From: Bacillaceae bacterium OF18-1A
GTDB taxonomy: Bacteria; Bacillota; Bacilli; Bacillales; Bacillaceae_G
NCBI GenBank assembly: GCA_027694045.1
Contig: JAQEWB010000001.1
Coordinates: 620,001-684,000 of the forward strand
Length of the DNA stretch: 64,000 nt
Direction: 5' to 3'
The notes beneath the pieces were generated by a model, which worked only from the letters and a program-made list of their open reading frames with translations, had not been told where the DNA came from and did not search any database. Every line of letters begins with the position of its first letter. Within the stretch, counting starts at the first letter, position 1. Below are positions 1 through 64,000 of the stretch, in pieces. The position numbers and the translations under genes were made by a program.

Positions 1-13
1 CTAAATCGCCTCC

Positions 14-781
14 TTATTGTATGAAACGAATACTTTGTTTCTTCCTTTCCGATTCTCTATCAGCCTTTGCAATCCCTTTTTCTTCAACTACATATTTATT
101 TATAGTTTTATAATTTACATACGTATTAAATTCCATTTGAAATGGAAACGGTGTAATCCGAATTGTTTCTTCATCTACCCATTCAGCTTGTATAAGTTTA
201 CCGTCCTTGCTATTAAACATTTCTGTTCCTTCAAAACCATCTTTAAACAAATCAATTTCATCATTCTTTTTTACACCAGGTTGGTTCATACATACATATA
301 AAGAAAGTTCATCACAAAACTTTAGTAGTCTATAATGTTTATCGAAGATCGAAAATTGTTCTTTTGTTAACGTTTTCAATATTCTTTTTTGTCGTTCCAA
401 TTCATGTTTATAAAAGGACATCATCTCTTCATCTTCCTCGTTTAACGGAAATGATAAAAAGTGTTTACTACAAAGTAATGCTCCGTATGGATTAGAATCT
501 TCAATTTCATTCAAACCAATCGTATAAAAGACAAAACGTAATGAGCTTGGACAGTCCATAAATGTATATGGAATATTTTTAGCATCATTCAAAATTGGTA
601 CTTTATCAAGTTCTATCCATCCTCTATCATGCTCATATATTGCATCTAGTGCCTCTTTTAAGTATGTTTTATTTTCAAAAAATTCTTCTTTTATGTGCCT
701 TGCAATCTCTCCAGCCAAAAAACCATGATCATGTTGACGAATTAATATACTCTCTTTCACATTCTTTTCACGAAAAATCAT
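14..781 (-). CDS. DUF3891-like protein
   Basis: A soluble protein of 255 residues. The start at 781 was chosen because a GGGGGA ribosome site lies just upstream; the longer frame back to 829 has no such site. The N-terminus (IRQHDHGFLAGEIARH) and a later DRGW motif look like the DUF3891 family, in which an early histidine/aspartate motif is followed by a tryptophan-rich helical region. No reaction is known to me for this family and I infer none. It is transcribed away from the HU gene and stands alone. Family assignment is from memory of the motif pattern; the reading frame itself is secure. Confidence 0.75.
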   Translation of the reverse strand: MIFREKNVKESILIRQHDHGFLAGEIARHIKEEFFENKTYLKEALDAIYEHDRGWIELDKVPILNDAKNIPYTFMDCPSSLRFVFYTIGLNEIEDSNPYGALLCSKHFLSFPLNEEDEEMMSFYKHELERQKRILKTLTKEQFSIFDKHYRLLKFCDELSLYVCMNQPGVKKNDEIDLFKDGFEGTEMFNSKDGKLIQAEWVDEETIRITPFPFQMEFNTYVNYKTINKYVVEEKGIAKADRESERKKQSIRFIQ

Positions 782-984
782 CTGTATACTCCCCCTCATC
801 CTCATAATATAGCTTTTTGTATACATCAATTCTTAATTAATGCTTAATATTAGCAGGGATTCAGTCTCTTGCAACGAAATTAACATAACTATATAGCATT
901 CTTTCTAATCATAGTGATAGCTTTATCTTTACTATCCATTATACTAAAACTTTCATTCTAAAAAATTTTTTATGAGGTGAAAAA

Positions 985-1257
985 ATGAACAAAACAGAAT
1001 TAGTTAAAAATGTGGCACAATCAGCTGATATTTCTCAAAAGGATGCTTCTGCAGCTGTACAATCCGTATTTGACACAATTGCTACTGCATTACAATCTGG
1101 AGATAAAGTTCAATTAATCGGTTTTGGAACTTTTGAAGTGCGAGAAAGATCAGCTCGTACAGGTCGTAATCCGCAAACTGGAGAAGAAATCCAAATTGCT
1201 GCTGGGAAAGTTCCAGCATTTAAAGCTGGGAAAGAGTTAAAAGAAGCTGTAAAATAA
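985..1257 (+). CDS. hup: DNA-binding protein HU
   Basis: A 90-residue histone-like protein that binds and bends DNA as a dimer and compacts the nucleoid. The length is exactly that of the family. The conserved core [20 protein letters not shown] is present (about residues 46-65), including the RNPQTG tip of the beta arm that intercalates in DNA. The start follows a GAGGTG ribosome site. The gene is monocistronic and is followed immediately by a strong hairpin terminator. B. cereus group genomes carry several HU paralogues, so this may not be the main copy. Confidence 0.95.
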
Positions 1258-1298
1258 ACAAGAAACCAGCCTCTAAAAGGCTGGTTTCTTGTTTATTT
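1257..1298 (+). terminator. Terminator of the HU gene
   Basis: Perfect inverted repeat with arms around GAAACCAGCC and GGCTGGTTTC and a short A-rich loop, starting at the stop codon and ending in a T-rich run. It ends HU transcription and could also serve the convergent transporter gene. Confidence 0.85.
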
Positions 1299-1326
1299 CT
1301 CAAAGTGTTATAGAAAACTTAAATAC

Positions 1327-2529
1327 TTACGCTACACTGCGATACTCTTCTTCATTTTCTTTTTTCTTAGTCGGTTCCTGAATTAAAATTGCGATAATAA
1401 GCGATACGACACATAATACGCCAATCACCATGAAAGTTGGTTTGAATCCACCTAGAATTGCACCAATGAAAGAACCTGCTAGCGCTCCAAGACCGAAGCC
1501 TTGATACACGAATCCATAGTTTTTACTATGATTCTTCATACCGAAGAAATCACCGACAATAGCTGGGAAAATAGTGATATTTCCACCAAAGCAAAACGCT
1601 ACACTTGCTACACATACGAAGTAGATACCGTAATTTAAATCTACGAAACTTAGAACTAAGACTGAAGTAGCCATAGCAACAAAAGTACCAGTAACAATTT
1701 TTAAACGACCGATTTTATCTGATAATGGCCCTAGAATGATACGACCTAACGTATTGAAGATTGCAACCATAGCCACTGCATTAGCTGCTGTTGTTGCACT
1801 AAGTCCTACAAGTTGAACACCGATGTCTTTTACCATACCAATTAAGTATAATCCACTCATACATGACGTGAATAACATAATGAATAAAAGGTATGCTTGT
1901 TTTGTGCCTAACATTTCTTTTGTTGTATAGTCCTTACTGTTTGTTTCACTCACTGCACCCTTATCTGCAGCCTGATGAATTAAGCAAGCACCAAGTACTA
2001 TCATAACTGTAACAATTAATCCCCAGTATATAAACGCTTGCGATACACCAACTGAATCAATTAACTTTGCGTTAATGTATTTAAATATTAAGCTACCCGT
2101 ACCATATGCAGAAACTGATATACCTGCAATTAAACCTTTACGCTCTGGAAACCACTTTATTAAATTAGATAGTGAAGTGATATATGCTGTACCATCTGCG
2201 TACCCTACAACAACTCCTGCTAGTAAGTAAAGTATTACTAATGATGAAGCTTGTGAACTAAGCATTAATCCCATTCCTAATGCTAGTCCAGCAATCATAA
2301 TAAGCTTACGAAGCCCCCATTTTTCTTGCAATTTACTCGCAAACAAAGTTGAAAGCGCTAAAGAAAGACTAGTAATTGAGAAAGTTATAGCAACGGCGTT
2401 AAGACTCCAACCGTATTTACTCACTAAAGGTTGATTGAATAAGCTCCATGTATATATGGTTCCAAGTCCCATTTGTACTATGACTGTACCAAGGACAATA
2501 AGCCATGGGTTAACAGATGATTTTTTCAT
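1327..2529 (-). CDS. OFA-family MFS transporter (oxalate/formate antiporter type)
   Basis: A 400-residue integral membrane protein with about 12 hydrophobic segments. The N-terminal IYTWSLFNQPL and the GPLSDKIGR loop (MFS motif A type) mark the oxalate:formate antiporter (OFA) family. These proteins move small carboxylates across the cytoplasmic membrane; the true substrate here is unknown. The central charged loop (around residues 190-210) separates the two six-helix halves. Its ATG overlaps the stop codon of a 21-codon upstream ORF (ATGA), and a cre-like palindrome overlaps the putative -35 region, so carbon catabolite control by CcpA is likely. The family call is firm; the substrate is not. 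Confidence 0.88.
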   Translation of the reverse strand: MKKSSVNPWLIVLGTVIVQMGLGTIYTWSLFNQPLVSKYGWSLNAVAITFSITSLSLALSTLFASKLQEKWGLRKLIMIAGLALGMGLMLSSQASSLVILYLLAGVVVGYADGTAYITSLSNLIKWFPERKGLIAGISVSAYGTGSLIFKYINAKLIDSVGVSQAFIYWGLIVTVMIVLGACLIHQAADKGAVSETNSKDYTTKEMLGTKQAYLLFIMLFTSCMSGLYLIGMVKDIGVQLVGLSATTAANAVAMVAIFNTLGRIILGPLSDKIGRLKIVTGTFVAMATSVLVLSFVDLNYGIYFVCVASVAFCFGGNITIFPAIVGDFFGMKNHSKNYGFVYQGFGLGALAGSFIGAILGGFKPTFMVIGVLCVVSLIIAILIQEPTKKKENEEEYRSVA

Positions 2530-2591
2530 ACGATCTCTCCTCTTCTTTTTATTTCAATGCTATTCGCTAAATATGCTTTTTTTATGTTCAT
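2526..2591 (-). CDS. Candidate 21-residue leader peptide coupled to the OFA transporter
   Basis: A short ORF beginning MNIKKAYLANS, preceded by a GGGGTGG ribosome site five bases before its ATG. Its TGA stop overlaps the ATG of the transporter as ATGA, an arrangement that usually gives translational coupling. The transporter also has its own GAGGAGAG site inside this ORF. No rare-codon run typical of attenuation is visible. It may be only a chance ORF in a leader; the coupling geometry is the main support. Confidence 0.4.
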   Translation of the reverse strand: MNIKKAYLANSIEIKRRGEIV

Positions 2592-2643
2592 TTTGGCCAC
2601 CCCTTTTGATCTAACAACTTCATTGTATAGGATGTCTCTATCT

Positions 2644-2659
2644 TTGTAAGCGATTACAA
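2644..2659. promoter_or_regulatory. cre-like CcpA operator
   Basis: The palindrome TTGTAAGCGATTACAA matches the degenerate cre consensus WTGNAANCGNWNNCW at every position. On the minus strand it overlaps a TTACAA hexamer that pairs with TACAAT sixteen bases on as a plausible sigma-A promoter for the transporter. A repressor bound here would block that promoter. Confidence 0.6.
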
Positions 2660-3112
2660 GTCGGAACGTCAAATATATAGAATCAGTTACATAAAACAAC
2701 GGATGAAATACAAAAAGCTACTTATTAAATACGTAGCAACTATTTATTTTACATAAATACAACTTATAATTGTTTTTAAATTTTGTTTTATAATTGAAGA
2801 AACTGATCTCTATACTTCGAAAAATAATACTGCCATCCCTAGCTCTACTTTACGTTTAGGACCACATATTGTCTCTCTATTGAATCGTTTGTTTAGTTGA
2901 ATAACTTACATAGAAATGTTGGTTCACTAATTCTGAAAAATTTTACTTTGCATATAATAAACTAAATATAACTTTTAACATAGTCACACTTTATAGTTTT
3001 TCTTAAATCACAAATAATTTATTGATAAATAAAACTAAATATTCACTAATATAACTATCCGTGGTTTAATATATATAATAAATAAATAATTCAGTCTTAA
3101 TGAGGAGGTACT
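2660..3112. other. Intergenic stretch, no gene seen
   Basis: About 450 bases of AT-rich sequence between the transporter promoter and the DUF2187-type gene. No ORF with a ribosome site, no strong hairpin and no repeat was found. The right end must hold the promoter of the downstream gene; several TATAAT-like strings lie near 3070-3090, but none stands out in such AT-rich DNA. Confidence 0.5.
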
Positions 3113-3298
3113 ATGAAAGCAAACGTAGGGGATACTATACTTTTTCAACGGAATAATTTAAAGATTACTGGATCTGTACTAAAACTATATACTGAATCGG
3201 TCTTAGTTGAAATTACAGATGTAAGCGGAGGTACTTTTGAATTTGATCGAACGATTGTAAATCATAAAAACTATAAAATTTTAAATACAAATATATAA
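3113..3298 (+). CDS. DUF2187 (YkvS-like) small protein
   Basis: A 61-residue protein preceded by a GAGGAGG ribosome site. It begins with a small beta-barrel-like pattern (VGDTILFQRNNLKITGSV) and ends with TIVNHKNYKIL, the hallmark of DUF2187 proteins such as B. subtilis YkvS. The family resembles KOW-type small barrels; its role is unknown. It is a single gene closed by a terminator shared with the convergent ArsR-type gene. Confidence 0.8.
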   Translation: MKANVGDTILFQRNNLKITGSVLKLYTESVLVEITDVSGGTFEFDRTIVNHKNYKILNTNI

Positions 3299-3303
3299 AA
3301 ACA

Positions 3304-3345
3304 ATAAAAAATAGCCTCTGCTGTTGAGCAGAGGCTATTTTTTAT
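3304..3345. terminator. Bidirectional terminator between DUF2187 and ArsR genes
   Basis: Perfect stem AATAGCCTCTGCT paired with AGCAGAGGCTATT around a GTTG loop. An A-run before and a T-run after allow it to work on both strands of this convergent pair. Confidence 0.85.
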
Positions 3346-3357
3346 TATAGTACTTCA

Positions 3358-3657
3358 TTAATTTATATATCCTAAAACACTAACAATCTTACTCGCTTTT
3401 AAATTATTAATGTAATAATAAATTTCTAATCCTCTTCTTTCTGCACGTAACACTTTACCTTTCATTTTTGATAAATGTTGCGAAACAGTCGATTGTGGAA
3501 TATTCAGCAATTCTGTTAATTGTGTTACATTACAAGTTTTTCTCGTACTTAATTCATTTACAATCTGTAATCGGATTGGATGCGCCATAATTTTTAAAAT
3601 ATCTACATCTTCTTCTGAAACTACACTTTTTTTCATCTCATTCGTATATGTTGTCAT
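3358..3657 (-). CDS. ArsR/SmtB-family transcriptional regulator
   Basis: A 99-residue winged helix-turn-helix protein. The start at 3657 was preferred because an AAAAGGGGAA site precedes it; the frame is open to 3738 but has no ribosome site there. The DNA-binding region contains MAHPIRLQIVNEL and then NIPQSTVSQHLSKMKG, the classic ArsR recognition helix. It has a single cysteine near the start of the HTH and no paired metal ligands, so it is unlikely to be a standard metal sensor. No transporter is next to it in the same direction, so its target is unclear. The YhjX-like transporter is 1.1 kb away and not obviously linked. Confidence 0.85.
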   Translation of the reverse strand: MTTYTNEMKKSVVSEEDVDILKIMAHPIRLQIVNELSTRKTCNVTQLTELLNIPQSTVSQHLSKMKGKVLRAERRGLEIYYYINNLKASKIVSVLGYIN

Positions 3658-3984
3658 ATGACATTCCCCTTTTATATGAATTCCTTTTGATAAAGTACCA
3701 TTTCCAAAAACAGCAAAAACCCTTTTCAAAACCTTCATATAGAAATAAAAGGATTTTAAATTCCCAAAAATAGAACTTACAATTTATTCACTTTGTTTAT
3801 TTGGTACATATACATAATACAATTTTAATATGTGCTGTATGTGAAGTTAGCATAAATTTATAATGAAGATTTTTCAAATAATTTACATCCAACTAGATAC
3901 TTCTACACTATCCAGTGATTTTAACATATTTTAGGCAATTGTATATACTATGTACAAAATACATGTTGCTTAGGAGGGATTCAT

Positions 3985-4158
3985 ATGCCTACGATGTTGC
4001 AAGAAGAAGTTGAAGAAGCGCGGGAAACATATGTCAGTCGTATCATATTAGTTGGTGGATCAACTTTATTTTTGGTAGGTGGAATTATATCCGCAATTTC
4101 AGCTTTTAAAGCTTATAACCGTTTAGAAAATACACCACCTTCTTCAAATAACTCATAG
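3985..4158 (+). CDS. Small single-pass membrane protein, 57 residues
   Basis: A 57-codon ORF (starts MPTMLQEEVEEARETY) with a strong TAGGAGGGA ribosome site four bases before the ATG. A charged N-terminal helix is followed by one hydrophobic segment (about residues 20-42, IILVGGSTLFLVGGIISAI) and a short polar tail. I do not recognise it. The ribosome site and the amphipathic-plus-membrane layout make it a convincing small gene. It is divergent from the ArsR-type gene and convergent with sbcC. Confidence 0.65.
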   Translation: MPTMLQEEVEEARETYVSRIILVGGSTLFLVGGIISAISAFKAYNRLENTPPSSNNS

Positions 4159-4189
4159 TCATATTGTCTATTTCTTTCTATAATACAAA

Positions 4190-4246
4190 TAAAAAAGCCA
4201 GTGCTATATTGAAATACGTTTGTAATTCAGTATAACACTGGCTTAA
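4190..4246 (-). terminator. Terminator of the sbcDC operon
   Basis: Long, slightly imperfect inverted repeat (arms 4195-4213 and 4226-4244, core GCCAGTG / CACTGGC) followed on the minus strand by a T-run. It sits 50 bases past the sbcC stop. Confidence 0.75.
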
Positions 4247-4291
4247 TACTATTTCTTTCTATAGATTGTAGCTATCTAGTAATTCCCACAC

Positions 4292-7200
4292 TTACTTCAC
4301 CACAAACTTCGTCTGACTACAGCCATCCTTCTGCTTCGTTACTTCTAACACAGCTGGCATTGCGTTTTTCAGCTCTTGAACGTGGGAAATGACACCGATA
4401 AAGCGGCCTGATTTTTGTAAGTCAATTAGGGCGTCAACCGCTTTTGTTAATGACTCCTCATCTAATGAACCGAAACCTTCATCGATAAACATCGTTTCGA
4501 TGGAAATACCACCTTCATACGCTTGAATTACGTCTGCCATTCCGAGCGCTAAGCAAAGTGATGCATTAAATTTCTCTCCGCCAGATAATGTTTTTACATC
4601 ACGAGTTTGGCCAGTGTATGCGTCATATACATCTAAACCTAATCCACTTTGACGGTTTCTCTTTTCAACTCGCTCACTTCGTTTCAAATAAAATTGTCCA
4701 TTTGATAGTTTACGTAGTCGTTCGTTTGCAATTTGAACAATTTGTTCTAAATACTCAATTAAAATGTATCGTTCAAAGGATATACGACTTTCATTATCCC
4801 CTTTCATTACTTCATATAAATCAACAAGTTCCTGGAACGCTTTTTCTTCCTCATGAATTTGTTCATCAATTCGTCTAATATTCTCATTTAAATCTGAAAT
4901 ATATGTTACAGCAGTTTGCGCACGTTGACGTTTTTCTTTAATAATATCAAGGTTAATTTCGAATTCTTGTATTTGCTCACCTAACGTTGTAATATCCATA
5001 TACTCTTTATCTTTTAATTCAGCACTTAACTCTTCGATTTGTTTTGCAAGCACTTCAAGAGATGAATAATAACTTTGAATTTCTTTTTGCAACGTCTCCA
5101 TCTCAGCATCATTTAACTTCGCTTCTTTATATGTTACTTGATCTGTAAATCCAGCCTGCTCTAGTTCATTCATAAAGCGTGTAAAAGTCTCTTCTTTCTT
5201 CACTTTTGCACTTTCAGATTGATTAGAAGCACTTTCATACTCTGCTTGAACACGTATACTTTCATTTTGCCAATGTTGATACGCTTCTTGTACCTTATTC
5301 CATTCTTCTTCCATCAATCTCAGTTCTTGTATAGCTTGGTCAAACTGAACTTTCCAAGCTTGTACTGTTTGTAAATTTTCTGGAATATTTTTTTTATCAT
5401 GTTCATATGAAGTACGAAGCTGCATACACTCCATTTCAATACGGTGCTGTATTGTTTCGACTTCTCGCTTTTGTTTCTGAAATTCTTCAATTTTTTCTTC
5501 TACACTCTTTATATTTACAGCAACTTGCTTACGTGTTTCTTCACTTTCTTTTAACGCCTTAACTTCTGCTGCTAATTGTTTTCCTTTTTGAACGAGCGCA
5601 CTGTATGTTTCAACTAATTGTTCGGAATGGTACCCTCGCTTCATTACTTCTTCTATCACCTGGTCATATTGTAATCGATAGAAATTCCATTTCTCCTCTA
5701 ATTGAACATGTAATTTTTCAGCAACATTCTTTTTTTCTCTTAAATCATTTAACTCTTTTTCATCAATCACATCACTTTGCTCTGTAGCTTTTTTCGGATG
5801 GTTCAAGCTACCACATACTGGGCAAGATTCACCATCATGTAAATGAAGCGCTAATATACCAGCTTGTTCACTTAACCAGCGGCGTTCCATATTTTCATAT
5901 GCATTTACTGCTATTTGCATCTTATTATATGCTGCTTCTTTTTCTTGCTCGAATTTTTGTTTTTCTTGCCAAACATCATATGCTTGCTTTAAAACCTTTG
6001 CATCTTCTCGCATATTCGTTAATTCTTCTACTTTAGCTACATATTGCTCAAGTGCTTGTTCTAATTGTTGTAATTCACTAGACATTCTCTGTTTTTGATT
6101 TGTGTGCTCTTCTAACTGTCGATCTAGCTTTTGCATATTTTCTTTTAACTTTTCTATTTGAAGTTCAGCATTTTGTAAATTCAACTTCTTCTCAGCTAAT
6201 GATGCAATAATTGGTTGTAACTCTTCTAATCTTTGAACGAGTTTTTTCGCATCTTCTCGTTCAGATTCTTTATTCTTTACTGTTTCATATTTTTTTTGAG
6301 CAAGTTCAAAACTGTTCATTATATGCTCTTTTTTCGCGATGATCTGTTTTAATAAACTTTCAATCTTTTGCTCATTAAACATCGCTTCCTCATACCATTG
6401 CTCAAATGGCAATAAACGCTTTGCTTGTTCCGCACGTGTAAAGGATTTTTCTTTTATTTCAACTGCTGTGCGATTATTTTGTAAAGTATTGTATTTCTCA
6501 TTCTTCTGTTCTAAATCATTAAATTTTTCATTTACAGATTTTGCCGTATGAAAGCGCTCCTCTGCTTCTTTTAATTGCTTCATTTGAGCATTTTGTTCTA
6601 CTTGTAATTGCTCAGCCTCCACTCTATAAGTAGTTATTTCTTGCTCTAATGCCTCTACTACTTGATGTGTATTCACATGCTCCTGCTCTATTAAAGTTTC
6701 TAACAACGCCCCATCTCGAATTGGCAATTTAAATACATTGCGAAAATGTAGCTCTCGTTCCTTTTGTTTTTCTTGTAAGACATCTTTCCATTGTTTACGT
6801 TTTTGATCTAGTAACTCACGCATTAATTTATAACGGTCTGTTTTAAAAATACGACGTAAAATCTCTTCTTTATTTTCCGTTTCAGACGTTAATAACTTTC
6901 GAAATTCCCCTTGTGGCAACATGACAATTTGGCTAAATTGATGTTTACTTAATCCAATCAAATCTTCTACTTTTTTATTTACGTCCGTTACATGAAAACG
7001 ATCAACAGCAGGAACCTTTTCTTCATCAATAACTTCATATAACTCTACTGCATGTCCTGTAACTGTCTTGTTCCCGTGCTTTTTATGGCCAAGTTGTCGT
7101 TTTATTTCATAACATTTCCCTTTTAACTGAAAGGTTAGTTCTACACTTGTATAAACATTATCATCAGCAAACTGACTTCGAAGCATACTTGTATCACTAC

Positions 7201-7381
7201 GTTCTTCTCCACTAGCCTCACCATATAATACATAACAAATCGCATCAAAAATCGTTGTTTTTCCAGCTCCAGTGTTTCCGGAAATAGCGAAAATACGATG
7301 CTCTCCAAGATCGTCAAAGTTGATTACTTCTTTCTGTTTATATGGTCCAAATGCTGTCATAATAAGCTGAATCGGTCTCAT
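4292..7381 (-). CDS. sbcC: Exonuclease subunit SbcC (Rad50-like ATPase)
   Basis: The ATPase subunit of the SbcCD nuclease, which opens hairpins and trims blocked DNA ends during repair and replication. It has 1029 residues, the usual length. Walker A (SGNTGAGKTT) is at about residues 34-43. Two very long coiled coils flank a zinc hook CPVCG near residue 518. The signature KTLSGGEKFN is near residue 930, and Walker B (MFIDEGFGSLDEES) follows about 30 residues later. It overlaps sbcD by four bases (ATGA), so the two are translationally coupled. All catalytic motifs are intact. Confidence 0.97.
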   Translation of the reverse strand: MRPIQLIMTAFGPYKQKEVINFDDLGEHRIFAISGNTGAGKTTIFDAICYVLYGEASGEERSDTSMLRSQFADDNVYTSVELTFQLKGKCYEIKRQLGHKKHGNKTVTGHAVELYEVIDEEKVPAVDRFHVTDVNKKVEDLIGLSKHQFSQIVMLPQGEFRKLLTSETENKEEILRRIFKTDRYKLMRELLDQKRKQWKDVLQEKQKERELHFRNVFKLPIRDGALLETLIEQEHVNTHQVVEALEQEITTYRVEAEQLQVEQNAQMKQLKEAEERFHTAKSVNEKFNDLEQKNEKYNTLQNNRTAVEIKEKSFTRAEQAKRLLPFEQWYEEAMFNEQKIESLLKQIIAKKEHIMNSFELAQKKYETVKNKESEREDAKKLVQRLEELQPIIASLAEKKLNLQNAELQIEKLKENMQKLDRQLEEHTNQKQRMSSELQQLEQALEQYVAKVEELTNMREDAKVLKQAYDVWQEKQKFEQEKEAAYNKMQIAVNAYENMERRWLSEQAGILALHLHDGESCPVCGSLNHPKKATEQSDVIDEKELNDLREKKNVAEKLHVQLEEKWNFYRLQYDQVIEEVMKRGYHSEQLVETYSALVQKGKQLAAEVKALKESEETRKQVAVNIKSVEEKIEEFQKQKREVETIQHRIEMECMQLRTSYEHDKKNIPENLQTVQAWKVQFDQAIQELRLMEEEWNKVQEAYQHWQNESIRVQAEYESASNQSESAKVKKEETFTRFMNELEQAGFTDQVTYKEAKLNDAEMETLQKEIQSYYSSLEVLAKQIEELSAELKDKEYMDITTLGEQIQEFEINLDIIKEKRQRAQTAVTYISDLNENIRRIDEQIHEEEKAFQELVDLYEVMKGDNESRISFERYILIEYLEQIVQIANERLRKLSNGQFYLKRSERVEKRNRQSGLGLDVYDAYTGQTRDVKTLSGGEKFNASLCLALGMADVIQAYEGGISIETMFIDEGFGSLDEESLTKAVDALIDLQKSGRFIGVISHVQELKNAMPAVLEVTKQKDGCSQTKFVVK

Positions 7382-8535
7382 CCTCGTTCACCTTCCCGTT
7401 CTTGCACTGTTTGTAATACTTCTATAAATAGACGTTCTTTTTCTTCTGATAAATCTAGACCTTTCATTTCTTTATAAAAAGCCTTTAAAAGAGATACATC
7501 ATCCATTTTATGTCTGGAAACAGTCACTTCATTTGTATCTGTCAATTCTCGTCTTTGAAGCGCTCTTTCAACGTGCATTGCATTTGGATATACGGAGCGT
7601 ATTTTCTCCATTGGCTGTAAGACAGGATTTTCATCTAATAATTTTACGAATACGTAATCTTCACTTACCGGATGCTGTAATAATTCATCTATTTTCGCTT
7701 CTACTGTTCGCATTTTACGACGTGGTGAAAGTAATCTTTTTTCAATTGTTGCTTCACCCTCTTCATCCAGTTCCACAATATAATATCCTTTTTTATGTTT
7801 CTCTTCAGAAATAGAATAAGCAAGTGGCGAACCTGAATATCGAATGGTCTCATTACGTACGAAATGCGCTTGATGTAAATGTCCAAGCGCTGTGTAATGA
7901 AACTTATCAAAATAATGACTATTTACATATTCAGCACCACCAATTGAAAGTGGTCGTTCTGCATCACTTGTATTCTCTTCTGCTTCACCTGCTGAAGTTA
8001 CAAATGCATGTCCAACAAATACATGTCTAGCTTCCTTATCCATCGTTTCAGAAAGTTCATTCATAAAAATGCGCATCGCATCATCATGAGAACGTACATC
8101 TTCATTTTTCAATACATGTCTAACTATACTAGGATCCGCATATGGAACGAGATGAAAGTGGACCTCTCCATATTCATCATTTAATACAACAGGTTCATAT
8201 GGAAATTGAAATTGTCCTACAATATGTAGTCCCTGTTTTTTCATTAAGCTACTTCCAAAATGGATACGATCTGGACTATCATGGTTCCCTGCAACTGCGA
8301 TAACTGGTGTTTGTAAATCAATAACTATCTTTTGCAAAACATCATTTAATAAATCTACTGCTTCTGTAGGTGGGATTGCTCGATCATATAAATCCCCCGC
8401 AATAATTACAGCATCTGGTTTTTCCTCTTCAACAGCTTGTACAAATTGATCTAACACAATCTTTTGATCTTCAGTCATATACACGCCGTGAACAAGCTTA
8501 CCTAAATGCCAATCCGCTGTATGAAATAACTTCAT
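7378..8535 (-). CDS. sbcD: Exonuclease subunit SbcD (Mre11-like nuclease)
   Basis: The metallophosphoesterase subunit of SbcCD, giving manganese-dependent 3'-5' exonuclease and endonuclease activity with SbcC. It has 385 residues. The metal-binding motifs are all present in order: TADWHLGK (N-terminus), GDLYDR, GNHDSPDR and GHLHQ. A helical C-terminal region would contact the base of the SbcC coils. A GGAGAAGG ribosome site precedes the ATG. It is probably first or second in a transcript starting near the DUF2584-like gene only 15 bases upstream. Confidence 0.97.
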   Translation of the reverse strand: MKLFHTADWHLGKLVHGVYMTEDQKIVLDQFVQAVEEEKPDAVIIAGDLYDRAIPPTEAVDLLNDVLQKIVIDLQTPVIAVAGNHDSPDRIHFGSSLMKKQGLHIVGQFQFPYEPVVLNDEYGEVHFHLVPYADPSIVRHVLKNEDVRSHDDAMRIFMNELSETMDKEARHVFVGHAFVTSAGEAEENTSDAERPLSIGGAEYVNSHYFDKFHYTALGHLHQAHFVRNETIRYSGSPLAYSISEEKHKKGYYIVELDEEGEATIEKRLLSPRRKMRTVEAKIDELLQHPVSEDYVFVKLLDENPVLQPMEKIRSVYPNAMHVERALQRRELTDTNEVTVSRHKMDDVSLLKAFYKEMKGLDLSEEKERLFIEVLQTVQEREGERG

Positions 8536-8550
8536 ATTTTCCTTCTCCTT

Positions 8551-8790
8551 TTAATTTACTGTTTTTAGTGATACAAGTTGGTAATTTACAATAGTTTTTC
8601 CGTCCGCCCACTCTAGCTTTTGTACAATTGCACTACCAATTCTTTCTTCATTTGTTTTATATAAAGGTAATATTTCTTGAACTGTAAATAAGTGATAACC
8701 ATCCAAGTTTAATTGAAATATGTTTTCTTCTATATGTAATCTTACTTCTTTTTCATTTGAAACAATTTTTGTGTGCATCTCAAATTTCAT
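8551..8790 (-). CDS. DUF2584-like small protein
   Basis: A 79-residue soluble protein, all beta by appearance, ending in NYQLVSLKTVN. The layout (ExxMHTKIVSN...EWADGKTIVNYQLVSLK) resembles the DUF2584 family of Bacillus, recalled from memory. The role is unknown. It lies directly upstream of sbcD on the same strand and probably shares its transcript. An AAAAGGGG site lies eleven bases before the ATG. Confidence 0.65.
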   Translation of the reverse strand: MKFEMHTKIVSNEKEVRLHIEENIFQLNLDGYHLFTVQEILPLYKTNEERIGSAIVQKLEWADGKTIVNYQLVSLKTVN

Positions 8791-8973
8791 AATAGATACA
8801 ACCCCTTTTTATAATCTCTACATTTTAATAGTATAGTGGCTATGCAAGATTGACAAGTAAATACAAAGCAAAGTACACACTTTTCTATTGTTATTTGTTT
8901 TGTATTTTTTATATAAAATACGGTATGTGAAATTTTATGAATTTCTAAAATAAAAATGTCTATTATGACACCT

Positions 8974-9231
8974 TTATTTTTGTATAAAGTCTTTCATTAC
9001 ATAGTATAAAACTGTTATTAAAACGATTGCTACAAAAAATGCAAACACTGCAACAATATATCCATCTTTATTTAATAAAATGCAAAAAGAGATCGATAGT
9101 ATAAAAATCGGAAATACGAGACGTACTTTATCCTTCACTTCTTCTGTCGTATCTGTATGATGAAAATACTGCGTTATCCCTATCATTAAAGAAGACAAAA
9201 TAATTACAGACAATAGTAAAGGTCCTGGCAT
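8974..9231 (-). CDS. Small membrane protein, three hydrophobic segments
   Basis: An 85-residue protein starting MPGPLLLSVIILSS. This start was chosen over an upstream ATG at 9264 because AAAGGAG lies eight bases before it and nothing lies before the other. It has three hydrophobic stretches, the second (about residues 37-50) shorter and weaker. There are charged loops between them and no recognisable catalytic motif. I do not recognise the family. It has no clear operon partner. Confidence 0.6.
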   Translation of the reverse strand: MPGPLLLSVIILSSLMIGITQYFHHTDTTEEVKDKVRLVFPIFILSISFCILLNKDGYIVAVFAFFVAIVLITVLYYVMKDFIQK

Positions 9232-9620
9232 TCCGATTTCTCCTTTCTCTATTTCTAATTCCATACAAGTTTTTCATTCATTATAATTAAACAATTCATT
9301 TTTCTCTTTTTTGAAATCATTACGCACAAATTCACACATATATAATAGCTCTTTTATCACTATAACTTCAAATAATTACACTTATAGTAATGTTGTAATA
9401 TTCACCCTTCGTTTCCGAAATCCTGCAAATATAACTCGTCAAAATATGCAGTAGATAAAGTTAAACTTTCATGAGCAGAATACCGTTCATTCATACAGAT
9501 TCTTCACATACAAATAATCAGACATTAGCACTTACCGCCAACTTTAGACAAAATTTATAAAGGACATTTCAATACGTATCAAGAATTAAGAATAAGAGGA
9601 TATATAAGGGAGGATGAATC
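9232..9620. other. Intergenic stretch, no gene seen
   Basis: AT-rich spacer between divergent genes. No ORF with a ribosome site and no strong hairpin was found. Promoters for both neighbours must lie here but none is clear by eye. Confidence 0.5.
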
Positions 9621-10673
9621 ATGACTGAACACGTTTTATTTTCTGTTAGTGAAAACGGCGTTGCATCAATTACTTTAAACCGTCCAAAAGCACTTAATTC
9701 TTTATCTTATGACATGTTACAACCAATTGGGCAAAAACTAAAAGAGTGGGAACACGATGAACGCATTGCAATTGTCGTATTAAAAGGTGCTGGCACAAAA
9801 GGTTTCTGTGCTGGCGGTGATATTAAAACACTCTATGAAGCTCGTTCAAATGACATTGCATTACAGCATGCGGAACGATTCTTTGAAGAAGAGTATGAAA
9901 TTGATACTTATATTTATCAATATAATAAACCGATTATCGCTTGTTTAGATGGAATTGTAATGGGCGGTGGTGTTGGCCTTACAAATGGTGCGAAATATCG
10001 AATTGTAACTGAGCGTACAAAATGGGCAATGCCTGAAATGAACATCGGCTTCTTTCCAGATGTCGGCGCTGCATATTTCTTAAATAAAGCACCTGGATAT
10101 ACAGGTCGTTACGTTGCTTTAACAGCATCTATTTTAAAAGCTGCTGATGTATTATTTATTCATGCTGCTGATTACTTTATGACATCTGATTCCTTACCTG
10201 CTTTTCTTACGGAACTAGAACATGTAAATTGGCACGCTGAAGATGTACATACTCGTTTAAAAGCAGTTATTCAAACATTTACATCCACTCCTACCCTAGA
10301 AAGTGAACTCGCTGCTTCATTAGAAGAAATTAATTCACACTTTTCTTCACAAACAATTGAAGAAATAATCCAATCTTTAGAAAAAAGAGACAGCGAATTC
10401 GCCTTACAAACAAAACAACTATTATTATCAAAATCACCTATTTCATTAAAAGTAACATTAAAACAACTTTTGGATGGTGAAGGAAAATCTGTTGAAGAAT
10501 GTTTCGCTACAGACCTTGTACTTGCTAAAAATTTCATGAGACATGAAGATTTCTTCGAAGGAGTACGATCTGTTGTTGTTGATAAAGATCAAACTCCAAA
10601 TTATAAATATAAACAGTTAAGTGATGTTTCAGAAGAAGATGTAAATCGTTTCTTTAATTTACTTAACGCATAA
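9621..10673 (+). CDS. 3-hydroxyisobutyryl-CoA hydrolase-type crotonase
   Basis: A 350-residue member of the enoyl-CoA hydratase superfamily. The length and motifs fit 3-hydroxyisobutyryl-CoA hydrolase, not the 260-residue hydratases. The oxyanion-hole regions FCAGGDIKTLYE and DGIVMGGGVGL and the active-site segment PEMNIGFFPDVGAAYF (with the hydrolase-type glutamate) are all visible. It would release free 3-hydroxyisobutyrate in valine breakdown, the substrate of the mmsB product encoded 2.5 kb away. It has its own GGGAGGAT ribosome site and terminator. A plain enoyl-CoA hydratase/isomerase role cannot be excluded by reading alone. Confidence 0.85.
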   Translation: MTEHVLFSVSENGVASITLNRPKALNSLSYDMLQPIGQKLKEWEHDERIAIVVLKGAGTKGFCAGGDIKTLYEARSNDIALQHAERFFEEEYEIDTYIYQYNKPIIACLDGIVMGGGVGLTNGAKYRIVTERTKWAMPEMNIGFFPDVGAAYFLNKAPGYTGRYVALTASILKAADVLFIHAADYFMTSDSLPAFLTELEHVNWHAEDVHTRLKAVIQTFTSTPTLESELAASLEEINSHFSSQTIEEIIQSLEKRDSEFALQTKQLLLSKSPISLKVTLKQLLDGEGKSVEECFATDLVLAKNFMRHEDFFEGVRSVVVDKDQTPNYKYKQLSDVSEEDVNRFFNLLNA

Positions 10674-10674
10674 C

Positions 10675-10727
10675 AATGAGGCTATATAGTAGTGTATTCA
10701 CAGCTACTATATAGCCTCATTTTCATT
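10675..10727 (+). terminator. Terminator of the hydrolase gene
   Basis: Stem of 18 base pairs (arms AATGAGGCTATATAGTAG and its complement) with an 11-base loop and a short T-run. Confidence 0.85.
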
Positions 10728-10739
10728 TAATAATTTTTA

Positions 10740-10771
10740 ACAAAATTTAATTTTATTAAATTAAATTTTGT
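10740..10771. promoter_or_regulatory. Perfect palindrome before the LysE-type gene
   Basis: Arms ACAAAATTTAATTT and AAATTAAATTTTGT (14 bp each) flank a TATT centre, ending about 50 bases before the ATG. The position upstream of a likely TACACT -10 suggests an operator. The regulator is unknown. Confidence 0.45.
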
Positions 10772-10820
10772 GCTACACTAATTTTAATCGAATATTCTAA
10801 AAACAAAAGGAGGAGCGACT

Positions 10821-11453
10821 ATGATAGAAAATTATCTTCTTTTCATCATTATGTCTATTTGTTTAATCATTTTACCTGGTCCAGATACAGCAATGGCTAC
10901 GAAAAACACATTAGTTGCTGGTAAGGTGGGCGGAGTAAAAACGGTACTCGGTACATGTGTTGCACTTTTAATTCATACTTTAGCAGCAGTAATAGGCCTT
11001 TCTGCACTTATTGTAAAATCAGCTCTCTTATTTTCTATTTTCAAGTATGTGGGCGCTCTTTATTTAATCTATATTGGTATTAAAGCCCTTTTAGCCGTAA
11101 AAAACAAAGGAAGTCTAGATACAGAAGATGTATCTATAAATAATGACAACGAACATGCTTCTTGTTTTCGACAAGGCTTTCTCACTAATTTATTAAACCC
11201 TAAAGTTGCAGTCTTCTTTTTAACTTTCTTACCGCAATTTTTAAACCCAAATCATAATACATTTATTCAGCTTCTCATTATGGGACTGACTTATCTCGTT
11301 TTAACAGTCATTTGGTTTGCTTTTTATATATTTTTAATTGATAAAATTAGTGCTTTTATGAAGAAACCGAAGACGCAAAGTTATATTCAAGGTCTTACAG
11401 GAGTCGTCTTAATTGGGTTCGGTATTAAACTAGCTTTAGAAAAAAATAATTAA
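10821..11453 (+). CDS. LysE/RhtB-family exporter
   Basis: A 210-residue membrane protein with the family signature LPGPDTAMATKNTL at residues 18-31 and five or six hydrophobic segments. The middle loop is polar and ends in FLTNLLNPKVAVFF, the second conserved block of the family. Members export amino acids or related small molecules; the substrate here is not readable. A GGAGGAG ribosome site precedes the ATG. Its neighbours are valine and propionate catabolism genes, but the link may be chance. Confidence 0.9.
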   Translation: MIENYLLFIIMSICLIILPGPDTAMATKNTLVAGKVGGVKTVLGTCVALLIHTLAAVIGLSALIVKSALLFSIFKYVGALYLIYIGIKALLAVKNKGSLDTEDVSINNDNEHASCFRQGFLTNLLNPKVAVFFLTFLPQFLNPNHNTFIQLLIMGLTYLVLTVIWFAFYIFLIDKISAFMKKPKTQSYIQGLTGVVLIGFGIKLALEKNN

Positions 11454-11460
11454 TAAAACG

Positions 11461-11493
11461 AAAAACACCACCTTTTAAGAGTGGTGTTTTTTA
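11461..11493 (+). terminator. Terminator of the LysE-type gene
   Basis: Stem AAACACCAC / GTGGTGTTT followed by a T-run, eight bases past the stop codon. Confidence 0.85.
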
Positions 11494-11541
11494 TTTTACA
11501 ATTAATTAGGAAAAAGAATCCCTCACTGATTAAAGTTTCAC

Positions 11542-11695
11542 TTTATCCCGCATTAACGGGCAGTAAAATCCTCACCTCCAACGCTCAGCGAAAGCAAAAA
11601 GGAGATAGGTGGGGGATCAACTGCCCGTAAACGCCCGATTGATTCAACTAATAATCAATGGGGGATCCCCCCCACTGATTAAAGTTTCACTTTAT
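11542..11695 (-). repeat. bcr1-like dispersed repeat, full length (154 bp)
   Basis: Bounded by TTTAT at both ends (11542-11546 and 11691-11695). Inside are inverted segments such as the GGGGGATC runs and a CCCGC..GCGGG-type end, expected to fold as RNA. The length and the TTTAT flank agree with bcr1 of the B. cereus group (recalled). The last base of the right TTTAT is the last base of the mmsA stop codon. Directly left, 11523-11541 repeats the right-hand end of the element, so a second, truncated copy abuts it. Confidence 0.75.
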
Positions 11696-13155
11696 TAAAA
11701 CCAGCGCTCAGTTACAACCTTTTTGCGTGTATAGAATTGAACACCATCCGTACCGTTTGTACCTAAATCACCAAAGAAGGAAGCTTTATTTCCTGCAAAT
11801 GCGAAGAATGCCATTGGTGCTGGAACGTTTACGTTTACACCGATCATACCCGCATCAATATTATCACGGAATGTTTGAGCATGCTTACCATTTGAAGTGT
11901 AAATAACTGCACCATTTGCAAACTTAGATTGATTTGTTAGTTTAATACCTTCTTCTAAGTCTTTCACTCTTACAATGCTTAATACAGGAGCGAAGATCTC
12001 ATCTTGCCAAATTTTCATTTCTTGATTTACGCCATCGAAGATTGTTGCCCCAACAAAGTATCCTTCTCCAACTTCTTCATTAATTTTACGGCCATCTACT
12101 AATAAAGCAGCTCCATCTGCTACTCCGCTATTAATATAGCCTAAAACACGTTCTTTATGAGATTCACGGATTAATGGTCCAACATAATTCTCTTCGTTAA
12201 AACCATCACCTACTTTTAACTTCTTCGTTTCTGCTACTAACACATCAATAAATTCATCAGCAATTTCATCAACTACTGCTACTACTGAACATGCCATGCA
12301 GCGTTCTCCACTACTTGCGAATGCAGATCCAATTACACCTTGTACTGTCTTTTCCAGATTGCAATCTGGCATTACAATCGCATGGTTTTTCGCACCTGCT
12401 AACGCTTGTACACGTTTTCCGTGTTTTGTACCTGTTTCATAAACGTAACGAGCTACTGGCTCAGATCCAACGAATGAAACAGCTTGAATATCTTTATTTT
12501 CTAAAATACTATTTACAACATCTTTTCCGCCTTGTACTAAATTTAGTACGCCTTTTGGGAAGCCAGCTTCATAGAATAATTCTACAAGTCGCTCTGCTAA
12601 AAGTGGTGTTCTTTCAGATGTTTTTAATACGAATGTATTACCGCAAGCAATTGCAAGTGGGAACATCCATAATGGAATCATCATTGGGAAGTTGAATGGT
12701 GTAATACCAGCAACAACGCCAATTGGGTAGCGCCAAATTGATCCATCAATGCCACTAGCAATATTAGGAAGTGCTTGTCCCATCATTAAATTTGGTGCTG
12801 ACGTTGCAAGTTCTACCGCCTCAATACCACGCTGTACTTCACCTGTTGCATCCGTTAGTGTCTTACCATTTTCTAGCGTAATGATTTTTGCAAGCTCATC
12901 TTTGTTTTCCTGTAAAAGTTGTAAATATTTATATAAGTTTCTTGAACGATTCGGAACTGGTACTTTAGACCATGTTTCAAAGGCTGCTTTTGCCGCTTCA
13001 ACAGCTTTTTCGACATCTTCTTTTGGAGATAATGGAACGTAAGCAATAATTTTTCCAGTCGCTGGATTCGGAACCGCTTCTACTTCTGTACCTGTTGATT
13101 CAACCCATTCACCATTAATATGATTTTTTACTCGTTTAATTTCAGTTGTAATCAT
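11695..13155 (-). CDS. mmsA: CoA-acylating methylmalonate-semialdehyde dehydrogenase
   Basis: A 486-residue NAD-dependent aldehyde dehydrogenase that turns methylmalonate semialdehyde into propionyl-CoA (last step of valine breakdown; the same family acts on malonate semialdehyde in inositol breakdown as IolA). The catalytic cysteine lies in SGERCMACS (about residue 285), preceded by the Rossmann region with [15 protein letters not shown]. Family length is normal. It is the last gene of the six-gene minus-strand operon, 23 bases after mmsB, with a GGAGAG ribosome site. The operon position with mmsB favours the valine role over the iol role. Confidence 0.92.
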
Positions 13156-13178
13156 TACATTCTCTCCTTTTTTATCAT

Positions 13179-14069
13179 TTATTTTTGATTAGAAATTAAT
13201 TGCTCACTAACTTTCTTATATAAAGCAGCCATATCATTTTCGCCATAACCAGCTTCACTTGCTTCTTCATATACGTTTAATAGCATTTCGCTTACTGGTA
13301 AGTGAAGTTCGCTTTCTTTCGCTAAATCTACTGCAAACCCTAAATCTTTCTTTAATAAATTCACAGTAAATCCTGGCTCGTAGTTTTCAGATGCAATGAA
13401 ACTTTTATAATTGCGCTCATAAATTCTACTTTGACCATAGCTTACATTTAAAATATCAAACATTTTATCCAAATCCATATTGTTCTTTTTCGCTAATGTT
13501 AAAGCTTCACTTACACCAGCAGTATAGAAACCAATTAATAGATTGTTAATTAATTTAACAGTCGTACCGCTATCAATTTGTTCACTAACGTGAAAAATAT
13601 TAGCGCCTAACACTTCCATGATAGATTCAGTTTTATCGTATACATCTTGCGATCCACCAACCATAAACGTTAATGTACGGTTTTCGGCTCCAATCACCCC
13701 ACCACTAACAGGTGCTGCTAAAAAGTCTACTTTCTTTTCCTTTGCCGATTCCTCTAACTGTTTATTTAACTGTGGAGATACTGTACTTGTATCAATGAAA
13801 ACTACATTCGAGTGACCATTTTCAAATAATCCTTCCGCTCCAAAATATACCGCTTCAACAGCGCGAGGTGACGGTAAACTCGTAAAAACTACATCACATG
13901 TTTCTGCTAGTTTTGAGATTGATAGACCGATAATTCCGCCTTCTTTTTCAAAAGACGCTTCTGCCTCTTTATTTAAGTCCACGCCATATACTGTGTAACC
14001 TGATTTAACTAGATTTTTTGACATTGGAAGACCCATGTTACCTAAGCCAATAAAACCAATCTTTTTCAT
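13179..14069 (-). CDS. mmsB: 3-hydroxyisobutyrate dehydrogenase
   Basis: A 296-residue beta-hydroxyacid dehydrogenase oxidising 3-hydroxyisobutyrate to methylmalonate semialdehyde with NAD. The N-terminal [16 protein letters not shown] is the nucleotide-binding motif. DTSTVSPQ, the substrate motif [17 protein letters not shown] and the catalytic-lysine region [10 protein letters not shown] follow in the family order. It hands its product to MmsA, encoded directly downstream. It lies 16 bases after the acyl-CoA dehydrogenase gene, with an AGGAGG ribosome site. Confidence 0.93.
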
Positions 14070-14085
14070 ATCGCTTTCCTCCTAT

Positions 14086-15795
14086 TTACACAATATATTT
14101 CCCACGATTTATAATAGCTTTCGCAATTTCTCTCTTCTTCGTAAATACGTTCGTGTATAAAGGTACTAATAATTGACGGATTTCAGCTAAAATCATATGT
14201 CTATCTTGTTCTTCTGTGACAGCCGCTGAAAGTACAGAAATCGCCGCTTCTTCTACTTTACGATAGCCTTCTTCACAAATAACATCCGTTATTAGTTGCT
14301 TCGTACGTTCTTTTTCCTCACCATTTTTACTTACTGCTTTTCTCGTACGTAAAAACGCTGATTCCATGACGTACACGTCCGTCAACATATTTGATATTAC
14401 ACGTGAATATTCTTGTTCTTGGTCGATTTTTAGACCTGGAGTTTTAGATAGCGTTTTCAAAGATTGTTTCAACAATTTTTTTGCTAATAAAATGTAACGA
14501 TGGTTTCTTTCTACATTTTCCACATCAATTTCTGCTTCTATATCTTCTATTTGCTCAATTTGTTTCATTAACATTTTAGCAACTGTTAATCTATTAATTT
14601 CATTCGTTCCTTCAAATATACGACTAATTCTAGCGTCACGATATAATCGTTCCACTTCGTATTCTTGCATGTAACCGTAACCACCATGAATTTGCACAGC
14701 TTCATCTACGATATGACCAAGTGTTTCAGAAGCGTTCACTTTATTCAGTGCACATTCAATTGCAAATTGAGACATTTTTTTCATAAGATCTTCATCACTC
14801 TCATGAATTGCTTCATCAATTACACCTGCAGTACGGTAGGCTGCACTCTCTGCTCCATATGTAGCAATAATCATATTTGCAATTTTCTCTTGAATCATAG
14901 TAAAGTCTACTAATTCTGTTTGAAACTGTTTTCGCTCTTTTCCATATTGGACCGATAAACCAATTGCTTGTTTCGCTGTTCCGATATTTCCAAAAGCAAG
15001 TTTTAGTCTAGCGAAGTTCAGAATGTTAAGAGCTACATGATGCCCTTTCCCAACTTCCCCTAAAACATTTTCAGCAGGGATAACAACATCTTCTAAAATA
15101 AGCGTCGCTGTTGAAGAGCCTTTAATCCCCATTTTCTTTTCTTCTAATCCTATTGATACACCTTCACATGTTCTTTCGACAATAAATGCTGTCATTCCTT
15201 TATTTGTCTTCGCAAATACAACATATACATCTGCCATATGAGCATTTGTAATCCACTGCTTCTCACCATTCAACTTCCAAGCAGTACCGTCTTCATTCAA
15301 TACTGCACTCGTTTTTGCACTTAATGCATCAGAACCAGCATTTGGTTCAGTTAAAGCATAAGCTCCAATCCATTCTCCTGATGCGATTTTTGGTAAATAT
15401 TTTTCTTTTTGTTCTTTCGTTCCATAATATATGTAAGGCAATGTACCTACACCAGCGTGTATATTAAAAGAAACGCTAAATGCACCAGCGTAACCCATTT
15501 TCTCTGCTACTAGCCCTGAAACTGCCTTTCCTAACTCAAATCCGCCATATTCTTCTGGAACTTCGATACTTAATAATCCAAGTTCCCCAGCTTTCTCAAA
15601 TAATTGGCGTGAAACTTTATAATTATGTTGTTCAATGCTCTCAATTTGTGGAACAATTTCTTGTTTCACAAATTGTTCTGTCGTTTTTGCGATTAAATCT
15701 TCATCACCTGAAAAATCCTCTGGTGTAAAGAAAGTATGATTTACATCTTTATTAATTGAAAAAAATTCATCCCATGTTAACTTCGTTTTCTCCAT
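14086..15795 (-). CDS. Acyl-CoA dehydrogenase, long form
   Basis: A 569-residue FAD enzyme, longer than the common 380-residue form by a C-terminal helical extension (about residues 420-569), as in FadE or VLCAD-like proteins of Bacillus. The signatures GAYALTEPNAGSDA and QIHGGYGYMQEYEVER are intact, and the catalytic glutamate segment RIFEGTNEINRL is present. Within this operon it may oxidise isobutyryl-CoA or another branched or short acyl-CoA; the chain-length preference cannot be read from sequence. A 160-base gap with a stem-loop separates it from prpB, so it may be expressed at a different level. Confidence 0.9.
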   Translation of the reverse strand: MEKTKLTWDEFFSINKDVNHTFFTPEDFSGDEDLIAKTTEQFVKQEIVPQIESIEQHNYKVSRQLFEKAGELGLLSIEVPEEYGGFELGKAVSGLVAEKMGYAGAFSVSFNIHAGVGTLPYIYYGTKEQKEKYLPKIASGEWIGAYALTEPNAGSDALSAKTSAVLNEDGTAWKLNGEKQWITNAHMADVYVVFAKTNKGMTAFIVERTCEGVSIGLEEKKMGIKGSSTATLILEDVVIPAENVLGEVGKGHHVALNILNFARLKLAFGNIGTAKQAIGLSVQYGKERKQFQTELVDFTMIQEKIANMIIATYGAESAAYRTAGVIDEAIHESDEDLMKKMSQFAIECALNKVNASETLGHIVDEAVQIHGGYGYMQEYEVERLYRDARISRIFEGTNEINRLTVAKMLMKQIEQIEDIEAEIDVENVERNHRYILLAKKLLKQSLKTLSKTPGLKIDQEQEYSRVISNMLTDVYVMESAFLRTRKAVSKNGEEKERTKQLITDVICEEGYRKVEEAAISVLSAAVTEEQDRHMILAEIRQLLVPLYTNVFTKKREIAKAIINRGKYIV

Positions 15796-15879
15796 CTGAA
15801 TCCCCCTATCATTTCAGCCTTCATTGCTTATTGCGTATGCTCGTCTACGATGAGTGGAATATCTTATTGTTGAAAACAG

Positions 15880-15939
15880 AAGGCGATGATTTTTCACATC
15901 AAGCATTTTATTTTGCCAAAGATGTATTCTCATCGCCTT
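15880..15939 (-). other. Stem-loop between prpB and acyl-CoA dehydrogenase genes
   Basis: Outer arms AAGGCGATGA and TCATCGCCTT (10 bp) enclose inner arms ACATC and GATGT. No T-run follows closely, so it looks more like an mRNA processing or stabilising hairpin than a strong terminator. Confidence 0.5.
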
Positions 15940-15955
15940 GCCTTAGTTGTTTTAT

Positions 15956-16864
15956 CTATTGATCCTCTGATAATACTGTTTTTGCAATTCCTGTATCTAA
16001 CTCTTCAAAGTCATGATATGAAATTGTTTCATATAACTCACTTCTCGTTTGCATATTAGAAAGTGCATCTTTTTGAGAACCTGTTTCCTTAATTAAAGTA
16101 AACACATTCTCATACGCTTTCGCTGCAACGCGAAGTGATGTTACAGGATAAATAACCATTTGGAAGCCCATATTTGCAAATTCTTCCGCACTATAATATG
16201 GCGTCTTTCCGAATTCTGTCATATTCGCAAGTAAAGGTGCATTTACCTTACTATTAAATAGACGGAACTCCTCTTCTGATTGAAGCGCTTCTGGGAAAAT
16301 TGCATCTGCTCCTGCTTTTACATATGCGTTTGCTCTTTCAATCGCTTCGTCCAGTCCTTCTACACCGCGAGCATCTGTACGTGCTACAATGTATAAGCTT
16401 GGTGCAACTTCTTTAATCGCTTTAATTTTTTGAACTAATTCCTCAGTAGTAACAAGTTTCTTACCATTTAAATGGCCACATTTCTTAGGTAATTGTTGAT
16501 CTTCAATTTGGACAGCTGCTACTTTTGCTTCCACCATTTCTACAGCTGTTCTCGCTACATTTAATACACCACCAAATCCTGTATCAATATCAACAAGAAC
16601 TGGTAAATCTGTAGCTCTTACTAAATCTTTTGCTCTCTCTGCTACTTCAGTAGACGTCACGATACCTAAATCTGGTAGCCCTTTACTTGCAGTATAAGCA
16701 GCTCCTGATAAATAAAGAGCTGAAAAACCTGTATTTTTCGCAACAAGAGCCGCCATTGCATCATGAGCACCTGGAATTTGCAAAATTTCATTTGCTTCTA
16801 CTAAAGCTCGGAAGCGATTTGCAAGCGCCTCTTGTGTTGACTGTTTATTCACAACCCAAGCCAT
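15956..16864 (-). CDS. prpB: 2-methylisocitrate lyase
   Basis: A 302-residue member of the isocitrate lyase/PEP mutase family that splits 2-methylisocitrate into pyruvate and succinate, the last step of the methylcitrate route. The catalytic motif KKCGHLNGKK (about residues 126-135) carries the conserved cysteine. DIDTGFGG (magnesium site) and ARTDARG are also present. It equals B. subtilis MmgF/YqiQ in role. It lies 18 bases after prpD with a GGGGGAAT ribosome site. Confidence 0.94.
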   Translation of the reverse strand: MAWVVNKQSTQEALANRFRALVEANEILQIPGAHDAMAALVAKNTGFSALYLSGAAYTASKGLPDLGIVTSTEVAERAKDLVRATDLPVLVDIDTGFGGVLNVARTAVEMVEAKVAAVQIEDQQLPKKCGHLNGKKLVTTEELVQKIKAIKEVAPSLYIVARTDARGVEGLDEAIERANAYVKAGADAIFPEALQSEEEFRLFNSKVNAPLLANMTEFGKTPYYSAEEFANMGFQMVIYPVTSLRVAAKAYENVFTLIKETGSQKDALSNMQTRSELYETISYHDFEELDTGIAKTVLSEDQ

Positions 16865-16882
16865 TCTAAATTCCCCCTATTA

Positions 16883-18319
16883 TTAAATTAAGAATAGATC
16901 TACAAATTCGTTTACATTCATATTTTCTAGTTTTTCTTCATTTAGACAAGCTTCATGAATTTTTTCTTGTTGCTTACTAGAATAATGACCTGCCATATTC
17001 GCAGTGAATTTTTGAACCACTTTTGGAATCGCTTCATCTCTACGGAAACGGTGGCCAAGTGGATATTCACATTCCACATTTTCTGTTACAGTACCATCTT
17101 TAAAGTGAACTTGAACAGCATTGGCGATTGAGCGCTTGTTCGGGTCAAGATAATCTAAACTGTACTGTTTGTTTTCAACAACAACCATCTTATTACGTAA
17201 TTCATCTACACGTGGATCATTTGCCACTACATCTTCATAATCGTCCGCAACGATATCTCCTTTTAATAAACCAATTGCAGTAATGTATTGTAAACAATGA
17301 TCACGATCAGCTGGATTGTTTAATGGACCCTCTTTATCAATGATACGAATTGCTGATTCATGAGTTGTAATTGTAATACGATCAATTTCATCTAATCTTT
17401 CTTTAATTTCCGGATGCAACTTCACTGCACATTCTGCTGCAGTTTGCGCATGGAATTCTGCTGGATATGATACTTTAAATAATACATTTTCCATTACATA
17501 AGACTCTAGTGGTCTAGCTAATTTTAATTCTTGCTTGTTAAATAATACGTCTTGGAATCCCCAGCCCGGTGCAGATAATGCTGTCGGATAACCCATTTCA
17601 CCTTTTAAGGCAGTCATTGCAAGATGAACACCGCGACTCGTTGCATCACCTGCTGCCCATGATTTACGTGAGCCAGTATTTGGAGCATGACGATATGTAC
17701 GAAGGCTAGAATTATCAATCCATGCATGTGATAATGCATTAAAGATTTCTTCACGTGTTCCACCAAGCATTTTCGCAACTACAGCAGTTGTTGCTACTTT
17801 TACATATAATACATGATCAAGACCAACACGGTTTAAGCTGTTTTCTAAAGCGAGCACGCCTTGAATTTCATGTGCTTTAATCATCATTTCTAATACTTCA
17901 CGTACTTTTAAAGCTTCTTTTCCTTCTGAAATACGAACGCGACTAATATAATCCGCAACTGCTAAAATTCCGCCTAAGTTGTCAGATGGATGTCCCCACT
18001 CTGCAGCAAGCCAAGTATCGTTATAGTCTAACCAACGGATCATACATCCAATATTGAACGCACCTTTCACTGGATCAAGTACATAAGATGTACCTGGTAC
18101 ACGTGTACCGTTTGGCACGATCGTTCCTGGTACAACTGGCCCTAATAATTTCGTACACTCTGGATATTGTAATGCTAAAATTCCACATCCAAGTGTATCA
18201 AGTAATACGTAGCGAGCTGTACTGAATGCTTCTGCACTAGTAACCTCTTTATTTAATACATAATCCGTAATTTCTTCTAATAATGCATCTTTTTGTTTAA
18301 TTTCATTTGTTTTAATCAT
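16883..18319 (-). CDS. prpD: 2-methylcitrate dehydratase (MmgE/PrpD)
   Basis: A 478-residue MmgE/PrpD-family enzyme that dehydrates 2-methylcitrate to 2-methylaconitate. The start [16 protein letters not shown] at 18319 has an AAAGGGAAG site; an upstream extension to 18403 reads into the intergenic hairpins and was rejected. Motifs [29 protein letters not shown] and [12 protein letters not shown] are typical. The gene lies 98 bases after mmgD, with two hairpins in the gap. Hydration to methylisocitrate would need this enzyme or aconitase from elsewhere. Confidence 0.94.
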
Positions 18320-18359
18320 GCTATTCTTCCCTTTCTGTCGAAAATTCGTTATTATTAAT

Positions 18360-18414
18360 GATGGGTGTCGGTCAAACACCCATCTGGCGGGCGGCGCTAA
18401 CAACTCCCCAGTTG
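18360..18414 (-). other. Two hairpins between mmgD and prpD
   Basis: One stem has arms GATGGGTGT (18360-18368) and ACACCCATC (18376-18384); the other is CAACTCCCCAGTTG (18401-18414), right after the mmgD stop. Neither has a T-run on the minus strand, suggesting mRNA processing or partial attenuation within the operon. Confidence 0.5.
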
Positions 18415-18417
18415 TTC

Positions 18418-19539
18418 TTATTTACTAAGTACATGTCGCTCGCCAATATAATTTACACGTGGACGGAACAAGCGATTATTTGCATGTTGCTCAATAACAT
18501 GCGCACACAGTCCTACTGTTCTAGAGCTAAAGAATATTGGTGTGTATAGTTGGATTGGAATACCAAGCATCCAATATACTGGAGCTGCATAATAATCAAG
18601 ATTCGGATAAATACCTTTTTCCTTCTCCATAATCTTTTCTCCAGCTTCACACATTTCATATAGTGTATAATCACCTTTTACATCACAAAGCTGTTTTAAA
18701 GCTTCCTTCATCATCAGTGCTCTTGGATCCATCTTTTTCATATATACACGGTGGCCAAAGCCCATAATTTTTTCTTTGTTATATAGTTTCTTCTGTAGTA
18801 GCTCTTCAAACTTCTCAACATTACCAGCTTCTAAAAGCATGTACATAACCGCTTCATTTGCACCGCCATGTAAGCTTCCTTTTAGAGATGCAACTGCACC
18901 TGTTAAAGCGCCGTATAAATCTGATTGTGTTGATGCAATAACGCGAGCTGTAAATGTAGAGTTTGGCATTTCATGCTCACTATATAAAACAAGGGAACGA
19001 TCAAAGATCTTTTCCTCAAGTTCAGTTGGTTTTTTACCAGTTAACATATAGAAGAAATTCGCACTATAAGATAATTCTTTAAGAGGTTCAATTGGCTCCT
19101 CATTATTTAAAATATGATAGCTATTCGCTACAATGTTTGGCACTTTACTTAACAACTTGTACCCTCGGCTTTTATTCACTTCTAACGAGCGGTTTTCGAT
19201 ATCATTATCGTAACCAGCTAACGCCGACACACCTGTACGTAATCCATCCATAGGATGCGTCTCTTTAGGTAATGCCTTTAATACGTTGAATACACCTTCT
19301 GGTACTGCATATTCTTCTTTTAATTTCTTTTCAAGTGTTGCTTTTTCATCTTCATTCGGTAGATGTTCTTCTAATAAAAGGTGCACAATATCCAAATACC
19401 CTTTTGTTTTTGAGAGTTCGATTAAATCATACCCTTGAATTACAATTTCACCTTTTACTGTGTCAAGAAACGAAATTTTCGTCTCCGCTGCCACTATACC
19501 ATCTAATCCCGGGGAAAATTTTTCTTCAGCTTTCATCAT
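18418..19539 (-). CDS. mmgD: 2-methylcitrate synthase / citrate synthase III
   Basis: A 373-residue citrate synthase-family enzyme that condenses propionyl-CoA with oxaloacetate. Conserved blocks are [10 protein letters not shown] (catalytic histidine), [15 protein letters not shown] (second histidine) and the C-terminal PRVNYIGER arginine region. The start is either of two adjacent ATGs after GGAGG; the first is listed. It opens the operon, and its co-location with prpD and prpB assigns it to the methylcitrate route. A cre-like site lies 38 bases upstream. Confidence 0.93.
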
Positions 19540-19576
19540 TATTTCCTCCAATCCTAATAGATCTTCGTGCACATAA

Positions 19577-19592
19577 CTGTAAGCCTTTACAA
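19577..19592. promoter_or_regulatory. cre-like site upstream of mmgD
   Basis: Read on the minus strand it is TTGTAAAGGCTTACAG. It fits 14 of 16 positions of the palindromic cre pattern WTGAAARCGYTTWCWN. CcpA control of the mmg genes is known in B. subtilis; here the site lies in the leader 38 bases before the start codon. Confidence 0.4.
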
Positions 19593-19827
19593 TATTGTGA
19601 AACTACATTTCTATTTCAATGTATCAGAGTTTTTAGAAGATTTCAATTTATTTTATAATGATAAGTTTCCTATACTTTTATAGATGTAACAATACAATTT
19701 TTCAAAGATAATTTTCATATTTTCCAAAGAAAAGGCAGCTATCTTTATATTTTTTATAAAACAAAATATAAAGATTTCTCATATAACCCTAACAAATATA
19801 CTTTTCTACCAATTTTATTTACAAAAT

Positions 19828-19866
19828 AAAAAAACGAGCTATATACATACATAGCTCGTTTTTTTA
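19828..19866. terminator. Hairpin terminator, either direction
   Basis: Stem ACGAGCTAT / ATAGCTCGT with an A-run before and a T-run after. On the minus strand it would end transcripts from the MFS gene that stops at 20070. Confidence 0.7.
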
Positions 19867-19975
19867 TAATACTTATTTCACTATTTCTAAAATATAATTC
19901 TTATATAAAACTTATTTATTTTTAATAAAGTGATTATTTTATATAATTAAATTGCATTTCTTCTATTTTCTCATG

Positions 19976-20053
19976 TTAACTTACAACTACATCATAGTTT
20001 TGAAAGTACCAAAGATCCCATTTCACAGCTCCACTTTCAATGGTAAGATTCAG
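19976..20053 (-). CDS. Candidate 25-residue peptide with CTG start
   Basis: Seventeen bases past the MFS stop codon, a TAGGAGG ribosome site is followed at the ideal seven-base spacing by CTG and a 25-codon frame (LNLTIESGAVKW then DLWYFQNYDVVVS). No ATG, GTG or TTG is available at that spacing. It may be a real small ORF with a near-cognate start, or the remnant of a larger gene. I recognise no family. Confidence 0.3.
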   Translation of the reverse strand: MNLTIESGAVKWDLWYFQNYDVVVS

Positions 20054-20069
20054 TTTTATTCCTCCTAGC

Positions 20070-21215
20070 TCATATATATTCTTTTTTATTTAATCGCTGT
20101 CTTACAAATATGATAAAAATAAGTAAAGCGACTACAACTGAAATAGCACTTGTTGTAAATAAAATGCGATAGCCAAACATTTGTGAAATAAATCCAAGTA
20201 AAATCGCTCCTAACCCAATACCTAAATCAAATGCTGTAAAAAATGAAGCGTTAGCAACTCCCCTTTTATTTGGATCTACCATTGTAAGCATTGCTGTTTG
20301 TAAAGCTGGTTGTGCCGAGCCAAATCCAATGCCATATAATGATGCTGCGATAATTACACCCGTCAAGCTATTCGAAAAGGTTAAAGCAACTATGGCTACA
20401 ATAGTAATACATAATGTAGGCAGTATGACAAATACCCCACCATATTTATCTAATAACCTACCTGAAATCGGACGTACAATCGTTAAAGCAACCGCATAAA
20501 CAAGAAAGAACGTACCAGGATTCACATCAATTGATGATGCAAATAATGGTAAAAACGTTGTAATACCTCCATATGCAAACGATAAAAAGAAAACAACAAT
20601 TGTAATTGATAAGATAGATTTTTCAAATAGTTGGATTTCCCCTTTTTCTCTTTGTGCTGTATATGGTATTTTCGTTATAATTGATAATACCACTGCGAGG
20701 AAAGATAAAAGAGTCGCTAAAAGGAATAGACCATGAAAGGAATAATATTGCACAACCCATAGTCCGATCATCGGACCGATAGCCATTGCAATGGTCATAG
20801 CCATCCCATACCACCCCATACCTTCCCCACGGCGTGAATCTGGAATAATATCAGTTATGGCTGTTCCAACAGCTGTTGTAGAAACGGCCCATGCTCCCCC
20901 ATGAATCACACGTAAAATCGCTAACAATACAATAGTTGATGCTAAATTATAAGAAAACATTGTTAACCCAAAAAAGATAAGTCCCCAAATAATAAACGGT
21001 TTCCTTCCATATTTATCTAACAAACCTCCAATAATTGGCCTTATTACAACTGCCGCTATCGTAAACATTCCCATCATGAGTCCAACTTGTGATTCATTTC
21101 CTCCAATTTCTTTAATAAAGAGCGGTAGAGTTGGAACTAATAAATAAAACCCTGTAAATAAAAATAACATCGCGAAAGTCATTTGGATAAATGATTTCGT
21201 CCATAATCGCTCCAT
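20070..21215 (-). CDS. MFS transporter (drug/sugar efflux type)
   Basis: A 381-residue protein with about 12 membrane segments. MFS motif A appears twice, as GLLDKYGRKPF after segment 2 and as GRLLDKYGG in the second half. The N-terminus (FIQMTFAMLFLFTGFYLLVP) resembles the YwoG/YfkF-like efflux proteins of Bacillus. The substrate is unknown. It is a single gene with no neighbouring regulator on the same strand. Confidence 0.88.
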   Translation of the reverse strand: MERLWTKSFIQMTFAMLFLFTGFYLLVPTLPLFIKEIGGNESQVGLMMGMFTIAAVVIRPIIGGLLDKYGRKPFIIWGLIFFGLTMFSYNLASTIVLLAILRVIHGGAWAVSTTAVGTAITDIIPDSRRGEGMGWYGMAMTIAMAIGPMIGLWVVQYYSFHGLFLLATLLSFLAVVLSIITKIPYTAQREKGEIQLFEKSILSITIVVFFLSFAYGGITTFLPLFASSIDVNPGTFFLVYAVALTIVRPISGRLLDKYGGVFVILPTLCITIVAIVALTFSNSLTGVIIAASLYGIGFGSAQPALQTAMLTMVDPNKRGVANASFFTAFDLGIGLGAILLGFISQMFGYRILFTTSAISVVVALLIFIIFVRQRLNKKEYI

Positions 21216-21447
21216 TAAAAAACCTCCATAACATGTAAAATATTACGATTAACACCCCCATTTTACATTTTCTCTATTCTTTTGCCCTCCGCAATTAGAC
21301 GTAACTTTTCAAAATAAATAGTCCAGGACCCTTTTAAATTAGTCCTACGACTTTATACCTATATTTGAGTAAAAGCTATATATATGTACCTTTATACACA
21401 CTAAAAGAATATACTATTTTATTATCGAACTTAGGAGTGGTCATTTC

Positions 21448-21729
21448 ATGTGGATATCATCAAGAATAACAACTGTGGTCCCATCCGTTCCGTCCATACA
21501 CGTTCCTGCCGTCCATACTGCAAGTTCCGATGTTGGTATTGAACTTCCCGCAACTTGGCAACAATATCAAATTCCTGGCGAAGTCTCCCCTTCATTTTGG
21601 CATCATGCCACACATCCAAGTAGTACTCCCCTTTATAACCCCAGTTACCTTCCCTTATCTCCAACTCAAATTCATTATCATTTTCCATCAATTTATTTTC
21701 AAAATTTCTATGGTACTTTTAACATTTAG
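21448..21729 (+). CDS. Hypothetical Pro/Ser/His/Tyr-rich protein
   Basis: A 93-residue frame starting MWISSRITTVVPSVPS with a TAGGAG site ten bases before the ATG. The composition is unusual (many Pro, Ser, His, Tyr; no clear domain), which can occur in spore-coat-like proteins but proves nothing. An 81-codon frame is open on the other strand of the same DNA without a ribosome site, so the coding strand is not certain. The local base composition is richer in G+C than the flanks, which favours some coding function. Confidence 0.4.
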   Translation: MWISSRITTVVPSVPSIHVPAVHTASSDVGIELPATWQQYQIPGEVSPSFWHHATHPSSTPLYNPSYLPLSPTQIHYHFPSIYFQNFYGTFNI

Positions 21730-21794
21730 AAAACCTCATTGCATAACTTCTACATTCAGTGTTTTTTTTTCCTCCCCTACTAATTTTATCATTC

Positions 21795-21881
21795 CTCACC
21801 AATTAGGCGTTTCATGACAATCTCTTTGCCCCACCCCAACTTTGAGGTAGAAATCTTACTACCCACAAAGAGCGAGATAAA
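21795..21881. repeat. Degenerate bcr1-like repeat
   Basis: Resembles the inner and right parts of the other copies (CTCACCAATTAGGCG, then TTTGAGGTAG, then a GATAAA end) with many changes. The left end is missing. It is an old, decayed copy. Confidence 0.45.
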
Positions 21882-21901
21882 CTTCAATTTATTTTCAACA
21901 T

Positions 21902-21944
21902 AAAAAAAGTCGAATTTCTTAAATAAGAAATTCGACTTTTTTTA
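21902..21944. terminator. Bidirectional terminator after the penicillin-binding protein gene
   Basis: Perfect 19-bp stem (A-run, GTCGAATTTCTT and complement) with a four-base loop and T-runs on both strands. Confidence 0.9.
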
Positions 21945-22012
21945 TTGTTTACTCAACTAGTAACCGTTCAAGAAAAATTTTAATACAAGATTTAAACCTG
22001 CATTTCATTTTC

Positions 22013-24520
22013 CTATTGGCCATTAGTAGTAGCAGCTTCGCCTATATTGCCCCCACCACTTGGTTGAGTTGTGCCTTGTCCTCCACCATTGTTTTGCTGT
22101 GGTGGATTCCCTTGTCCTCCGCCATTATTTTGCTGTGGTGGATTTCCTTGTCCTCCGCCATTATTTTGTTGTGGTGGATTTCCTTGTCCTCCACCATTAT
22201 TTTGTTGTGGTGGATTTCCTTGTCCTCCACCATTATTTTGCTGTGGTGGATTTCCTTGGTTTTGCTCATTTTGTTTCTTCTGTTCTTCTAGCTTCTTTTG
22301 TTCTTCCAGTTTCTTTTGTTCTTCTAATTTCTTCTGTTCATCTTGTTTTTTCTGCTCATCTTGTTTATTCTGTTCTTCTAATTTCTTTTGTTCTTCTAAT
22401 TTCTTTTGTTCTTCTAATTTCTTTTGTTCTTCTAATTTCTTTTGTTCTTCATCATTCTTTTGTTGATCATTATTACTTGGTTGTTCAGTTTTACTCGGTA
22501 TGCTCGTATTTGGCGAAGAATCACGTTTTGCGCCTTTTATACGTAACTCACTACCTTCTTGAATAACACTACTTGGCATTTTAAAGCTTGATTTATCTGT
22601 AGCCATCTTGTTCATCATTTCTTTAAAAATCAATTGTGCAATTTTCGTATTTTTACTACTAATATACTCGTCTTTACCATCTTTCATATATCCAGTCCAT
22701 ACTGCCATCGTATATTGTGGTGTATAACCTGCAAACCAACTATCACGAGTTGCACTTTCTGGAATATTAAATTTTGCTAATTGTTTTGAATCATAGTTTG
22801 TTGTACCTGTTTTACCAGCTACATCTAAAGAGCTCACATTTGCCGCTGTACCAGTACCTGATGTAACTACAGAACGAAGCATATCAGTAATCATATATGC
22901 TGTAGAATCAGCCATAACTTGTTTTGGTTTTTGTCCAAAACTTTGTGACTTTCCGTCTGGATAAACTACTTTCTTAACAAAATGCGGCTCCGTATACTTA
23001 CCACCATTTCCAAATGCTGCATAAGCACCTGCCATTTCAGTTGGTGATACTTCATTCGTACCAATAGCTGTAGATTCTGTCGGTGATGAATTAAATGTAA
23101 TACCTAATTTTTCAGAGAACTCTTTCGACTTACTAAGTCCTACTTCTTTCGCAGTTTTAACTGCCGGAACATTACGTGACATTTTTAATGCTTCACGCAT
23201 CGTAATCGAACCTAAGTGACTTCTGTCTGCATTTCGGACTTCTTGTCCAGTTGAATATTTAAATGGCGAGTCATCAATTTGATGATACGTAGCCCATTTT
23301 AAATATTCGATAGCAGGTGCATAATCAAAGATTGGCTTCATCGTTGAACCTGCTGCACGATCTAATTCAATTGCCATATTATGCCCTTTAAATACAGCTT
23401 TATTTTCACCACGTCCACTACCTATCGCACGAACTTCCCCTGTTTTCGTATCCATAAATGTAAATGCACCTTGGAATTTATCATTCGGATAATCAATAAT
23501 ATTATCATTTAAAATATTATCTGCAAATTCCTGCGCTTTTGGATCCAATGTTGTATAAATTTCTAGACCGTCAGAACCAATATTGGCATCCGGTAATTCT
23601 TTTTCTACTTCTTTCACAACTGCATCCATAAACGCTGGATATGGCATTGTTTGTAGTTGAGTCGCAGGCTTAAGTCCCTGCGTTACTGGAACTTTTGATG
23701 CTTCTTCCATTTCTTGTTTTGTAATATAACCATGTCGATTCATTAATCCTAGTACAACATTTCTTCTTTCTGTTGCCCTTTGAACATTTTCTGTTTTCGT
23801 TGGATCATAGTTATTCGGTGCTTTCGGTAAACCTGCAAGCATCGCAACTTCCGGTAATGTTAAATCTTTTAATTCTTTACCATAGTAGTTTTGCGCTGCG
23901 GTTGCAATTCCATATGAGCGGTTTCCTAAGTTAATTTTATTTAAGTACATCTCTAATATTTCATGTTTTGAATACTGTTGTTCTAGCTTATAAGCTAAAT
24001 ATATTTCTTGAATCTTACGCTTTGATGTTTTTTCCATTGATAAGAAGTAATTTTTAATAACTTGTTGTGTTATTGTACTTCCACCTTGTGAACCATAATC
24101 ACCTTTAAGACTAACTAAAACTGCACGAGCAGTACCTTTAAAATCCACACCGCTATGCTCATAAAAACGTGCATCTTCCGTAGCTAAAAAGGCGTTTTCT
24201 ACCAATTTAGGGATTTGATCATACGTAACATTCGTTCGTTTTTCTTGTCCGTATTCATATATCAATTTCCCATCTTTATCATATATTTTCGAGGATAACG
24301 GATTAACAAGTTTTGCTTTCTCAAGTTTCGGTGCATCCTTAATCATTACAAAAAAGGTAGCCACCCCAGCCACTAAAGCTACAATACCGAGTATTAAACA
24401 ACTAATTAAAAACTTACGAAAAAATGATGTTTTCCCTTTTGGTTTTTGTTTTTTAGAAGCTGGCTGTTTTTTCTTTCTAACTTGTCGTCGCTCCTCTCGA
24501 GAACGATAATTTTCTGACAT
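22013..24520 (-). CDS. Class A penicillin-binding protein 1A with repetitive C-tail
   Basis: An 835-residue bifunctional peptidoglycan synthase. A basic cytoplasmic N-terminus and one membrane anchor (about residues 38-60) lead into the GT51 glycosyltransferase (EDARFYEH near 115, GGSTITQQ near 146). The transpeptidase has its active serine in AGSTMKPI, the SRN motif and KTGTTNYD. The last 150 residues are low complexity: repeats of EEQKKL-type hexapeptides, then five or six copies of a 12-residue Asn/Pro/Gln/Gly unit. The matching DNA (22080-22450) is tandemly repeated and probably length-variable between strains. It is most like PonA/PBP1A. Confidence 0.93.
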   Translation of the reverse strand: MSENYRSREERRQVRKKKQPASKKQKPKGKTSFFRKFLISCLILGIVALVAGVATFFVMIKDAPKLEKAKLVNPLSSKIYDKDGKLIYEYGQEKRTNVTYDQIPKLVENAFLATEDARFYEHSGVDFKGTARAVLVSLKGDYGSQGGSTITQQVIKNYFLSMEKTSKRKIQEIYLAYKLEQQYSKHEILEMYLNKINLGNRSYGIATAAQNYYGKELKDLTLPEVAMLAGLPKAPNNYDPTKTENVQRATERRNVVLGLMNRHGYITKQEMEEASKVPVTQGLKPATQLQTMPYPAFMDAVVKEVEKELPDANIGSDGLEIYTTLDPKAQEFADNILNDNIIDYPNDKFQGAFTFMDTKTGEVRAIGSGRGENKAVFKGHNMAIELDRAAGSTMKPIFDYAPAIEYLKWATYHQIDDSPFKYSTGQEVRNADRSHLGSITMREALKMSRNVPAVKTAKEVGLSKSKEFSEKLGITFNSSPTESTAIGTNEVSPTEMAGAYAAFGNGGKYTEPHFVKKVVYPDGKSQSFGQKPKQVMADSTAYMITDMLRSVVTSGTGTAANVSSLDVAGKTGTTNYDSKQLAKFNIPESATRDSWFAGYTPQYTMAVWTGYMKDGKDEYISSKNTKIAQLIFKEMMNKMATDKSSFKMPSSVIQEGSELRIKGAKRDSSPNTSIPSKTEQPSNNDQQKNDEEQKKLEEQKKLEEQKKLEEQKKLEEQNKQDEQKKQDEQKKLEEQKKLEEQKKLEEQKKQNEQNQGNPPQQNNGGGQGNPPQQNNGGGQGNPPQQNNGGGQGNPPQQNNGGGQGNPPQQNNGGGQGTTQPSGGGNIGEAATTNGQ
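22080..22450. repeat. Tandem repeats inside the penicillin-binding protein gene
   Basis: Two arrays: about five 36-bp units coding NPPQQNNGGGQG (22084-22257) and about eleven 18-bp units coding variants of KLEEQK (22262-22450). Units differ at a few third positions. Confidence 0.85.
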
Positions 24521-24976
24521 GTTACTTTCTCCTGCCTTTCAAGTCTCCCGTTGATTTACTTAAAAATATTGAGGTCACTTTCGCAAATGCGTTTATTCCA
24601 GAAAGCTTATTGACCTGGAGCATTCAATATTTTCCCAATTCGCAGATTATAAATTTTAGAATACTTCTTATACAAGCTATTTTCACTTCTAATTTTCTAA
24701 TATTGCTGCCCCTTAAAGCATAGAATGTAAGAAGTAAATTTTTAATACCTCGTATAAATAATATACCTTTTTTTCAAATGGTCAATATTTTCTTATTTAT
24801 AAATCAAAGGTGAAATAAAAATAGCATATCGATATGAACTTCGTGTGAACTTACTTATAATTACATTTAATATATTGCATGTAATTATAATACCTTTTTA
24901 ATTATTAAGGTTTCAACACCACAATCCCCTTATCTACAGGAAATCTTCAAAAATAAAAATAAGGAGTTGCGTAATA
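24521..24976. other. Intergenic stretch, no gene seen
   Basis: AT-rich spacer between divergent genes; it should hold the promoters of both. No hairpin with a T-run, riboswitch-like structure or short ORF with a good ribosome site was found. Confidence 0.5.
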
Positions 24977-25183
24977 ATGAAGCTATCTCCCATCATCTCA
25001 AAAAATATAGTTGCTGTTGGCTATGATCCTTTTTCTATGATTTTACGAATCCAATTAAAGGGTGGTATGTATGATTTTTTTAACGTACCAGAAAGCGTTT
25101 ACAAAGGGTTGCTAAATGCACATTCTAAAAGTTATTATCATAAAACTTACATTAAAAATTCTTTCCGCTATACTAAAATTTAA
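24977..25183 (+). CDS. KTSC-domain protein
   Basis: A 68-residue protein that is almost entirely one KTSC domain (IVAVGYDPFSMILRIQLKGG, then a Phe-rich strand and a helix ending in the K-[T/S]-x motif region). The domain is named for its C-terminal motif and is often found next to RNA- or DNA-related domains. Here the tail is SYYHKTYIKNSFRYTKI, so the exact KTSC string is not kept. The role is unknown. An AAGGAG site precedes the ATG. Confidence 0.75.
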   Translation: MKLSPIISKNIVAVGYDPFSMILRIQLKGGMYDFFNVPESVYKGLLNAHSKSYYHKTYIKNSFRYTKI

Positions 25184-25200
25184 ACTTAGACCCCAAATAA

Positions 25201-25231
25201 AAAAGAAAGGTGGTTACCCCCCTTTCTTTTA
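25201..25231 (+). terminator. Terminator of the KTSC gene
   Basis: Stem AAAAGAAAGG / CCTTTCTTTT with a ten-base loop, just after the stop codon. Confidence 0.8.
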
Positions 25232-25250
25232 AAGTATTTTCACAGACAAA

Positions 25251-25463
25251 TTATCTTCTATTTCTCTTATTCACTTCATCATATGCTTGAATTTGTTTTT
25301 TCAATCGCCGATCAGCCTTCTTATCATGTACAACTAAAATTGCGTGTATAACGCCCGGAACCCAAAATATTAATGTTAGAATGAAATTAATTATTGCTTG
25401 AAATGGCTTTCCGCAAAATAATACAGCTACAGGTGGAAGAAGAATTGCCAATAAGTACATCAT
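25251..25463 (-). CDS. Pmp3/YqaE-family small membrane protein
   Basis: A 70-residue protein with two hydrophobic segments and the family pattern LLPPVAVLFCG, then FWVPGVIHAILVV, and a basic tail. Pmp3/YqaE proteins affect membrane potential and stress tolerance in other organisms; the mechanism is unclear. Two adjacent ATGs follow AAGGAG and the first is listed. Confidence 0.85.
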   Translation of the reverse strand: MMYLLAILLPPVAVLFCGKPFQAIINFILTLIFWVPGVIHAILVVHDKKADRRLKKQIQAYDEVNKRNRR

Positions 25464-25626
25464 TTCTTAAAAACTCCTTATTTCGTATTTTATATATCAT
25501 TTCTCTCCATGTTCTAGTAATCCCTGTTATATTAAAATTAAACTAATTTCAATATAGTAAGTATAACACCTCTTCTATATATTCTATCTATATACAAAAA
25601 ACTACAACTTCCATCCTTCCTTATCT

Positions 25627-26301
25627 TCAAATGAGTATTTCAACATTTTTATTGCTCTCTAAACTTTTTTCTTTCTCTATTAAAGTTAATCCAATCGCAG
25701 AAATTACCGTTCCGATTGCTTGTATCCAAATACCAATGAGTGCAATTATTCTCTCATTCTTCTTATTAATAATACTGTCTTCATTTTTCGCTTCATCCTT
25801 TAATAAATTTAAAACCCCTTGATATGCTTGTAATCCGGCTCCTAAACTTTGCATAGAATTGCCCAGTATAATGATGTTCTGTAATACATTTATATCAAGT
25901 AAAGCTGCTTCTACTCCTAAAAAAGCACCTATCGATTGTAAACTATTCCCGACAATTATAAGATAATCATTCTCGTTCAATTGCTCATTTATATTAAAAT
26001 ACGTCCCTATTACATTTGATATATTCCCTAATGCCAATAACTCGATACCCACCGTATCAAGTATTTTACTTTGGTTCTCCAAACGTACATTTTTATTTTC
26101 TCTTTTGTCTTCATATACGTCATACTCACCCGCAATAATTTGTAATATATATCCGAGGGCTTGTAATGAGCTTCCTACAATAACAAGATCTGATTCCACT
26201 TTCTCTTCTCCAATAAATCCTCTTGTCGTTCCAATAGCCGCTGTAAGGTTCCCTCCTACTTGAAACCATGCCCCTGTCACTTTTAAACCGCTTGGATTCA
26301 T
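25627..26301 (-). CDS. DUF6944-like repetitive protein
   Basis: A 224-residue protein built from an internally repeated unit of about 40-45 residues, each containing a variant of GNSLQSIGAFLG (also GSSLQALGYILQ, GNSMQSLGAGLQA and GIWIQAIGTVISAIG). The repeats suggest a stack of amphipathic helices that could associate with membranes. It matches what I recall of DUF6944 repetitive proteins of the B. cereus group, whose function is unknown. ATG 26301 is preferred over an in-frame GTG at 26310 because GGGTGAT then lies at the right spacing. Confidence 0.7.
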   Translation of the reverse strand: MNPSGLKVTGAWFQVGGNLTAAIGTTRGFIGEEKVESDLVIVGSSLQALGYILQIIAGEYDVYEDKRENKNVRLENQSKILDTVGIELLALGNISNVIGTYFNINEQLNENDYLIIVGNSLQSIGAFLGVEAALLDINVLQNIIILGNSMQSLGAGLQAYQGVLNLLKDEAKNEDSIINKKNERIIALIGIWIQAIGTVISAIGLTLIEKEKSLESNKNVEILI

Positions 26302-26407
26302 TTTTATCACCCATTTAAATATTTTCTAATCTTTTCGGTATAAACAAAAGTCACCCTTAATCCCATATTTTATTTGTCATATGTAATTTTGTGCATTCTA
26401 TAATGAA

Positions 26408-26440
26408 CTAATAAAAAAAGTACCTTTAGGGTACTTTTAT
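26408..26440 (-). terminator. Terminator of the 26761-27099 gene
   Basis: Stem AAAGTACC / GGTACTTT with a TTTAG-type loop and T-run on the minus strand. A bcr1-like repeat lies between it and the gene it would serve. Confidence 0.65.
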
Positions 26441-26553
26441 ATATCAAAGAATTCACTATTCATTTCATTATTACCTTTAAATTTCAGCTTCTCTTCCCCA
26501 CATTCCCTACACCTAATTTTCCTGTTTTAAACTCTTCATTATCTTGCATTGTA

Positions 26554-26664
26554 ATAAAGTGAAACTTTAATCAGTGGGGATTTTGTTCATCCCCCCACCT
26601 AACTTCTTTTCTTTCGCTGAACTTTGAGGTGGGGGTCTTACTTCCCGGCGAATAGCGTGATAAA
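26554..26664 (+). repeat. bcr1-like repeat, internally deleted (111 bp)
   Basis: ATAAA at both ends (26554-26558, 26660-26664). It shares GTGAAACTTTAATCAGTGGG at the left and GAGGTGGGGGTCTTACT at the right with the full copies. It lacks about 45 bases of the middle. Confidence 0.75.
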
Positions 26665-26760
26665 ACGATATTCATGTTTACAATGCGATCCATCTCAAAA
26701 TTCCCCAAACCACTTTTTACCATAACGCAGTCCAACTTCATGAAAAATTGCTATTTAGGC

Positions 26761-27099
26761 TTATTGCATACTTTTATTTAAATTCTCAATCTCGTTTTGC
26801 AACCTTTTGAATTGTTCAAAATGCATGGTGATAGATTGATTACTATCAAAATTAATATTTTGCTTTACTAATAAAACACCCGTATCATGAAAAATTGCTT
26901 CAAGTTCTTTTCTTATGGATACTTTCATAATATGCGCTGTTTTAATAGCCGATAAAATTGCAATTTCATTAAATTTTAATTTTATTTCATTTGGACAAAA
27001 TGCTTTTTCAACCAATATAACTTCATTGCTGTAAAGAAGAGCAACAAGATTACTTGATTTTCCATCTGTTAAATCCACTTTTTTAATAACATCATTCAT
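26761..27099 (-). CDS. Hypothetical protein, 112 residues
   Basis: A soluble alpha/beta protein beginning MNDVIKKVDLTDGKSS, with a GGAGG ribosome site and good spacing. Its middle is hydrophobic-helical (IKLKFNEIAILSAIK) and its C-terminus is a coiled-coil-like helix (FKRLQNEIENLNKSM). I recognise no family. It stands alone, divergent from the GerPF-like gene. Confidence 0.65.
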   Translation of the reverse strand: MNDVIKKVDLTDGKSSNLVALLYSNEVILVEKAFCPNEIKLKFNEIAILSAIKTAHIMKVSIRKELEAIFHDTGVLLVKQNINFDSNQSITMHFEQFKRLQNEIENLNKSMQ

Positions 27100-27310
27100 A
27101 ACATTTTGCCTCCTTTGTTTTTGAATATATTAATTATACAAATTTATTCTTTTTCGTTACTTAACTTCCTATCAATTTTAACACATTTTTATGGAAGGAT
27201 TAAATTATGCTTCAAATGATTTTCTATTCCACAAGTTTTGTTAAATGAACCATTTAGACTATAAACCCATATAGTAATGTTAACAATTTATTATAAAGTA
27301 GGTGAAAATT

Positions 27311-27526
27311 ATGCCTTCAGTTGTTGGCAATTTAGTTGTACAAAATAGTAATGGTTCATTTAATCTCGGTGATTTCTACAACGTTTCTCCGAAAGAAAAT
27401 ACGAAAGCTTATAATGGATCAGGCGCATCAAACGTTGGATTTGTTGTTAATACTTTTAGCGGTGTGAGTGCGACCAATACGTTTGATTCTGACCTTGCAG
27501 ATCAAAATCAGGTAGGTACAGCCTAA
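27311..27526 (+). CDS. Spore germination protein GerPF-like
   Basis: A 71-residue protein starting MPSVVGNLVVQNSNGSFNLG, very close to GerPF of B. cereus (GerPA and GerPF are paralogues). GerP proteins sit in the spore coat and let nutrient germinants reach their receptors. The start uses TAGGTGA at the right spacing; an in-frame GTG nine bases earlier is less likely. The full gerPABCDEF operon is not here, so this is a stand-alone paralogue. Confidence 0.88.
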   Translation: MPSVVGNLVVQNSNGSFNLGDFYNVSPKENTKAYNGSGASNVGFVVNTFSGVSATNTFDSDLADQNQVGTA

Positions 27527-27644
27527 TCTTGCTCTTCATCTTTTTGTATAGGAAAGTTAAATTTGTCTATACTATAATCAGGCTGTTACACAGCTATTGT
27601 TGATTTTTGGAGTACCCTATCTTTTCTCCCTTTCCCTGGGGCTC

Positions 27645-27669
27645 AGCAGCTAGTATGAAGCTAGCTGCT
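27645..27669 (+). other. Inverted repeat after the GerPF-like gene
   Basis: AGCAGCTAG / CTAGCTGCT around a seven-base loop, followed 13 bases later by a T-run. Probably a weak terminator. Confidence 0.5.
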
Positions 27670-27712
27670 ATTCGTATGACTTTTTTCTTTATTATTCCGT
27701 ACACAGTAAAAT

Positions 27713-27746
27713 AAAAGAAGCTAAACATTACATTTTAGCTTCTTTT
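27713..27746 (-). terminator. Terminator of the YolD-like gene
   Basis: Stem AAAAGAAGCTAAA / TTTAGCTTCTTTT overlapping the end of the gene, with a T-rich continuation on the minus strand. Confidence 0.75.
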
Positions 27747-28080
27747 ACGTCACTTCAATAATATCAGTCACATGTAATACGCAAGTTTTATAAAATGCAT
27801 CTGTACACATTATAATCTGCTGCACAGGATTCACATGTATGACCGTCATGTAACTCGTAAGTATGTAACCATCTTCAAAATAAGTCACCAACATTTCCTT
27901 TTCTGACAACAGCGACGTTAACAATTTATCAGAAATTCTCTCTTTTGCTTCGTTAGTTAATATCGGCCTTTTCACTTTTAATTTCTCTCCAATAATCTTG
28001 CGCATACTTAATAATTGGTCCGATATTACTGTAAATGGAACCCACTCTCTTTCTTCTTTCTTCACCTTTACATAATTCAT
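27745..28080 (-). CDS. YolD-like protein
   Basis: A 111-residue protein of the YolD type: an N-terminal charged region (REWVPFTVISDQL), a helical part, then a small beta domain (LVTYFEDGYILTSYMTVIHV). YolD-like genes usually sit beside a Y-family DNA polymerase (UvrX/DinB type), but no polymerase gene is adjacent here. An AAGGAG site precedes the ATG. Its promoter is bracketed by two LexA boxes, so it should be SOS-induced. The function is not established. Confidence 0.75.
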   Translation of the reverse strand: MNYVKVKKEEREWVPFTVISDQLLSMRKIIGEKLKVKRPILTNEAKERISDKLLTSLLSEKEMLVTYFEDGYILTSYMTVIHVNPVQQIIMCTDAFYKTCVLHVTDIIEVT

Positions 28081-28189
28081 TTCTCTATCTCCTTAATCAT
28101 TTACCCATTCTATTTCACACATGCTGTTTCTCAATCACTCTCTAGTCATGTACAAGTTCATATTGTTTCTGCACCATGTCCCCTTAAAA

Positions 28190-28232
28190 GAACACCTGTT
28201 CTAATTATACACGAACCTACGTTCTTTTGAAA
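28190..28232 (-). promoter_or_regulatory. SOS promoter with two LexA boxes
   Basis: GAACACCTGTTC (28190-28201) and GAACCTACGTTC (28213-28224) both match GAAC-N4-GTTC, the LexA/DinR core, with centres 23 bp apart. On the minus strand TATAAT lies between them, and TTTTCA lies 18 bases upstream of it. One box fills the spacer and the other covers the start point. Confidence 0.7.
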
Positions 28233-28392
28233 AGAGGCATATTTATATTTTTTAATGAACAAACTCACAAAACTTAAAAAATTTATAGTCTAACTCAATG
28301 CACTCTTCATAAGTTTCTACGAAAAAAAGTGATTTTAACAATCTCTTTTCGTACACATTGTATAAAACAATTCAATTCCAAATACATTTTTA

Positions 28393-28611
28393 TTAAATAT
28401 GCTTAGGCTGTATTACTATATGTAACTCTCTCTCTGTTTCTGCTTTTTTCGGATGACGAAAGTATTCAAGTTCGTATTTTAACACTTCATACTCAACCAT
28501 TCCGATTTTGATTCCTTTCGTTTCTTTTAATATAGCTAACAACTCACTTATATTTTCATTATAGGATTCAAAAATTTTCCCTCCGTCGTCTCTTTGAAAA
28601 ATAACTTTCAT
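28393..28611 (-). CDS. Hypothetical protein, 72 residues
   Basis: A small soluble protein starting MKVIFQRDDGGKIFES, with a GGAGGTAAG ribosome site. It alternates short strands and one helix and ends in a basic HIVIQPKHI. I recognise no family and no neighbour explains it. Confidence 0.6.
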   Translation of the reverse strand: MKVIFQRDDGGKIFESYNENISELLAILKETKGIKIGMVEYEVLKYELEYFRHPKKAETERELHIVIQPKHI

Positions 28612-28843
28612 ATATTCTTACCTCCAAACTAATTAATTTATGCCTCTAGTAAATAACTCGTTTAAAAATCGTTCATCCTCTTTAAAATTTTTACAATAAA
28701 AAGAACATCCTGTTAAAAAAACACTCAACTTTTCAGTTCTTAAACGTCAATTTTTTGCACTACTATTATACGTATTGTTCTTCAAATAATGTTTATCCAC
28801 TTTTTAAAAATTAATATATTAAATTTATATTTAATATATTTAA

Positions 28844-29001
28844 ATAAAGTGAAACTTTAATCAGTGGGAGTTTTGTTCATCCCCCACTGATTATTAGCCC
28901 TCACCAATCGGACTTTTACGGACAGTTGATCCCCCACCTAACTTCTTTGCTTCCGCTAAATTTTGAGGTGGGGGTCTTACTGCCCGTTAAAGCGGGATAA
29001 A
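28844..29001 (+). repeat. bcr1-like repeat, full length (158 bp)
   Basis: ATAAA at 28844-28848 and again at 28997-29001. It carries all blocks of the repeat: GTGAAACTTTAATCAGTGGG, CTGATTATTAGCCCTCACCA, the GGTGGGGGTCTTACTGCCCG segment and the GCGGGATAAA end. It is in the opposite orientation to the copy at 11542-11695. Confidence 0.8.
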
Positions 29002-29137
29002 ATATTGTTATATCAACATCTTATACAATTATTATGATTTTCGTATCAACAAATCCCATAATATTCCATTGTAATTCTTAATATTAAAATGTAATATTAT
29101 ATTGTCTTACTATCTATTTATAACTCACACACTAACT

Positions 29138-29170
29138 AGAAAAGGGAACTCTATATGAGTTCCCTTTTCT
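29138..29170. other. Perfect 14-bp inverted repeat
   Basis: Arms AGAAAAGGGAACTC and GAGTTCCCTTTTCT with a five-base loop. It resembles a terminator but no gene ends nearby on either strand, so it may mark a small transcript or a lost gene. Confidence 0.55.
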
Positions 29171-29296
29171 AATTTAGGTTGCATGATTTTTCATGAAAAT
29201 CCACTTTTATTTTATGTTCATTACTCTGGGATAATGTGAAATATTCAAGGATTTTACTACAGTAACTGTATACGATAATCTAGCACTTTCATTTTA

Positions 29297-29376
29297 ATAA
29301 AGTGAAACTTTATTCACCAAGAGGGGGGATCCCCCTCACAAATCGAACATTTACTGCCCACAAATAGCAAAATAAA
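29297..29376 (+). repeat. bcr1-like repeat, short (80 bp)
   Basis: ATAAA at both ends (29297-29301, 29372-29376), with GTGAAACTTTATTCACC at the left and a CTGCCCACAAATAGC right part. The centre is deleted but the flanking duplication is kept. Confidence 0.7.
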
Positions 29377-29410
29377 GAAACATTCAAATAACACCTAATT
29401 TTTTTAACAT

Positions 29411-29453
29411 AAAAAAAACAGAAATCTAGCACAATGCTAAATCTCTGTTTTTC
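29411..29453 (-). terminator. Terminator of prsA
   Basis: Stem AACAGAAATCTAGCA / TGCTAAATCTCTGTT (one mismatch pair) with a T-run on the minus strand, 12 bases past the stop. Confidence 0.8.
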
Positions 29454-29464
29454 CTCTTTCCATA

Positions 29465-30316
29465 TTATTTCTTTTCTAGAAATTCAAATGTATCTTTAAG
29501 TTCTTTATCATTCACCTTAATATTTGCGTCTTTCAATAAATCATTGACTACTTGCTGTTTCCATTTACCCGTCGTATCTTGCAATCTTTGTTGCTCTAAA
29601 TCTTTACGGATTTTATCCTTCACTTCATCAAACGGCTCCAATTCTTTTTTATCAGTCACTTTAATAATGTGATAACCGTAAGTTGTTTTAACTGGTTCAC
29701 TTACTTGCCCCGCATCTAATTTATACGCAGCTTCCTCAAATTCTTTTACTGTTTGTCCAGGTGCAAAACCAGGTATTTCTCCGCCCTGTTCCTTTGAACC
29801 AGTATCTTCTGAATATTGCTTCGCTAAGGCAGCAAAATCTTCACCATTATTTATTTTTTCTTTTACATCTTTAGCAGTTTTTTCATCTTTTACTAAAATG
29901 TGACTTACTTTCATCTCTGGTTTATAGTTATCTTTTACATCTTTTTCTGTGACAGTCGCTTTAATTGCTTTCTCAAATGCAATTTCTGGCTTCATTCTCT
30001 CTTTTAATTCATCTTCGTTTTTCAATCCTACTTGTTCTAAGCTCGATTTAAAACTGTCACCCATTTTATCTTTCGCTTCTTCTACTTGTTTTGTTACTTC
30101 CTCATCTGAAACTTTATATTTATCTAGCAATGCTTTGCTCAATACCATTTGATATAAAGTACTTTCTCCATATTTTTGTCGTAATTCTTTACTTAACTCT
30201 TTTTCTGTAACATTCCCTACTTTTGATGTTACTACATTTTCTGAGGAACCACATGCAGATAATGCAAGCACCACACATGAAATAATTGTTCCCAAAAATA
30301 GCTTTTTCTTTTTCAA
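29465..30316 (-). CDS. prsA: Foldase lipoprotein PrsA
   Basis: A 283-residue membrane-anchored chaperone and peptidyl-prolyl isomerase that folds exported proteins on the outer face of the membrane. The signal peptide ends in the lipobox VLALSAC, with lipidation on that cysteine. The parvulin (PpiC) domain starts near MKVSHILVKDEKTAKDV (about residue 133) and contains QYSEDTGSKEQGGEIPGF and TTYGYHIIKV. The start is TTG at 30316 after GAGGT at good spacing; an ATG at 30346 lacks a ribosome site. The length fits the third PrsA paralogue of the group, though which paralogue it is cannot be settled here. Confidence 0.93.
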   Translation of the reverse strand: MKKKKLFLGTIISCVVLALSACGSSENVVTSKVGNVTEKELSKELRQKYGESTLYQMVLSKALLDKYKVSDEEVTKQVEEAKDKMGDSFKSSLEQVGLKNEDELKERMKPEIAFEKAIKATVTEKDVKDNYKPEMKVSHILVKDEKTAKDVKEKINNGEDFAALAKQYSEDTGSKEQGGEIPGFAPGQTVKEFEEAAYKLDAGQVSEPVKTTYGYHIIKVTDKKELEPFDEVKDKIRKDLEQQRLQDTTGKWKQQVVNDLLKDANIKVNDKELKDTFEFLEKK

Positions 30317-30613
30317 TTCAAATACCTCACTTTTATCAATATGCAAAAGTAACTATACACTTTCCTTGTGAAAACAGTGTGTTTTCTATTTGTAATTCAT
30401 TTCATTTGAATTACACCCTGTACTAAAATGATACACTTCCCGCTATTTAAAGAAAGTGGACCAGCTGTCACAATTGGTCATTATTAAATTTTTAACTCGT
30501 TAAAATTTGATAATACAATCAACTTCACTAAAATTACATATTATATTAATACACCTATTCACCAAAATCACAAGGTGAATGATACCCTCTACTCAATATT
30601 AGGAGCGGATTTC

Positions 30614-30817
30614 ATGAAAAAAAGACCTATCGAGTTCAAAGTTCCACCTAATTCAAAACTAAAAGTTACATTTTTCGGTCCTTGTAACGAAGTAATTACA
30701 AACATTTCTATAATTAATCAACTTCTCATTCCTAAATACCAAACTATAACTCAATACCCAGACTATAAAAAATATGAAATTGAAGCACAATCACTATCTC
30801 GTTGCAAATCCTCATAA
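30614..30817 (+). CDS. Hypothetical protein, 67 residues
   Basis: A small protein starting MKKRPIEFKVPPNSKLKVTF after AGGAG at good spacing; the open frame reaches back to 30575 without a ribosome site. The first half looks like beta strands (VPPNSKLKVTFFGPCNE). It has two cysteines. The family is not recognised. It stands alone, divergent from prsA. Confidence 0.55.
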   Translation: MKKRPIEFKVPPNSKLKVTFFGPCNEVITNISIINQLLIPKYQTITQYPDYKKYEIEAQSLSRCKSS

Positions 30818-33475
<2,658 letters not shown>

Positions 33476-33489
33476 TAAATTTATTTACA

Positions 33490-33526
33490 AACAAAAAAGA
33501 ATCCAAATTCGGATTCTTTTTTGTTT
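33490..33526 (+). terminator. Terminator of the collagen-like gene
   Basis: Stem ACAAAAAAGAATCC / GGATTCTTTTTTGT with a short loop, 13 bases past the stop. Confidence 0.85.
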
Positions 33527-33779
33527 TGTTATCCACACTTTCTCATCTTATTCAGCTTGTATAACTCAAAATGCAAAATTGCATATTTTATTATCTCAAT
33601 ATTACTTTATTAACTTCATATAGATATAATTCCATTCACAACACCTTATAAATCAACATTTGTAATTTTATCCCTTATTTAAATCCCAATACAATTACCT
33701 CTAAACACTATATTCGAATAATTATATTGGAATTTCTTGTTGTATACACATGTATATTTTTAATGTATTATATACGAGA

Positions 33780-33850
33780 AGAGTAAGGTAAGAGTTACTC
33801 TTTGCCATTTTAGGAAAGGTTCTGTTGAAAACAACAGAACCTTTTTTCTT
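33780..33850 (+). ncRNA. Candidate small RNA
   Basis: A TATTATAT -10-like string at 33766-33773 is followed by about 65 bases with no ORF: a hairpin GAGTAA / TTACTC, then a strong terminator AAAGGTTCTGTTG / CAACAGAACCTTT with a T-run. The -35 spacing is poor (TTGTAT 20 bases up), so the promoter is weak evidence. It could also be the leader and terminator of a lost gene. Confidence 0.35.
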
Positions 33851-34143
33851 GAAATTACATTTTTATTTAAATATTATATTTTCCCCACTGCAAAATCTCA
33901 TTTTAATAGTCCCGAAAAACATAAAAATCACAGAGTTATCCTTCTTCTCTTTGACAAAACAGGCTATGTTTTAACATTAGCCCATGTATACATATGCCCC
34001 TTTCATATTTCGATTCCTAAGTACTTCCTCTCAATAATTTTCAATTATTCTTCATCCGAAACGTATATTATGATTCTCACCCCTCACCTTTCATCTAAAT
34101 AAAAGTTTCATAACGTGTTATTAATCATTTATTTGCATAACCA

Positions 34144-34285
34144 ATTTTCTGGAAATTCATGGGGAAGCCCTATCAATGCAGTCGATATAGCCTTGTTGAC
34201 TGGCACTATATCAGGTTCTCCATATGATCCACTAACAAATTTATTCTCTAATAATAGTAGTGCTGTATTTAGTGATCAACGTTAA
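34144..34285 (+). pseudogene. C-terminal remnant of an unknown gene
   Basis: An open frame reads QFSGNSWGSPINAVDIALL, then TGTISGSPYDPLTNLF and NNSSAVFSDQR to a TAA, followed by a good terminator. In-frame stops lie upstream and there is no start with a ribosome site, so only the tail of the gene survives. The terminator directly after it supports the view that this was the true 3' end. Family not recognised. Confidence 0.45.
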
Positions 34286-34292
34286 AATGATG

Positions 34293-34326
34293 AGAGCCCC
34301 TTTACATTTCTAAAGGGGCTTTTTGA
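34293..34326 (+). terminator. Terminator after the remnant
   Basis: Stem AGCCCCTTTA / TAAAGGGGCT with a T-run. Confidence 0.8.
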
Positions 34327-34384
34327 TTTCTCTATGTAATTCCCCTCCAAAATAACTCTATTGTTTCATCGATTCATTTAATAT

Positions 34385-34509
34385 ATAAAACGAGACTTTA
34401 ATTAGGCTCACCAATTGGGCTTTTACGGACAGTAAAACTCCTAGCTAGCTTCCCTGCATTCGCCGAATTTTGAGATAGGAGTCTTACTGCCTACAAATAT
34501 CGGAATAAA
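34385..34509 (+). repeat. bcr1-like repeat, diverged (125 bp)
   Basis: ATAAA at 34385-34389 and 34505-34509. Recognisable blocks are GACTTTAATTAGG, CTCACCAATTGGGCTTTTACGG and GTCTTACTGCC; about 30 bases are missing and many bases changed. Confidence 0.65.
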
Positions 34510-34546
34510 AAAGCACGTTATTCGTCATGTTAACGATAGCGTGCTT
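34507..34546 (-). terminator. Terminator of a decayed minus-strand gene
   Basis: Stem around AAGCACG / CGTGCTT with paired inner bases and a T-run on the minus strand. It starts inside the ATAAA end of the adjacent repeat. Confidence 0.55.
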
Positions 34547-34563
34547 CACTCCTCTTCTTTATT

Positions 34564-34650
34564 TTACTTCTCTAATTTCCCCTTTTTCTTTGCGCCGTCT
34601 ATTTCCTTCAATAAATCTTCCAACACTTCTTTTATGTTACTAGCATTTAT
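34564..34650 (-). pseudogene. C-terminal remnant ending KKKGKLEK
   Basis: A short minus-strand frame reads SNIKEVLEDLLKEIDGAKKK and GKLEK to a stop, followed by the terminator above. Stops lie upstream in frame and there is no ribosome site. The helical Lys/Glu-rich tail is too short to assign. Confidence 0.35.
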
Positions 34651-34818
34651 CAGTCAATATACGATATTAAAATCATTTACTTCAACCCTTAAAAATGATC
34701 TTTTTTAAAAGCATTCCTTATTTCTACTTTTCCACCGTAATCTATCCGCTTCTACCGTTCCGAAGGTTGTCCTATTTACATTTTATATTAATAAGTAAGA
34801 AAAGGAGGTGTAAGTAGA

Positions 34819-35055
34819 ATGTCTTGTATTATTACAGGTTTAACTCAACCACTTTGTTTAACTCTTGTTTATAATATTTCCAATGGTAAACTTGTATCTT
34901 CCTCCGTTGAGTGTGGAGCATGTTCTCTATCAACAGAATTCAATTATGATAGTAAGAATCTAGTTATTAGAGTACCATTTACTGGTGAAGGTACACTTGT
35001 ATTCAATAATAATTTTGAAGCAAGTTGCGTTACAACAAATATAACTCAACCTTAA
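34819..35055 (+). CDS. Hypothetical Cys-containing protein, 78 residues
   Basis: A small protein starting MSCIITGLTQPLCLTLVYN with a very strong AAAGGAGGTG site. It has five cysteines (3, 13, 32, 35 and one near the end) and otherwise beta-like sequence (LVIRVPFTGEGTLVFNNNF). The composition and the nearby exosporium gene suggest a spore-surface protein, but this is inference only. A good terminator follows. Confidence 0.65.
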   Translation: MSCIITGLTQPLCLTLVYNISNGKLVSSSVECGACSLSTEFNYDSKNLVIRVPFTGEGTLVFNNNFEASCVTTNITQP

Positions 35056-35074
35056 TTAAAGCTATTTATTTTTA

Positions 35075-35108
35075 GGGAAAAGTAGAATTGCAAATTCTAT
35101 TTTTCCCC
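35075..35108 (+). terminator. Terminator after the 78-residue gene
   Basis: Stem GGGAAAAGTAGAATT / AATTCTATTTTTCCC (one mismatch), 20 bases past the stop. Confidence 0.7.
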
Positions 35109-35268
35109 GTCCTCTCTTTTTTAATAAGATATGAAACTCCCATTTATAAATTCAAATAACTATTTTGTTTAATTTACAACATACAATTGCTTGTCCATTT
35201 CTATTCTTTCTACTTTTACATTAGCTATTAGTAACACAATAAGTATGTAAATTCAGGAGGTATTTTTC

Positions 35269-35388
35269 GTTCGAAGACAAAAAGTTCATAACCCAGAAGA
35301 AATCAAGTGAAAAATAATTGAGATGAAAAAGGATAATTATTCGAATCATACCATTAGAAAAAGAAATATATCTATGTTGCTGAACTAG
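35269..35388 (+). pseudogene. Decayed transposase N-terminus (IS3 orfA-like helix-turn-helix)
   Basis: An AGGAGG site is followed by a frame reading RRQKVHNPEEIK, a TGA, then KIIEMKKDNYSNHTI. It resembles the first helix-turn-helix of IS3-family OrfA proteins, in which the TGA position would be a tryptophan (TGG) and the first codon, GTT here, an ATG. Start loss, a nonsense change and truncation show it is dead. Confidence 0.5.
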
Positions 35389-35589
35389 TCGTACTCGTCA
35401 TCGATTTTAGGATCAATTCGCATCATTAGTCCAAAATTACCCTCTAAAGAATATAGAGAACAGATGGTTAATTACTTTGATCTGTTCCTCAGTTGCATGA
35501 TTCACTTCATTCAAAAGTTTGACACAACCCTAGAAAAAGCTTATAAAGAAAAGTGAGGTTCTTGATATTCGCTTCCATAATCTAAGGTT

Positions 35590-35751
35590 ATGTTAAAGCA
35601 AGGTATACATCCGAAGATCGTAAGTGAACGATTAGGATATAAAAGAGTAGGTATTACACTAGACACCTACTCACATGTTGTACCAGGACCCCAAGAGACT
35701 GCGGTGGAGCAATTTGCAAACGAGTTTTTCGGAGAAAAAAATTCTCGTTAG
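35590..35751 (+). pseudogene. C-terminal fragment of a tyrosine recombinase (integrase)
   Basis: 53 codons read MLKQGIHPKIVSERLGYKRV, then GITLDTYSHVVPG and EQFANEFFGEK. It contains the end of the catalytic domain with the nucleophile tyrosine in DTYSHV. The Arg and His-rich boxes upstream are gone. It is a relic of an earlier element, on the host side of the present prophage end. Confidence 0.75.
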
Positions 35752-35834
35752 AATTTCGTTAGAAGTTTTCGTTTTAAGTAAAAACACCACCTAAATAATT
35801 CTAAATATTACAAGTGAAAAAGGAGCAACAAAAC

Positions 35835-35945
35835 ATGAAAGAAATTAAATCTGAACAGGAATTCAAAGACATCATCGCAAGTGAGGAGCCAGTCGTTGTT
35901 AAGTTCTTTACTACGTGGTGCCCAGATTGTGTACGGGTGAAGTAG
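35835..35945 (+). pseudogene. Thioredoxin-family gene truncated at the prophage end
   Basis: It starts with GGAGCAAC and ATG and reads [19 protein letters not shown] then [15 protein letters not shown], a normal thioredoxin N-terminus including the WCPDC redox motif. It stops two codons later (VK, TAG). Thioredoxins continue for about 70 more residues, so the gene is cut at about 35936. Prophage genes begin directly after, so this is the likely left attachment site. Confidence 0.75.
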
Positions 35946-36054
35946 TAAGAATTATGTATGATTATACAACGTTAATAAGCGTTAATATATAAAGGTTTAG
36001 AGGACATATCAGCGACCATTCACCTCTTACCATTGTTAAAAAGTATTCGTTTAG

Positions 36055-36090
36055 TTTGCAGTTTTGTTTGCAGTTTTGTTTGCAAACTTG
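36055..36090. repeat. Three tandem 12-bp repeats near the prophage end
   Basis: TTTGCAGTTTTG occurs twice, then TTTGCAAACTTG, about 120 bases inside the inferred prophage end. Spaced or tandem short repeats at this position can be integrase arm-binding sites. Confidence 0.4.
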
Positions 36091-36101
36091 TTAGCACTTT
36101 T

Positions 36102-36722
36102 TTATATTTCTTCTATTACATATACCTTCACAAACACATCATATCTAGCTGCTAATTCTTCTAATTTCTTTTCTCTATATTTCGTGACTGTAAAAAAATG
36201 AATGATTGGCATTTTCCCATTATGCTTCTGCTTATAAATTTGCGTAAACTCTTCATATTTTTTTAACTTCTCTTCATTTATTTTCATCTTCTGTGAGCGA
36301 TCTACCTCGACTGCATGAAGTATGCTTTCTTCATCACGAAACTTCACATCGGGGACAATCTTCTTTTTCTCCTTATTTTTGATATAACGTATATCCGTTT
36401 CAATCTGCCAATCGTCCGGACAAAATAAATGTAGCCATGCTTCGTTCCGTAATAATGCATGAGCTAGCTTTCCTCTTGAAACAACCTTTCCGTCATCACC
36501 AAACATGGCATGCCCTTCTTTATTGAGATAATACACATATTCTTTCCCTTGCATCGTTTTACTCACATACGGCTTTAAATCTCCCATAATACGGTTTGCA
36601 TTTCGGATACCGCCCATATCATGCACACTCATTAAATGTCTTCTTGTTGCAAACTGCAATTTCCTAATCGTCGCAAGTATCGCCATCTGACGGTTGATTT
36701 TCATGTGACGCTGGATGTTCAT
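36102..36722 (-). CDS. Replication-relaxation family protein
   Basis: A 206-residue protein with an N-terminal winged-helix-like region (MAILATIRKLQFATRRHLMS) and a C-terminal nuclease-like or relaxase-like fold (VPDVKFRDEESILHAVEVDR). This is the layout of 'replication-relaxation' proteins found beside FtsK-like genes in Bacillus phages and plasmids. The start at 36722 follows GAGGTGG; the frame to 36737 lacks a site. It overlaps the FtsK-like gene by 59 bases, so the two are tightly coupled. The biochemical role is not known to me. Confidence 0.75.
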   Translation of the reverse strand: MNIQRHMKINRQMAILATIRKLQFATRRHLMSVHDMGGIRNANRIMGDLKPYVSKTMQGKEYVYYLNKEGHAMFGDDGKVVSRGKLAHALLRNEAWLHLFCPDDWQIETDIRYIKNKEKKKIVPDVKFRDEESILHAVEVDRSQKMKINEEKLKKYEEFTQIYKQKHNGKMPIIHFFTVTKYREKKLEELAARYDVFVKVYVIEEI

Positions 36723-37851
36723 GTTTTTCCACCTCATATTCTTTTAGATGTTTCCACATCATTGCATCACTAATATAAGGAACTTGAATTTCAGTGAGCC
36801 GATCTGTTTTGAAAATCGCGCGCCCTGGAATACTCTGTATCGATTCTAATCCAGGTTCATCAATCACTACTTCAGATGCAGTTTTAGTCGGTAAACGAAA
36901 ACCTAATTTCGCATCTGCATTTTGCTTCACTTGGCGCGGTAAGGTATCGCCAGTTGGGTATTGCGTACAAAAGATTAATCTAAAACCAAGCGCTCCACCA
37001 ATACGTGCAATATGAGAGAGTCTTTGTTGACAAAGACCTAATAGTTTTCTTTGCGCTTCCTTCATGCTTCTATCCGGACATAATTCTGCCCCTTCATCTA
37101 CGATGACAAAGAAACGTTCTTTTTCATTTGTTTCCACAACATTCGTGTACCTATTTTCTTTCATGTATTGTAATTTCTCTTCCATCTTCTTTAAAATGTT
37201 TTCCAGTACTACGAATGCTTGCACAGGCGTTTCAGCCACCTGTTCGACTTGCTGCAAGTTTTTATATGGTCCGAACTCTAATCCGCCTTTTAAATCGATA
37301 ATATACAGATGCGTATGATTCGGTTGTGCTGTAATAAGAGAAGTGACGACATTCTTCAAAAAGACCGTCTTCCCCATTCTTGTTAATCCACCTAATGTCA
37401 TGTGTGGTGTTTTATCAAAATCATGATAAATCAGTTTTTCTAAACTCTGCCCCATCGGAACACGCCATTTCCCTTTCTTCACTAATCCTGTTGACCAGTT
37501 CCATTTCTTTGGTATCTCTCTATGGAATACACGGATATTCAATTTATAATTATCGTACTCAATCCGTACCGGCTTACTTAATCCTTCGCTTACCACATCT
37601 TCTACCTTCTGAATAATTTTACTCGGCATGCCAAGTGGCAAGGTGTATACATAAGTCGTACTACGATCATCTTCGATTTGCTTTTGAAATTTTGGATACT
37701 GTAATTTTTCTTCATTATTTCTTTTAATCGCAATACCAGCTACTTCGAAAAACACTTGTATCTTTCGTTTATCATCATTTTTACGTTTGAACTTCTCACC
37801 GAATAATGCCACTGTCAAACCTGCAGCTGGAACAAGTAATAATTCAATCAT
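36664..37851 (-). CDS. FtsK/SpoIIIE-like DNA translocase (phage)
   Basis: A 395-residue P-loop ATPase. Walker A is in GGLTRMGKTVFLKN (about residue 160) and Walker B in FFVIVDEGAEL. One membrane-like N-terminal segment (MIELLLVPAAGLTVALFG) precedes a soluble domain. It is far shorter than cellular FtsK, matching the plasmid and phage type that works with a replication or relaxation protein. ATG 37851 with GGGGAG at eight bases is preferred over GTG 37860. Its role in this prophage (episomal transfer, partition or regulation) is not known. Confidence 0.82.
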   Translation of the reverse strand: MIELLLVPAAGLTVALFGEKFKRKNDDKRKIQVFFEVAGIAIKRNNEEKLQYPKFQKQIEDDRSTTYVYTLPLGMPSKIIQKVEDVVSEGLSKPVRIEYDNYKLNIRVFHREIPKKWNWSTGLVKKGKWRVPMGQSLEKLIYHDFDKTPHMTLGGLTRMGKTVFLKNVVTSLITAQPNHTHLYIIDLKGGLEFGPYKNLQQVEQVAETPVQAFVVLENILKKMEEKLQYMKENRYTNVVETNEKERFFVIVDEGAELCPDRSMKEAQRKLLGLCQQRLSHIARIGGALGFRLIFCTQYPTGDTLPRQVKQNADAKLGFRLPTKTASEVVIDEPGLESIQSIPGRAIFKTDRLTEIQVPYISDAMMWKHLKEYEVEKHEHPASHENQPSDGDTCDD

Positions 37852-37969
37852 TTTCTCCACTCCCCATATACCCTTTATTAGGGTATATATCCCTTATTTT
37901 TGGAAGACTGCCGTACGTGCTATATGTTAACGACCTGTAAATGTCCTGTAATTCCAGGTTGGTATTCCC

Positions 37970-38152
37970 TTATAGAAACGCGAAAAGAACATAACGTAGA
38001 AGATACAAGAACGAGCCTGTGAGTGTTGTATACATGGTCATACGTGGAAGCCAATGTGGAACACTCTGCCCCATTTTTTCTGCCACCTTCATCGTAATCA
38101 CTGACAAGCCAGTTGCCGTCCATACTACTACTGCTTCACCAACGATTGTCAT
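37970..38152 (-). CDS. Small phage membrane protein, 60 residues
   Basis: Starts MTIVGEAVVVWTATGLSVIT and has two hydrophobic segments. It overlaps the end of the upstream gene by four bases (ATGA), a sign of coupling, and lies just before the FtsK-like gene. The overlap favours this frame over a competing one at 37920-38123. The function is unknown; a partner of the FtsK-like protein is a guess. Confidence 0.6.
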   Translation of the reverse strand: MTIVGEAVVVWTATGLSVITMKVAEKMGQSVPHWLPRMTMYTTLTGSFLYLLRYVLFAFL

Positions 38153-38451
38153 TTGAATCCCTCTTTTCGAATGAGTTGTAATCCCTTCGGTGTCATAACC
38201 GGTTGATACTCATTGATGACATCGCCCCAGTCCAGTACTTCATCATCGTCTTCATATAAATCATCCATGATATCGTTCGATAAACGGTAATAGCCTTTAT
38301 ATTCGCGTTTGTTAAAAACCTCATGTCTTTCCATGTGATCCACGATGGCATTTGTTTCTTTCTTACCACTAGAACCCTTATACATATTTCTCAATTCTTT
38401 TGACGGATACAGGTAAGGCGTTTCATTTAAGTGTGAATATTGCCAACGCAT
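38149..38451 (-). CDS. Hypothetical phage protein, 100 residues
   Basis: A charged soluble protein starting MRWQYSHLNETPYLYP after GGGAGAGG; an alternative GTG start at 38487 has a weaker GAGG. It reads like a small winged-helix protein (HEVFNKREYKGYYRLSNDIM) with an acidic middle (DLYEDDDEVLDWGDV). First gene of the leftward group with the membrane protein, FtsK-like and relaxation genes. Family not recognised. Confidence 0.6.
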   Translation of the reverse strand: MRWQYSHLNETPYLYPSKELRNMYKGSSGKKETNAIVDHMERHEVFNKREYKGYYRLSNDIMDDLYEDDDEVLDWGDVINEYQPVMTPKGLQLIRKEGFK

Positions 38452-38511
38452 ATGCGCCCTCTCCCTTCGTGATGTCCTTGATTCCACTTGGTATTCCTCG
38501 TGGTCTTGATA

Positions 38512-38526
38512 TAGGTATATGACCTA
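38512..38526. promoter_or_regulatory. Candidate phage operator
   Basis: TAGGTATATGACCTA, an inverted repeat with 5-bp arms, lies between the leftward 100-residue gene and the rightward XRE gene. The position suits a binding site for the XRE regulator. Confidence 0.35.
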
Positions 38527-38602
38527 GAAAGAAGGATTTTGCATGTCCAATTGAAAAAATAATAAAAAGGCCAATAATTATTTTTATAAAGGAGGGTTTG
38601 TT

Positions 38603-38800
38603 TTGGAGAGTCGCTTAAAAGAAATACTCGATGAAAGAGGACTCAAATACGGATTTATCGCAAAAAAAGCCAATATAACTAATGCAACAATGACAAATCT
38701 AATTAAAGGGGGTATCCCGACACTCCCTGTTGCGTATCGTATCGCGAAAGTTTTGGATTTACCTGTAGAAAAAATATGGGTCGAAGAAGAAATAGAATAA
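38603..38800 (+). CDS. XRE-family helix-turn-helix regulator
   Basis: A 65-residue Cro/C1-type protein that is one HTH domain (LKEILDERGLKYGFIAKKAN, then ATMTNLIKGG, then YRIAKVLDLPVEKIW). The start is TTG after AAGGAGGG. Being so small and at the divergent centre of this region, it probably controls the accessory genes or the leftward operon, not the main lysogeny switch, which should be outside the window. Confidence 0.85.
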   Translation: MESRLKEILDERGLKYGFIAKKANITNATMTNLIKGGIPTLPVAYRIAKVLDLPVEKIWVEEEIE

Positions 38801-38836
38801 ACATCATTTGGACATACTCATACTGAGGTGAATTGC

Positions 38837-39301
38837 ATGATTTGGGCAATAGCATTGCTTGTACTTGTTTTTCTAATCGGTGCAATAACGAAAGGTCCAG
38901 AAGTAACGCCTGAAGAAATTCGGACGGAACGAATCAAACAGAGTGCAACTCGTAAAAATTTAGAGGTAATGGATCCGAGGGAATTCGAGTATCTTGTAGC
39001 CGACTTCTTTCGTACGCTTGGTTATACAGTCCAAGTAACTCCTGGTTCTAATGATGGTGGAAAAGATATCATTCTTCATAAAGGAAAAGAAATAAAATTC
39101 GTTGAGGTGAAACGATATACCAAAAGCTCCATTGGAAGACCATTCATTCAGAAGCTTCACAGTGCTATTGTGGATGCTGATGCAGTTGGAGGATATTTCG
39201 TTACACTAAGCCATTTCAATAAGAATGCACGACAATATGCAGCGAATAAAAACATTGAGTTGATTGATGGCGATAAACTTATTCATATGATGAATTCATA
39301 A
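38837..39301 (+). CDS. Membrane-anchored Mrr-type restriction endonuclease
   Basis: A 154-residue protein. One N-terminal membrane segment (MIWAIALLVLVFLIGAITKG) is followed by an Mrr catalytic domain: MDPREFEYLVADFFRTLGY, then the PD-(D/E)xK core with GSNDGGKDIIL and FVEVKRY (Asp, then Glu-x-Lys), and QKLHSAIVDADAVGGYFVT. Mrr-type enzymes cut modified or foreign DNA. The membrane anchor suggests it acts at the entry point. It is a single-gene defence-like module, 36 bases after the XRE gene. ATG 38837 is preferred over GTG 38828. Confidence 0.85.
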   Translation: MIWAIALLVLVFLIGAITKGPEVTPEEIRTERIKQSATRKNLEVMDPREFEYLVADFFRTLGYTVQVTPGSNDGGKDIILHKGKEIKFVEVKRYTKSSIGRPFIQKLHSAIVDADAVGGYFVTLSHFNKNARQYAANKNIELIDGDKLIHMMNS

Positions 39302-39332
39302 AGCTAACTCTTTCGACGGGTTAGCTTTTTTC
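39301..39332 (+). terminator. Terminator of the Mrr-type gene
   Basis: Stem AAGCTAAC / GTTAGCTT with a seven-base loop region and a T-run, starting at the stop codon. Confidence 0.8.
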
Positions 39333-39437
39333 TTACAAAAATCCTTTTATCAATTAACTTTTTGTAAAATATCTGACGGGGATTTGCTATACTTAATTGA
39401 TAGAATTATTCTACAATTCATCAAAGGGGATGAGGTA

Positions 39438-40133
39438 TTGAATCAAAAAGGCAAGGGATTTAAAAGGATTATTGGATTCCGTTCGGGAAAGAAGTGGAAA
39501 ATGATTGTTGCGTGCTTTATATACCTTACGATTATAGGAGGAATAACCGGGGCTTTTTCAGACGGAAATAAAGATTCAAAACAAGCAACCGCTGATGTAG
39601 AAAAAGAACGTAAAGAAGCAATCGAGACTGCGCAAAAAGAGGAAAAAGAGAACGCCGCGGAAGAAAAGAAAGAACGTGAGAAAGAAGAAAAAACTGCTGC
39701 ACCAGTTGAAAAACAACCTGCATCATTAGAAGATAAAATTAATAAAATCGCTCAAGATAACGTTGGTAAGAAAAATGTAGAATCAATCCAACTTAACAAT
39801 AATCTTGGTACAGAAGCAGAAAATGATAAAATCGCACTTATTACCCTTTCCGGGAAAGATAATTTAACGAATAATATGATTAAAAAAGGCATGTGGAAAG
39901 ATACTACCGATATGTTAAAGGACATCGCAAAAGAAAAAGATATTAGTGAGGTTGTGTTCTTTTGGAAGTTCGAACTTGAAGATACATATGGAAATAAGAA
40001 AAATGAAAATGTCATGAAGATTACTTACAATCGTGAAACAATCGATAAAATCAACTTTGATAACTTCTCATTTAACAACATTCCTACTACTGCGAATCAA
40101 TATTGGCAACATCCTGCTATTGATAAGAAATAA
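39438..40133 (+). CDS. Membrane-anchored protein with charged stalk
   Basis: A 231-residue protein. After a basic N-terminus there is one membrane segment (MIVACFIYLTIIGGITGAF, about residues 22-40), then about 50 residues of Lys/Glu-rich coiled coil, then a globular domain of about 130 residues (ALITLSGKDNLTNNMIKKGM and VVFFWKFELEDTYGNKK are visible). The start is TTG after AAGGGG; a frame to 39384 lacks a site. The outer domain resembles those of host-secreted stress or immunity-type proteins, but I cannot name the family. Confidence 0.65.
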   Translation: MNQKGKGFKRIIGFRSGKKWKMIVACFIYLTIIGGITGAFSDGNKDSKQATADVEKERKEAIETAQKEEKENAAEEKKEREKEEKTAAPVEKQPASLEDKINKIAQDNVGKKNVESIQLNNNLGTEAENDKIALITLSGKDNLTNNMIKKGMWKDTTDMLKDIAKEKDISEVVFFWKFELEDTYGNKKNENVMKITYNRETIDKINFDNFSFNNIPTTANQYWQHPAIDKK

Positions 40134-40219
40134 AACAAACACCAGTTCTTAAGGTGAGAACATAGAAACGGGATAGTATTTAACCAACTTATTCCAATAT
40201 AATAAAGGAGGAAGGGGAA

Positions 40220-40600
40220 ATGAATATGACAAAAGATACAGTAAGAAGAAACCAAGCTGGAGCTATTATTTATGATAATATCAATGATTTTGAGTATTTG
40301 AACATACCTATGATTATTAATGAAGAAGATGCACCACAATATGAAGTTCTTAGTGTTGGTACCGCTGGAAAGGACGATATAGCAGCCGTTTCGATGGATA
40401 GAATTACAATGTCGAGGACCATTATACCAGTAGCAACGATTAAAAATAGCGATGATAGTGTTCAAGCGTATCGTTTACCAAAAGAGTTAGAAGAATGGGT
40501 TCAGCATTGCATGAATGCAGTGAGAGAAGGACACAAACCATTCCCATGCAAAGTAGCATTTGGTATTGTCGATAATAAATTTTATGTTGAATTTAAATGA
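40220..40600 (+). CDS. Hypothetical protein, 126 residues
   Basis: Starts MNMTKDTVRRNQAGAIIYDN after GGAGGAAGGGG. It is a soluble mixed protein with a C-terminal beta segment (FPCKVAFGIVDNKFYVEFK). No domain is recognised. It ends the plus-strand accessory block and shares a terminator with the endolysin gene. Confidence 0.6.
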   Translation: MNMTKDTVRRNQAGAIIYDNINDFEYLNIPMIINEEDAPQYEVLSVGTAGKDDIAAVSMDRITMSRTIIPVATIKNSDDSVQAYRLPKELEEWVQHCMNAVREGHKPFPCKVAFGIVDNKFYVEFK

Positions 40601-40630
40601 AAGAGCCGTCCTGTTGGGCGGCTCTTTTTG
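40599..40630. terminator. Bidirectional terminator beside the endolysin gene
   Basis: Stem AAGAGCCGTCC / GGGCGGCTCTT with a four-base loop (one G-T pair) and T-runs on both strands. Confidence 0.85.
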
Positions 40631-40636
40631 ATGAAA

Positions 40637-41470
40637 CTATTCTTTCGTATAGAAGTACTTAAACCCTCTCGCATCTAACCAAGCAGTCGCCTTATCTAAT
40701 TCATTCCCCTGGCGATAATCTGTTTCGAAAATAACCAGTCCTTGTTTATCTCCATGCGAAACAATTTTAGAAGTATATCCAAGTTGGTCCATCATTTGAA
40801 TCATCTCAGGAACTAAATTTACTCCGAACTCATACGAAACAACTTTACTAAACTTATTCACTGTAATCTCCACTCCTTCTTCTTGTTTTTCTGCTTTTTC
40901 AACAGTCTGATTGATAAACCAAGACAAAGGCTTGCTTCCGATTAATTCATTTAAATCACACTTACCGATACCAGGTACGTTTCCTGTCTCGGTGAATTGC
41001 CAAATATCGCATGGATACTTAGGTTTTGAACCGCCATAACGAGGGATCCATACAAAGTCACATTTTACATTCGCCATGCCAAATGGAGCGTACATATGAT
41101 GGCCAACATATAAACCAACTTTCTTTGCTCCTAATCGGTATAATTCATCGATGAAGGCTTGTGTGCCGGCTCTCATGTCATCCATTGTTTTTACTTCTAC
41201 ATCTGCTACCCATACAGTTGCACTCTTGTCACCACGGTTCCAGAAGTCTTGTGCTTCCTTTTTCGCATCTGCAATGGAGATAAAGCGACAAAATGCATAG
41301 TTACCAAAAGGAATGTTATGTTGCTTCATACTTTGTACATACCCTTTGTATAACGGATCCACGTAATTTGAACCATCTTGTACTCGAGCAATTACGAAAT
41401 CCAAGTACTGTTTTGCCACTGGCCAGTTAATATTACCGTTCCATTTTGAAATATCTACAACGTAACCCAT
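40637..41470 (-). CDS. GH25 endolysin (phage lysozyme)
   Basis: A 277-residue muramidase that cuts host peptidoglycan at lysis. The GH25 domain (residues 1-190) starts [15 protein letters not shown] with the first catalytic Asp and contains WVADVEV (acidic pair) and DIWQFTETG. The C-terminal 70 residues ([20 protein letters not shown] to FKYFYTKE) form a separate domain, probably cell-wall binding, found in other Bacillus lysins. No signal peptide, so it relies on the holin. Overlaps the holin gene by one base. Confidence 0.92.
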
Positions 41471-41682
41471 TATTGATCCTCTCCTTTTTTATCTTGATCT
41501 ACGAACCATTTACCAGCAGTAGGATTTGAAATCACACCTGCAGCAATCAAAATAAACAGGATAATATCTACATACTCTTGATATCGTCCTAAATTAAAAT
41601 GAGGGACGGTATCCATAAGGACCATCCCTAACAATGCGAATAAAGCTACCCATAATCCACGATTTTTTAGTTTTTCTTTCAT
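41470..41682 (-). CDS. Holin, phi-LC3 type
   Basis: A 70-residue protein with two membrane segments ([16 protein letters not shown], then [15 protein letters not shown]) and the family ending [14 protein letters not shown]. It opens the cytoplasmic membrane to release the endolysin. It overlaps the endolysin gene by one base and follows the XhlA-like gene. Confidence 0.85.
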
Positions 41683-41683
41683 A

Positions 41684-41965
41684 TCAATCGCTCTCCTTTT
41701 CTACATTATCTAAACGTTTGTGCGCTTGCTTTGTACTCTCTTCTACCCTTGTAATCCGTTCACCAAACGAAACTATTTGCCTTTCACTTGCTTTCTGATC
41801 GATACGAATATCATCAACACCTTTGCTGATGTACTCTAACTTCGCTTTCATTTCCGCACCTTGTTGCCCATCAGACTTTATTTCTCTTGAGCGATTTAAA
41901 GCGTAAGAAAGGTATCCGATAACTAGGGAAACAGCTGCGATAAGTAAACCAACCTCAATTGTCAT
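41684..41965 (-). CDS. XhlA-like hemolysin/holin accessory protein
   Basis: A 93-residue protein starting MTIEVGLLIAAVSLVIGYLS: one N-terminal membrane segment and then a coiled coil (GERITRVEESTKQAHKRLDN). PBSX XhlA also pairs a coiled coil with one membrane segment, though there it is C-terminal. Its place just upstream of the holin fits. The start has AGGAG at good spacing; the longer frame to 42025 has none. Confidence 0.7.
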   Translation of the reverse strand: MTIEVGLLIAAVSLVIGYLSYALNRSREIKSDGQQGAEMKAKLEYISKGVDDIRIDQKASERQIVSFGERITRVEESTKQAHKRLDNVEKESD

Positions 41966-42075
41966 ATCTCCGCTCCTTTCCAAAATAAAAAGAGAGACAG
42001 TATTTGTCCCTCTTTTGTTATACAAGCCGTATTTTATTAAAAATTACTTATGTCACAGTTTATTTCAATTGTGTA

Positions 42076-44106
42076 TTACCAACCTTTGTAAATTTCCATA
42101 ACTTCATTTGCATCAATGACACGATTATAAACTTTGATGTCAGACAAGAACACTCCATTAGACAAAGTGTCAGACCCTATAACAAAATCACCATTGGACA
42201 AATTAGCAAGAGTAAATAATTTGTTTTCTTTGAGGATGGAGTGACTCTCTAAACGACCTCCATTCATGTAGACTTTAACATGACCATCTCCATCAACTGA
42301 TATAGCAATAAAGTAATATCCGTCACTGTATGCGTATCCAGCAGAGGGGACACTCATCATGCTATATCCTACATTGCTAAAGTTAGCGTCAGTAACAGAT
42401 GATTCAGCGTATCCAAAATCAAATAGTTTATTAAAGAAGATAACATTACCCGCACTAAATAATGACGTCACCTGTTTCGACCTGTTTGGATATTCAGCAG
42501 GGTTTAACCATTTATTTTTTGTGTTAATCCAAAATGTAACGGTATAGTTACTAGAGAAATTTAGTTGAGGTATTGTACCAAAATTAATCTTCGTACCTTT
42601 CTCTAGCTTAATTGCAGACGACAGGAAGATAGGTCTCCCGTATTCTTTGTAATCACCGTATCTGACTGGTTCTTCTTTTGTCTCCCATTCGAAGTCATTA
42701 CCAGATATTTTCACGATGTTTCCTAGGCTATCTGCAACAAAAGATCCTACACCTTCTCTCAAAGGCACTTCATATACCAGTCCGTCATGCTTTCTACCGT
42801 TTAAAGATTTATAAGGATACTCCATCATATAACCCGTCTTAACAGTAAGGTCAATTGGAACATCTTCGATATTTTCTAGTTGGATATATGCTTCTCGGTA
42901 ATAATGGTTGCCACCTTTGTATAAACGCATAGGTTTAACGTTGCCGAAATCCTTAGAGAAAACAATACAAGGCTCTGTATCTCCTATTAGAGTAGAAGCA
43001 TTATACCCTCGTCTAAAACCCCCGCCCGAAGAGTCAAGGAATCCTTGCTGTTTTGAATAGATAACATCCCATGATTCACCTTTATCCTCTGAAATCATGA
43101 TAGTGTTCACAGAATTTCCTCTAGCATGTTGTGTGCCAGTAACAATCAAATCGTCTGTTCCGAAATCAGCAAAAGATCTTATTCCAGCGATTCCCTTCAC
43201 AGGAGTTTTTAGATTTCTGGCATTCTTATCAGATTTATAAACAATACCACCGCCCGTGTAATAGCTTTCACCGCCACCAAGCATATAATCTTCACCGAAG
43301 TATGATGGGTAGTGGTCACGCCCTCTTATTCCTTGATGACGGCTGGTCACATCTGTCCAGGTAGCTCCGTCATCCTCAGTCATTAAAATTCGTGCACCTT
43401 CAAAGGTGTTCCCTCCGTCATCAATGCCAGCAAATATTTTGTTGCTGTATTTATCGACATGTATATGATGGGTGTGCTGAAAGTCGCCAAAATAGTTGCT
43501 AAAAGATGGTTGGAATGTTTCCCCACCGTCTAAAGAACGGAAAATATTTACATGTCTTTCTGGCTGATAATCAGCACCTACAATAAGTACATTGTTTTTA
43601 CTTTGTACCATACCTGAATCTGTAATATCAGGGTAGATTGTTTTACCATCAGATGTAACCCAACTAAAAGTTAACACGGGCTTAATGGTCGAATAATTAT
43701 CCGTGGAGTAAAGTTTGTACAAAACACCGCCTGCATAGGCGAAAATGTTATTGTTTGAATCTACAAAAACAGGATACATGCTTTTGCGACCTCTTGTACT
43801 TGCGTTTGTTGTTACATTCGCTGTATTTGGGATTGATGTATATGTAGCGCCGTTGTCTGTTGATATGATAACCCCTCGTGATTCATCATAGCCCACAATT
43901 TTACCATCATTCGTTACTTTTAGCATATTTTCTAATTTGTCATCTTCTAGTAAGTCCATATTCACAACTTTACCGAACTGTGCTTTTAGCATATTCCCTT
44001 TCGAATCAAAGAATCTTACGTCACTAAAGTCCTTTTTACACTGCCCATCAAAAAATATTTCTGTTTCTGATGGTGTGTACTTTTTGTTTCCATAATGCAA
44101 GCCCAC
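42076..44106 (-). CDS. Tail/receptor-binding protein with sialidase-like propeller and LamG-type domain
   Basis: A 676-residue protein. At least four Asp-boxes (STDNGATY, SLDGGETF, TEDDGATW and SEDKGESW) mark a beta-propeller over residues 60-400. The C-terminal 190 residues (NYTVTFWINTKNKW to LSDIKVYNRVIDANEVMEIY) are a LamG/concanavalin-like domain, which usually binds sugars. It should be the tip of the tail that contacts the host surface. The start is odd: GTG 44106 has no good ribosome site. The frame upstream keeps reading KITVPSVGKRKKYILR back to a stop inside the previous gene, without an ATG, GTG or TTG, so the true start is unclear. Confidence 0.82.
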   Translation of the reverse strand: MGLHYGNKKYTPSETEIFFDGQCKKDFSDVRFFDSKGNMLKAQFGKVVNMDLLEDDKLENMLKVTNDGKIVGYDESRGVIISTDNGATYTSIPNTANVTTNASTRGRKSMYPVFVDSNNNIFAYAGGVLYKLYSTDNYSTIKPVLTFSWVTSDGKTIYPDITDSGMVQSKNNVLIVGADYQPERHVNIFRSLDGGETFQPSFSNYFGDFQHTHHIHVDKYSNKIFAGIDDGGNTFEGARILMTEDDGATWTDVTSRHQGIRGRDHYPSYFGEDYMLGGGESYYTGGGIVYKSDKNARNLKTPVKGIAGIRSFADFGTDDLIVTGTQHARGNSVNTIMISEDKGESWDVIYSKQQGFLDSSGGGFRRGYNASTLIGDTEPCIVFSKDFGNVKPMRLYKGGNHYYREAYIQLENIEDVPIDLTVKTGYMMEYPYKSLNGRKHDGLVYEVPLREGVGSFVADSLGNIVKISGNDFEWETKEEPVRYGDYKEYGRPIFLSSAIKLEKGTKINFGTIPQLNFSSNYTVTFWINTKNKWLNPAEYPNRSKQVTSLFSAGNVIFFNKLFDFGYAESSVTDANFSNVGYSMMSVPSAGYAYSDGYYFIAISVDGDGHVKVYMNGGRLESHSILKENKLFTLANLSNGDFVIGSDTLSNGVFLSDIKVYNRVIDANEVMEIYKGW

Positions 44107-44147
44107 TCTAAGAATATACTTTTTGCGCTTTCCGACAGAAGGGACGG

Positions 44148-45782
44148 TTATTTTTTCTCAATACCGTCAGTTAACTGGATTTGTGTTAGTGACGATACGT
44201 TGTTATCAATAACGTTTTGAATAGTTCGTAATTCCGTTATGTTACAATTTATCTTATTTGCTAAATGAAAATTATACTCGTCTTTTTTTGTTTGACTTTC
44301 GACTTGTTCCTCAACACTTTGTATTCTACTTTCAATAATAGGAACTTTCCCGCCCTGTTTGTCGTATGTGTAAATGTTAATTGTATCAATTTTCATTGCA
44401 TTTTGATAAATACGTATATATCCGAGAGACGATACACTTGCAACGTAGTTTTCAACCCAATAAGTCTCACCTTTAACAAGGTTTATGTTTGTTGCTAATG
44501 TATCAACCATAGAGCCGGATGAGTTATTTGTACCTATTTGTATAGAAGTTTGTGTGAATGTGGTGTTTGGAATAATCTCGAACGCATATTTTTCTCCAAG
44601 TGTTAGTCTTTTGTTAGTGAATTGAAAATAACTGGCGGGCGATGACATATTTCTTATAGCTGAGTTGTATGTCACCTTTACTGTTTCGCCATATATGTCT
44701 TTATCTAAATTCATGACCTTTGTATCAATCTTACCTATTTTAGTTCCGAGAGTCGTTTCTCCACGCCTTGCATCGACTAGCTCTTGGTCTTTATTAGGGC
44801 TTAAGTCTGCCGATTGAATAACATCGCTCATTCTCGTTTCAAGATTATCAACCTGGGATTTCGCTGCTTTACCGTCAACTTTTAAACTTAGACTATCAAC
44901 CTGAGATTTATCAGCTTTTACAGTTACATCTGATTGAGTCGCTTTCTTTGATAACTCTGTATCAACATAAGTTTTATCTGCTTTATTACCTACATTTCCA
45001 GACAAAATCCCAATTTGAGTGGTATTTTCTTCTGATTTTACCTTAGCCGCTTCTGCGGTTGTACGAATTTTCCTCATTTCAACATCAGCGGACTGATAAA
45101 AACCAGCGATTACCTCTGCACCATCTTTTTCAATTTTCGTGACAGCTGCGGTTGTATCTTGTTGTGCCTTATTAATAATCGCATCAGCTTCATTTTTAGT
45201 TTCGGAAGCCGTTTGTGTTATCTTATCAATTTCCGTTTGACCATTCGTATTTAAAGTAGACAGTGTTTCTGAAACCTTCTTATTTGCATCTGTTACTACT
45301 TCTTTTGTTTTATTATTTAGATTTGCGACAGCTTCGTTAAAGCTTCCTTGTGCTTCTTCAACATCTTTCATGATGTTCAATAACGATTGATACTCATTAG
45401 AAGATTCTATCATTCCAGATGGGAATAGAGCTTCATCCACCAAATACTTGAATCTTGGTGTTACGAATGTTTTATCAGCCATGCTTATATACAATTCACA
45501 GACAACTACACCTGAAACTGATAACGAGTTAGAAGAAAGTATCACTTCTACAATTCCGTTTGCTGGGTCTGTCACATCACAATCTAAGTAACCGATTGTT
45601 TCATCTTCCTTTTTCAAAACAATACGTACTTTCGATTGCGTCAACGCGATTGCGGTTTTCCCTCTTTTTAAGTGGAGGACAAGCTTCGCTGTATTAAAGT
45701 CATCTTCATGGAAATAAACCAGTGGAGGTTCTTTTCTGCTTAATATGTCAATCGTGATTGGATACGGATCAAATATAGCCAT
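44148..45782 (-). CDS. BppU-family baseplate upper / tail protein
   Basis: A 544-residue protein. The N-terminal 120 residues (FDPYPITIDILSRKEPPLVY and AKLVLHLKRGKTAI) are a BppU-type domain that docks on the baseplate. A long coiled coil (NLNNKTKEVVTDANKKV, then repeated AAKSQVD and KADKSQVD stretches) forms the stalk. A C-terminal beta domain (TFTQTSIQIGTNNSSGSMVD) follows. The ATG at 45782 lies after AAGGAAG. It is probably an adaptor for the receptor-binding protein encoded next. Confidence 0.82.
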   Translation of the reverse strand: MAIFDPYPITIDILSRKEPPLVYFHEDDFNTAKLVLHLKRGKTAIALTQSKVRIVLKKEDETIGYLDCDVTDPANGIVEVILSSNSLSVSGVVVCELYISMADKTFVTPRFKYLVDEALFPSGMIESSNEYQSLLNIMKDVEEAQGSFNEAVANLNNKTKEVVTDANKKVSETLSTLNTNGQTEIDKITQTASETKNEADAIINKAQQDTTAAVTKIEKDGAEVIAGFYQSADVEMRKIRTTAEAAKVKSEENTTQIGILSGNVGNKADKTYVDTELSKKATQSDVTVKADKSQVDSLSLKVDGKAAKSQVDNLETRMSDVIQSADLSPNKDQELVDARRGETTLGTKIGKIDTKVMNLDKDIYGETVKVTYNSAIRNMSSPASYFQFTNKRLTLGEKYAFEIIPNTTFTQTSIQIGTNNSSGSMVDTLATNINLVKGETYWVENYVASVSSLGYIRIYQNAMKIDTINIYTYDKQGGKVPIIESRIQSVEEQVESQTKKDEYNFHLANKINCNITELRTIQNVIDNNVSSLTQIQLTDGIEKK

Positions 45783-45825
45783 CCACACACTTCCTTTCGT
45801 ATTTTCCCAAAAATAAAAAGACTAG

Positions 45826-47910
45826 CTACAGCTTAGTCCATTTTGAATTCCCTGTATTATCGACACTCATTCTCCAATAAGAGCCGTCTTCCGATTGCAG
45901 GACAGGTCCTTTTGTTTTATCACCAAACCTTATATCTCCATATAATGTATTATCAGATTCCGTATTTACGAATACTTTTGGATACTCATCACCACTAGTA
46001 GCAAAAATCCGATTCACACGAACGATTGTACTCGCATTGTTAGAAACCGAGAGTGTAAACCGTAATTTATACGTATTAGCAGATCTTGCTGCTACATGAA
46101 TCGTATCTGCTACATTACCATTCACGTTTGTCACTTGCGTATACGCACCATTCAAGCTTGTAACACGCTCAATCTTGATATTTTTCGGTATTTCATTCTG
46201 TCCAAATGCGATACCAACTGATTCTAAGTATTGTAATGGAGTCGTACCAAAATCTATCTCGATAATAGCCGGTGCCACGACTGTAGGGTTTGTCCATCGG
46301 CAGGATTGCTCTTTTCTTAAACTAAACATACCCCATATATTCCCTGCCGTTCTTGGAGCACCAGGTAACGTTACTGTATAACGTTTATCCGCTACAAGAA
46401 GTACATCGTCTTGATCTCCACTCATTTTCTTATTACTCGGTAAAATTGGAGTAATATTTATATCTGGAATGATTTCTTTGTAGTCTGTATAGGGTAGGTA
46501 TGCTTTACCGCCATCTTTTGTTGATGTAAGCATAACCCTACTAATGCCAATTCGTTTATTAGCCAGGTTACTTCCCCAACATTTAATTCTAATTTTCGTA
46601 CACTTATCAGCCATTGCCCAAGGAGCAGATACCGCAATCGCTTGTGAGCGATTATTTTTAGTCCAGTGTACTCCAATCCATTGTTTGCTGAGTTCATCAT
46701 ACAATTCCATTTCAAATCCTTGCGGTTGGCTACCCCATGCACTCATAACAGTAAGGAAAGCAGCATATAAGATTGGATCAGAAAACGTGTTAATTTCAAG
46801 TATAATTGGATTTTCGTATGTTGCATTTTTGGCATCAAACGTTATGCCACTTTCTGTATCAAATGTAAATATATCTGTTAATTCACCATCTACAATAGGA
46901 TGCGTTGAAACTTGTGTGACGGTATATCCACGCTTATGACCGTTCACTAAGTAGTCATCCTGATTCCCAATAAAGTTAGGCACATACGGTAAACTAATCG
47001 GCAATGCATTGATTCTTTTATCCGATACATAGTTATTCGGACTTACGAAACTGTTCAAATACCCATTATCAATCCAACCCTCCGTTATTTCTTGTGCCAT
47101 CGGGCTGACAATCTGATTAAAACGGGCTGATTTTGAAAATTCATAGGCTGCTTCTGTAGGCTTCAATTTGTGTATATCCCAGCCGAAAATATCAAAACGA
47201 TTTGTACCGCCTTCGCAATAAATGAGACGCTTCGTTCCAGCTTCTGCTTGGAATTGTACTTGGTCAAACAAGTTGCCACCTACATCGCGCGGTACTTTTG
47301 AATCTCCTTCTAAATACAAACCGTATTCGAAATTCATCAGCGTAACTTGATGGAAGAAGTTCGCATTCACCCATGCCATATCAACTTCTTTTGTTATCTT
47401 TGGATCCACACGTAAATGAATGCCCTTTTGCATATTTGTAATCGTAATGTTGTTGCATTTTACGTTATCAATGTAGGACATTGGCGTTGTGGCTTCCATA
47501 AGAATCCCTGTACCTGTCCATCCACTCGTTGCACGTTTCCCAAGGATATTAATATCTTTCAACATATGAGTTTGCTCATAAAACTGGAAAATGTCTGTCG
47601 CATTAAAATAAATAGCTGCCTTCGTAAAATTGAAAGGCAGCGCTCTTAAATCTATCGTTACACCCTCCACATATGCTTCAGGCTTCATTTGGATGATATT
47701 AATATCCTCTAATGGCTTTAACACAGCATTTGGTGCAAAAATCATTCTTACTTTTGGTGGCACAACGATTGTCTTCCGAATCCCATACACACCATCGGGA
47801 ACAAAAATTGTTTTTACTTGGGAAGTCCTTGCTTTTTCTAGCATGACATCAAATGCAGGACTATCATTTGAACCGTTCGCTTTTGCGCCAGTAGGATAAA
47901 TTTGAAACAA
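45826..47910 (-). CDS. Tail spike with pectate-lyase-like beta helix
   Basis: A 694-residue protein. Residues 1-300 are a right-handed beta helix (starting FQIYPTGAKANGSNDSPAFD, then GVYGIRKTIVVPPKVRMIF), typical of enzyme-like spikes that cut or bind surface polymers. The rest holds two galactose-binding-like beta domains (YENPIILEINTFSDPILYAA; ATIVRVNRIFATSGD) and a tail ending SYWRMSVDNTGNSKWTKL. Start is TTG after GAGGTG. Whether it degrades a polysaccharide is unknown. Confidence 0.8.
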   Translation of the reverse strand: MFQIYPTGAKANGSNDSPAFDVMLEKARTSQVKTIFVPDGVYGIRKTIVVPPKVRMIFAPNAVLKPLEDINIIQMKPEAYVEGVTIDLRALPFNFTKAAIYFNATDIFQFYEQTHMLKDINILGKRATSGWTGTGILMEATTPMSYIDNVKCNNITITNMQKGIHLRVDPKITKEVDMAWVNANFFHQVTLMNFEYGLYLEGDSKVPRDVGGNLFDQVQFQAEAGTKRLIYCEGGTNRFDIFGWDIHKLKPTEAAYEFSKSARFNQIVSPMAQEITEGWIDNGYLNSFVSPNNYVSDKRINALPISLPYVPNFIGNQDDYLVNGHKRGYTVTQVSTHPIVDGELTDIFTFDTESGITFDAKNATYENPIILEINTFSDPILYAAFLTVMSAWGSQPQGFEMELYDELSKQWIGVHWTKNNRSQAIAVSAPWAMADKCTKIRIKCWGSNLANKRIGISRVMLTSTKDGGKAYLPYTDYKEIIPDINITPILPSNKKMSGDQDDVLLVADKRYTVTLPGAPRTAGNIWGMFSLRKEQSCRWTNPTVVAPAIIEIDFGTTPLQYLESVGIAFGQNEIPKNIKIERVTSLNGAYTQVTNVNGNVADTIHVAARSANTYKLRFTLSVSNNASTIVRVNRIFATSGDEYPKVFVNTESDNTLYGDIRFGDKTKGPVLQSEDGSYWRMSVDNTGNSKWTKL

Positions 47911-47968
47911 ACTATCACCTCATTTTTGAACAACATAAAAAAGCCCACTATTGTGCGCTTAACTCTTT

Positions 47969-49033
47969 TTACTGATATAATCCATACGTTTCTCTTTGAC
48001 CTCGTAACGATCCATACACGCTAGGCGATATAGACGGCATATCGTATACAAGTACAAGTTTATTCGTCGCTACCTCAAAAGATTTATATAGTCCACCTGC
48101 ACCATTTTCCTCTTTTGTATGATAATATTTACCATCCCAAGAAACTAATTTTGTTAAATTATATGGTGGTGTTGTTTCAGTAATCAATTTCATGTTCTTA
48201 TCAAACTCTAAAAGAGTATTATTACCTAATACTCTGTAATTTCTGCGGAAGAATGTTTTATCTTTTTCTATTCGTACCAGGTAAATTGTATCCCTTTGGT
48301 CACTTGTTAATGGCGTCGTATATGTTGTTACTAACTTTTTGCTAGTGTAATCGATGACTAATCTTGCATACGTTTGATTCTCCTTATTTATTAATAAATC
48401 CCCATTCGGATAAAAACCTGCAATGTCGAAACTACTTTCGATATTATTTGTACCCATCTGAAATAAAAAATCTAAATTTTTGTTATAGAATTTGAATCCT
48501 GTTTTATATTGAAGCGCAATAATCCCATTCTTTTGGTGTACTGCCATAAACCCACTATTTTGATTTCTCACATTCACAACGCCAGTAATGGATTTTTTAT
48601 ATTCCCCTTTTTTATTGTACAAAGTCATAGTATCTTTTGGATAGTTCATGACTACGATATCTCCATTTGGAAATGCAGAGTAATCACATTCTCCATATAA
48701 AACAGGACTTGTGTTTGGTATACGTAATGATTCTTGGATTACATTTATTTTAATGAATTTCTTCATATCGATGAGATGTAAATTGAGAAGTTCCCTACCT
48801 GGCTTATATTCTTCAAAAACACCAAGATTTACAAATGGTGCGACAGACATACTAAGAGCTTGCGGTATCAATGTCCGTCCTCCACTGTATACTAACTGTA
48901 GATTCTTATCGTATATTTTATGGTCAGGATAAATAAATTGTAAATCCCACATTCTCTCCTTATTGCCAATCCCATGTGGGAATAAATTCTCTGATACTTG
49001 TTTATGAGCAAAATGTAAATCTAAATAAGGCAC
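47969..49033 (-). CDS. Hypothetical tail protein, probable beta propeller
   Basis: A 354-residue protein starting MPYLDLHFAHKQVSENLF. It is rich in short repeated beta strands of the type DGDIVVMNYP, NSGFMAVHQKNGIIAL and PNGDLLINKENQ, which suggests a propeller. It overlaps the end of the upstream gene by one base. It lies among tail-fibre genes and is likely a tail-tip component; no family is recognised. Confidence 0.65.
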   Translation of the reverse strand: MPYLDLHFAHKQVSENLFPHGIGNKERMWDLQFIYPDHKIYDKNLQLVYSGGRTLIPQALSMSVAPFVNLGVFEEYKPGRELLNLHLIDMKKFIKINVIQESLRIPNTSPVLYGECDYSAFPNGDIVVMNYPKDTMTLYNKKGEYKKSITGVVNVRNQNSGFMAVHQKNGIIALQYKTGFKFYNKNLDFLFQMGTNNIESSFDIAGFYPNGDLLINKENQTYARLVIDYTSKKLVTTYTTPLTSDQRDTIYLVRIEKDKTFFRRNYRVLGNNTLLEFDKNMKLITETTPPYNLTKLVSWDGKYYHTKEENGAGGLYKSFEVATNKLVLVYDMPSISPSVYGSLRGQRETYGLYQ

Positions 49034-49647
49034 TACTGCAACACCTCACTTGTCACATCGCCATCAGCATCATAAGTAATAACATAGACATCCGTTCCGA
49101 TTACTGTTGTTCCGTTTTCTGCATAAAACGTAATGGTTTGTTTTCCGTAATTCCCATTTGTATCTGGATCACTAAGCACGGCTTTCCTAGCTAGTACACC
49201 ATCTTTTGTCTTCCATTCCACTGTTGCAAAAATACCACTTGTTGTTTTATTAGAACGATACACACTCACTTTCAGTTGTAGATTCTTTAATATATCACCT
49301 ATTTGTTGTAGGGCAGCTTCAACGGTATCTTCCGTGTAGTAATTTTTCAAATCAGACAAGTTAATATCTGCTGCGTTTCTCTTTGGTAACTGTGAAGTAG
49401 GTACTTTTCCAGTTCCATCAAGAGTTGCAATTCCATTAGCTTTACCAATTTTATCTTGCGTATTTTGTTTTAATACTTTAATCGCATCATCTGTATACTT
49501 GTTAACTGCTGTTTTTAAGTCATCTAGATTTCCGCTCAACATAACTAAACGATCAATTTCTTGGAAGGCCTGTACTAACACTTCTCTACTAACAAACTCA
49601 TTCCCAAGAGGCAGTGATAATTTCAAACGATCTGTAATGGTAGGCAT
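49033..49647 (-). CDS. Tail fibre-like protein
   Basis: A 204-residue protein starting MPTITDRLKLSLPLGNEF. It contains the collar motif KANGIATLDGTGKVPTSQLP common in tail-fibre proteins and a coiled coil (LDDLKTAVNKYTDDAIKVLK). The C-terminal 80 residues form a small beta domain. It starts just after the baseplate genes and probably links fibres to the baseplate. Confidence 0.75.
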   Translation of the reverse strand: MPTITDRLKLSLPLGNEFVSREVLVQAFQEIDRLVMLSGNLDDLKTAVNKYTDDAIKVLKQNTQDKIGKANGIATLDGTGKVPTSQLPKRNAADINLSDLKNYYTEDTVEAALQQIGDILKNLQLKVSVYRSNKTTSGIFATVEWKTKDGVLARKAVLSDPDTNGNYGKQTITFYAENGTTVIGTDVYVITYDADGDVTSEVLQ

Positions 49648-49659
49648 ATGTTCACCTCT

Positions 49660-50223
49660 CTACTTTTTATAAACCATGACCTCATCCCAAGTGAATGTTC
49701 CTAGTTGATCCCACTTCATGCGGTGTGATTCTAATTCATCCCATGTTGTATACGTAAAGATATAATTAATGTCTAAATGAGCTGGAATAATACTCCGCAA
49801 CGCAAATTGAATATCCTTTATATCCGGTGGCATCCCGAGTTTACCAACAAAGGAAATTGTTATCGTGTAATTCGGTATATCCTGTTGTACATCTACCTCA
49901 CCGTATTCAAACGATTCTGCCACCCTTTTAACCAAAGGAATTCTTGTTACACCAGCACTACGTTGTTTACTAAGTACAAACGAAATCCTCTGATCTAGCG
50001 GTTTTCTTTCATTCACTGGAATACTGTACTCTCTCTCCCAATCACCAATACCCCATGTAGCGGTTTCCACTCGCATTTGAGCTTTTGTATCCTCAAATTC
50101 TTTCGCTTCTTCTATTACCTCGTCCCCTACACTTCTCATGATGTTTTGAAATAATTGCGAACCACGATACTCTTTCATGGAGTGCTCTAATAACTGTTCT
50201 ACGATGTCATCACACTTCTTCAT
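49660..50223 (-). CDS. XkdU/YmfQ-like tail protein (DUF2313)
   Basis: A 187-residue tail-tip protein with the conserved YRGSQLFQNIMRSVGDEV region, then SIPVNERKPLDQRISFVLSK and the C-terminal IIPAHLDINYIFTYTTWDE. Same order as B. subtilis PBSX xkdT-xkdU. It overlaps baseplate J by 14 bases. Confidence 0.85.
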   Translation of the reverse strand: MKKCDDIVEQLLEHSMKEYRGSQLFQNIMRSVGDEVIEEAKEFEDTKAQMRVETATWGIGDWEREYSIPVNERKPLDQRISFVLSKQRSAGVTRIPLVKRVAESFEYGEVDVQQDIPNYTITISFVGKLGMPPDIKDIQFALRSIIPAHLDINYIFTYTTWDELESHRMKWDQLGTFTWDEVMVYKK

Positions 50224-51355
50224 TAATGACCACCTCGCCTAGTACTGCGATTTGACCTGAAGTAATCACAACATCTTTCTGTAGCCCATTAATCACCATT
50301 TCTGTCACTCTCAATGGTTTAAATGCATCTACCGCAACAGATCCAAGCTTTAAATAATTGACGACATACGACTCTTTTAAAATAGATTGTCTGCTTGCAT
50401 CATCGCGCCAATACGCTTTATTACATTGTTTTAAATACTCTGTTGCTTCTAAGATTAATTTTTGTTTATTTTCTTCTGTATTTCCACCTTGCGTTACTTT
50501 TACTGTGATGTTTATCTTCACTGGTACCGCAGGAACAACAGATGCACTTGCTCCGATAGGTGCTTTCCCATCCCCGTTTTCAATGGTCGGGTTCAGGAAT
50601 TGTTGTACTTGTTGAATCAATTCTGGCGTAGCAGGAACAAAACTATAATCACATAGCATGATTTTCACTGTCCCTTTTCCGTTTGCGATTGGAAATACCA
50701 ATACACCACCAACATTTTTCACGCTAAGTGACCAACGAATATAATCACCGATATTACCGCTATTGGATGACTCTCTTAAATACGCAAAGTAACGAGATCG
50801 TATATCCTCATCACTTTCCGCTTCTTCTCCGCCTGTGATTTTTTCAGGATTTCTCACGCTGGATACACCGAATATGGATTCTCCTAAATCAATCGTACCA
50901 ATTGCAGTATTGCCGATAATACCAGGTGTGACACACTCAACTTCTACTGTTGCTATTCCATCCGCACCAATGACAGCTTCTTCGAGTTGTTTATACTCTA
51001 CGATTTTATTGTTCAATTCGTAACGGATTGAAATATACGTAGCACCTTTAATAAGCTTCGTTCCTTCGTTTCCTTCTACAACTACTGTTCCTCTTGCCTT
51101 TCTTGCAGGGTAACGAGTAAGAGGTGTTTTATCCGCAACAACTATATCTAGATTCAAGCCAGTTGCATATTGAGCGAAATTCGATTGATGCCATTTCATA
51201 AATTCTTCTCTTCCTACTTTACGTTCAATTACAATTGGTTTTAACACATCATAAATAAAACCGCCTTGCCGTTTGTCCCATTTCTTATCAATTTTACTGA
51301 GCAAACGCTTCATAATATCTTCTTCTGATTCGTTCCACCATGCAGGTATACTCAA
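50210..51355 (-). CDS. Baseplate J-like protein (XkdT)
   Basis: A 381-residue baseplate wedge protein. Visible blocks are the N-terminal FIYDVLKPIVIERKVGREEF and TVEVECVTPGIIGNTAIGTI, and EESDEDIRSRYF-like text as AESDEDIRSRYFAYLRES. It forms the baseplate rim with XkdS and XkdU-type proteins. It overlaps the upstream gene by four bases. Confidence 0.92.
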   Translation of the reverse strand: MSIPAWWNESEEDIMKRLLSKIDKKWDKRQGGFIYDVLKPIVIERKVGREEFMKWHQSNFAQYATGLNLDIVVADKTPLTRYPARKARGTVVVEGNEGTKLIKGATYISIRYELNNKIVEYKQLEEAVIGADGIATVEVECVTPGIIGNTAIGTIDLGESIFGVSSVRNPEKITGGEEAESDEDIRSRYFAYLRESSNSGNIGDYIRWSLSVKNVGGVLVFPIANGKGTVKIMLCDYSFVPATPELIQQVQQFLNPTIENGDGKAPIGASASVVPAVPVKINITVKVTQGGNTEENKQKLILEATEYLKQCNKAYWRDDASRQSILKESYVVNYLKLGSVAVDAFKPLRVTEMVINGLQKDVVITSGQIAVLGEVVINEEV

Positions 51356-51813
51356 TACGTCACTTCCCTTCTCACAGGGATATTTCCATAAATGGTATTG
51401 ACAATGTAAGACGCAACAAATACATCATTTTCGTCACTTTGTCGCTCAACTTCAATCACACTTACATCTACAATCCGTTGGTCGTAAATCAAACTATCCC
51501 GAATCACTTCTTTTAAGCGTAGTATTTTCGCTTCCTCATTCAGTTCCTTATCAATGAGTACATTACGTGCATCAGAACCGTAAGCATCTGTATAGACACG
51601 ATAAGCATTTCTAGGAACGAGGTGAATTTTCTCAATGAGATTCGCCATTCCGATTTGACCATCATCTACTTTTACAACCCCGTTACTATCCGCAACAAAC
51701 TCACCTGTTCGGAAATCGAATAAGGGTGTTAAATAACCGGTAATTTCTTCACTGTTATGCTCTTCGCCATCACTACCGAACGACCAATCGATTTTTGGTA
51801 TTACATCAGACAT
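51352..51813 (-). CDS. XkdS-like baseplate protein (DUF2634)
   Basis: A 153-residue protein of the gp25-like wedge type, with SFGSDGEEHNSEEITGYLTP at the N-terminus and IEKIHLVPRNAYRVYTDAYG in the middle. Same place as PBSX xkdS. It overlaps both neighbours by a few bases. Confidence 0.82.
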   Translation of the reverse strand: MSDVIPKIDWSFGSDGEEHNSEEITGYLTPLFDFRTGEFVADSNGVVKVDDGQIGMANLIEKIHLVPRNAYRVYTDAYGSDARNVLIDKELNEEAKILRLKEVIRDSLIYDQRIVDVSVIEVERQSDENDVFVASYIVNTIYGNIPVRREVTY

Positions 51814-52246
51814 ACGCGTTCACCACCACCCATATTGCGTCTTTTGTAGGGAATCGGTTTGGAAGTAATAACACATTCATACCAACTGGTATTGGCCAGG
51901 GACAAAATGTTTGCGAAGTAGGATATTTGATAGAACTATCAGCCAATAAAACATACTCAGAACCTGTGTATTTACAAATGGACACCATGTCATGCAGTGG
52001 TTTCACGACATACTGCCGATCAGTTGGTCTTGTGCCAGCGATGCGTTGCACAAGTACTGTTTCATCTTTTCGGAACTTCGTATAAGGCATAACAAAAAAT
52101 GCACTCGATAATACTTTAGATGAACCGTGTATTTGAATGGTTACATTTGGTTCGCCAGTAATAACTTTACCGAGAGAAAACACGCTCTCTTCTTTTTTGC
52201 CATTACCATTTTGTATATGCGTTAATATCCGTTCAGCTGCTCTCAC
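51806..52246 (-). CDS. XkdR-position baseplate protein (DUF2577-like)
   Basis: A 146-residue protein. An early helical part is followed by an OB-fold-like region (LGKVITGEPNVTIQIHGSSK, then VLVQRIAGTRPTDRQYVVK). Its place between the XkdQ- and XkdS-type genes is that of xkdR. The family call rests mainly on synteny and is less sure than for its neighbours. Confidence 0.65.
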   Translation of the reverse strand: MRAAERILTHIQNGNGKKEESVFSLGKVITGEPNVTIQIHGSSKVLSSAFFVMPYTKFRKDETVLVQRIAGTRPTDRQYVVKPLHDMVSICKYTGSEYVLLADSSIKYPTSQTFCPWPIPVGMNVLLLPNRFPTKDAIWVVVNAYV

Positions 52247-52254
52247 TTCCTCAC

Positions 52255-53250
52255 CTACCCTTCCTCTTTTTGCGTTTCTTCTGGCGGAACATACGCCTTA
52301 TTTGGTAAAGTAGTTGTCTTTGCTAAATCCGCTTTGAATATAACTCGGTTTTTATAGACATCATAAGTGGCTTTCCTAATATAATAGCCACCTAAAATCG
52401 TTTCTGTAGGGTCTTCTAAATATACAAAATCACCAGACCAAAAGCGCTGTTCATCCAAACTATGCACATGCTCAATCGATCTCGATACATCTGGTAAACC
52501 TTGAACCTTGAGCATACTGTCAGCTCGACTTTGTGCAGCTGCTTCTGTTTCAGCACCATACTCTTCTACCGTTGACAATGGACCATATTTTCGGATGGAA
52601 TCTCCATCGGATTGAAATGCGACAATGTTCTTTTCGCGATTTACAACCTTTATCCGGTTCTTTACGTTTTCCGAAGATACTTTCTTTTCAACATTTGTTA
52701 AACCAGCACCTAATACCGGCACCAATTTTGGTGGTGTCCATTCAAATACACGTAACCCTTCAGGTTCAAAGCGCACCCAATATTTCTTTCCTGTACGAAG
52801 CTTACTTTCATGCAGAACGATAATGAGCATTTCATAAACGCTTTCCGCATTATTTTTTTCCAAATACATGAGCGGAAAGACCACGTTTATATCCACCATT
52901 TCTTTTACTGGATATCCATATCTATCTAAAATTTCTCGCATAATTTGCGTAGCAGTTCGATTTTGAAAGACGAACTCATCATCCGATTTAACAAGATTAA
53001 ATAAATGGTCATACGATGTGACTTTTACATCTTTTCCATTTGAATCTTGATATGCCCGGATAAGTCCATTAAACCAAATCTGTTTCCCTACTTTTATTTG
53101 CAACGGTTTACCGTCTAAATCTTTAAATTCTTTCTGATGTACGAGTGAAAATTCTACCTTCACCGGGCCCGATTCGTAGTCATCATCAAATTGAATAGGA
53201 GGGGTAACAGCATCTGTTACGTCCATTTTACCGATTAATACTTGCAGCAA
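52255..53250 (-). CDS. XkdQ-like late control D/tail hub protein
   Basis: A 331-residue baseplate hub protein. Beta-rich N-terminal segments (VKVEFSLVHQKEFKDLDGKP) precede the hub-type region TATQIMREILDRYGYPVKEM and the C-terminal TILGGYYIRKATYDVYKNRV. It sits between the SH3-bearing XkdP-type gene and the XkdR-position gene, as in PBSX. Confidence 0.85.
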   Translation of the reverse strand: MLQVLIGKMDVTDAVTPPIQFDDDYESGPVKVEFSLVHQKEFKDLDGKPLQIKVGKQIWFNGLIRAYQDSNGKDVKVTSYDHLFNLVKSDDEFVFQNRTATQIMREILDRYGYPVKEMVDINVVFPLMYLEKNNAESVYEMLIIVLHESKLRTGKKYWVRFEPEGLRVFEWTPPKLVPVLGAGLTNVEKKVSSENVKNRIKVVNREKNIVAFQSDGDSIRKYGPLSTVEEYGAETEAAAQSRADSMLKVQGLPDVSRSIEHVHSLDEQRFWSGDFVYLEDPTETILGGYYIRKATYDVYKNRVIFKADLAKTTTLPNKAYVPPEETQKEEG

Positions 53251-53261
53251 TAGAATCCCTC

Positions 53262-53906
53262 CTAACTCAAATTACTAGCTAATACGTAACCGTGGACATT
53301 GCTCATTTGAATGTATAACCATTCTCCCTGCGCATTACGTGCGAGCGTAACTGTATCACCTTTCTTTACAGTCCCAATCACTTTTCCGTTTTGCGAGGGA
53401 ACATCACGTACCGCTATCATATACGCATCACCGGTTACTTTTGCCGTTTTTAATGCGTAGTTTTCCATGTTATTTGATGGTGGGCGAATCACTTCACCAT
53501 TTCCATTTAATACACCGAGTTTGATATCTCTGTATTCCCTAAACGCAATTGAGAACTCAATAAATCCTGGCTTTTCTATCCAGTAATCAAATGTTTTTAA
53601 CAACATTTCCTTTTGATAATTCAGTTCTGTAATACAAAGAATCACCGGTTCTTCCGCTTTCTTTATTTGTTCAAGTGCAGCCACTGCTTTGTACGGATCA
53701 TGCCGGACTTCTTCGCCATACACCTTATTAAACGAAAAAAAGGAAGTCCAGGAGACTTCCTCTAATCCAGTTCCATCAGTAAAAGGAATTACACCCCGAT
53801 GTAATGTTTGTACTTCTGTAATTTGGGTGTCCCCTCCTTTTGGTCCAATGCCTGAAGGAGTTACGGGGAAGGTCAGCTTTGCATTCTTCGTTAAAATAAA
53901 AATCAC
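53262..53906 (-). CDS. XkdP-position tail protein with C-terminal SH3b domain
   Basis: A 214-residue protein. The N-terminal 140 residues (TFPVTPSGIGPKGGDTQITE, then EPVILCITELNYQKEMLL) match the core of XkdP/YqbP-type proteins. PBSX XkdP ends in LysM; here the end is a bacterial SH3-like domain (VRDVPSQNGKVIGTVKKGD, GEWLYIQMSNVHGYVLA). Both would bind cell wall. It overlaps the tape-measure gene by four bases. Confidence 0.82.
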   Translation of the reverse strand: MIFILTKNAKLTFPVTPSGIGPKGGDTQITEVQTLHRGVIPFTDGTGLEEVSWTSFFSFNKVYGEEVRHDPYKAVAALEQIKKAEEPVILCITELNYQKEMLLKTFDYWIEKPGFIEFSIAFREYRDIKLGVLNGNGEVIRPPSNNMENYALKTAKVTGDAYMIAVRDVPSQNGKVIGTVKKGDTVTLARNAQGEWLYIQMSNVHGYVLASNLS

Positions 53907-56900
53907 TGTTCCATCACCCCTAAATTCACATCTGTTCTTGCATTACTTACATCATCCAGTTTATCTGCTACATAATTGATAAGTTTATCTGCCAGTTCTT
54001 TAAATGTAGCTTCATCTGTATTCATTGCTCTTGCTGTATCTGCAGAAATCGTTACTTCAAATTTATTCGTTACGTTGCTCTTATTAGAATTGCTTACACT
54101 ATTTGATGTGTACGACTTTCCTTTCCCATCGGTTGCAAATGGGATGCTCGACTTCTCTGCTACACTCTTAGCAGATTGTACAGCCATATCCGCTTTATGA
54201 ACGATACCAAGTGAAAATCCTTCTGTTACGAATTCTCCTTGTTCAAACATTAAACGAGAAGGTGATCGGATATCAAAGAATCCAGTTACGGCACTCTTAA
54301 TGCCACTTGCAAGGTTACCTACTGCATCCCACGCCGCTGAAGCCATTGAAGAAATACCGTTGATCAATCCATTAATAATGTCTTTACCAATTTGGAACAA
54401 GTCGATGCTCTTAAACGTGTCAACAATGATGTTCCAAATATCCACTGCAGTTTGACATGCTGCATCAAAAGCTGCTCCCCATTCTCCGTGGAATAAATTT
54501 GAGACAACTTTCACGACGCCCTCAATAACGCGGCCGCCAATTTTAACTGCACCTTGTATTAAGTTGAATGCAATTTCAGTTACGCCAGATACGATTGGCA
54601 TTACTGCTTGGAAAAGTCCGGACATAAAATCTAGACAATTCCCAACAATTTTAGCGACTGTATCAAAAACTTTACTTGCAATCGACATAATTTGCGAGCC
54701 GTGTTGGGACCAAAAATCAGAGATTGTAGATAGACAAGTACTCACGATTTTCCATAAAACGCCGGCTACCGTGGTGATTGTCGTCCAAATTCCGCGCCAT
54801 GCCATCGATGCAAAATTCATAATTTGTGTACCGTGTTGGGACCAAAAATTAGCGATTCCAGTTAGGAGACTACGAACAACCGCACCTACTCCGGTTAGGA
54901 CCGTACCGACCATCGATTTTAGTCCACTATATGCCTGAGATGCGAATTGAACGATTTGTTGGCCGTGTTGCGACCAGAACCGGCTCATACCAGCACCAAT
55001 CGTTCGGACTGTTGTCATGATTCCTCTCATGCCATTCGTGATTGCCGTTCGGACACCATTAATGATAGTAACGGCACTACGAATGGTTTGTGGTGAGAGT
55101 CCAAGTGAAGTTAGGATCGATACGCCTTTACCGGTGTTTCCTCCAAACAGTGCTCCAATTCCTTTTGTGAATTGCCCTAAGTTTGTCATTTGTTGTTTGA
55201 TCTGATTAATAGCATTTTTAATTCCGTTCGTTACAGTGACGATGGTTTTCGTTGCTTCAGGCGTGAATCCTAAGCGACTAAGGATAGAAACCCCTTTACC
55301 TTCATTCCCTCCGAAAATCGCCTTCACACCAGACCAAGCCGTTGCAAGGAATGCTTTGACTTGGTTCACTTTCACCATTAAGGAATCAAACGCTGACTTT
55401 ACACCATTTATCGCAGCATAAACAATGTTTCTAAAGGTTTCACAATGAGCCCATAAAAAAGCGATACCTATTGCTATTGCGGCGACTACACCGATGATGG
55501 TTAAGGCGCTTCCTGCTACACCTAGTAATGCTCCAGAAGTCATTCCCATTGCACCAGCCATTAATGCAAATCCTTCGATAATACCTGGTAAGAAACCAAG
55601 TAAAATCATGAGAGGACCACCGATTAATAAGGTAACACCTACTAAAGCAAGCATGACCGTTAATACCGTTTGTACAGGTCCTGGTAATGCATTAAATGCG
55701 TCAGTTAACATACCGAGCCCATCTGCAACGACACGAATGACAGGGATGAGTGCATTACCCATCGAAATTTGCAGTGTTTCAAATGAACCGGACAATTGAT
55801 TCAAGGATCCATTCAAGTTATCTTGCATTTTCTTTGCGGTATCAGCTGCTGCACCACCTGAATCTTTCAATCCTTGCGTCAGCTTTTGTAGTTTATCTGG
55901 TCCTGCTTCAACTACTGCTAACATACCAGAAACAGCTTCTGTACCAAAAATAGCCGATAAAGCAGCAGCTTTCTGTGCATTACCCATTCCTTCCGTCGCT
56001 TTACCAACTTGACCGATAATATCGTGGAAAGGAAGCATTTTTCCTGATGAATCTTGAATGGTAATACCTAAATCAGCAAGTGCGGTTCTAGCAGACTTAG
56101 GTGGATCGGATAAACGTAATAAAGAAGCACGTAACGATGTACCTGCCTGTTCACCTTTGATACCAGAGTCAGCCATGATACCTGTAGCTGCTGATAATTC
56201 TTCTAATGAAATACCAAGCATTTTCGCAACTGGCGCTGCATATTTAAAGCTGTACTGCATATCCAAAATACCAGCAGCAGATTGGTTCGCTGATTGCGCA
56301 AGTACATCGGCTATATGAGAGGACTCTTTCGCTTCCATACCAAACGCATTTAAGGCGGCGGCTACTGTTTCGGAGGTCATCGCCATATCTTCTTGTGCGG
56401 CTTCGGAAGCAGCGATAATACCAGGCATTGCGCCGATAATATCATTTACCTCGAAGCCAGAAGCGGCTAAGTTCTGCATACCTATCGCAACTTCACTGGC
56501 TGATTTGGTAGTGGATGCTCCTAATTCTTTAGCAGTTTCTGTTAAACTGCTTAATTGTTCACCAGTCGCACCAGAAATCGCACCTACTTTGGACATTTGG
56601 GATTCAAAGTCAGCTGCAATTTTCACACTCGAACCCAGTCCTGCTGCAATAGCTCCACCTGCAATTGTGGCGGCTGCACCTGTTGAAAACAAAGCTCCAC
56701 TGGCTCGTTCTAACCCTTGTAGCATTAAAGCGTTCTGTTCACTAACCCCACCAAATCTTTCGCGCAATCTCTGCATTCTAGCAGCTGCATCATCAATTGG
56801 TGCTCTTGCTAATGCCGCATTCAATTGATTAATTTGAGTGGTTGCTTCTTGCATTTCCCTGGTCAACTGTTCCACTTGCGTTTCCAAGGTATTAACCCGT

Positions 56901-57319
56901 TGAGCTGATTCTTGTAAGTTCTGTTCCATCGTCTGCAAGTGTTGCTCTAACTGATTGACCTGTTGCGCTGATTGTTGGAACTCTTGACGCAATTGTTGCA
57001 TTTCATGCTCAAGTTGATTGACTCGTTGGGTAGACTGGTTTAAATCCGTATTTAGATGTTGTAGGTTATTACCAAATTGTGTTGTACCTTGTGCTGATTG
57101 GTGTAAATGGTTTGTTAACTGTACGACATTATGATCTAACTGCGATGTACTTTGCGTTGCTTGATGAAGCGGTACAACATTCGTTCCTTGAAACCGTAAC
57201 GCTGTATCTAATTCTCTCGCTGCTCTTGATGTTTGCTCCATATGTTGAGTCATTTGACGTAATGGAGAAGACATCGCATCCACTAAACTTATCTTACCTG
57301 TTACCTGCTTTTCACCCAT
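53903..57319 (-). CDS. Tail tape-measure protein
   Basis: A 1138-residue protein that sets tail length. The N-terminus (residues 30-190) is a long coiled coil with repeats such as QQVNQLEQHLQTMEQNLQES. Next is the TP901-type core (VKIAADFESQMSKVGAISG, ASTTKSASEVAIGMQNLAAS). Membrane-like helices follow near residues 545-640 (VMLALVGVTLLIGGPLMILL). Further on are repeated blocks: IFGGNEGKGVSILSRLG / LFGGNTGKGVSILTSLG, and four copies starting FWSQHG. It ends before a 177-base stretch that codes the frameshift extension of the chaperone. Confidence 0.93.
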   Translation of the reverse strand: MGEKQVTGKISLVDAMSSPLRQMTQHMEQTSRAARELDTALRFQGTNVVPLHQATQSTSQLDHNVVQLTNHLHQSAQGTTQFGNNLQHLNTDLNQSTQRVNQLEHEMQQLRQEFQQSAQQVNQLEQHLQTMEQNLQESAQRVNTLETQVEQLTREMQEATTQINQLNAALARAPIDDAAARMQRLRERFGGVSEQNALMLQGLERASGALFSTGAAATIAGGAIAAGLGSSVKIAADFESQMSKVGAISGATGEQLSSLTETAKELGASTTKSASEVAIGMQNLAASGFEVNDIIGAMPGIIAASEAAQEDMAMTSETVAAALNAFGMEAKESSHIADVLAQSANQSAAGILDMQYSFKYAAPVAKMLGISLEELSAATGIMADSGIKGEQAGTSLRASLLRLSDPPKSARTALADLGITIQDSSGKMLPFHDIIGQVGKATEGMGNAQKAAALSAIFGTEAVSGMLAVVEAGPDKLQKLTQGLKDSGGAAADTAKKMQDNLNGSLNQLSGSFETLQISMGNALIPVIRVVADGLGMLTDAFNALPGPVQTVLTVMLALVGVTLLIGGPLMILLGFLPGIIEGFALMAGAMGMTSGALLGVAGSALTIIGVVAAIAIGIAFLWAHCETFRNIVYAAINGVKSAFDSLMVKVNQVKAFLATAWSGVKAIFGGNEGKGVSILSRLGFTPEATKTIVTVTNGIKNAINQIKQQMTNLGQFTKGIGALFGGNTGKGVSILTSLGLSPQTIRSAVTIINGVRTAITNGMRGIMTTVRTIGAGMSRFWSQHGQQIVQFASQAYSGLKSMVGTVLTGVGAVVRSLLTGIANFWSQHGTQIMNFASMAWRGIWTTITTVAGVLWKIVSTCLSTISDFWSQHGSQIMSIASKVFDTVAKIVGNCLDFMSGLFQAVMPIVSGVTEIAFNLIQGAVKIGGRVIEGVVKVVSNLFHGEWGAAFDAACQTAVDIWNIIVDTFKSIDLFQIGKDIINGLINGISSMASAAWDAVGNLASGIKSAVTGFFDIRSPSRLMFEQGEFVTEGFSLGIVHKADMAVQSAKSVAEKSSIPFATDGKGKSYTSNSVSNSNKSNVTNKFEVTISADTARAMNTDEATFKELADKLINYVADKLDDVSNARTDVNLGVMEQ

Positions 57320-57332
57320 AAGTCACCGCCCT

Positions 57333-57955
57333 TCATTCTTGGGCCTCGGCAGCTTTTTCATCGATTTCGTCTTGATGCAAACAGGAAGCAATTAAAAAAA
57401 CCTTCTTCTTACGGTTCATAAGAAAAAAGTCTTCTGGATCGATGTTTTTAGTTTGAAAAAGCCTGTGGGCCCATGAAGCCATGGGGTCGGTTTTAATTAG
57501 TTTTTTACTGCATCAATCTCGTCTTCCATTGAATCTTGACCTAGACCAGATAAATCAATGATGTATTGTGTAGCTGCTACAATACCTCCTAATGATAAAA
57601 TTTTAGGGACAATAAACTCAGGGTTAGGTACAGGTGCACCAACTTTTTTCTGTAGTTCTGGTGAGCTCCAGTTAATATCCGTTCGTGTTTCATCTGTAGC
57701 AGCCGCAATCATTAAAGCGTTGTATTTCGCTTCATTCATTTGCTCTAATGGTGGCATGTTTTTCTTTTGAGGGACTTTTGTTGTAGATGTTTTACGGATT
57801 TTCTGTTCTGTCTCAGCATCAAGGGACTTCATAGGTAGCATGATGTATTGTCCATCGATTGTTTGTACTTTCACTTTACCGCGAACACGTTCATCTGTAT
57901 TTACTCCAAATAAATCATCTAAGCTTGCAAATTGTTTTTTCTGTAATTCAGTCAT
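57333..57955 (-). CDS. Tail assembly chaperone, frameshift product (XkdN plus extension)
   Basis: A -1 ribosomal frameshift at A AAA AAC (57500-57506) would join the 152-residue protein to a 55-residue extension reading LIKTDPMASWAHRLF, then DPEDFFLMNRKKKVFLIASC and ending DEKAAEAQE at TGA 57333-57335. Gene pairs of this type (lambda G/GT) before the tape-measure gene are made by just such slippage. The extension lacks its own start or ribosome site, and it fills the otherwise empty gap before the tape measure. Confidence 0.75.
57497..57955 (-). CDS. Tail assembly chaperone, short product (XkdN-like)
   Basis: A 152-residue protein starting MTELQKKQFASLDDLFGVNT, with the later PEFIVPKILSLGGIVAATQY of XkdN-type chaperones. 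It coats the tape-measure protein before the tail tube forms. Its 0-frame end is GTA AAA AAC TAA, so the slippery heptamer overlaps the last three codons. It sits between the tube gene and the tape measure as in lambda-like and PBSX-like phages. Confidence 0.85.
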   Translation of the reverse strand: MTELQKKQFASLDDLFGVNTDERVRGKVKVQTIDGQYIMLPMKSLDAETEQKIRKTSTTKVPQKKNMPPLEQMNEAKYNALMIAAATDETRTDINWSSPELQKKVGAPVPNPEFIVPKILSLGGIVAATQYIIDLSGLGQDSMEDEIDAVKN

Positions 57956-58027
57956 AATAAGTATTCCTCCTAGCGTTTTTCACGCGTTATTTTATGTGCA
58001 AAGAAAAAAGAGAGGTTGTCCCTCTCT

Positions 58028-58477
58028 TTACTCAATAATTTCAAAATCATCAAACGTAAACGGAAAATCATCATCGACTAAGTCTTTTACTTTGAAGCCA
58101 AGTAAAGTTACCTCATCAAAGCTCACGCCTTTAAAAGCGACTTTCATATTTGCACCCTGCGCCATTTCATCAGGATCATGATAGTCTCCAATCAATGTAA
58201 ATGTTTGGTCGGGATTCTTTAAAATGCGTATTGCTAATGCTTTTGCATCTTCATTGTGATACATTTTTAATTTCCCTGAACCATTACCACCCATAATACG
58301 GTTTCCATCTAAGAATGCATTTGCGCGTTCTACTTTCTTTTTATCGAATTTGATTTTACCTTCAAATTCCGATACTCCTGCCCATTGCTCTCCTGAATCA
58401 TCGTATACTGCACCGTACTTCCCTCGGACAATACTTCTAGGATTTACGACTGGTAAATTGTTATCATACAAAGACAT
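58028..58477 (-). CDS. Tail tube protein (XkdM-like)
   Basis: A 149-residue beta-rich protein starting MSLYDNNLPVVNPRSIVRG, with GVSEFEGKIKFDKKKVERAN and FKGVSFDEVTLLGFKVKDLV. It forms the inner tube of the contractile tail. It directly follows the sheath gene. Confidence 0.9.
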   Translation of the reverse strand: MSLYDNNLPVVNPRSIVRGKYGAVYDDSGEQWAGVSEFEGKIKFDKKKVERANAFLDGNRIMGGNGSGKLKMYHNEDAKALAIRILKNPDQTFTLIGDYHDPDEMAQGANMKVAFKGVSFDEVTLLGFKVKDLVDDDFPFTFDDFEIIE

Positions 58478-58490
58478 CTAACAGACCTCC

Positions 58491-59882
58491 TTAGGATACC
58501 TTGTTTTTGTTGTACACTTTTTCAATCGCATCAACGATTGTGTACTCAGTGATAAAGAACGCTTCATCTTTGTACACTGGTTTGCCAAGGTCTTGCGTGT
58601 GGCGTGGATCTTCATAGCAATTGAATGAACCTAATTCAATAACTTCTTCTTGGGCTAATCTTTCTAGTAGCTCATCTTTAATTGCTTGAGCTGCAGCAAT
58701 ACGTTTCGCTTGCGTGTTTGCTTTTGAAATGTATCGGTTAAAGATAACTTCTTGAGCATTCGTAATGTAGTCAATACCAAGTACGACTTTTACCTTTTGC
58801 AATGTACGAATTGTTGCAGCCGGATCAGACTCTTCTGACATACCAATGACTGCATCAAGGTTTTTCAGCGTTGTCATGGTATTGACTGGCGTATTAAAGC
58901 GTACTTTCTTGCCTTCTTGGAAGAATACGATATTACCGGTAGCAATACGAGCTTTCGTTTCTTCAACAGAAAGCTTCTCAACCCAAGTAAACGGCGTTGC
59001 TTTCTGCGCCACACTTTCATTCAGTGGGCATGCTAAAAGAGCTGCAGCCATGTATACCGCAACTTCCTGTGGTGTATATAAACGCTCATCAATTTTCGCT
59101 TTTTGTACGCAGTTCGCGATACCATAATAATCAATATCTGTTGAACCCTCGCCAGCTGTATAACCCGTGATTAATCGACCTGCTAAACGAGAAGTTTGAA
59201 CGAATTGTACTAACATTGTTTTAAGTGCTGGATCTGTTATGCCATCGAACACAATACCATCAAATGTTTCTGCTTTTGCTAGGTTTAAGAAGTCACTGTA
59301 GTTTTCTGTTTTTACAACTTCACCGCTATTACCGCCAACAAGAGGGATGTTATTTGCATCTCCTACAGTTGTTCCTGTTTTCCCTTCAATTTTAGAAACG
59401 GTAATATAGAGACTAAACTTTGTTTTTGCGATGAGTTCATCGATTGTTGCAAAGCTTGTACGTTCTAACTCCATCGTTCCTTCTGTTACAATCAATTGTT
59501 TTACTCCTGCTTCCCCTAACTGCGGACGCACCGTCACCTTAAAGCCATTACCACGAGTACCTACATACTTCGCAGTAACATTGACTGTATCTAACGCTAC
59601 TGTGGCTTTCTTTGCATCAGCAGTCGCCAAACGCATAACCTTTAGTGTTTTGAGCTTCGCCTTACGTGCTAAATCTACTAAGTGAGCAGTTTGTCCGTAG
59701 AATGGATTATCATCAAATGGATTTAATTCCATCATTACATTCTCAGGTCCCCAATCCGCTTTGATTGGCATGATTAACGTACCACGAGCCGTTTTATCAA
59801 CTGCACCTTTTACAGTAAGTTCTGCATAGGAATAAAAGCCTGTTTCCAGTTCGTGTTTCCCATCTTTAAACGGTTTTGCCAT
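58491..59882 (-). CDS. Tail sheath protein (XkdK-like)
   Basis: A 463-residue sheath protein whose contraction drives the tube. The N-terminal GKHELETGFYSYAELTVKGA and RGTLIMPIKADWGPENV are typical of Firmicute sheaths, as is the C-terminal domain (GSFNCYEDPRHTQDLG; AFFITEYTIVDAIEKVYNKN). Its presence fixes the prophage as a myovirus. A GAGGTG ribosome site precedes the ATG. Confidence 0.93.
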   Translation of the reverse strand: MAKPFKDGKHELETGFYSYAELTVKGAVDKTARGTLIMPIKADWGPENVMMELNPFDDNPFYGQTAHLVDLARKAKLKTLKVMRLATADAKKATVALDTVNVTAKYVGTRGNGFKVTVRPQLGEAGVKQLIVTEGTMELERTSFATIDELIAKTKFSLYITVSKIEGKTGTTVGDANNIPLVGGNSGEVVKTENYSDFLNLAKAETFDGIVFDGITDPALKTMLVQFVQTSRLAGRLITGYTAGEGSTDIDYYGIANCVQKAKIDERLYTPQEVAVYMAAALLACPLNESVAQKATPFTWVEKLSVEETKARIATGNIVFFQEGKKVRFNTPVNTMTTLKNLDAVIGMSEESDPAATIRTLQKVKVVLGIDYITNAQEVIFNRYISKANTQAKRIAAAQAIKDELLERLAQEEVIELGSFNCYEDPRHTQDLGKPVYKDEAFFITEYTIVDAIEKVYNKNKVS

Positions 59883-59883
59883 G

Positions 59884-60075
59884 TTACTTCACCTCTCTTT
59901 TTAAAAATGCAGTAATTTTCTTTTGTGCCGTATCCACATCTACTTCTTCTAAATCAGAAAATGCAGCACCAGCAACATAATTTGGAACACGAAATAACTC
60001 TTCCGCTTTCTCTACTACCTCTTTTACAGGGTACATAATAACAGGAATAACTTGTTTTTCTTCTTTACTTGCCAT
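59884..60075 (-). CDS. Small phage protein before the sheath gene
   Basis: A 63-residue protein starting MASKEEKQVIPVIMYPVKEV after GAGGTGG; the frame back to 60096 lacks a site. It is helical and acidic. PBSX-type tails have a small gene (yqbJ/xkdJ position) here; the function is unknown. Confidence 0.6.
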   Translation of the reverse strand: MASKEEKQVIPVIMYPVKEVVEKAEELFRVPNYVAGAAFSDLEEVDVDTAQKKITAFLKREVK

Positions 60076-60085
60076 TACAGCCACC

Positions 60086-60547
60086 TCACTTCTCATTCAA
60101 TCTGATATTGTTATGAACTTTACGCAGCATTTCATGATGCTCCACAAGCTCCACGAAACGTTCTCCTTTTACAGTGAAGGTCCATACATCAACATCAGCT
60201 TGCTTTATTTCAAACTCCACTTCCTCTAAACGAGCTTTTGTTGGTTGATGATTCTCATCTACTAGCGGAATGTCATAACGACACCGCATCAGTGCATCTT
60301 GCAACTTCGCTTGAAATTGCAGTGCTTGTGTTTCTGGCGTTTCTTTATCCAGGAACAATGTACCGTGGATTAGTGGTCGATACCTATGAAAACCAACTGA
60401 ATCCTGATACGGTTTACCTACTGGCGTTTGCAAATAGAAAAAAGGAGGCGTTGTTTCCTGCCTCCTTCTTGTTGTATATCCTTTTACACCAGTGGTATCT
60501 TGAATGAATTCTAGTACACTCGCTACATCACACGAAACCAAGTTCAT
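60086..60547 (-). CDS. Tail terminator/connector-like protein
   Basis: A 153-residue protein starting MNLVSCDVASVLEFIQDTTG, with TPPFFYLQTPVGKPYQDSV and a C-terminal beta part (VEFEIKQADVDVWTFTVKGE). The place between the gp10-like gene and the sheath fits a tail terminator. Family call is by position; it overlaps the upstream gene by 20 bases. Confidence 0.6.
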   Translation of the reverse strand: MNLVSCDVASVLEFIQDTTGVKGYTTRRRQETTPPFFYLQTPVGKPYQDSVGFHRYRPLIHGTLFLDKETPETQALQFQAKLQDALMRCRYDIPLVDENHQPTKARLEEVEFEIKQADVDVWTFTVKGERFVELVEHHEMLRKVHNNIRLNEK

Positions 60548-61004
60548 TCATAATCTCTCCCACTCTGTCTTCAAGCCAACGTAATGCTTCCGGCTCGAAT
60601 TCATGCCAAGAGTCTTCCAACATATGAGCACCTTCTACCCATTTCCCTGCTCCTTTAGCGGATTCTCGGCTCATGCCACTGTTTCTCGTACGGTGACCTG
60701 CTTCCACATATTCAGCGTATTCCATGTTTGAACCGACAACGATTTCAATTCCATCCCCTATACCAACTTTTAAGAAAACAGAACCGTCACCATTTACCCC
60801 TGCACCGGCAGAAAGGAAAGAGTTTCGCAGTGCTCCTTGATCAACTGGCGTTTTCTCTGCCACCATCGACATCAATTGAAGTGCCAATGCTTCTGCCCAC
60901 AATTCGAGCATTTGAGGTATTTTCCCATGAACAACACTTCTCATTTGCTGCATCCATTCATCGAAACCCTCGAGAACAAATCCACCTTCCATACTACCAC
61001 TCAT
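60528..61004 (-). CDS. HK97 gp10-like tail-component protein
   Basis: A 158-residue protein with the HK97 gp10 pattern: FVLEGFDEWMQQMRSVVHG, AEKTPVDQGALRNSFLSAG, VGSNMEYAEYVEAGHRTRN. It belongs to the head-tail joining set. It overlaps its upstream neighbour by four bases. Confidence 0.85.
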   Translation of the reverse strand: MSGSMEGGFVLEGFDEWMQQMRSVVHGKIPQMLELWAEALALQLMSMVAEKTPVDQGALRNSFLSAGAGVNGDGSVFLKVGIGDGIEIVVGSNMEYAEYVEAGHRTRNSGMSRESAKGAGKWVEGAHMLEDSWHEFEPEALRWLEDRVGEIMNELGFV

Positions 61005-61357
61005 ACCGTTACCTCACCTTTCAGGTCAATCTCAAAATGATGAATGCCTTCTCGGTCAGTTACTGGATATGGTTGCGAAGCGATATAACGACCTAAATTA
61101 TATTTCGTTTCAGGATCGTATACATCGATTATATCTCCTGCTTTTACATCCGGATAAAGCGTGTGAATGAAGACAACATTGTCAATTTCAACTCTACCTA
61201 ATACTTCATTCACTTTGCTTTGATTTTTCTTTACAAGAGCACATGGAAGATCAGTAGCAATTTCTTTTAACACTTGCTTACTGTCATATGTACTCCCATC
61301 AGAAACAATACGAGAAACATTCATTCGATGAAAGAGTATCGATTCATATCTACTCAA
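61001..61357 (-). CDS. Head closure-like protein
   Basis: A 118-residue beta-rich protein starting MSRYESILFHRMNVSRIVSD, with VFIHTLYPDVKAGDIIDVYD typical of YqbH/DUF3599-type head-closure proteins. It overlaps both neighbours by four bases. Confidence 0.7.
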   Translation of the reverse strand: MSRYESILFHRMNVSRIVSDGSTYDSKQVLKEIATDLPCALVKKNQSKVNEVLGRVEIDNVVFIHTLYPDVKAGDIIDVYDPETKYNLGRYIASQPYPVTDREGIHHFEIDLKGEVTV

Positions 61358-61689
61358 AAGAAAAACACCCCTGATTCATCCTCTTTTTTCTTTTCCATGT
61401 ACGGCTCAAGAAGATTCATTGCAAGGTCACGATAGGATGTACTTTTATCGGCAAACGTTTCCTTATAGTCAGAACGCTCGATACTTTTCACCTGTTGTGG
61501 TTCGCATTCATCTTTTGCTAAATAACAGACGGCAAGTTTGATATCATCAGGGACTTGCTCGCCAATATCTTTCACTTTTGAGCGCACAAAAATAGAAGCT
61601 CGTAACAATGCGGCTTCTAAATTATTCACGTTATTTAGCTCATGGAAAAGGCTGGTTGCTTCATATACTGCAACTAACGATTTCATCAC
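61354..61689 (-). CDS. Head-tail connector-like protein
   Basis: A 111-residue helical protein starting MMKSLVAVYEATSLFHELNN, in the place of the YqbG-type connector directly after the capsid gene. It contains two cysteines (CYLAKDECEP). Position and helical content support the call; the sequence match is modest. Confidence 0.6.
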   Translation of the reverse strand: MMKSLVAVYEATSLFHELNNVNNLEAALLRASIFVRSKVKDIGEQVPDDIKLAVCYLAKDECEPQQVKSIERSDYKETFADKSTSYRDLAMNLLEPYMEKKKEDESGVFFF

Positions 61690-62678
61690 ACATCGATTTG
61701 CATTACGCCTGATGGATATGAAAGCTCAGGGAATGCAGCTTTTCCGATTTCAATGAATTCATTTTCTGTATTCTGTTCTCTCCAAGGCTTCACATACACT
61801 CCAGGTTGTCCTTGTTTTTCAACTGTTGGACCTTGAACAGTTGAACCAAGTGTAGTCTTGCCTTCAATGCCAAGGAATACTACGCGACGCTCTGGTAAAT
61901 AACGTTCTGTTTTTCCATCTTCAAACGTGATTTCTAAATCATTTGTTGTGATTGGTGGGATATTCCAGCGTGATAAATACGTTGCTAGTTCATCCGGCGT
62001 TACCATACCACCTGCTACACCTTTAATATTTCCGATTGTTGATTTCGCTTGCAGAATATCAAGGTAAGCTGCATTTGACATATGAATTGCTAATGGGCGA
62101 CGACCTGCGTTTGCTTTCTTGAACTTTTCAATCCAATCTACAAGATCTTTAATTGGATTAGATGTATCTACATTGTTCCACTTTGTCGTCGCAGCAAATG
62201 ATTTCGGTACATCAAATGATAAATCTAATGAGAAGCCATCTAAATCATATTTGATTTTCCCTTTGTATAATACAGATGAACGTAAGTATTCTTCTGTCTC
62301 GTCCACACCTAACTTTAAGTTATCGATATGATTAAATACACGATCAATAACTTGCTGACGCTCTTTATCAAATTTTGTATTCATAATTGTTAATTGGTCT
62401 TTTTGATCAAAACGGTAACGGTGTGAAAGCTTCGCAACTTCACCAACAGCGCGCTCTAATCCTTGTTTGTCACGTAATGGTGCAGGTGCGCCAAACTCTA
62501 ACAGGTTTGCTGCAACATTACTGTTCTTTTTGAAAATGTCGTATGCGAACGTAAGACCGTATACATCCTTATCACGAGGTAAGAATGGCAGTGTTTTGGA
62601 TTCAAATGGTACTGTTAAATTTTCCACATAACCAATTAGGGTTTCGCGTTTAAATTCATCTAATTGTAAGATACTCAT
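61686..62678 (-). CDS. Major capsid protein, lambda E type
   Basis: A 330-residue protein starting MSILQLDEFKRETLIGYVEN. The blocks ERAVGEVAKLSHRYRFDQKD, KNSNVAANLLEFGAPAPLRD and TYLSRWNIPPI are those of the phage capsid E family. It follows decoration and scaffold genes in transcription order, as in lambda. Confidence 0.85.
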   Translation of the reverse strand: MSILQLDEFKRETLIGYVENLTVPFESKTLPFLPRDKDVYGLTFAYDIFKKNSNVAANLLEFGAPAPLRDKQGLERAVGEVAKLSHRYRFDQKDQLTIMNTKFDKERQQVIDRVFNHIDNLKLGVDETEEYLRSSVLYKGKIKYDLDGFSLDLSFDVPKSFAATTKWNNVDTSNPIKDLVDWIEKFKKANAGRRPLAIHMSNAAYLDILQAKSTIGNIKGVAGGMVTPDELATYLSRWNIPPITTNDLEITFEDGKTERYLPERRVVFLGIEGKTTLGSTVQGPTVEKQGQPGVYVKPWREQNTENEFIEIGKAAFPELSYPSGVMQIDV

Positions 62679-62693
62679 TCAGCTTCACTCTCC

Positions 62694-63044
62694 TTATCGA
62701 ATGTCTAACATTTTTGCTTTTGCTTTAAACTCTGGTAAAATCGCAGGGCATTTTGATTCTTTTACATAGCCACCAACAAGTCCTACTGCTTGCACATCAT
62801 TTGTATCGATGCGAATATCACGGAACAGTAATGAAACTTGCTCTGTTGATGCAGCATCCTTTGTTTTATCGAACGGACGCGTTTTCTTTGTTGTTGCATC
62901 AAAGATTAATGATGTACCGGCAGGAATAATACCTGCTGTAAATGTAGTGTAATCTAACGTTACTGTGACTGTTTTTAAACCAACCACATCACGCAGAATT
63001 TCTTTACCAGCAACGACTGTATCTTTACGTGTATATAGATTCAA
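62694..63044 (-). CDS. Head decoration-like protein
   Basis: A 116-residue beta-rich protein (GLKTVTVTLDYTTFTAGIIP, then FRDIRIDTNDVQAVGLVGGY) just upstream of the capsid gene, in the place of lambda gpD-like decoration proteins. Family call is by fold impression and synteny. Confidence 0.65.
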   Translation of the reverse strand: MNLYTRKDTVVAGKEILRDVVGLKTVTVTLDYTTFTAGIIPAGTSLIFDATTKKTRPFDKTKDAASTEQVSLLFRDIRIDTNDVQAVGLVGGYVKESKCPAILPEFKAKAKMLDIR

Positions 63045-63057
63045 TTTACTTCACTCC

Positions 63058-63699
63058 TTAATTTTTTTGACTACGACGTTTCGCTAATTCTGCACCTAAA
63101 TCGTAGTCTGTTTTCGATGCAGGGGGATTTCCACCGCCTGGTGCAGTACTTCCTGGTTTTTGTTGACCACCACCTCCTTGACCGCCTGATGCTGCTTCCT
63201 CACTTTCAAATAGGAATGGCTTCTCTGCCTTTACCTGTTCAATTGCTTCTTTCATATTCGTAATTTCACCAGTATCAGGGTCAGTCGTTAGTAACGGTTG
63301 AACCGCAGTAAAAAGGAGATCTGCATCATGCGGTTTGTGCCCAATAGAAGCTTTAACAAACGCAAGTTCAGTCTCCAATGATTTATTTTTAGTTGTGAGT
63401 GTTTCGTTTGAAGCTTTTAATGTTGCATCGGCTTCTTCTTTACCATTTACAGCAGCTAATTTATCTTGCAAATCCTTTAATGATTCCACACCTAACTGCT
63501 TATACACATCTAATTTACCTTGTCGCTTTGCTTCTTTCGTTGCATCACCAAGTTGCGTATCCAGTTGCTCCTGCGTATAGGTCACAGGTGGGTCATTAGG
63601 TGGATCTGTTGGTGGTGGGTCTTGTGGTGGATCAGCTGGCGGATTTGGGTCCGAAAAGTATTGGAAGTTTCCTAAGCGTAATTTAAATGGTTGTTTCAT
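63058..63699 (-). CDS. Capsid scaffold-like protein
   Basis: A 213-residue protein with a proline-rich start (PADPPQDPPPTDPPNDPP), a helical coiled-coil middle (DATLKASNETLTTKNKSLET) and a Gly/Gln-rich end (GQGGGGQQKPG). This fits DUF4355/minor scaffold proteins that guide capsid assembly. It lies directly before the decoration and capsid genes. Confidence 0.7.
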   Translation of the reverse strand: MKQPFKLRLGNFQYFSDPNPPADPPQDPPPTDPPNDPPVTYTQEQLDTQLGDATKEAKRQGKLDVYKQLGVESLKDLQDKLAAVNGKEEADATLKASNETLTTKNKSLETELAFVKASIGHKPHDADLLFTAVQPLLTTDPDTGEITNMKEAIEQVKAEKPFLFESEEAASGGQGGGGQQKPGSTAPGGGNPPASKTDYDLGAELAKRRSQKN

Positions 63700-63701
63700 G
63701 A

Positions 63702-63998
63702 TTATTCCCCCTTATACTGGTTTGGATTTTCTATCTCATTCTTCACTTTCTTACTATCACTTACAAGGCTGGTTTTAATGTTTATAAGTTCGAGACTGTT
63801 CTCGACATTTATAAAATCAACAACCTCCCAATCTTCTGCTAATGCATCTGAAGTACTAGGTGACCATGTAGCAACATCGTTTTGTGCTGTTTTTAATGCA
63901 AGGTACGCACGGTATGGAACATCCTCTCCACCAAATGCTTCCTTCATAATATCTGTAGCTGGTGGATATGATGCTGCAGGTACATAATAAACAAACAT
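63702..63998 (-). CDS. Tad2-like (DUF2829) anti-Thoeris protein, N-terminus cut by window edge
   Basis: At least 98 residues, beginning at the edge with MFVYYVPAASYP. The motif RAYLALKTAQNDVATWSPS then LAEDWEVVDF matches the DUF2829/Tad2 pattern (a Trp-x-Pro-Ser then an Ala-Glu-Asp-Trp ending). Tad2 proteins block the Thoeris defence by holding its cyclic ADP-ribose-type signal. The usual first 20 or so residues should lie beyond 64000. A 35-residue C-terminal extension is unusual. It is next to the scaffold gene, so it may be expressed late. Family recalled, not searched. Confidence 0.7.
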   Translation of the reverse strand: MFVYYVPAASYPPATDIMKEAFGGEDVPYRAYLALKTAQNDVATWSPSTSDALAEDWEVVDFINVENSLELINIKTSLVSDSKKVKNEIENPNQYKGE

Positions 63999-64000
63999 AC

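What the first reader, a model, noticed from the sequence alone, without database searches (positions are those of the whole stretch)
63702..63998. Prophage-borne Tad2-like anti-Thoeris gene next to capsid genes
The partial ORF carries the DUF2829/Tad2 signature (ALKTAQNDVATWSPS, LAEDWEVV) but has a C-terminal extension of about 35 residues, and it sits between the scaffold gene and unseen upstream head genes instead of in an early anti-defence island. Thoeris is a Bacillus defence system, so a prophage carrying its inhibitor fits. The extension may be new.
Basis: partly seen in the sequence, partly recalled or inferred. Interest (0 to 1): 0.7.

Follow-up and report, generated by a model that had tools for sequence, protein, structure and literature searches.

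The report
Tad2-like sponge gene in capsid operon
A Bacillus prophage carries a gene of the known Tad2 family of phage proteins that soak up bacterial alarm molecules, placed in an exchangeable slot beside its capsid genes; the gene itself is ordinary, its odd tail is probably meaningless, but the way such sponge genes collect in that slot is worth following up.

Summary
The minus-strand ORF 63702-63998 is the 3' part of a Tad2-like gene (PF11195, E 1.9e-10, above cut-off), directly upstream of scaffold and major capsid genes of a Bacillus prophage. The match starts at profile position 26, so the true start lies beyond the window. The closest solved relative is ModTad2, crystallised with His-ADPR (37 of 61 residues identical).

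The 37-residue tail finds no relative, has less gene-like codons than 116 of 116 comparison stretches and low model confidence. I read it as stop-loss read-through into the scaffold gene's ribosome site.

The position is not exceptional. In four relatives with 89-96% identical capsid protein the slot is empty, or holds a different Tad2, a XendoU-family protein, or an unknown ORF. Similar Tad2 genes occupy the slot in phages whose capsid proteins show no BLASTP similarity, often chained to or fused with Acb4-family (PF13876, anti-CBASS sponge) genes. A 2012 gene table already shows one such position.

Best reading: a co-expressed signal sponge in a cargo slot. Function was not tested. New member of a known kind; the sponge slot is the interesting part.

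The parts
63702..63998 (-). Visible part of the Tad2-like (PF11195/DUF2829) gene; about 25 N-terminal codons lie beyond the window end
   Evidence: nearest PDB chains 9eib/8v3e ModTad2, E 3.4e-20
63816..63998 (-). Tad2 domain part, residues 1-61 of the visible ORF
   Evidence: Pfam match 1-60; model pLDDT block means 85-95 over residues 1-40, 66-70 over 41-60
63705..63815 (-). 37-residue C-terminal tail, probably stop-loss read-through of intergenic DNA
   Evidence: No homologue found; codon score below 116 of 116 gene stretches; pLDDT 50-58
63790..63805 (-). Inverted repeat TCGAGA-ACAG-TCTCGA near the start of the tail; RNA hairpin of -10.5 kcal/mol with flanks
63707..63713 (-). Shine-Dalgarno-like AAGGGGG of the scaffold gene, lying inside the last codons of the tail; the TAA stop ends 2 nt before the scaffold ATG
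   Evidence: Sequence read directly
63058..63699 (-). Head scaffolding protein gene
   Evidence: phrog_2303 E 1.1e-15; PF06810 E 9.9e-10
62694..63044 (-). Head decoration-like / phrog_11771 protein
   Evidence: phrog_11771 E 3.1e-15, phrog_909 E 6.9e-6, phrog_3583 E 4.1e-5
61686..62678 (-). Major capsid protein, Phage_cap_E
   Evidence: PF03864 E 1.1e-21; 94% to Bacillus pacificus

Best explanation
The gene encodes a Tad2-family sponge protein that binds and holds an ADP-ribose-type alarm molecule of a Thoeris defence system, so that the suicide effector is not switched on. His-ADPR (type II Thoeris) is somewhat more likely than gcADPR, because ModTad2 is the closest solved relative. It sits as cargo in an exchangeable slot of the head operon, between minor head and scaffold genes, and is made together with the capsid. 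Since a staphylococcal Thoeris system senses the phage capsid protein, making the sponge with the capsid could blunt the alarm when it sounds. The C-terminal tail is most likely read-through after loss of the normal stop codon; at most it keeps ribosomes running up to the scaffold start. Shown: family membership, position next to the scaffold gene, exchangeability of the slot in relatives, no tail homologue found. Inferred: upstream neighbour in the window, ligand, target system, timing, lack of tail function.
For: PF11195 match. ModTad2 is the best PDB sequence and Foldseek hit; 9eib is titled as the complex with hisADPR; 37 of 61 residues identical. With the full-length relative P0003 ModTad2 also leads, E 2.5e-33 against 5.3e-15 for the next. 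Papers, passages only: MoTad2 binds His-ADPR and SPO1 Tad2 binds gcADPR (PMC13299392); Thoeris is triggered by the major head protein of PhiNM1, where a small ORF gp41, numbered between minor head gp40 and scaffold gp42, is dispensable for particles (PMC12578639). Slot content differs among phages with 89-96% identical capsid protein. Against L058 and L062, whose slot is empty and whose flanks are 84-92% identical, L059 has an insertion that matches the Tad2 gene's bounds. That gene is 85-87% identical in DNA in L007, L009 and L013, where the alignment ends within about 25 bases of the gene. The window gene aligns to L002-L017 over its domain part only, ending at base 173-184 of the reverse strand. 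Acb4-family genes, another sponge, lie beside these Tad2 genes: 25 of 50 Tad2 records hold PF13876, in 24 of the 25 within 500 bp of a Tad2 match.
Against: No activity or ligand was tested. The N-terminal part and the upstream genes are unseen. No Thoeris system was looked for in the host, because no genome is held. SPO1 tad2 (gp34.65) lies in a block of small genes, not beside head genes, so a capsid-linked position is not general for Tad2. Other Tad2 relatives lie beside replication, lysis or integrase genes. In the passages I saw, capsid sensing is shown for a staphylococcal NAD-depleting Thoeris, not for the type II systems that use His-ADPR. Of 50 records of the window's wider capsid family only 1 has a Tad2-like gene. 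The Pfam MuF minor-head family was found in only 2 of 50 Tad2 records; other slots have another minor head family or a portal upstream. Scaffolds of several groups, and some portals and minor heads, are distantly similar, so the slot may be an inherited position rather than many independent gains.
Confidence: 0.68

Rival explanations
1. The protein is a Tad2-fold sponge for cyclic dinucleotides (anti-CBASS) rather than, or besides, Thoeris signals.
For: PDB entries show the fold with cGG as well as cADPR (SptTad2 with cGG; AcrIIA7 with cADPR and cGG). A review states that Tad2 binds dinucleotides, 3'3'-cGAMP included, through an insertion between strands 2 and 5 (PMC12043709 passages). Acb4-family neighbours point to CBASS pressure on these phages.
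Against: The window protein is far closer to ModTad2 (E 3.4e-20) than to AcrIIA7 (0.03-0.08) or SptTad2 (0.41); for full-length P0003 these are 2.5e-33, 5.3e-15 to 3.4e-14, and 1e-13. SPO1 Tad2 does not bind 3'3'-cGAMP (PMC11722364 passages).
Confidence: 0.15
2. The protein is an anti-CRISPR of the AcrIIA7 kind.
For: AcrIIA7 carries the same Pfam domain (PMC6739104 passages). The full-length relative P0003 matches AcrIIA7 chains about as well as SPO1 Tad2 (5.3e-15 and 3.4e-14 against 3e-14).
Against: ModTad2 is much closer. Only one AcrIIA7 homologue sat in a genome with II-A self-targeting spacers (PMC6739104 passages).
Confidence: 0.05
3. It is a head-assembly or minor structural protein, which is why it lies between head genes.
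For: Repeated position between minor head/portal and scaffold in several capsid types.
Against: L058 and L062 lack it although their flanking head genes are 84-92% identical to L059; other relatives have a XendoU-family protein or an unknown ORF there. Relatives also occur beside replication and lysis genes. PhiNM1 gp41 is dispensable for particles.
Confidence: 0.07
4. The C-terminal tail is a new functional part, for example a helical docking or oligomerisation segment.
For: A 37-codon open frame; at the tail's base composition an open run of that length has a chance of about 4%. A helix is predicted for residues 65-90. The codon score lies above most off-frame stretches.
Against: No relative shares it (no candidate sharing three words; best tblastn E 4.5 in the loci then held). 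Codon score -0.08 against a 5% point of 0.10 in 116 gene stretches. pLDDT 50-58. It ends over the scaffold ribosome site.
Confidence: 0.12

Closest known systems
ModTad2 (Myroides odoratus prophage; PDB 9eib with hisADPR, 8v3e apo)
   Same: Same family; 37 of 61 visible residues identical; best sequence and fold hit
   Different: 88-89 aa without a tail; other host; the window protein's ligand is unknown
SPO1 Tad2, gp34.65
   Same: Same Pfam family and fold; Bacillus phage
   Different: Weaker similarity (E 7.9e-5; 3e-14 for full-length relative P0003); lies in a small-gene block, not beside head genes
SpaA1 P7 (DUF2829 between head morphogenesis and scaffold genes)
   Same: Same family, same slot, published gene table
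   Different: No BLASTP match between the capsid proteins, though portal and minor head are distantly similar to those of the window's relatives; about 90 aa; the table makes no functional claim
AcrIIA7 / HgmTad2 / SptTad2
   Same: Same domain and fold
   Different: Further away than ModTad2; bind cGG and cADPR in crystal entries
MuF polymorphic toxins of temperate phages
   Same: Same gene block, after the portal gene, with small genes downstream of the MuF gene (PMC5576092 passages)
   Different: There the variable part is a toxin domain fused to MuF plus a presumed immunity gene; here the cargo is separate genes

Membership tests
Tad2-like (PF11195) | Match to the curated profile above its cut-off | tested here: met
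   41.6 bits against 25, E 1.9e-10
Tad2-like (PF11195) | Whole domain present | tested here: inconclusive
   Profile positions 26-73 of 73 seen; the rest lies outside the window
Tad2-like (PF11195) | Residues shared by solved Tad2 proteins kept | tested here: inconclusive
   13 of 16 residues common to ModTad2 and SPO1 Tad2 over window residues 30-60 are kept; Q39, V42 and V59 differ. Which of these touch ligand is not known to me; residues 1-25 of the full protein are unseen
Tad2 (anti-Thoeris sponge) | Tad2 fold | tested here: met
   Foldseek top hits 9eib_A and 9eib_B, E 1.1e-4 and 1.9e-4, probability 1.00; partial domain, pTM 0.41, TM 0.45-0.51
Tad2 (anti-Thoeris sponge) | Tetramer with two signal pockets between protomers | not testable with these tools
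   Monomer prediction of a partial domain only; definition from PMC12043709 passages
Tad2 (anti-Thoeris sponge) | Binds gcADPR or His-ADPR and rescues phage from Thoeris | not testable with these tools
   Needs a binding assay and a phage assay
AcrIIA7 anti-CRISPR | AcrIIA7 is the closest characterised relative | tested here: not met
   E 0.03-0.08 against 3.4e-20 for ModTad2; with full-length P0003 5.3e-15 and 3.4e-14 against 2.5e-33
AcrIIA7 anti-CRISPR | Inhibits type II Cas9 | not testable with these tools
   Needs an assay
MuF toxin locus | Toxin domain fused to the MuF protein of this prophage | not testable with these tools
   The minor head gene lies outside the window; in relative L054 Pfam found only the MuF domain

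The most novel reading that the evidence does not exclude
Bacillus temperate phages keep a dedicated, exchangeable signal-sponge slot inside the capsid operon, filled with stackable Tad2 and Acb4 cassettes that chain by 1-nt stop/start overlaps and are sometimes fused into one Acb4-Tad2 protein. The sponges against Thoeris and CBASS are thereby produced in step with the capsid protein that sets off the alarm. The window gene is one such cassette whose stop codon was lost.
Probability: 0.35. Interest if true: 0.72.

Novelty: new member of a known kind. Interest (0 to 1): 0.45.

Why it matters
If the slot is a real home for signal sponges, gene position alone predicts new anti-defence proteins: unknown small ORFs between minor head and scaffold genes, such as the 62-aa ORF of L060 or PhiNM1 gp41, become testable candidates. 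It would also tie the place of a counter-defence gene to the trigger of the defence (the capsid), and fused Acb4-Tad2 proteins would be single proteins against two signalling systems.

Tried and rejected
Tail as a decayed Acb4 gene: best alignment score 26 against a shuffled median of 25 (44% of 1000 shuffles as good); rejected. Tail as a piece of the minor head C-terminus (L058, L057, L059) or of the L060 ORF: shares of 500 shuffles as good 0.12, 0.32, 0.11 and 0.08; not supported. Tail as a conserved domain: no candidate in the protein search, best tblastn E 4.5.

Near-identical DNA in named records: none in phages for 6 kb or plasmids for 24 kb; the scaffold protein finds nothing in phages. 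Capsid-protein search of 61 genomes of the genus of G001 gave one partial match, E 9.9e-12; it did not identify the host. Host: Bacillus names among close capsid relatives; that several of these species belong to the cereus group is recalled. Species not settled.

PF13876 in the capsid-family records: 0 of 50. The tool warns that nothing rang anywhere in that call, but the same model rang in 25 of 50 Tad2 records.

My local Acb4 profile found no Acb4 in SPO1 100000-132562; the rest of SPO1 was not searched, so nothing is said about where SPO1 acb4 lies. In Bacillus phage Palmer the PF13876-type gene lies between holin-type and endolysin genes, not in a head operon.

Chaining to the head genes: the 1-nt overlap is common between cassettes (25 of 40) but was seen at 0 of 29 junctions from minor head or portal to cassette and 0 of 25 from cassette to scaffold in the loci (start codons were taken as the first possible one). 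L059 has it on both sides.

Biases: the locus scans were seeded with slot genes, so the fractions are not unbiased rates; many records are near-duplicates (L003-L005, L018-L021 and others), and several contigs are the same as. Local profiles for minor head, scaffold and Acb4 were iterated and may have drifted. The codon table was made from the same 18 genes that supply the 116 stretches; the Tad2 domain part, not among them, still scored 0.39.

Full report
What is there. The minus strand from 63998 to 63702 encodes 98 residues. Pfam's Tad2-like profile matches residues 1-60 at E 1.9e-10, over its cut-off, from profile position 26. The nine best hits in the protein database (P0002-P0010) are 85-86 aa long and 88-95% identical over the shared part; those fetched begin 25 residues earlier. 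Named hosts among them are Bacillus and Lysinibacillus. The gene is thus cut by the window's end. Among solved structures ModTad2 is nearest by sequence (E 3.4e-20; 37 of 61 residues) and by fold of the partial model. SPO1 Tad2 (E 7.9e-5), AcrIIA7 chains (0.03-0.08) and SptTad2 (0.41) are further away. For the full-length relative P0003 the order is ModTad2 2.5e-33, then AcrIIA7 5.3e-15, SPO1 Tad2 3e-14, AcrIIA7 (9kzr) 3.4e-14, SptTad2 1e-13, so only the ModTad2 link is clearly closer than the rest. Of 16 residues common to ModTad2 and SPO1 Tad2 over window residues 30-60, 13 are kept.

Host and prophage. Downstream lie scaffold, head-decoration-like, Phage_cap_E capsid, tail sheath and tail chaperone genes. 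Named capsid relatives above 85% identity are all Bacillus, among them B. pacificus, mobilis and cytotoxicus (cereus-group membership recalled). The best capsid relatives are 94-96% identical, so I saw no copy of this very prophage. The species is not settled.

The tail. After the domain's last residue or two the relatives stop. The window frame runs on for 37 codons and stops 2 nt before the scaffold ATG, over its AAGGGGG ribosome site. No candidate in the protein search shares three words with residues 59-98. The best tblastn hit in the loci then held has E 4.5. The mean codon score is -0.08 per codon, below 116 of 116 in-frame 37-codon stretches of 18 neighbouring genes (5% point 0.10), though above most off-frame stretches (95% point -0.24); the table was trained on those genes, but the Tad2 domain part, not in it, scores 0.39. 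An open run of 37 codons has a chance of about 4% at the tail's base composition. AlphaFold gives block means of 50-58 from residue 61 on, with a low-confidence helix 65-90. I conclude recent read-through; a function is not excluded.

The slot. Four IMG/VR prophages with 89-96% identical capsid protein differ between minor head and scaffold: L053 has a XendoU-family protein (PF09412, E 1.3e-32), L054 nothing, L055 a different 70-aa Tad2-like protein (PF11195, E 5.6e-12), L056 a 62-aa ORF without a Pfam match. A wider capsid search gave 51 loci (its L057-L060 are the same four records). In 46 of 51 both flanking genes were found. Slots range from no gap to about 2.5 kb; contents include a RES-domain protein (L095, PF08808), an HNH protein (L086) and a treble-clef zinc-finger protein (L084); three further slot ORFs had no Pfam match and one a sub-threshold SprT-like match. 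Many slot ORFs were not scanned. Tad2 is rare in this capsid family: 1 of 50 records given.

Exchange. Comparing L059 (the L055 record) with L058 and L062, the flanks (84-92% identical) align up to position 708 and again from 908 or 913 of a query in which the Tad2 gene spans 701-913. The same 70-aa gene is 85-87% identical in DNA in L007, L009 and L013, where alignment ends within about 25 bases of the gene. The window's domain part is 84-95% identical in DNA to L002-L017, with alignment ending at base 173-184, about the end of their gene.

Same slot, other capsids. Of the 16 best-scoring loci (L002-L017), 14 have portal or minor head genes upstream and/or scaffold and capsid genes downstream: the L006 group (PF06152 minor head, phrog_2303 scaffold, phrog_422 capsid), the L007 group (P22-type portal, phrog_14242 capsid), L002 (MuF, DUF4355 scaffold, SU10 capsid) and L009. 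Group members were assigned by similarity of flanking ORFs to the one scanned. L010 and L013 are contigs that end close by, so one side is cut; L014 and L015 lie beside a minor tail gene. L001 has portal, Acb4-Tad2 fusion, scaffold-like gene, capsid. SpaA1 has head morphogenesis, DUF2829, scaffold, coat (PMC3398947 passages). Capsid proteins fall into five groups with no BLASTP match between groups at E 1e-3: L058; L006; L007; L001/L002; L040/L111. Scaffolds of L001, L002, L006, L007 and L058, and some portals and minor heads, are distantly similar, so the slot itself may be an inherited position with swapped capsids and cargo. The Pfam MuF family was found in only 2 of 50 Tad2 records. Among L018-L052 positions are mixed: portal-type upstream and capsid downstream (L040, L041), weak portal match upstream (L042 group), large terminase upstream (L026; L027, L029, L030 with a portal downstream), dUTPase/primase (L018-L021), endolysin (L038), thymidylate synthase (L047), helicase or integrase (L037, L051, L028), ssb (L050), primase (L025); the rest were not classified.

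Acb4 partners. The gene next to Tad2 in L006 matches PF13876 (E 3.5e-23). A preprint held in PMC names PF13876 as the family of Acb4, an anti-CBASS sponge from SPO1 (PMC11722364 passages). PF13876 occurs in 25 of 50 Tad2 records and 0 of 50 capsid-family records. In 24 of the 25 the two matches lie within 500 bp. Both domains in one protein: L001 by Pfam; L026 and L028 by Pfam matches in frames of equal length and local profiles; Pasteurella phage Pmp13_0045, 185 aa, by local profiles. In two further scans, 9 of 80 Tad2 loci are fused and 20 adjacent (51 neither); of 79 Acb4 loci, 7 are fused and 30 adjacent (42 neither). Each scan lists only the best 80, was seeded with slot or fusion genes, and overlaps earlier contigs. 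Of 40 distinct cassette-to-cassette junctions in these loci, 25 overlap by 1 nt and 5 by 4 nt; junctions to the flanking head genes did not show the 1-nt overlap (0 of 29 and 0 of 25), except in L059. The window shows no Acb4 and no second Tad2 in its visible part by local profiles.

Mechanism. Known, from passages: Tad2 is a tetramer with two signal pockets (PMC12043709); MoTad2 binds His-ADPR and SPO1 Tad2 gcADPR (PMC13299392); a staphylococcal Thoeris senses the phage major head protein, and the phage carries a dispensable small ORF in the same gene block (PMC12578639). Inference: a sponge made from the capsid operon would be present when the capsid triggers the alarm. Against it: SPO1 tad2 is not in a head operon, and other Tad2 relatives are near early or lysis genes. 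That a sponge should precede its trigger is a fair objection that expression data could settle.

In print. Searches for Tad2/Thoeris/DUF2829, His-ADPR/Tad2 (23), DUF2829 (24), AcrIIA7/Tad2/HgmTad2 (26), Tad2/anti-Thoeris/capsid (58), Acb4/Tad2 (73) and a broad slot query (106) showed me no listing or passage that describes Tad2-Acb4 adjacency or fusion, or a sponge slot in the head operon. The Acb4 preprint has a figure of genes around SPO1 acb4 (legend only), which I could not see. The library lacks most subscription papers; original Tad2 and ModTad2 papers tried by recalled DOI were not held. This is not proof of novelty.

Verdict. The gene is an ordinary member of a known family, its tail probably without meaning. 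The recurring sponge slot is the part worth following.

Noticed in passing
L001:9626-10186, L026:9407-10192, L028:3647-4495, L112:3704-4261 (Pasteurella phage Pmp13_0045): Natural fusions of an Acb4-family domain (PF13876) and a Tad2 domain in one protein; possible double sponges.
   Followed up: partly
L008:9618-10658 (same arrangement in L011, L012): Three different Tad2-like genes and an Acb4-family gene in one overlapping chain between portal and scaffold-like genes.
   Followed up: partly
L053:3863-4855, L061:1966-2940: XendoU endoribonuclease-family protein in the slot of a phage with 96% identical capsid protein (Pfam on L053 only); L061 carries a similar protein by eye.
   Followed up: partly
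L095:4611-5711: RES-domain protein with a HEPN/RES N-terminal domain in the slot.
   Followed up: no
L060:5782-5970: 62-aa ORF of unknown family filling the slot.
   Followed up: no
Vibrio phage records MZ592922, OK625546, OQ680630, PV501192, OQ993070: The DUF2829/Tad2-like match is annotated as methionyl-tRNA synthetase, probably a spread misannotation.
   Followed up: no
window 31310-33475 (+): Collagen-like protein with a BclA C-terminal domain.
   Followed up: no
window 40637-41470 (-): Lysin: glycosyl hydrolase 25 with a PlyG-type wall-binding domain.
   Followed up: no
window 38828-39301 (+): Mrr-type restriction endonuclease domain protein.
   Followed up: no
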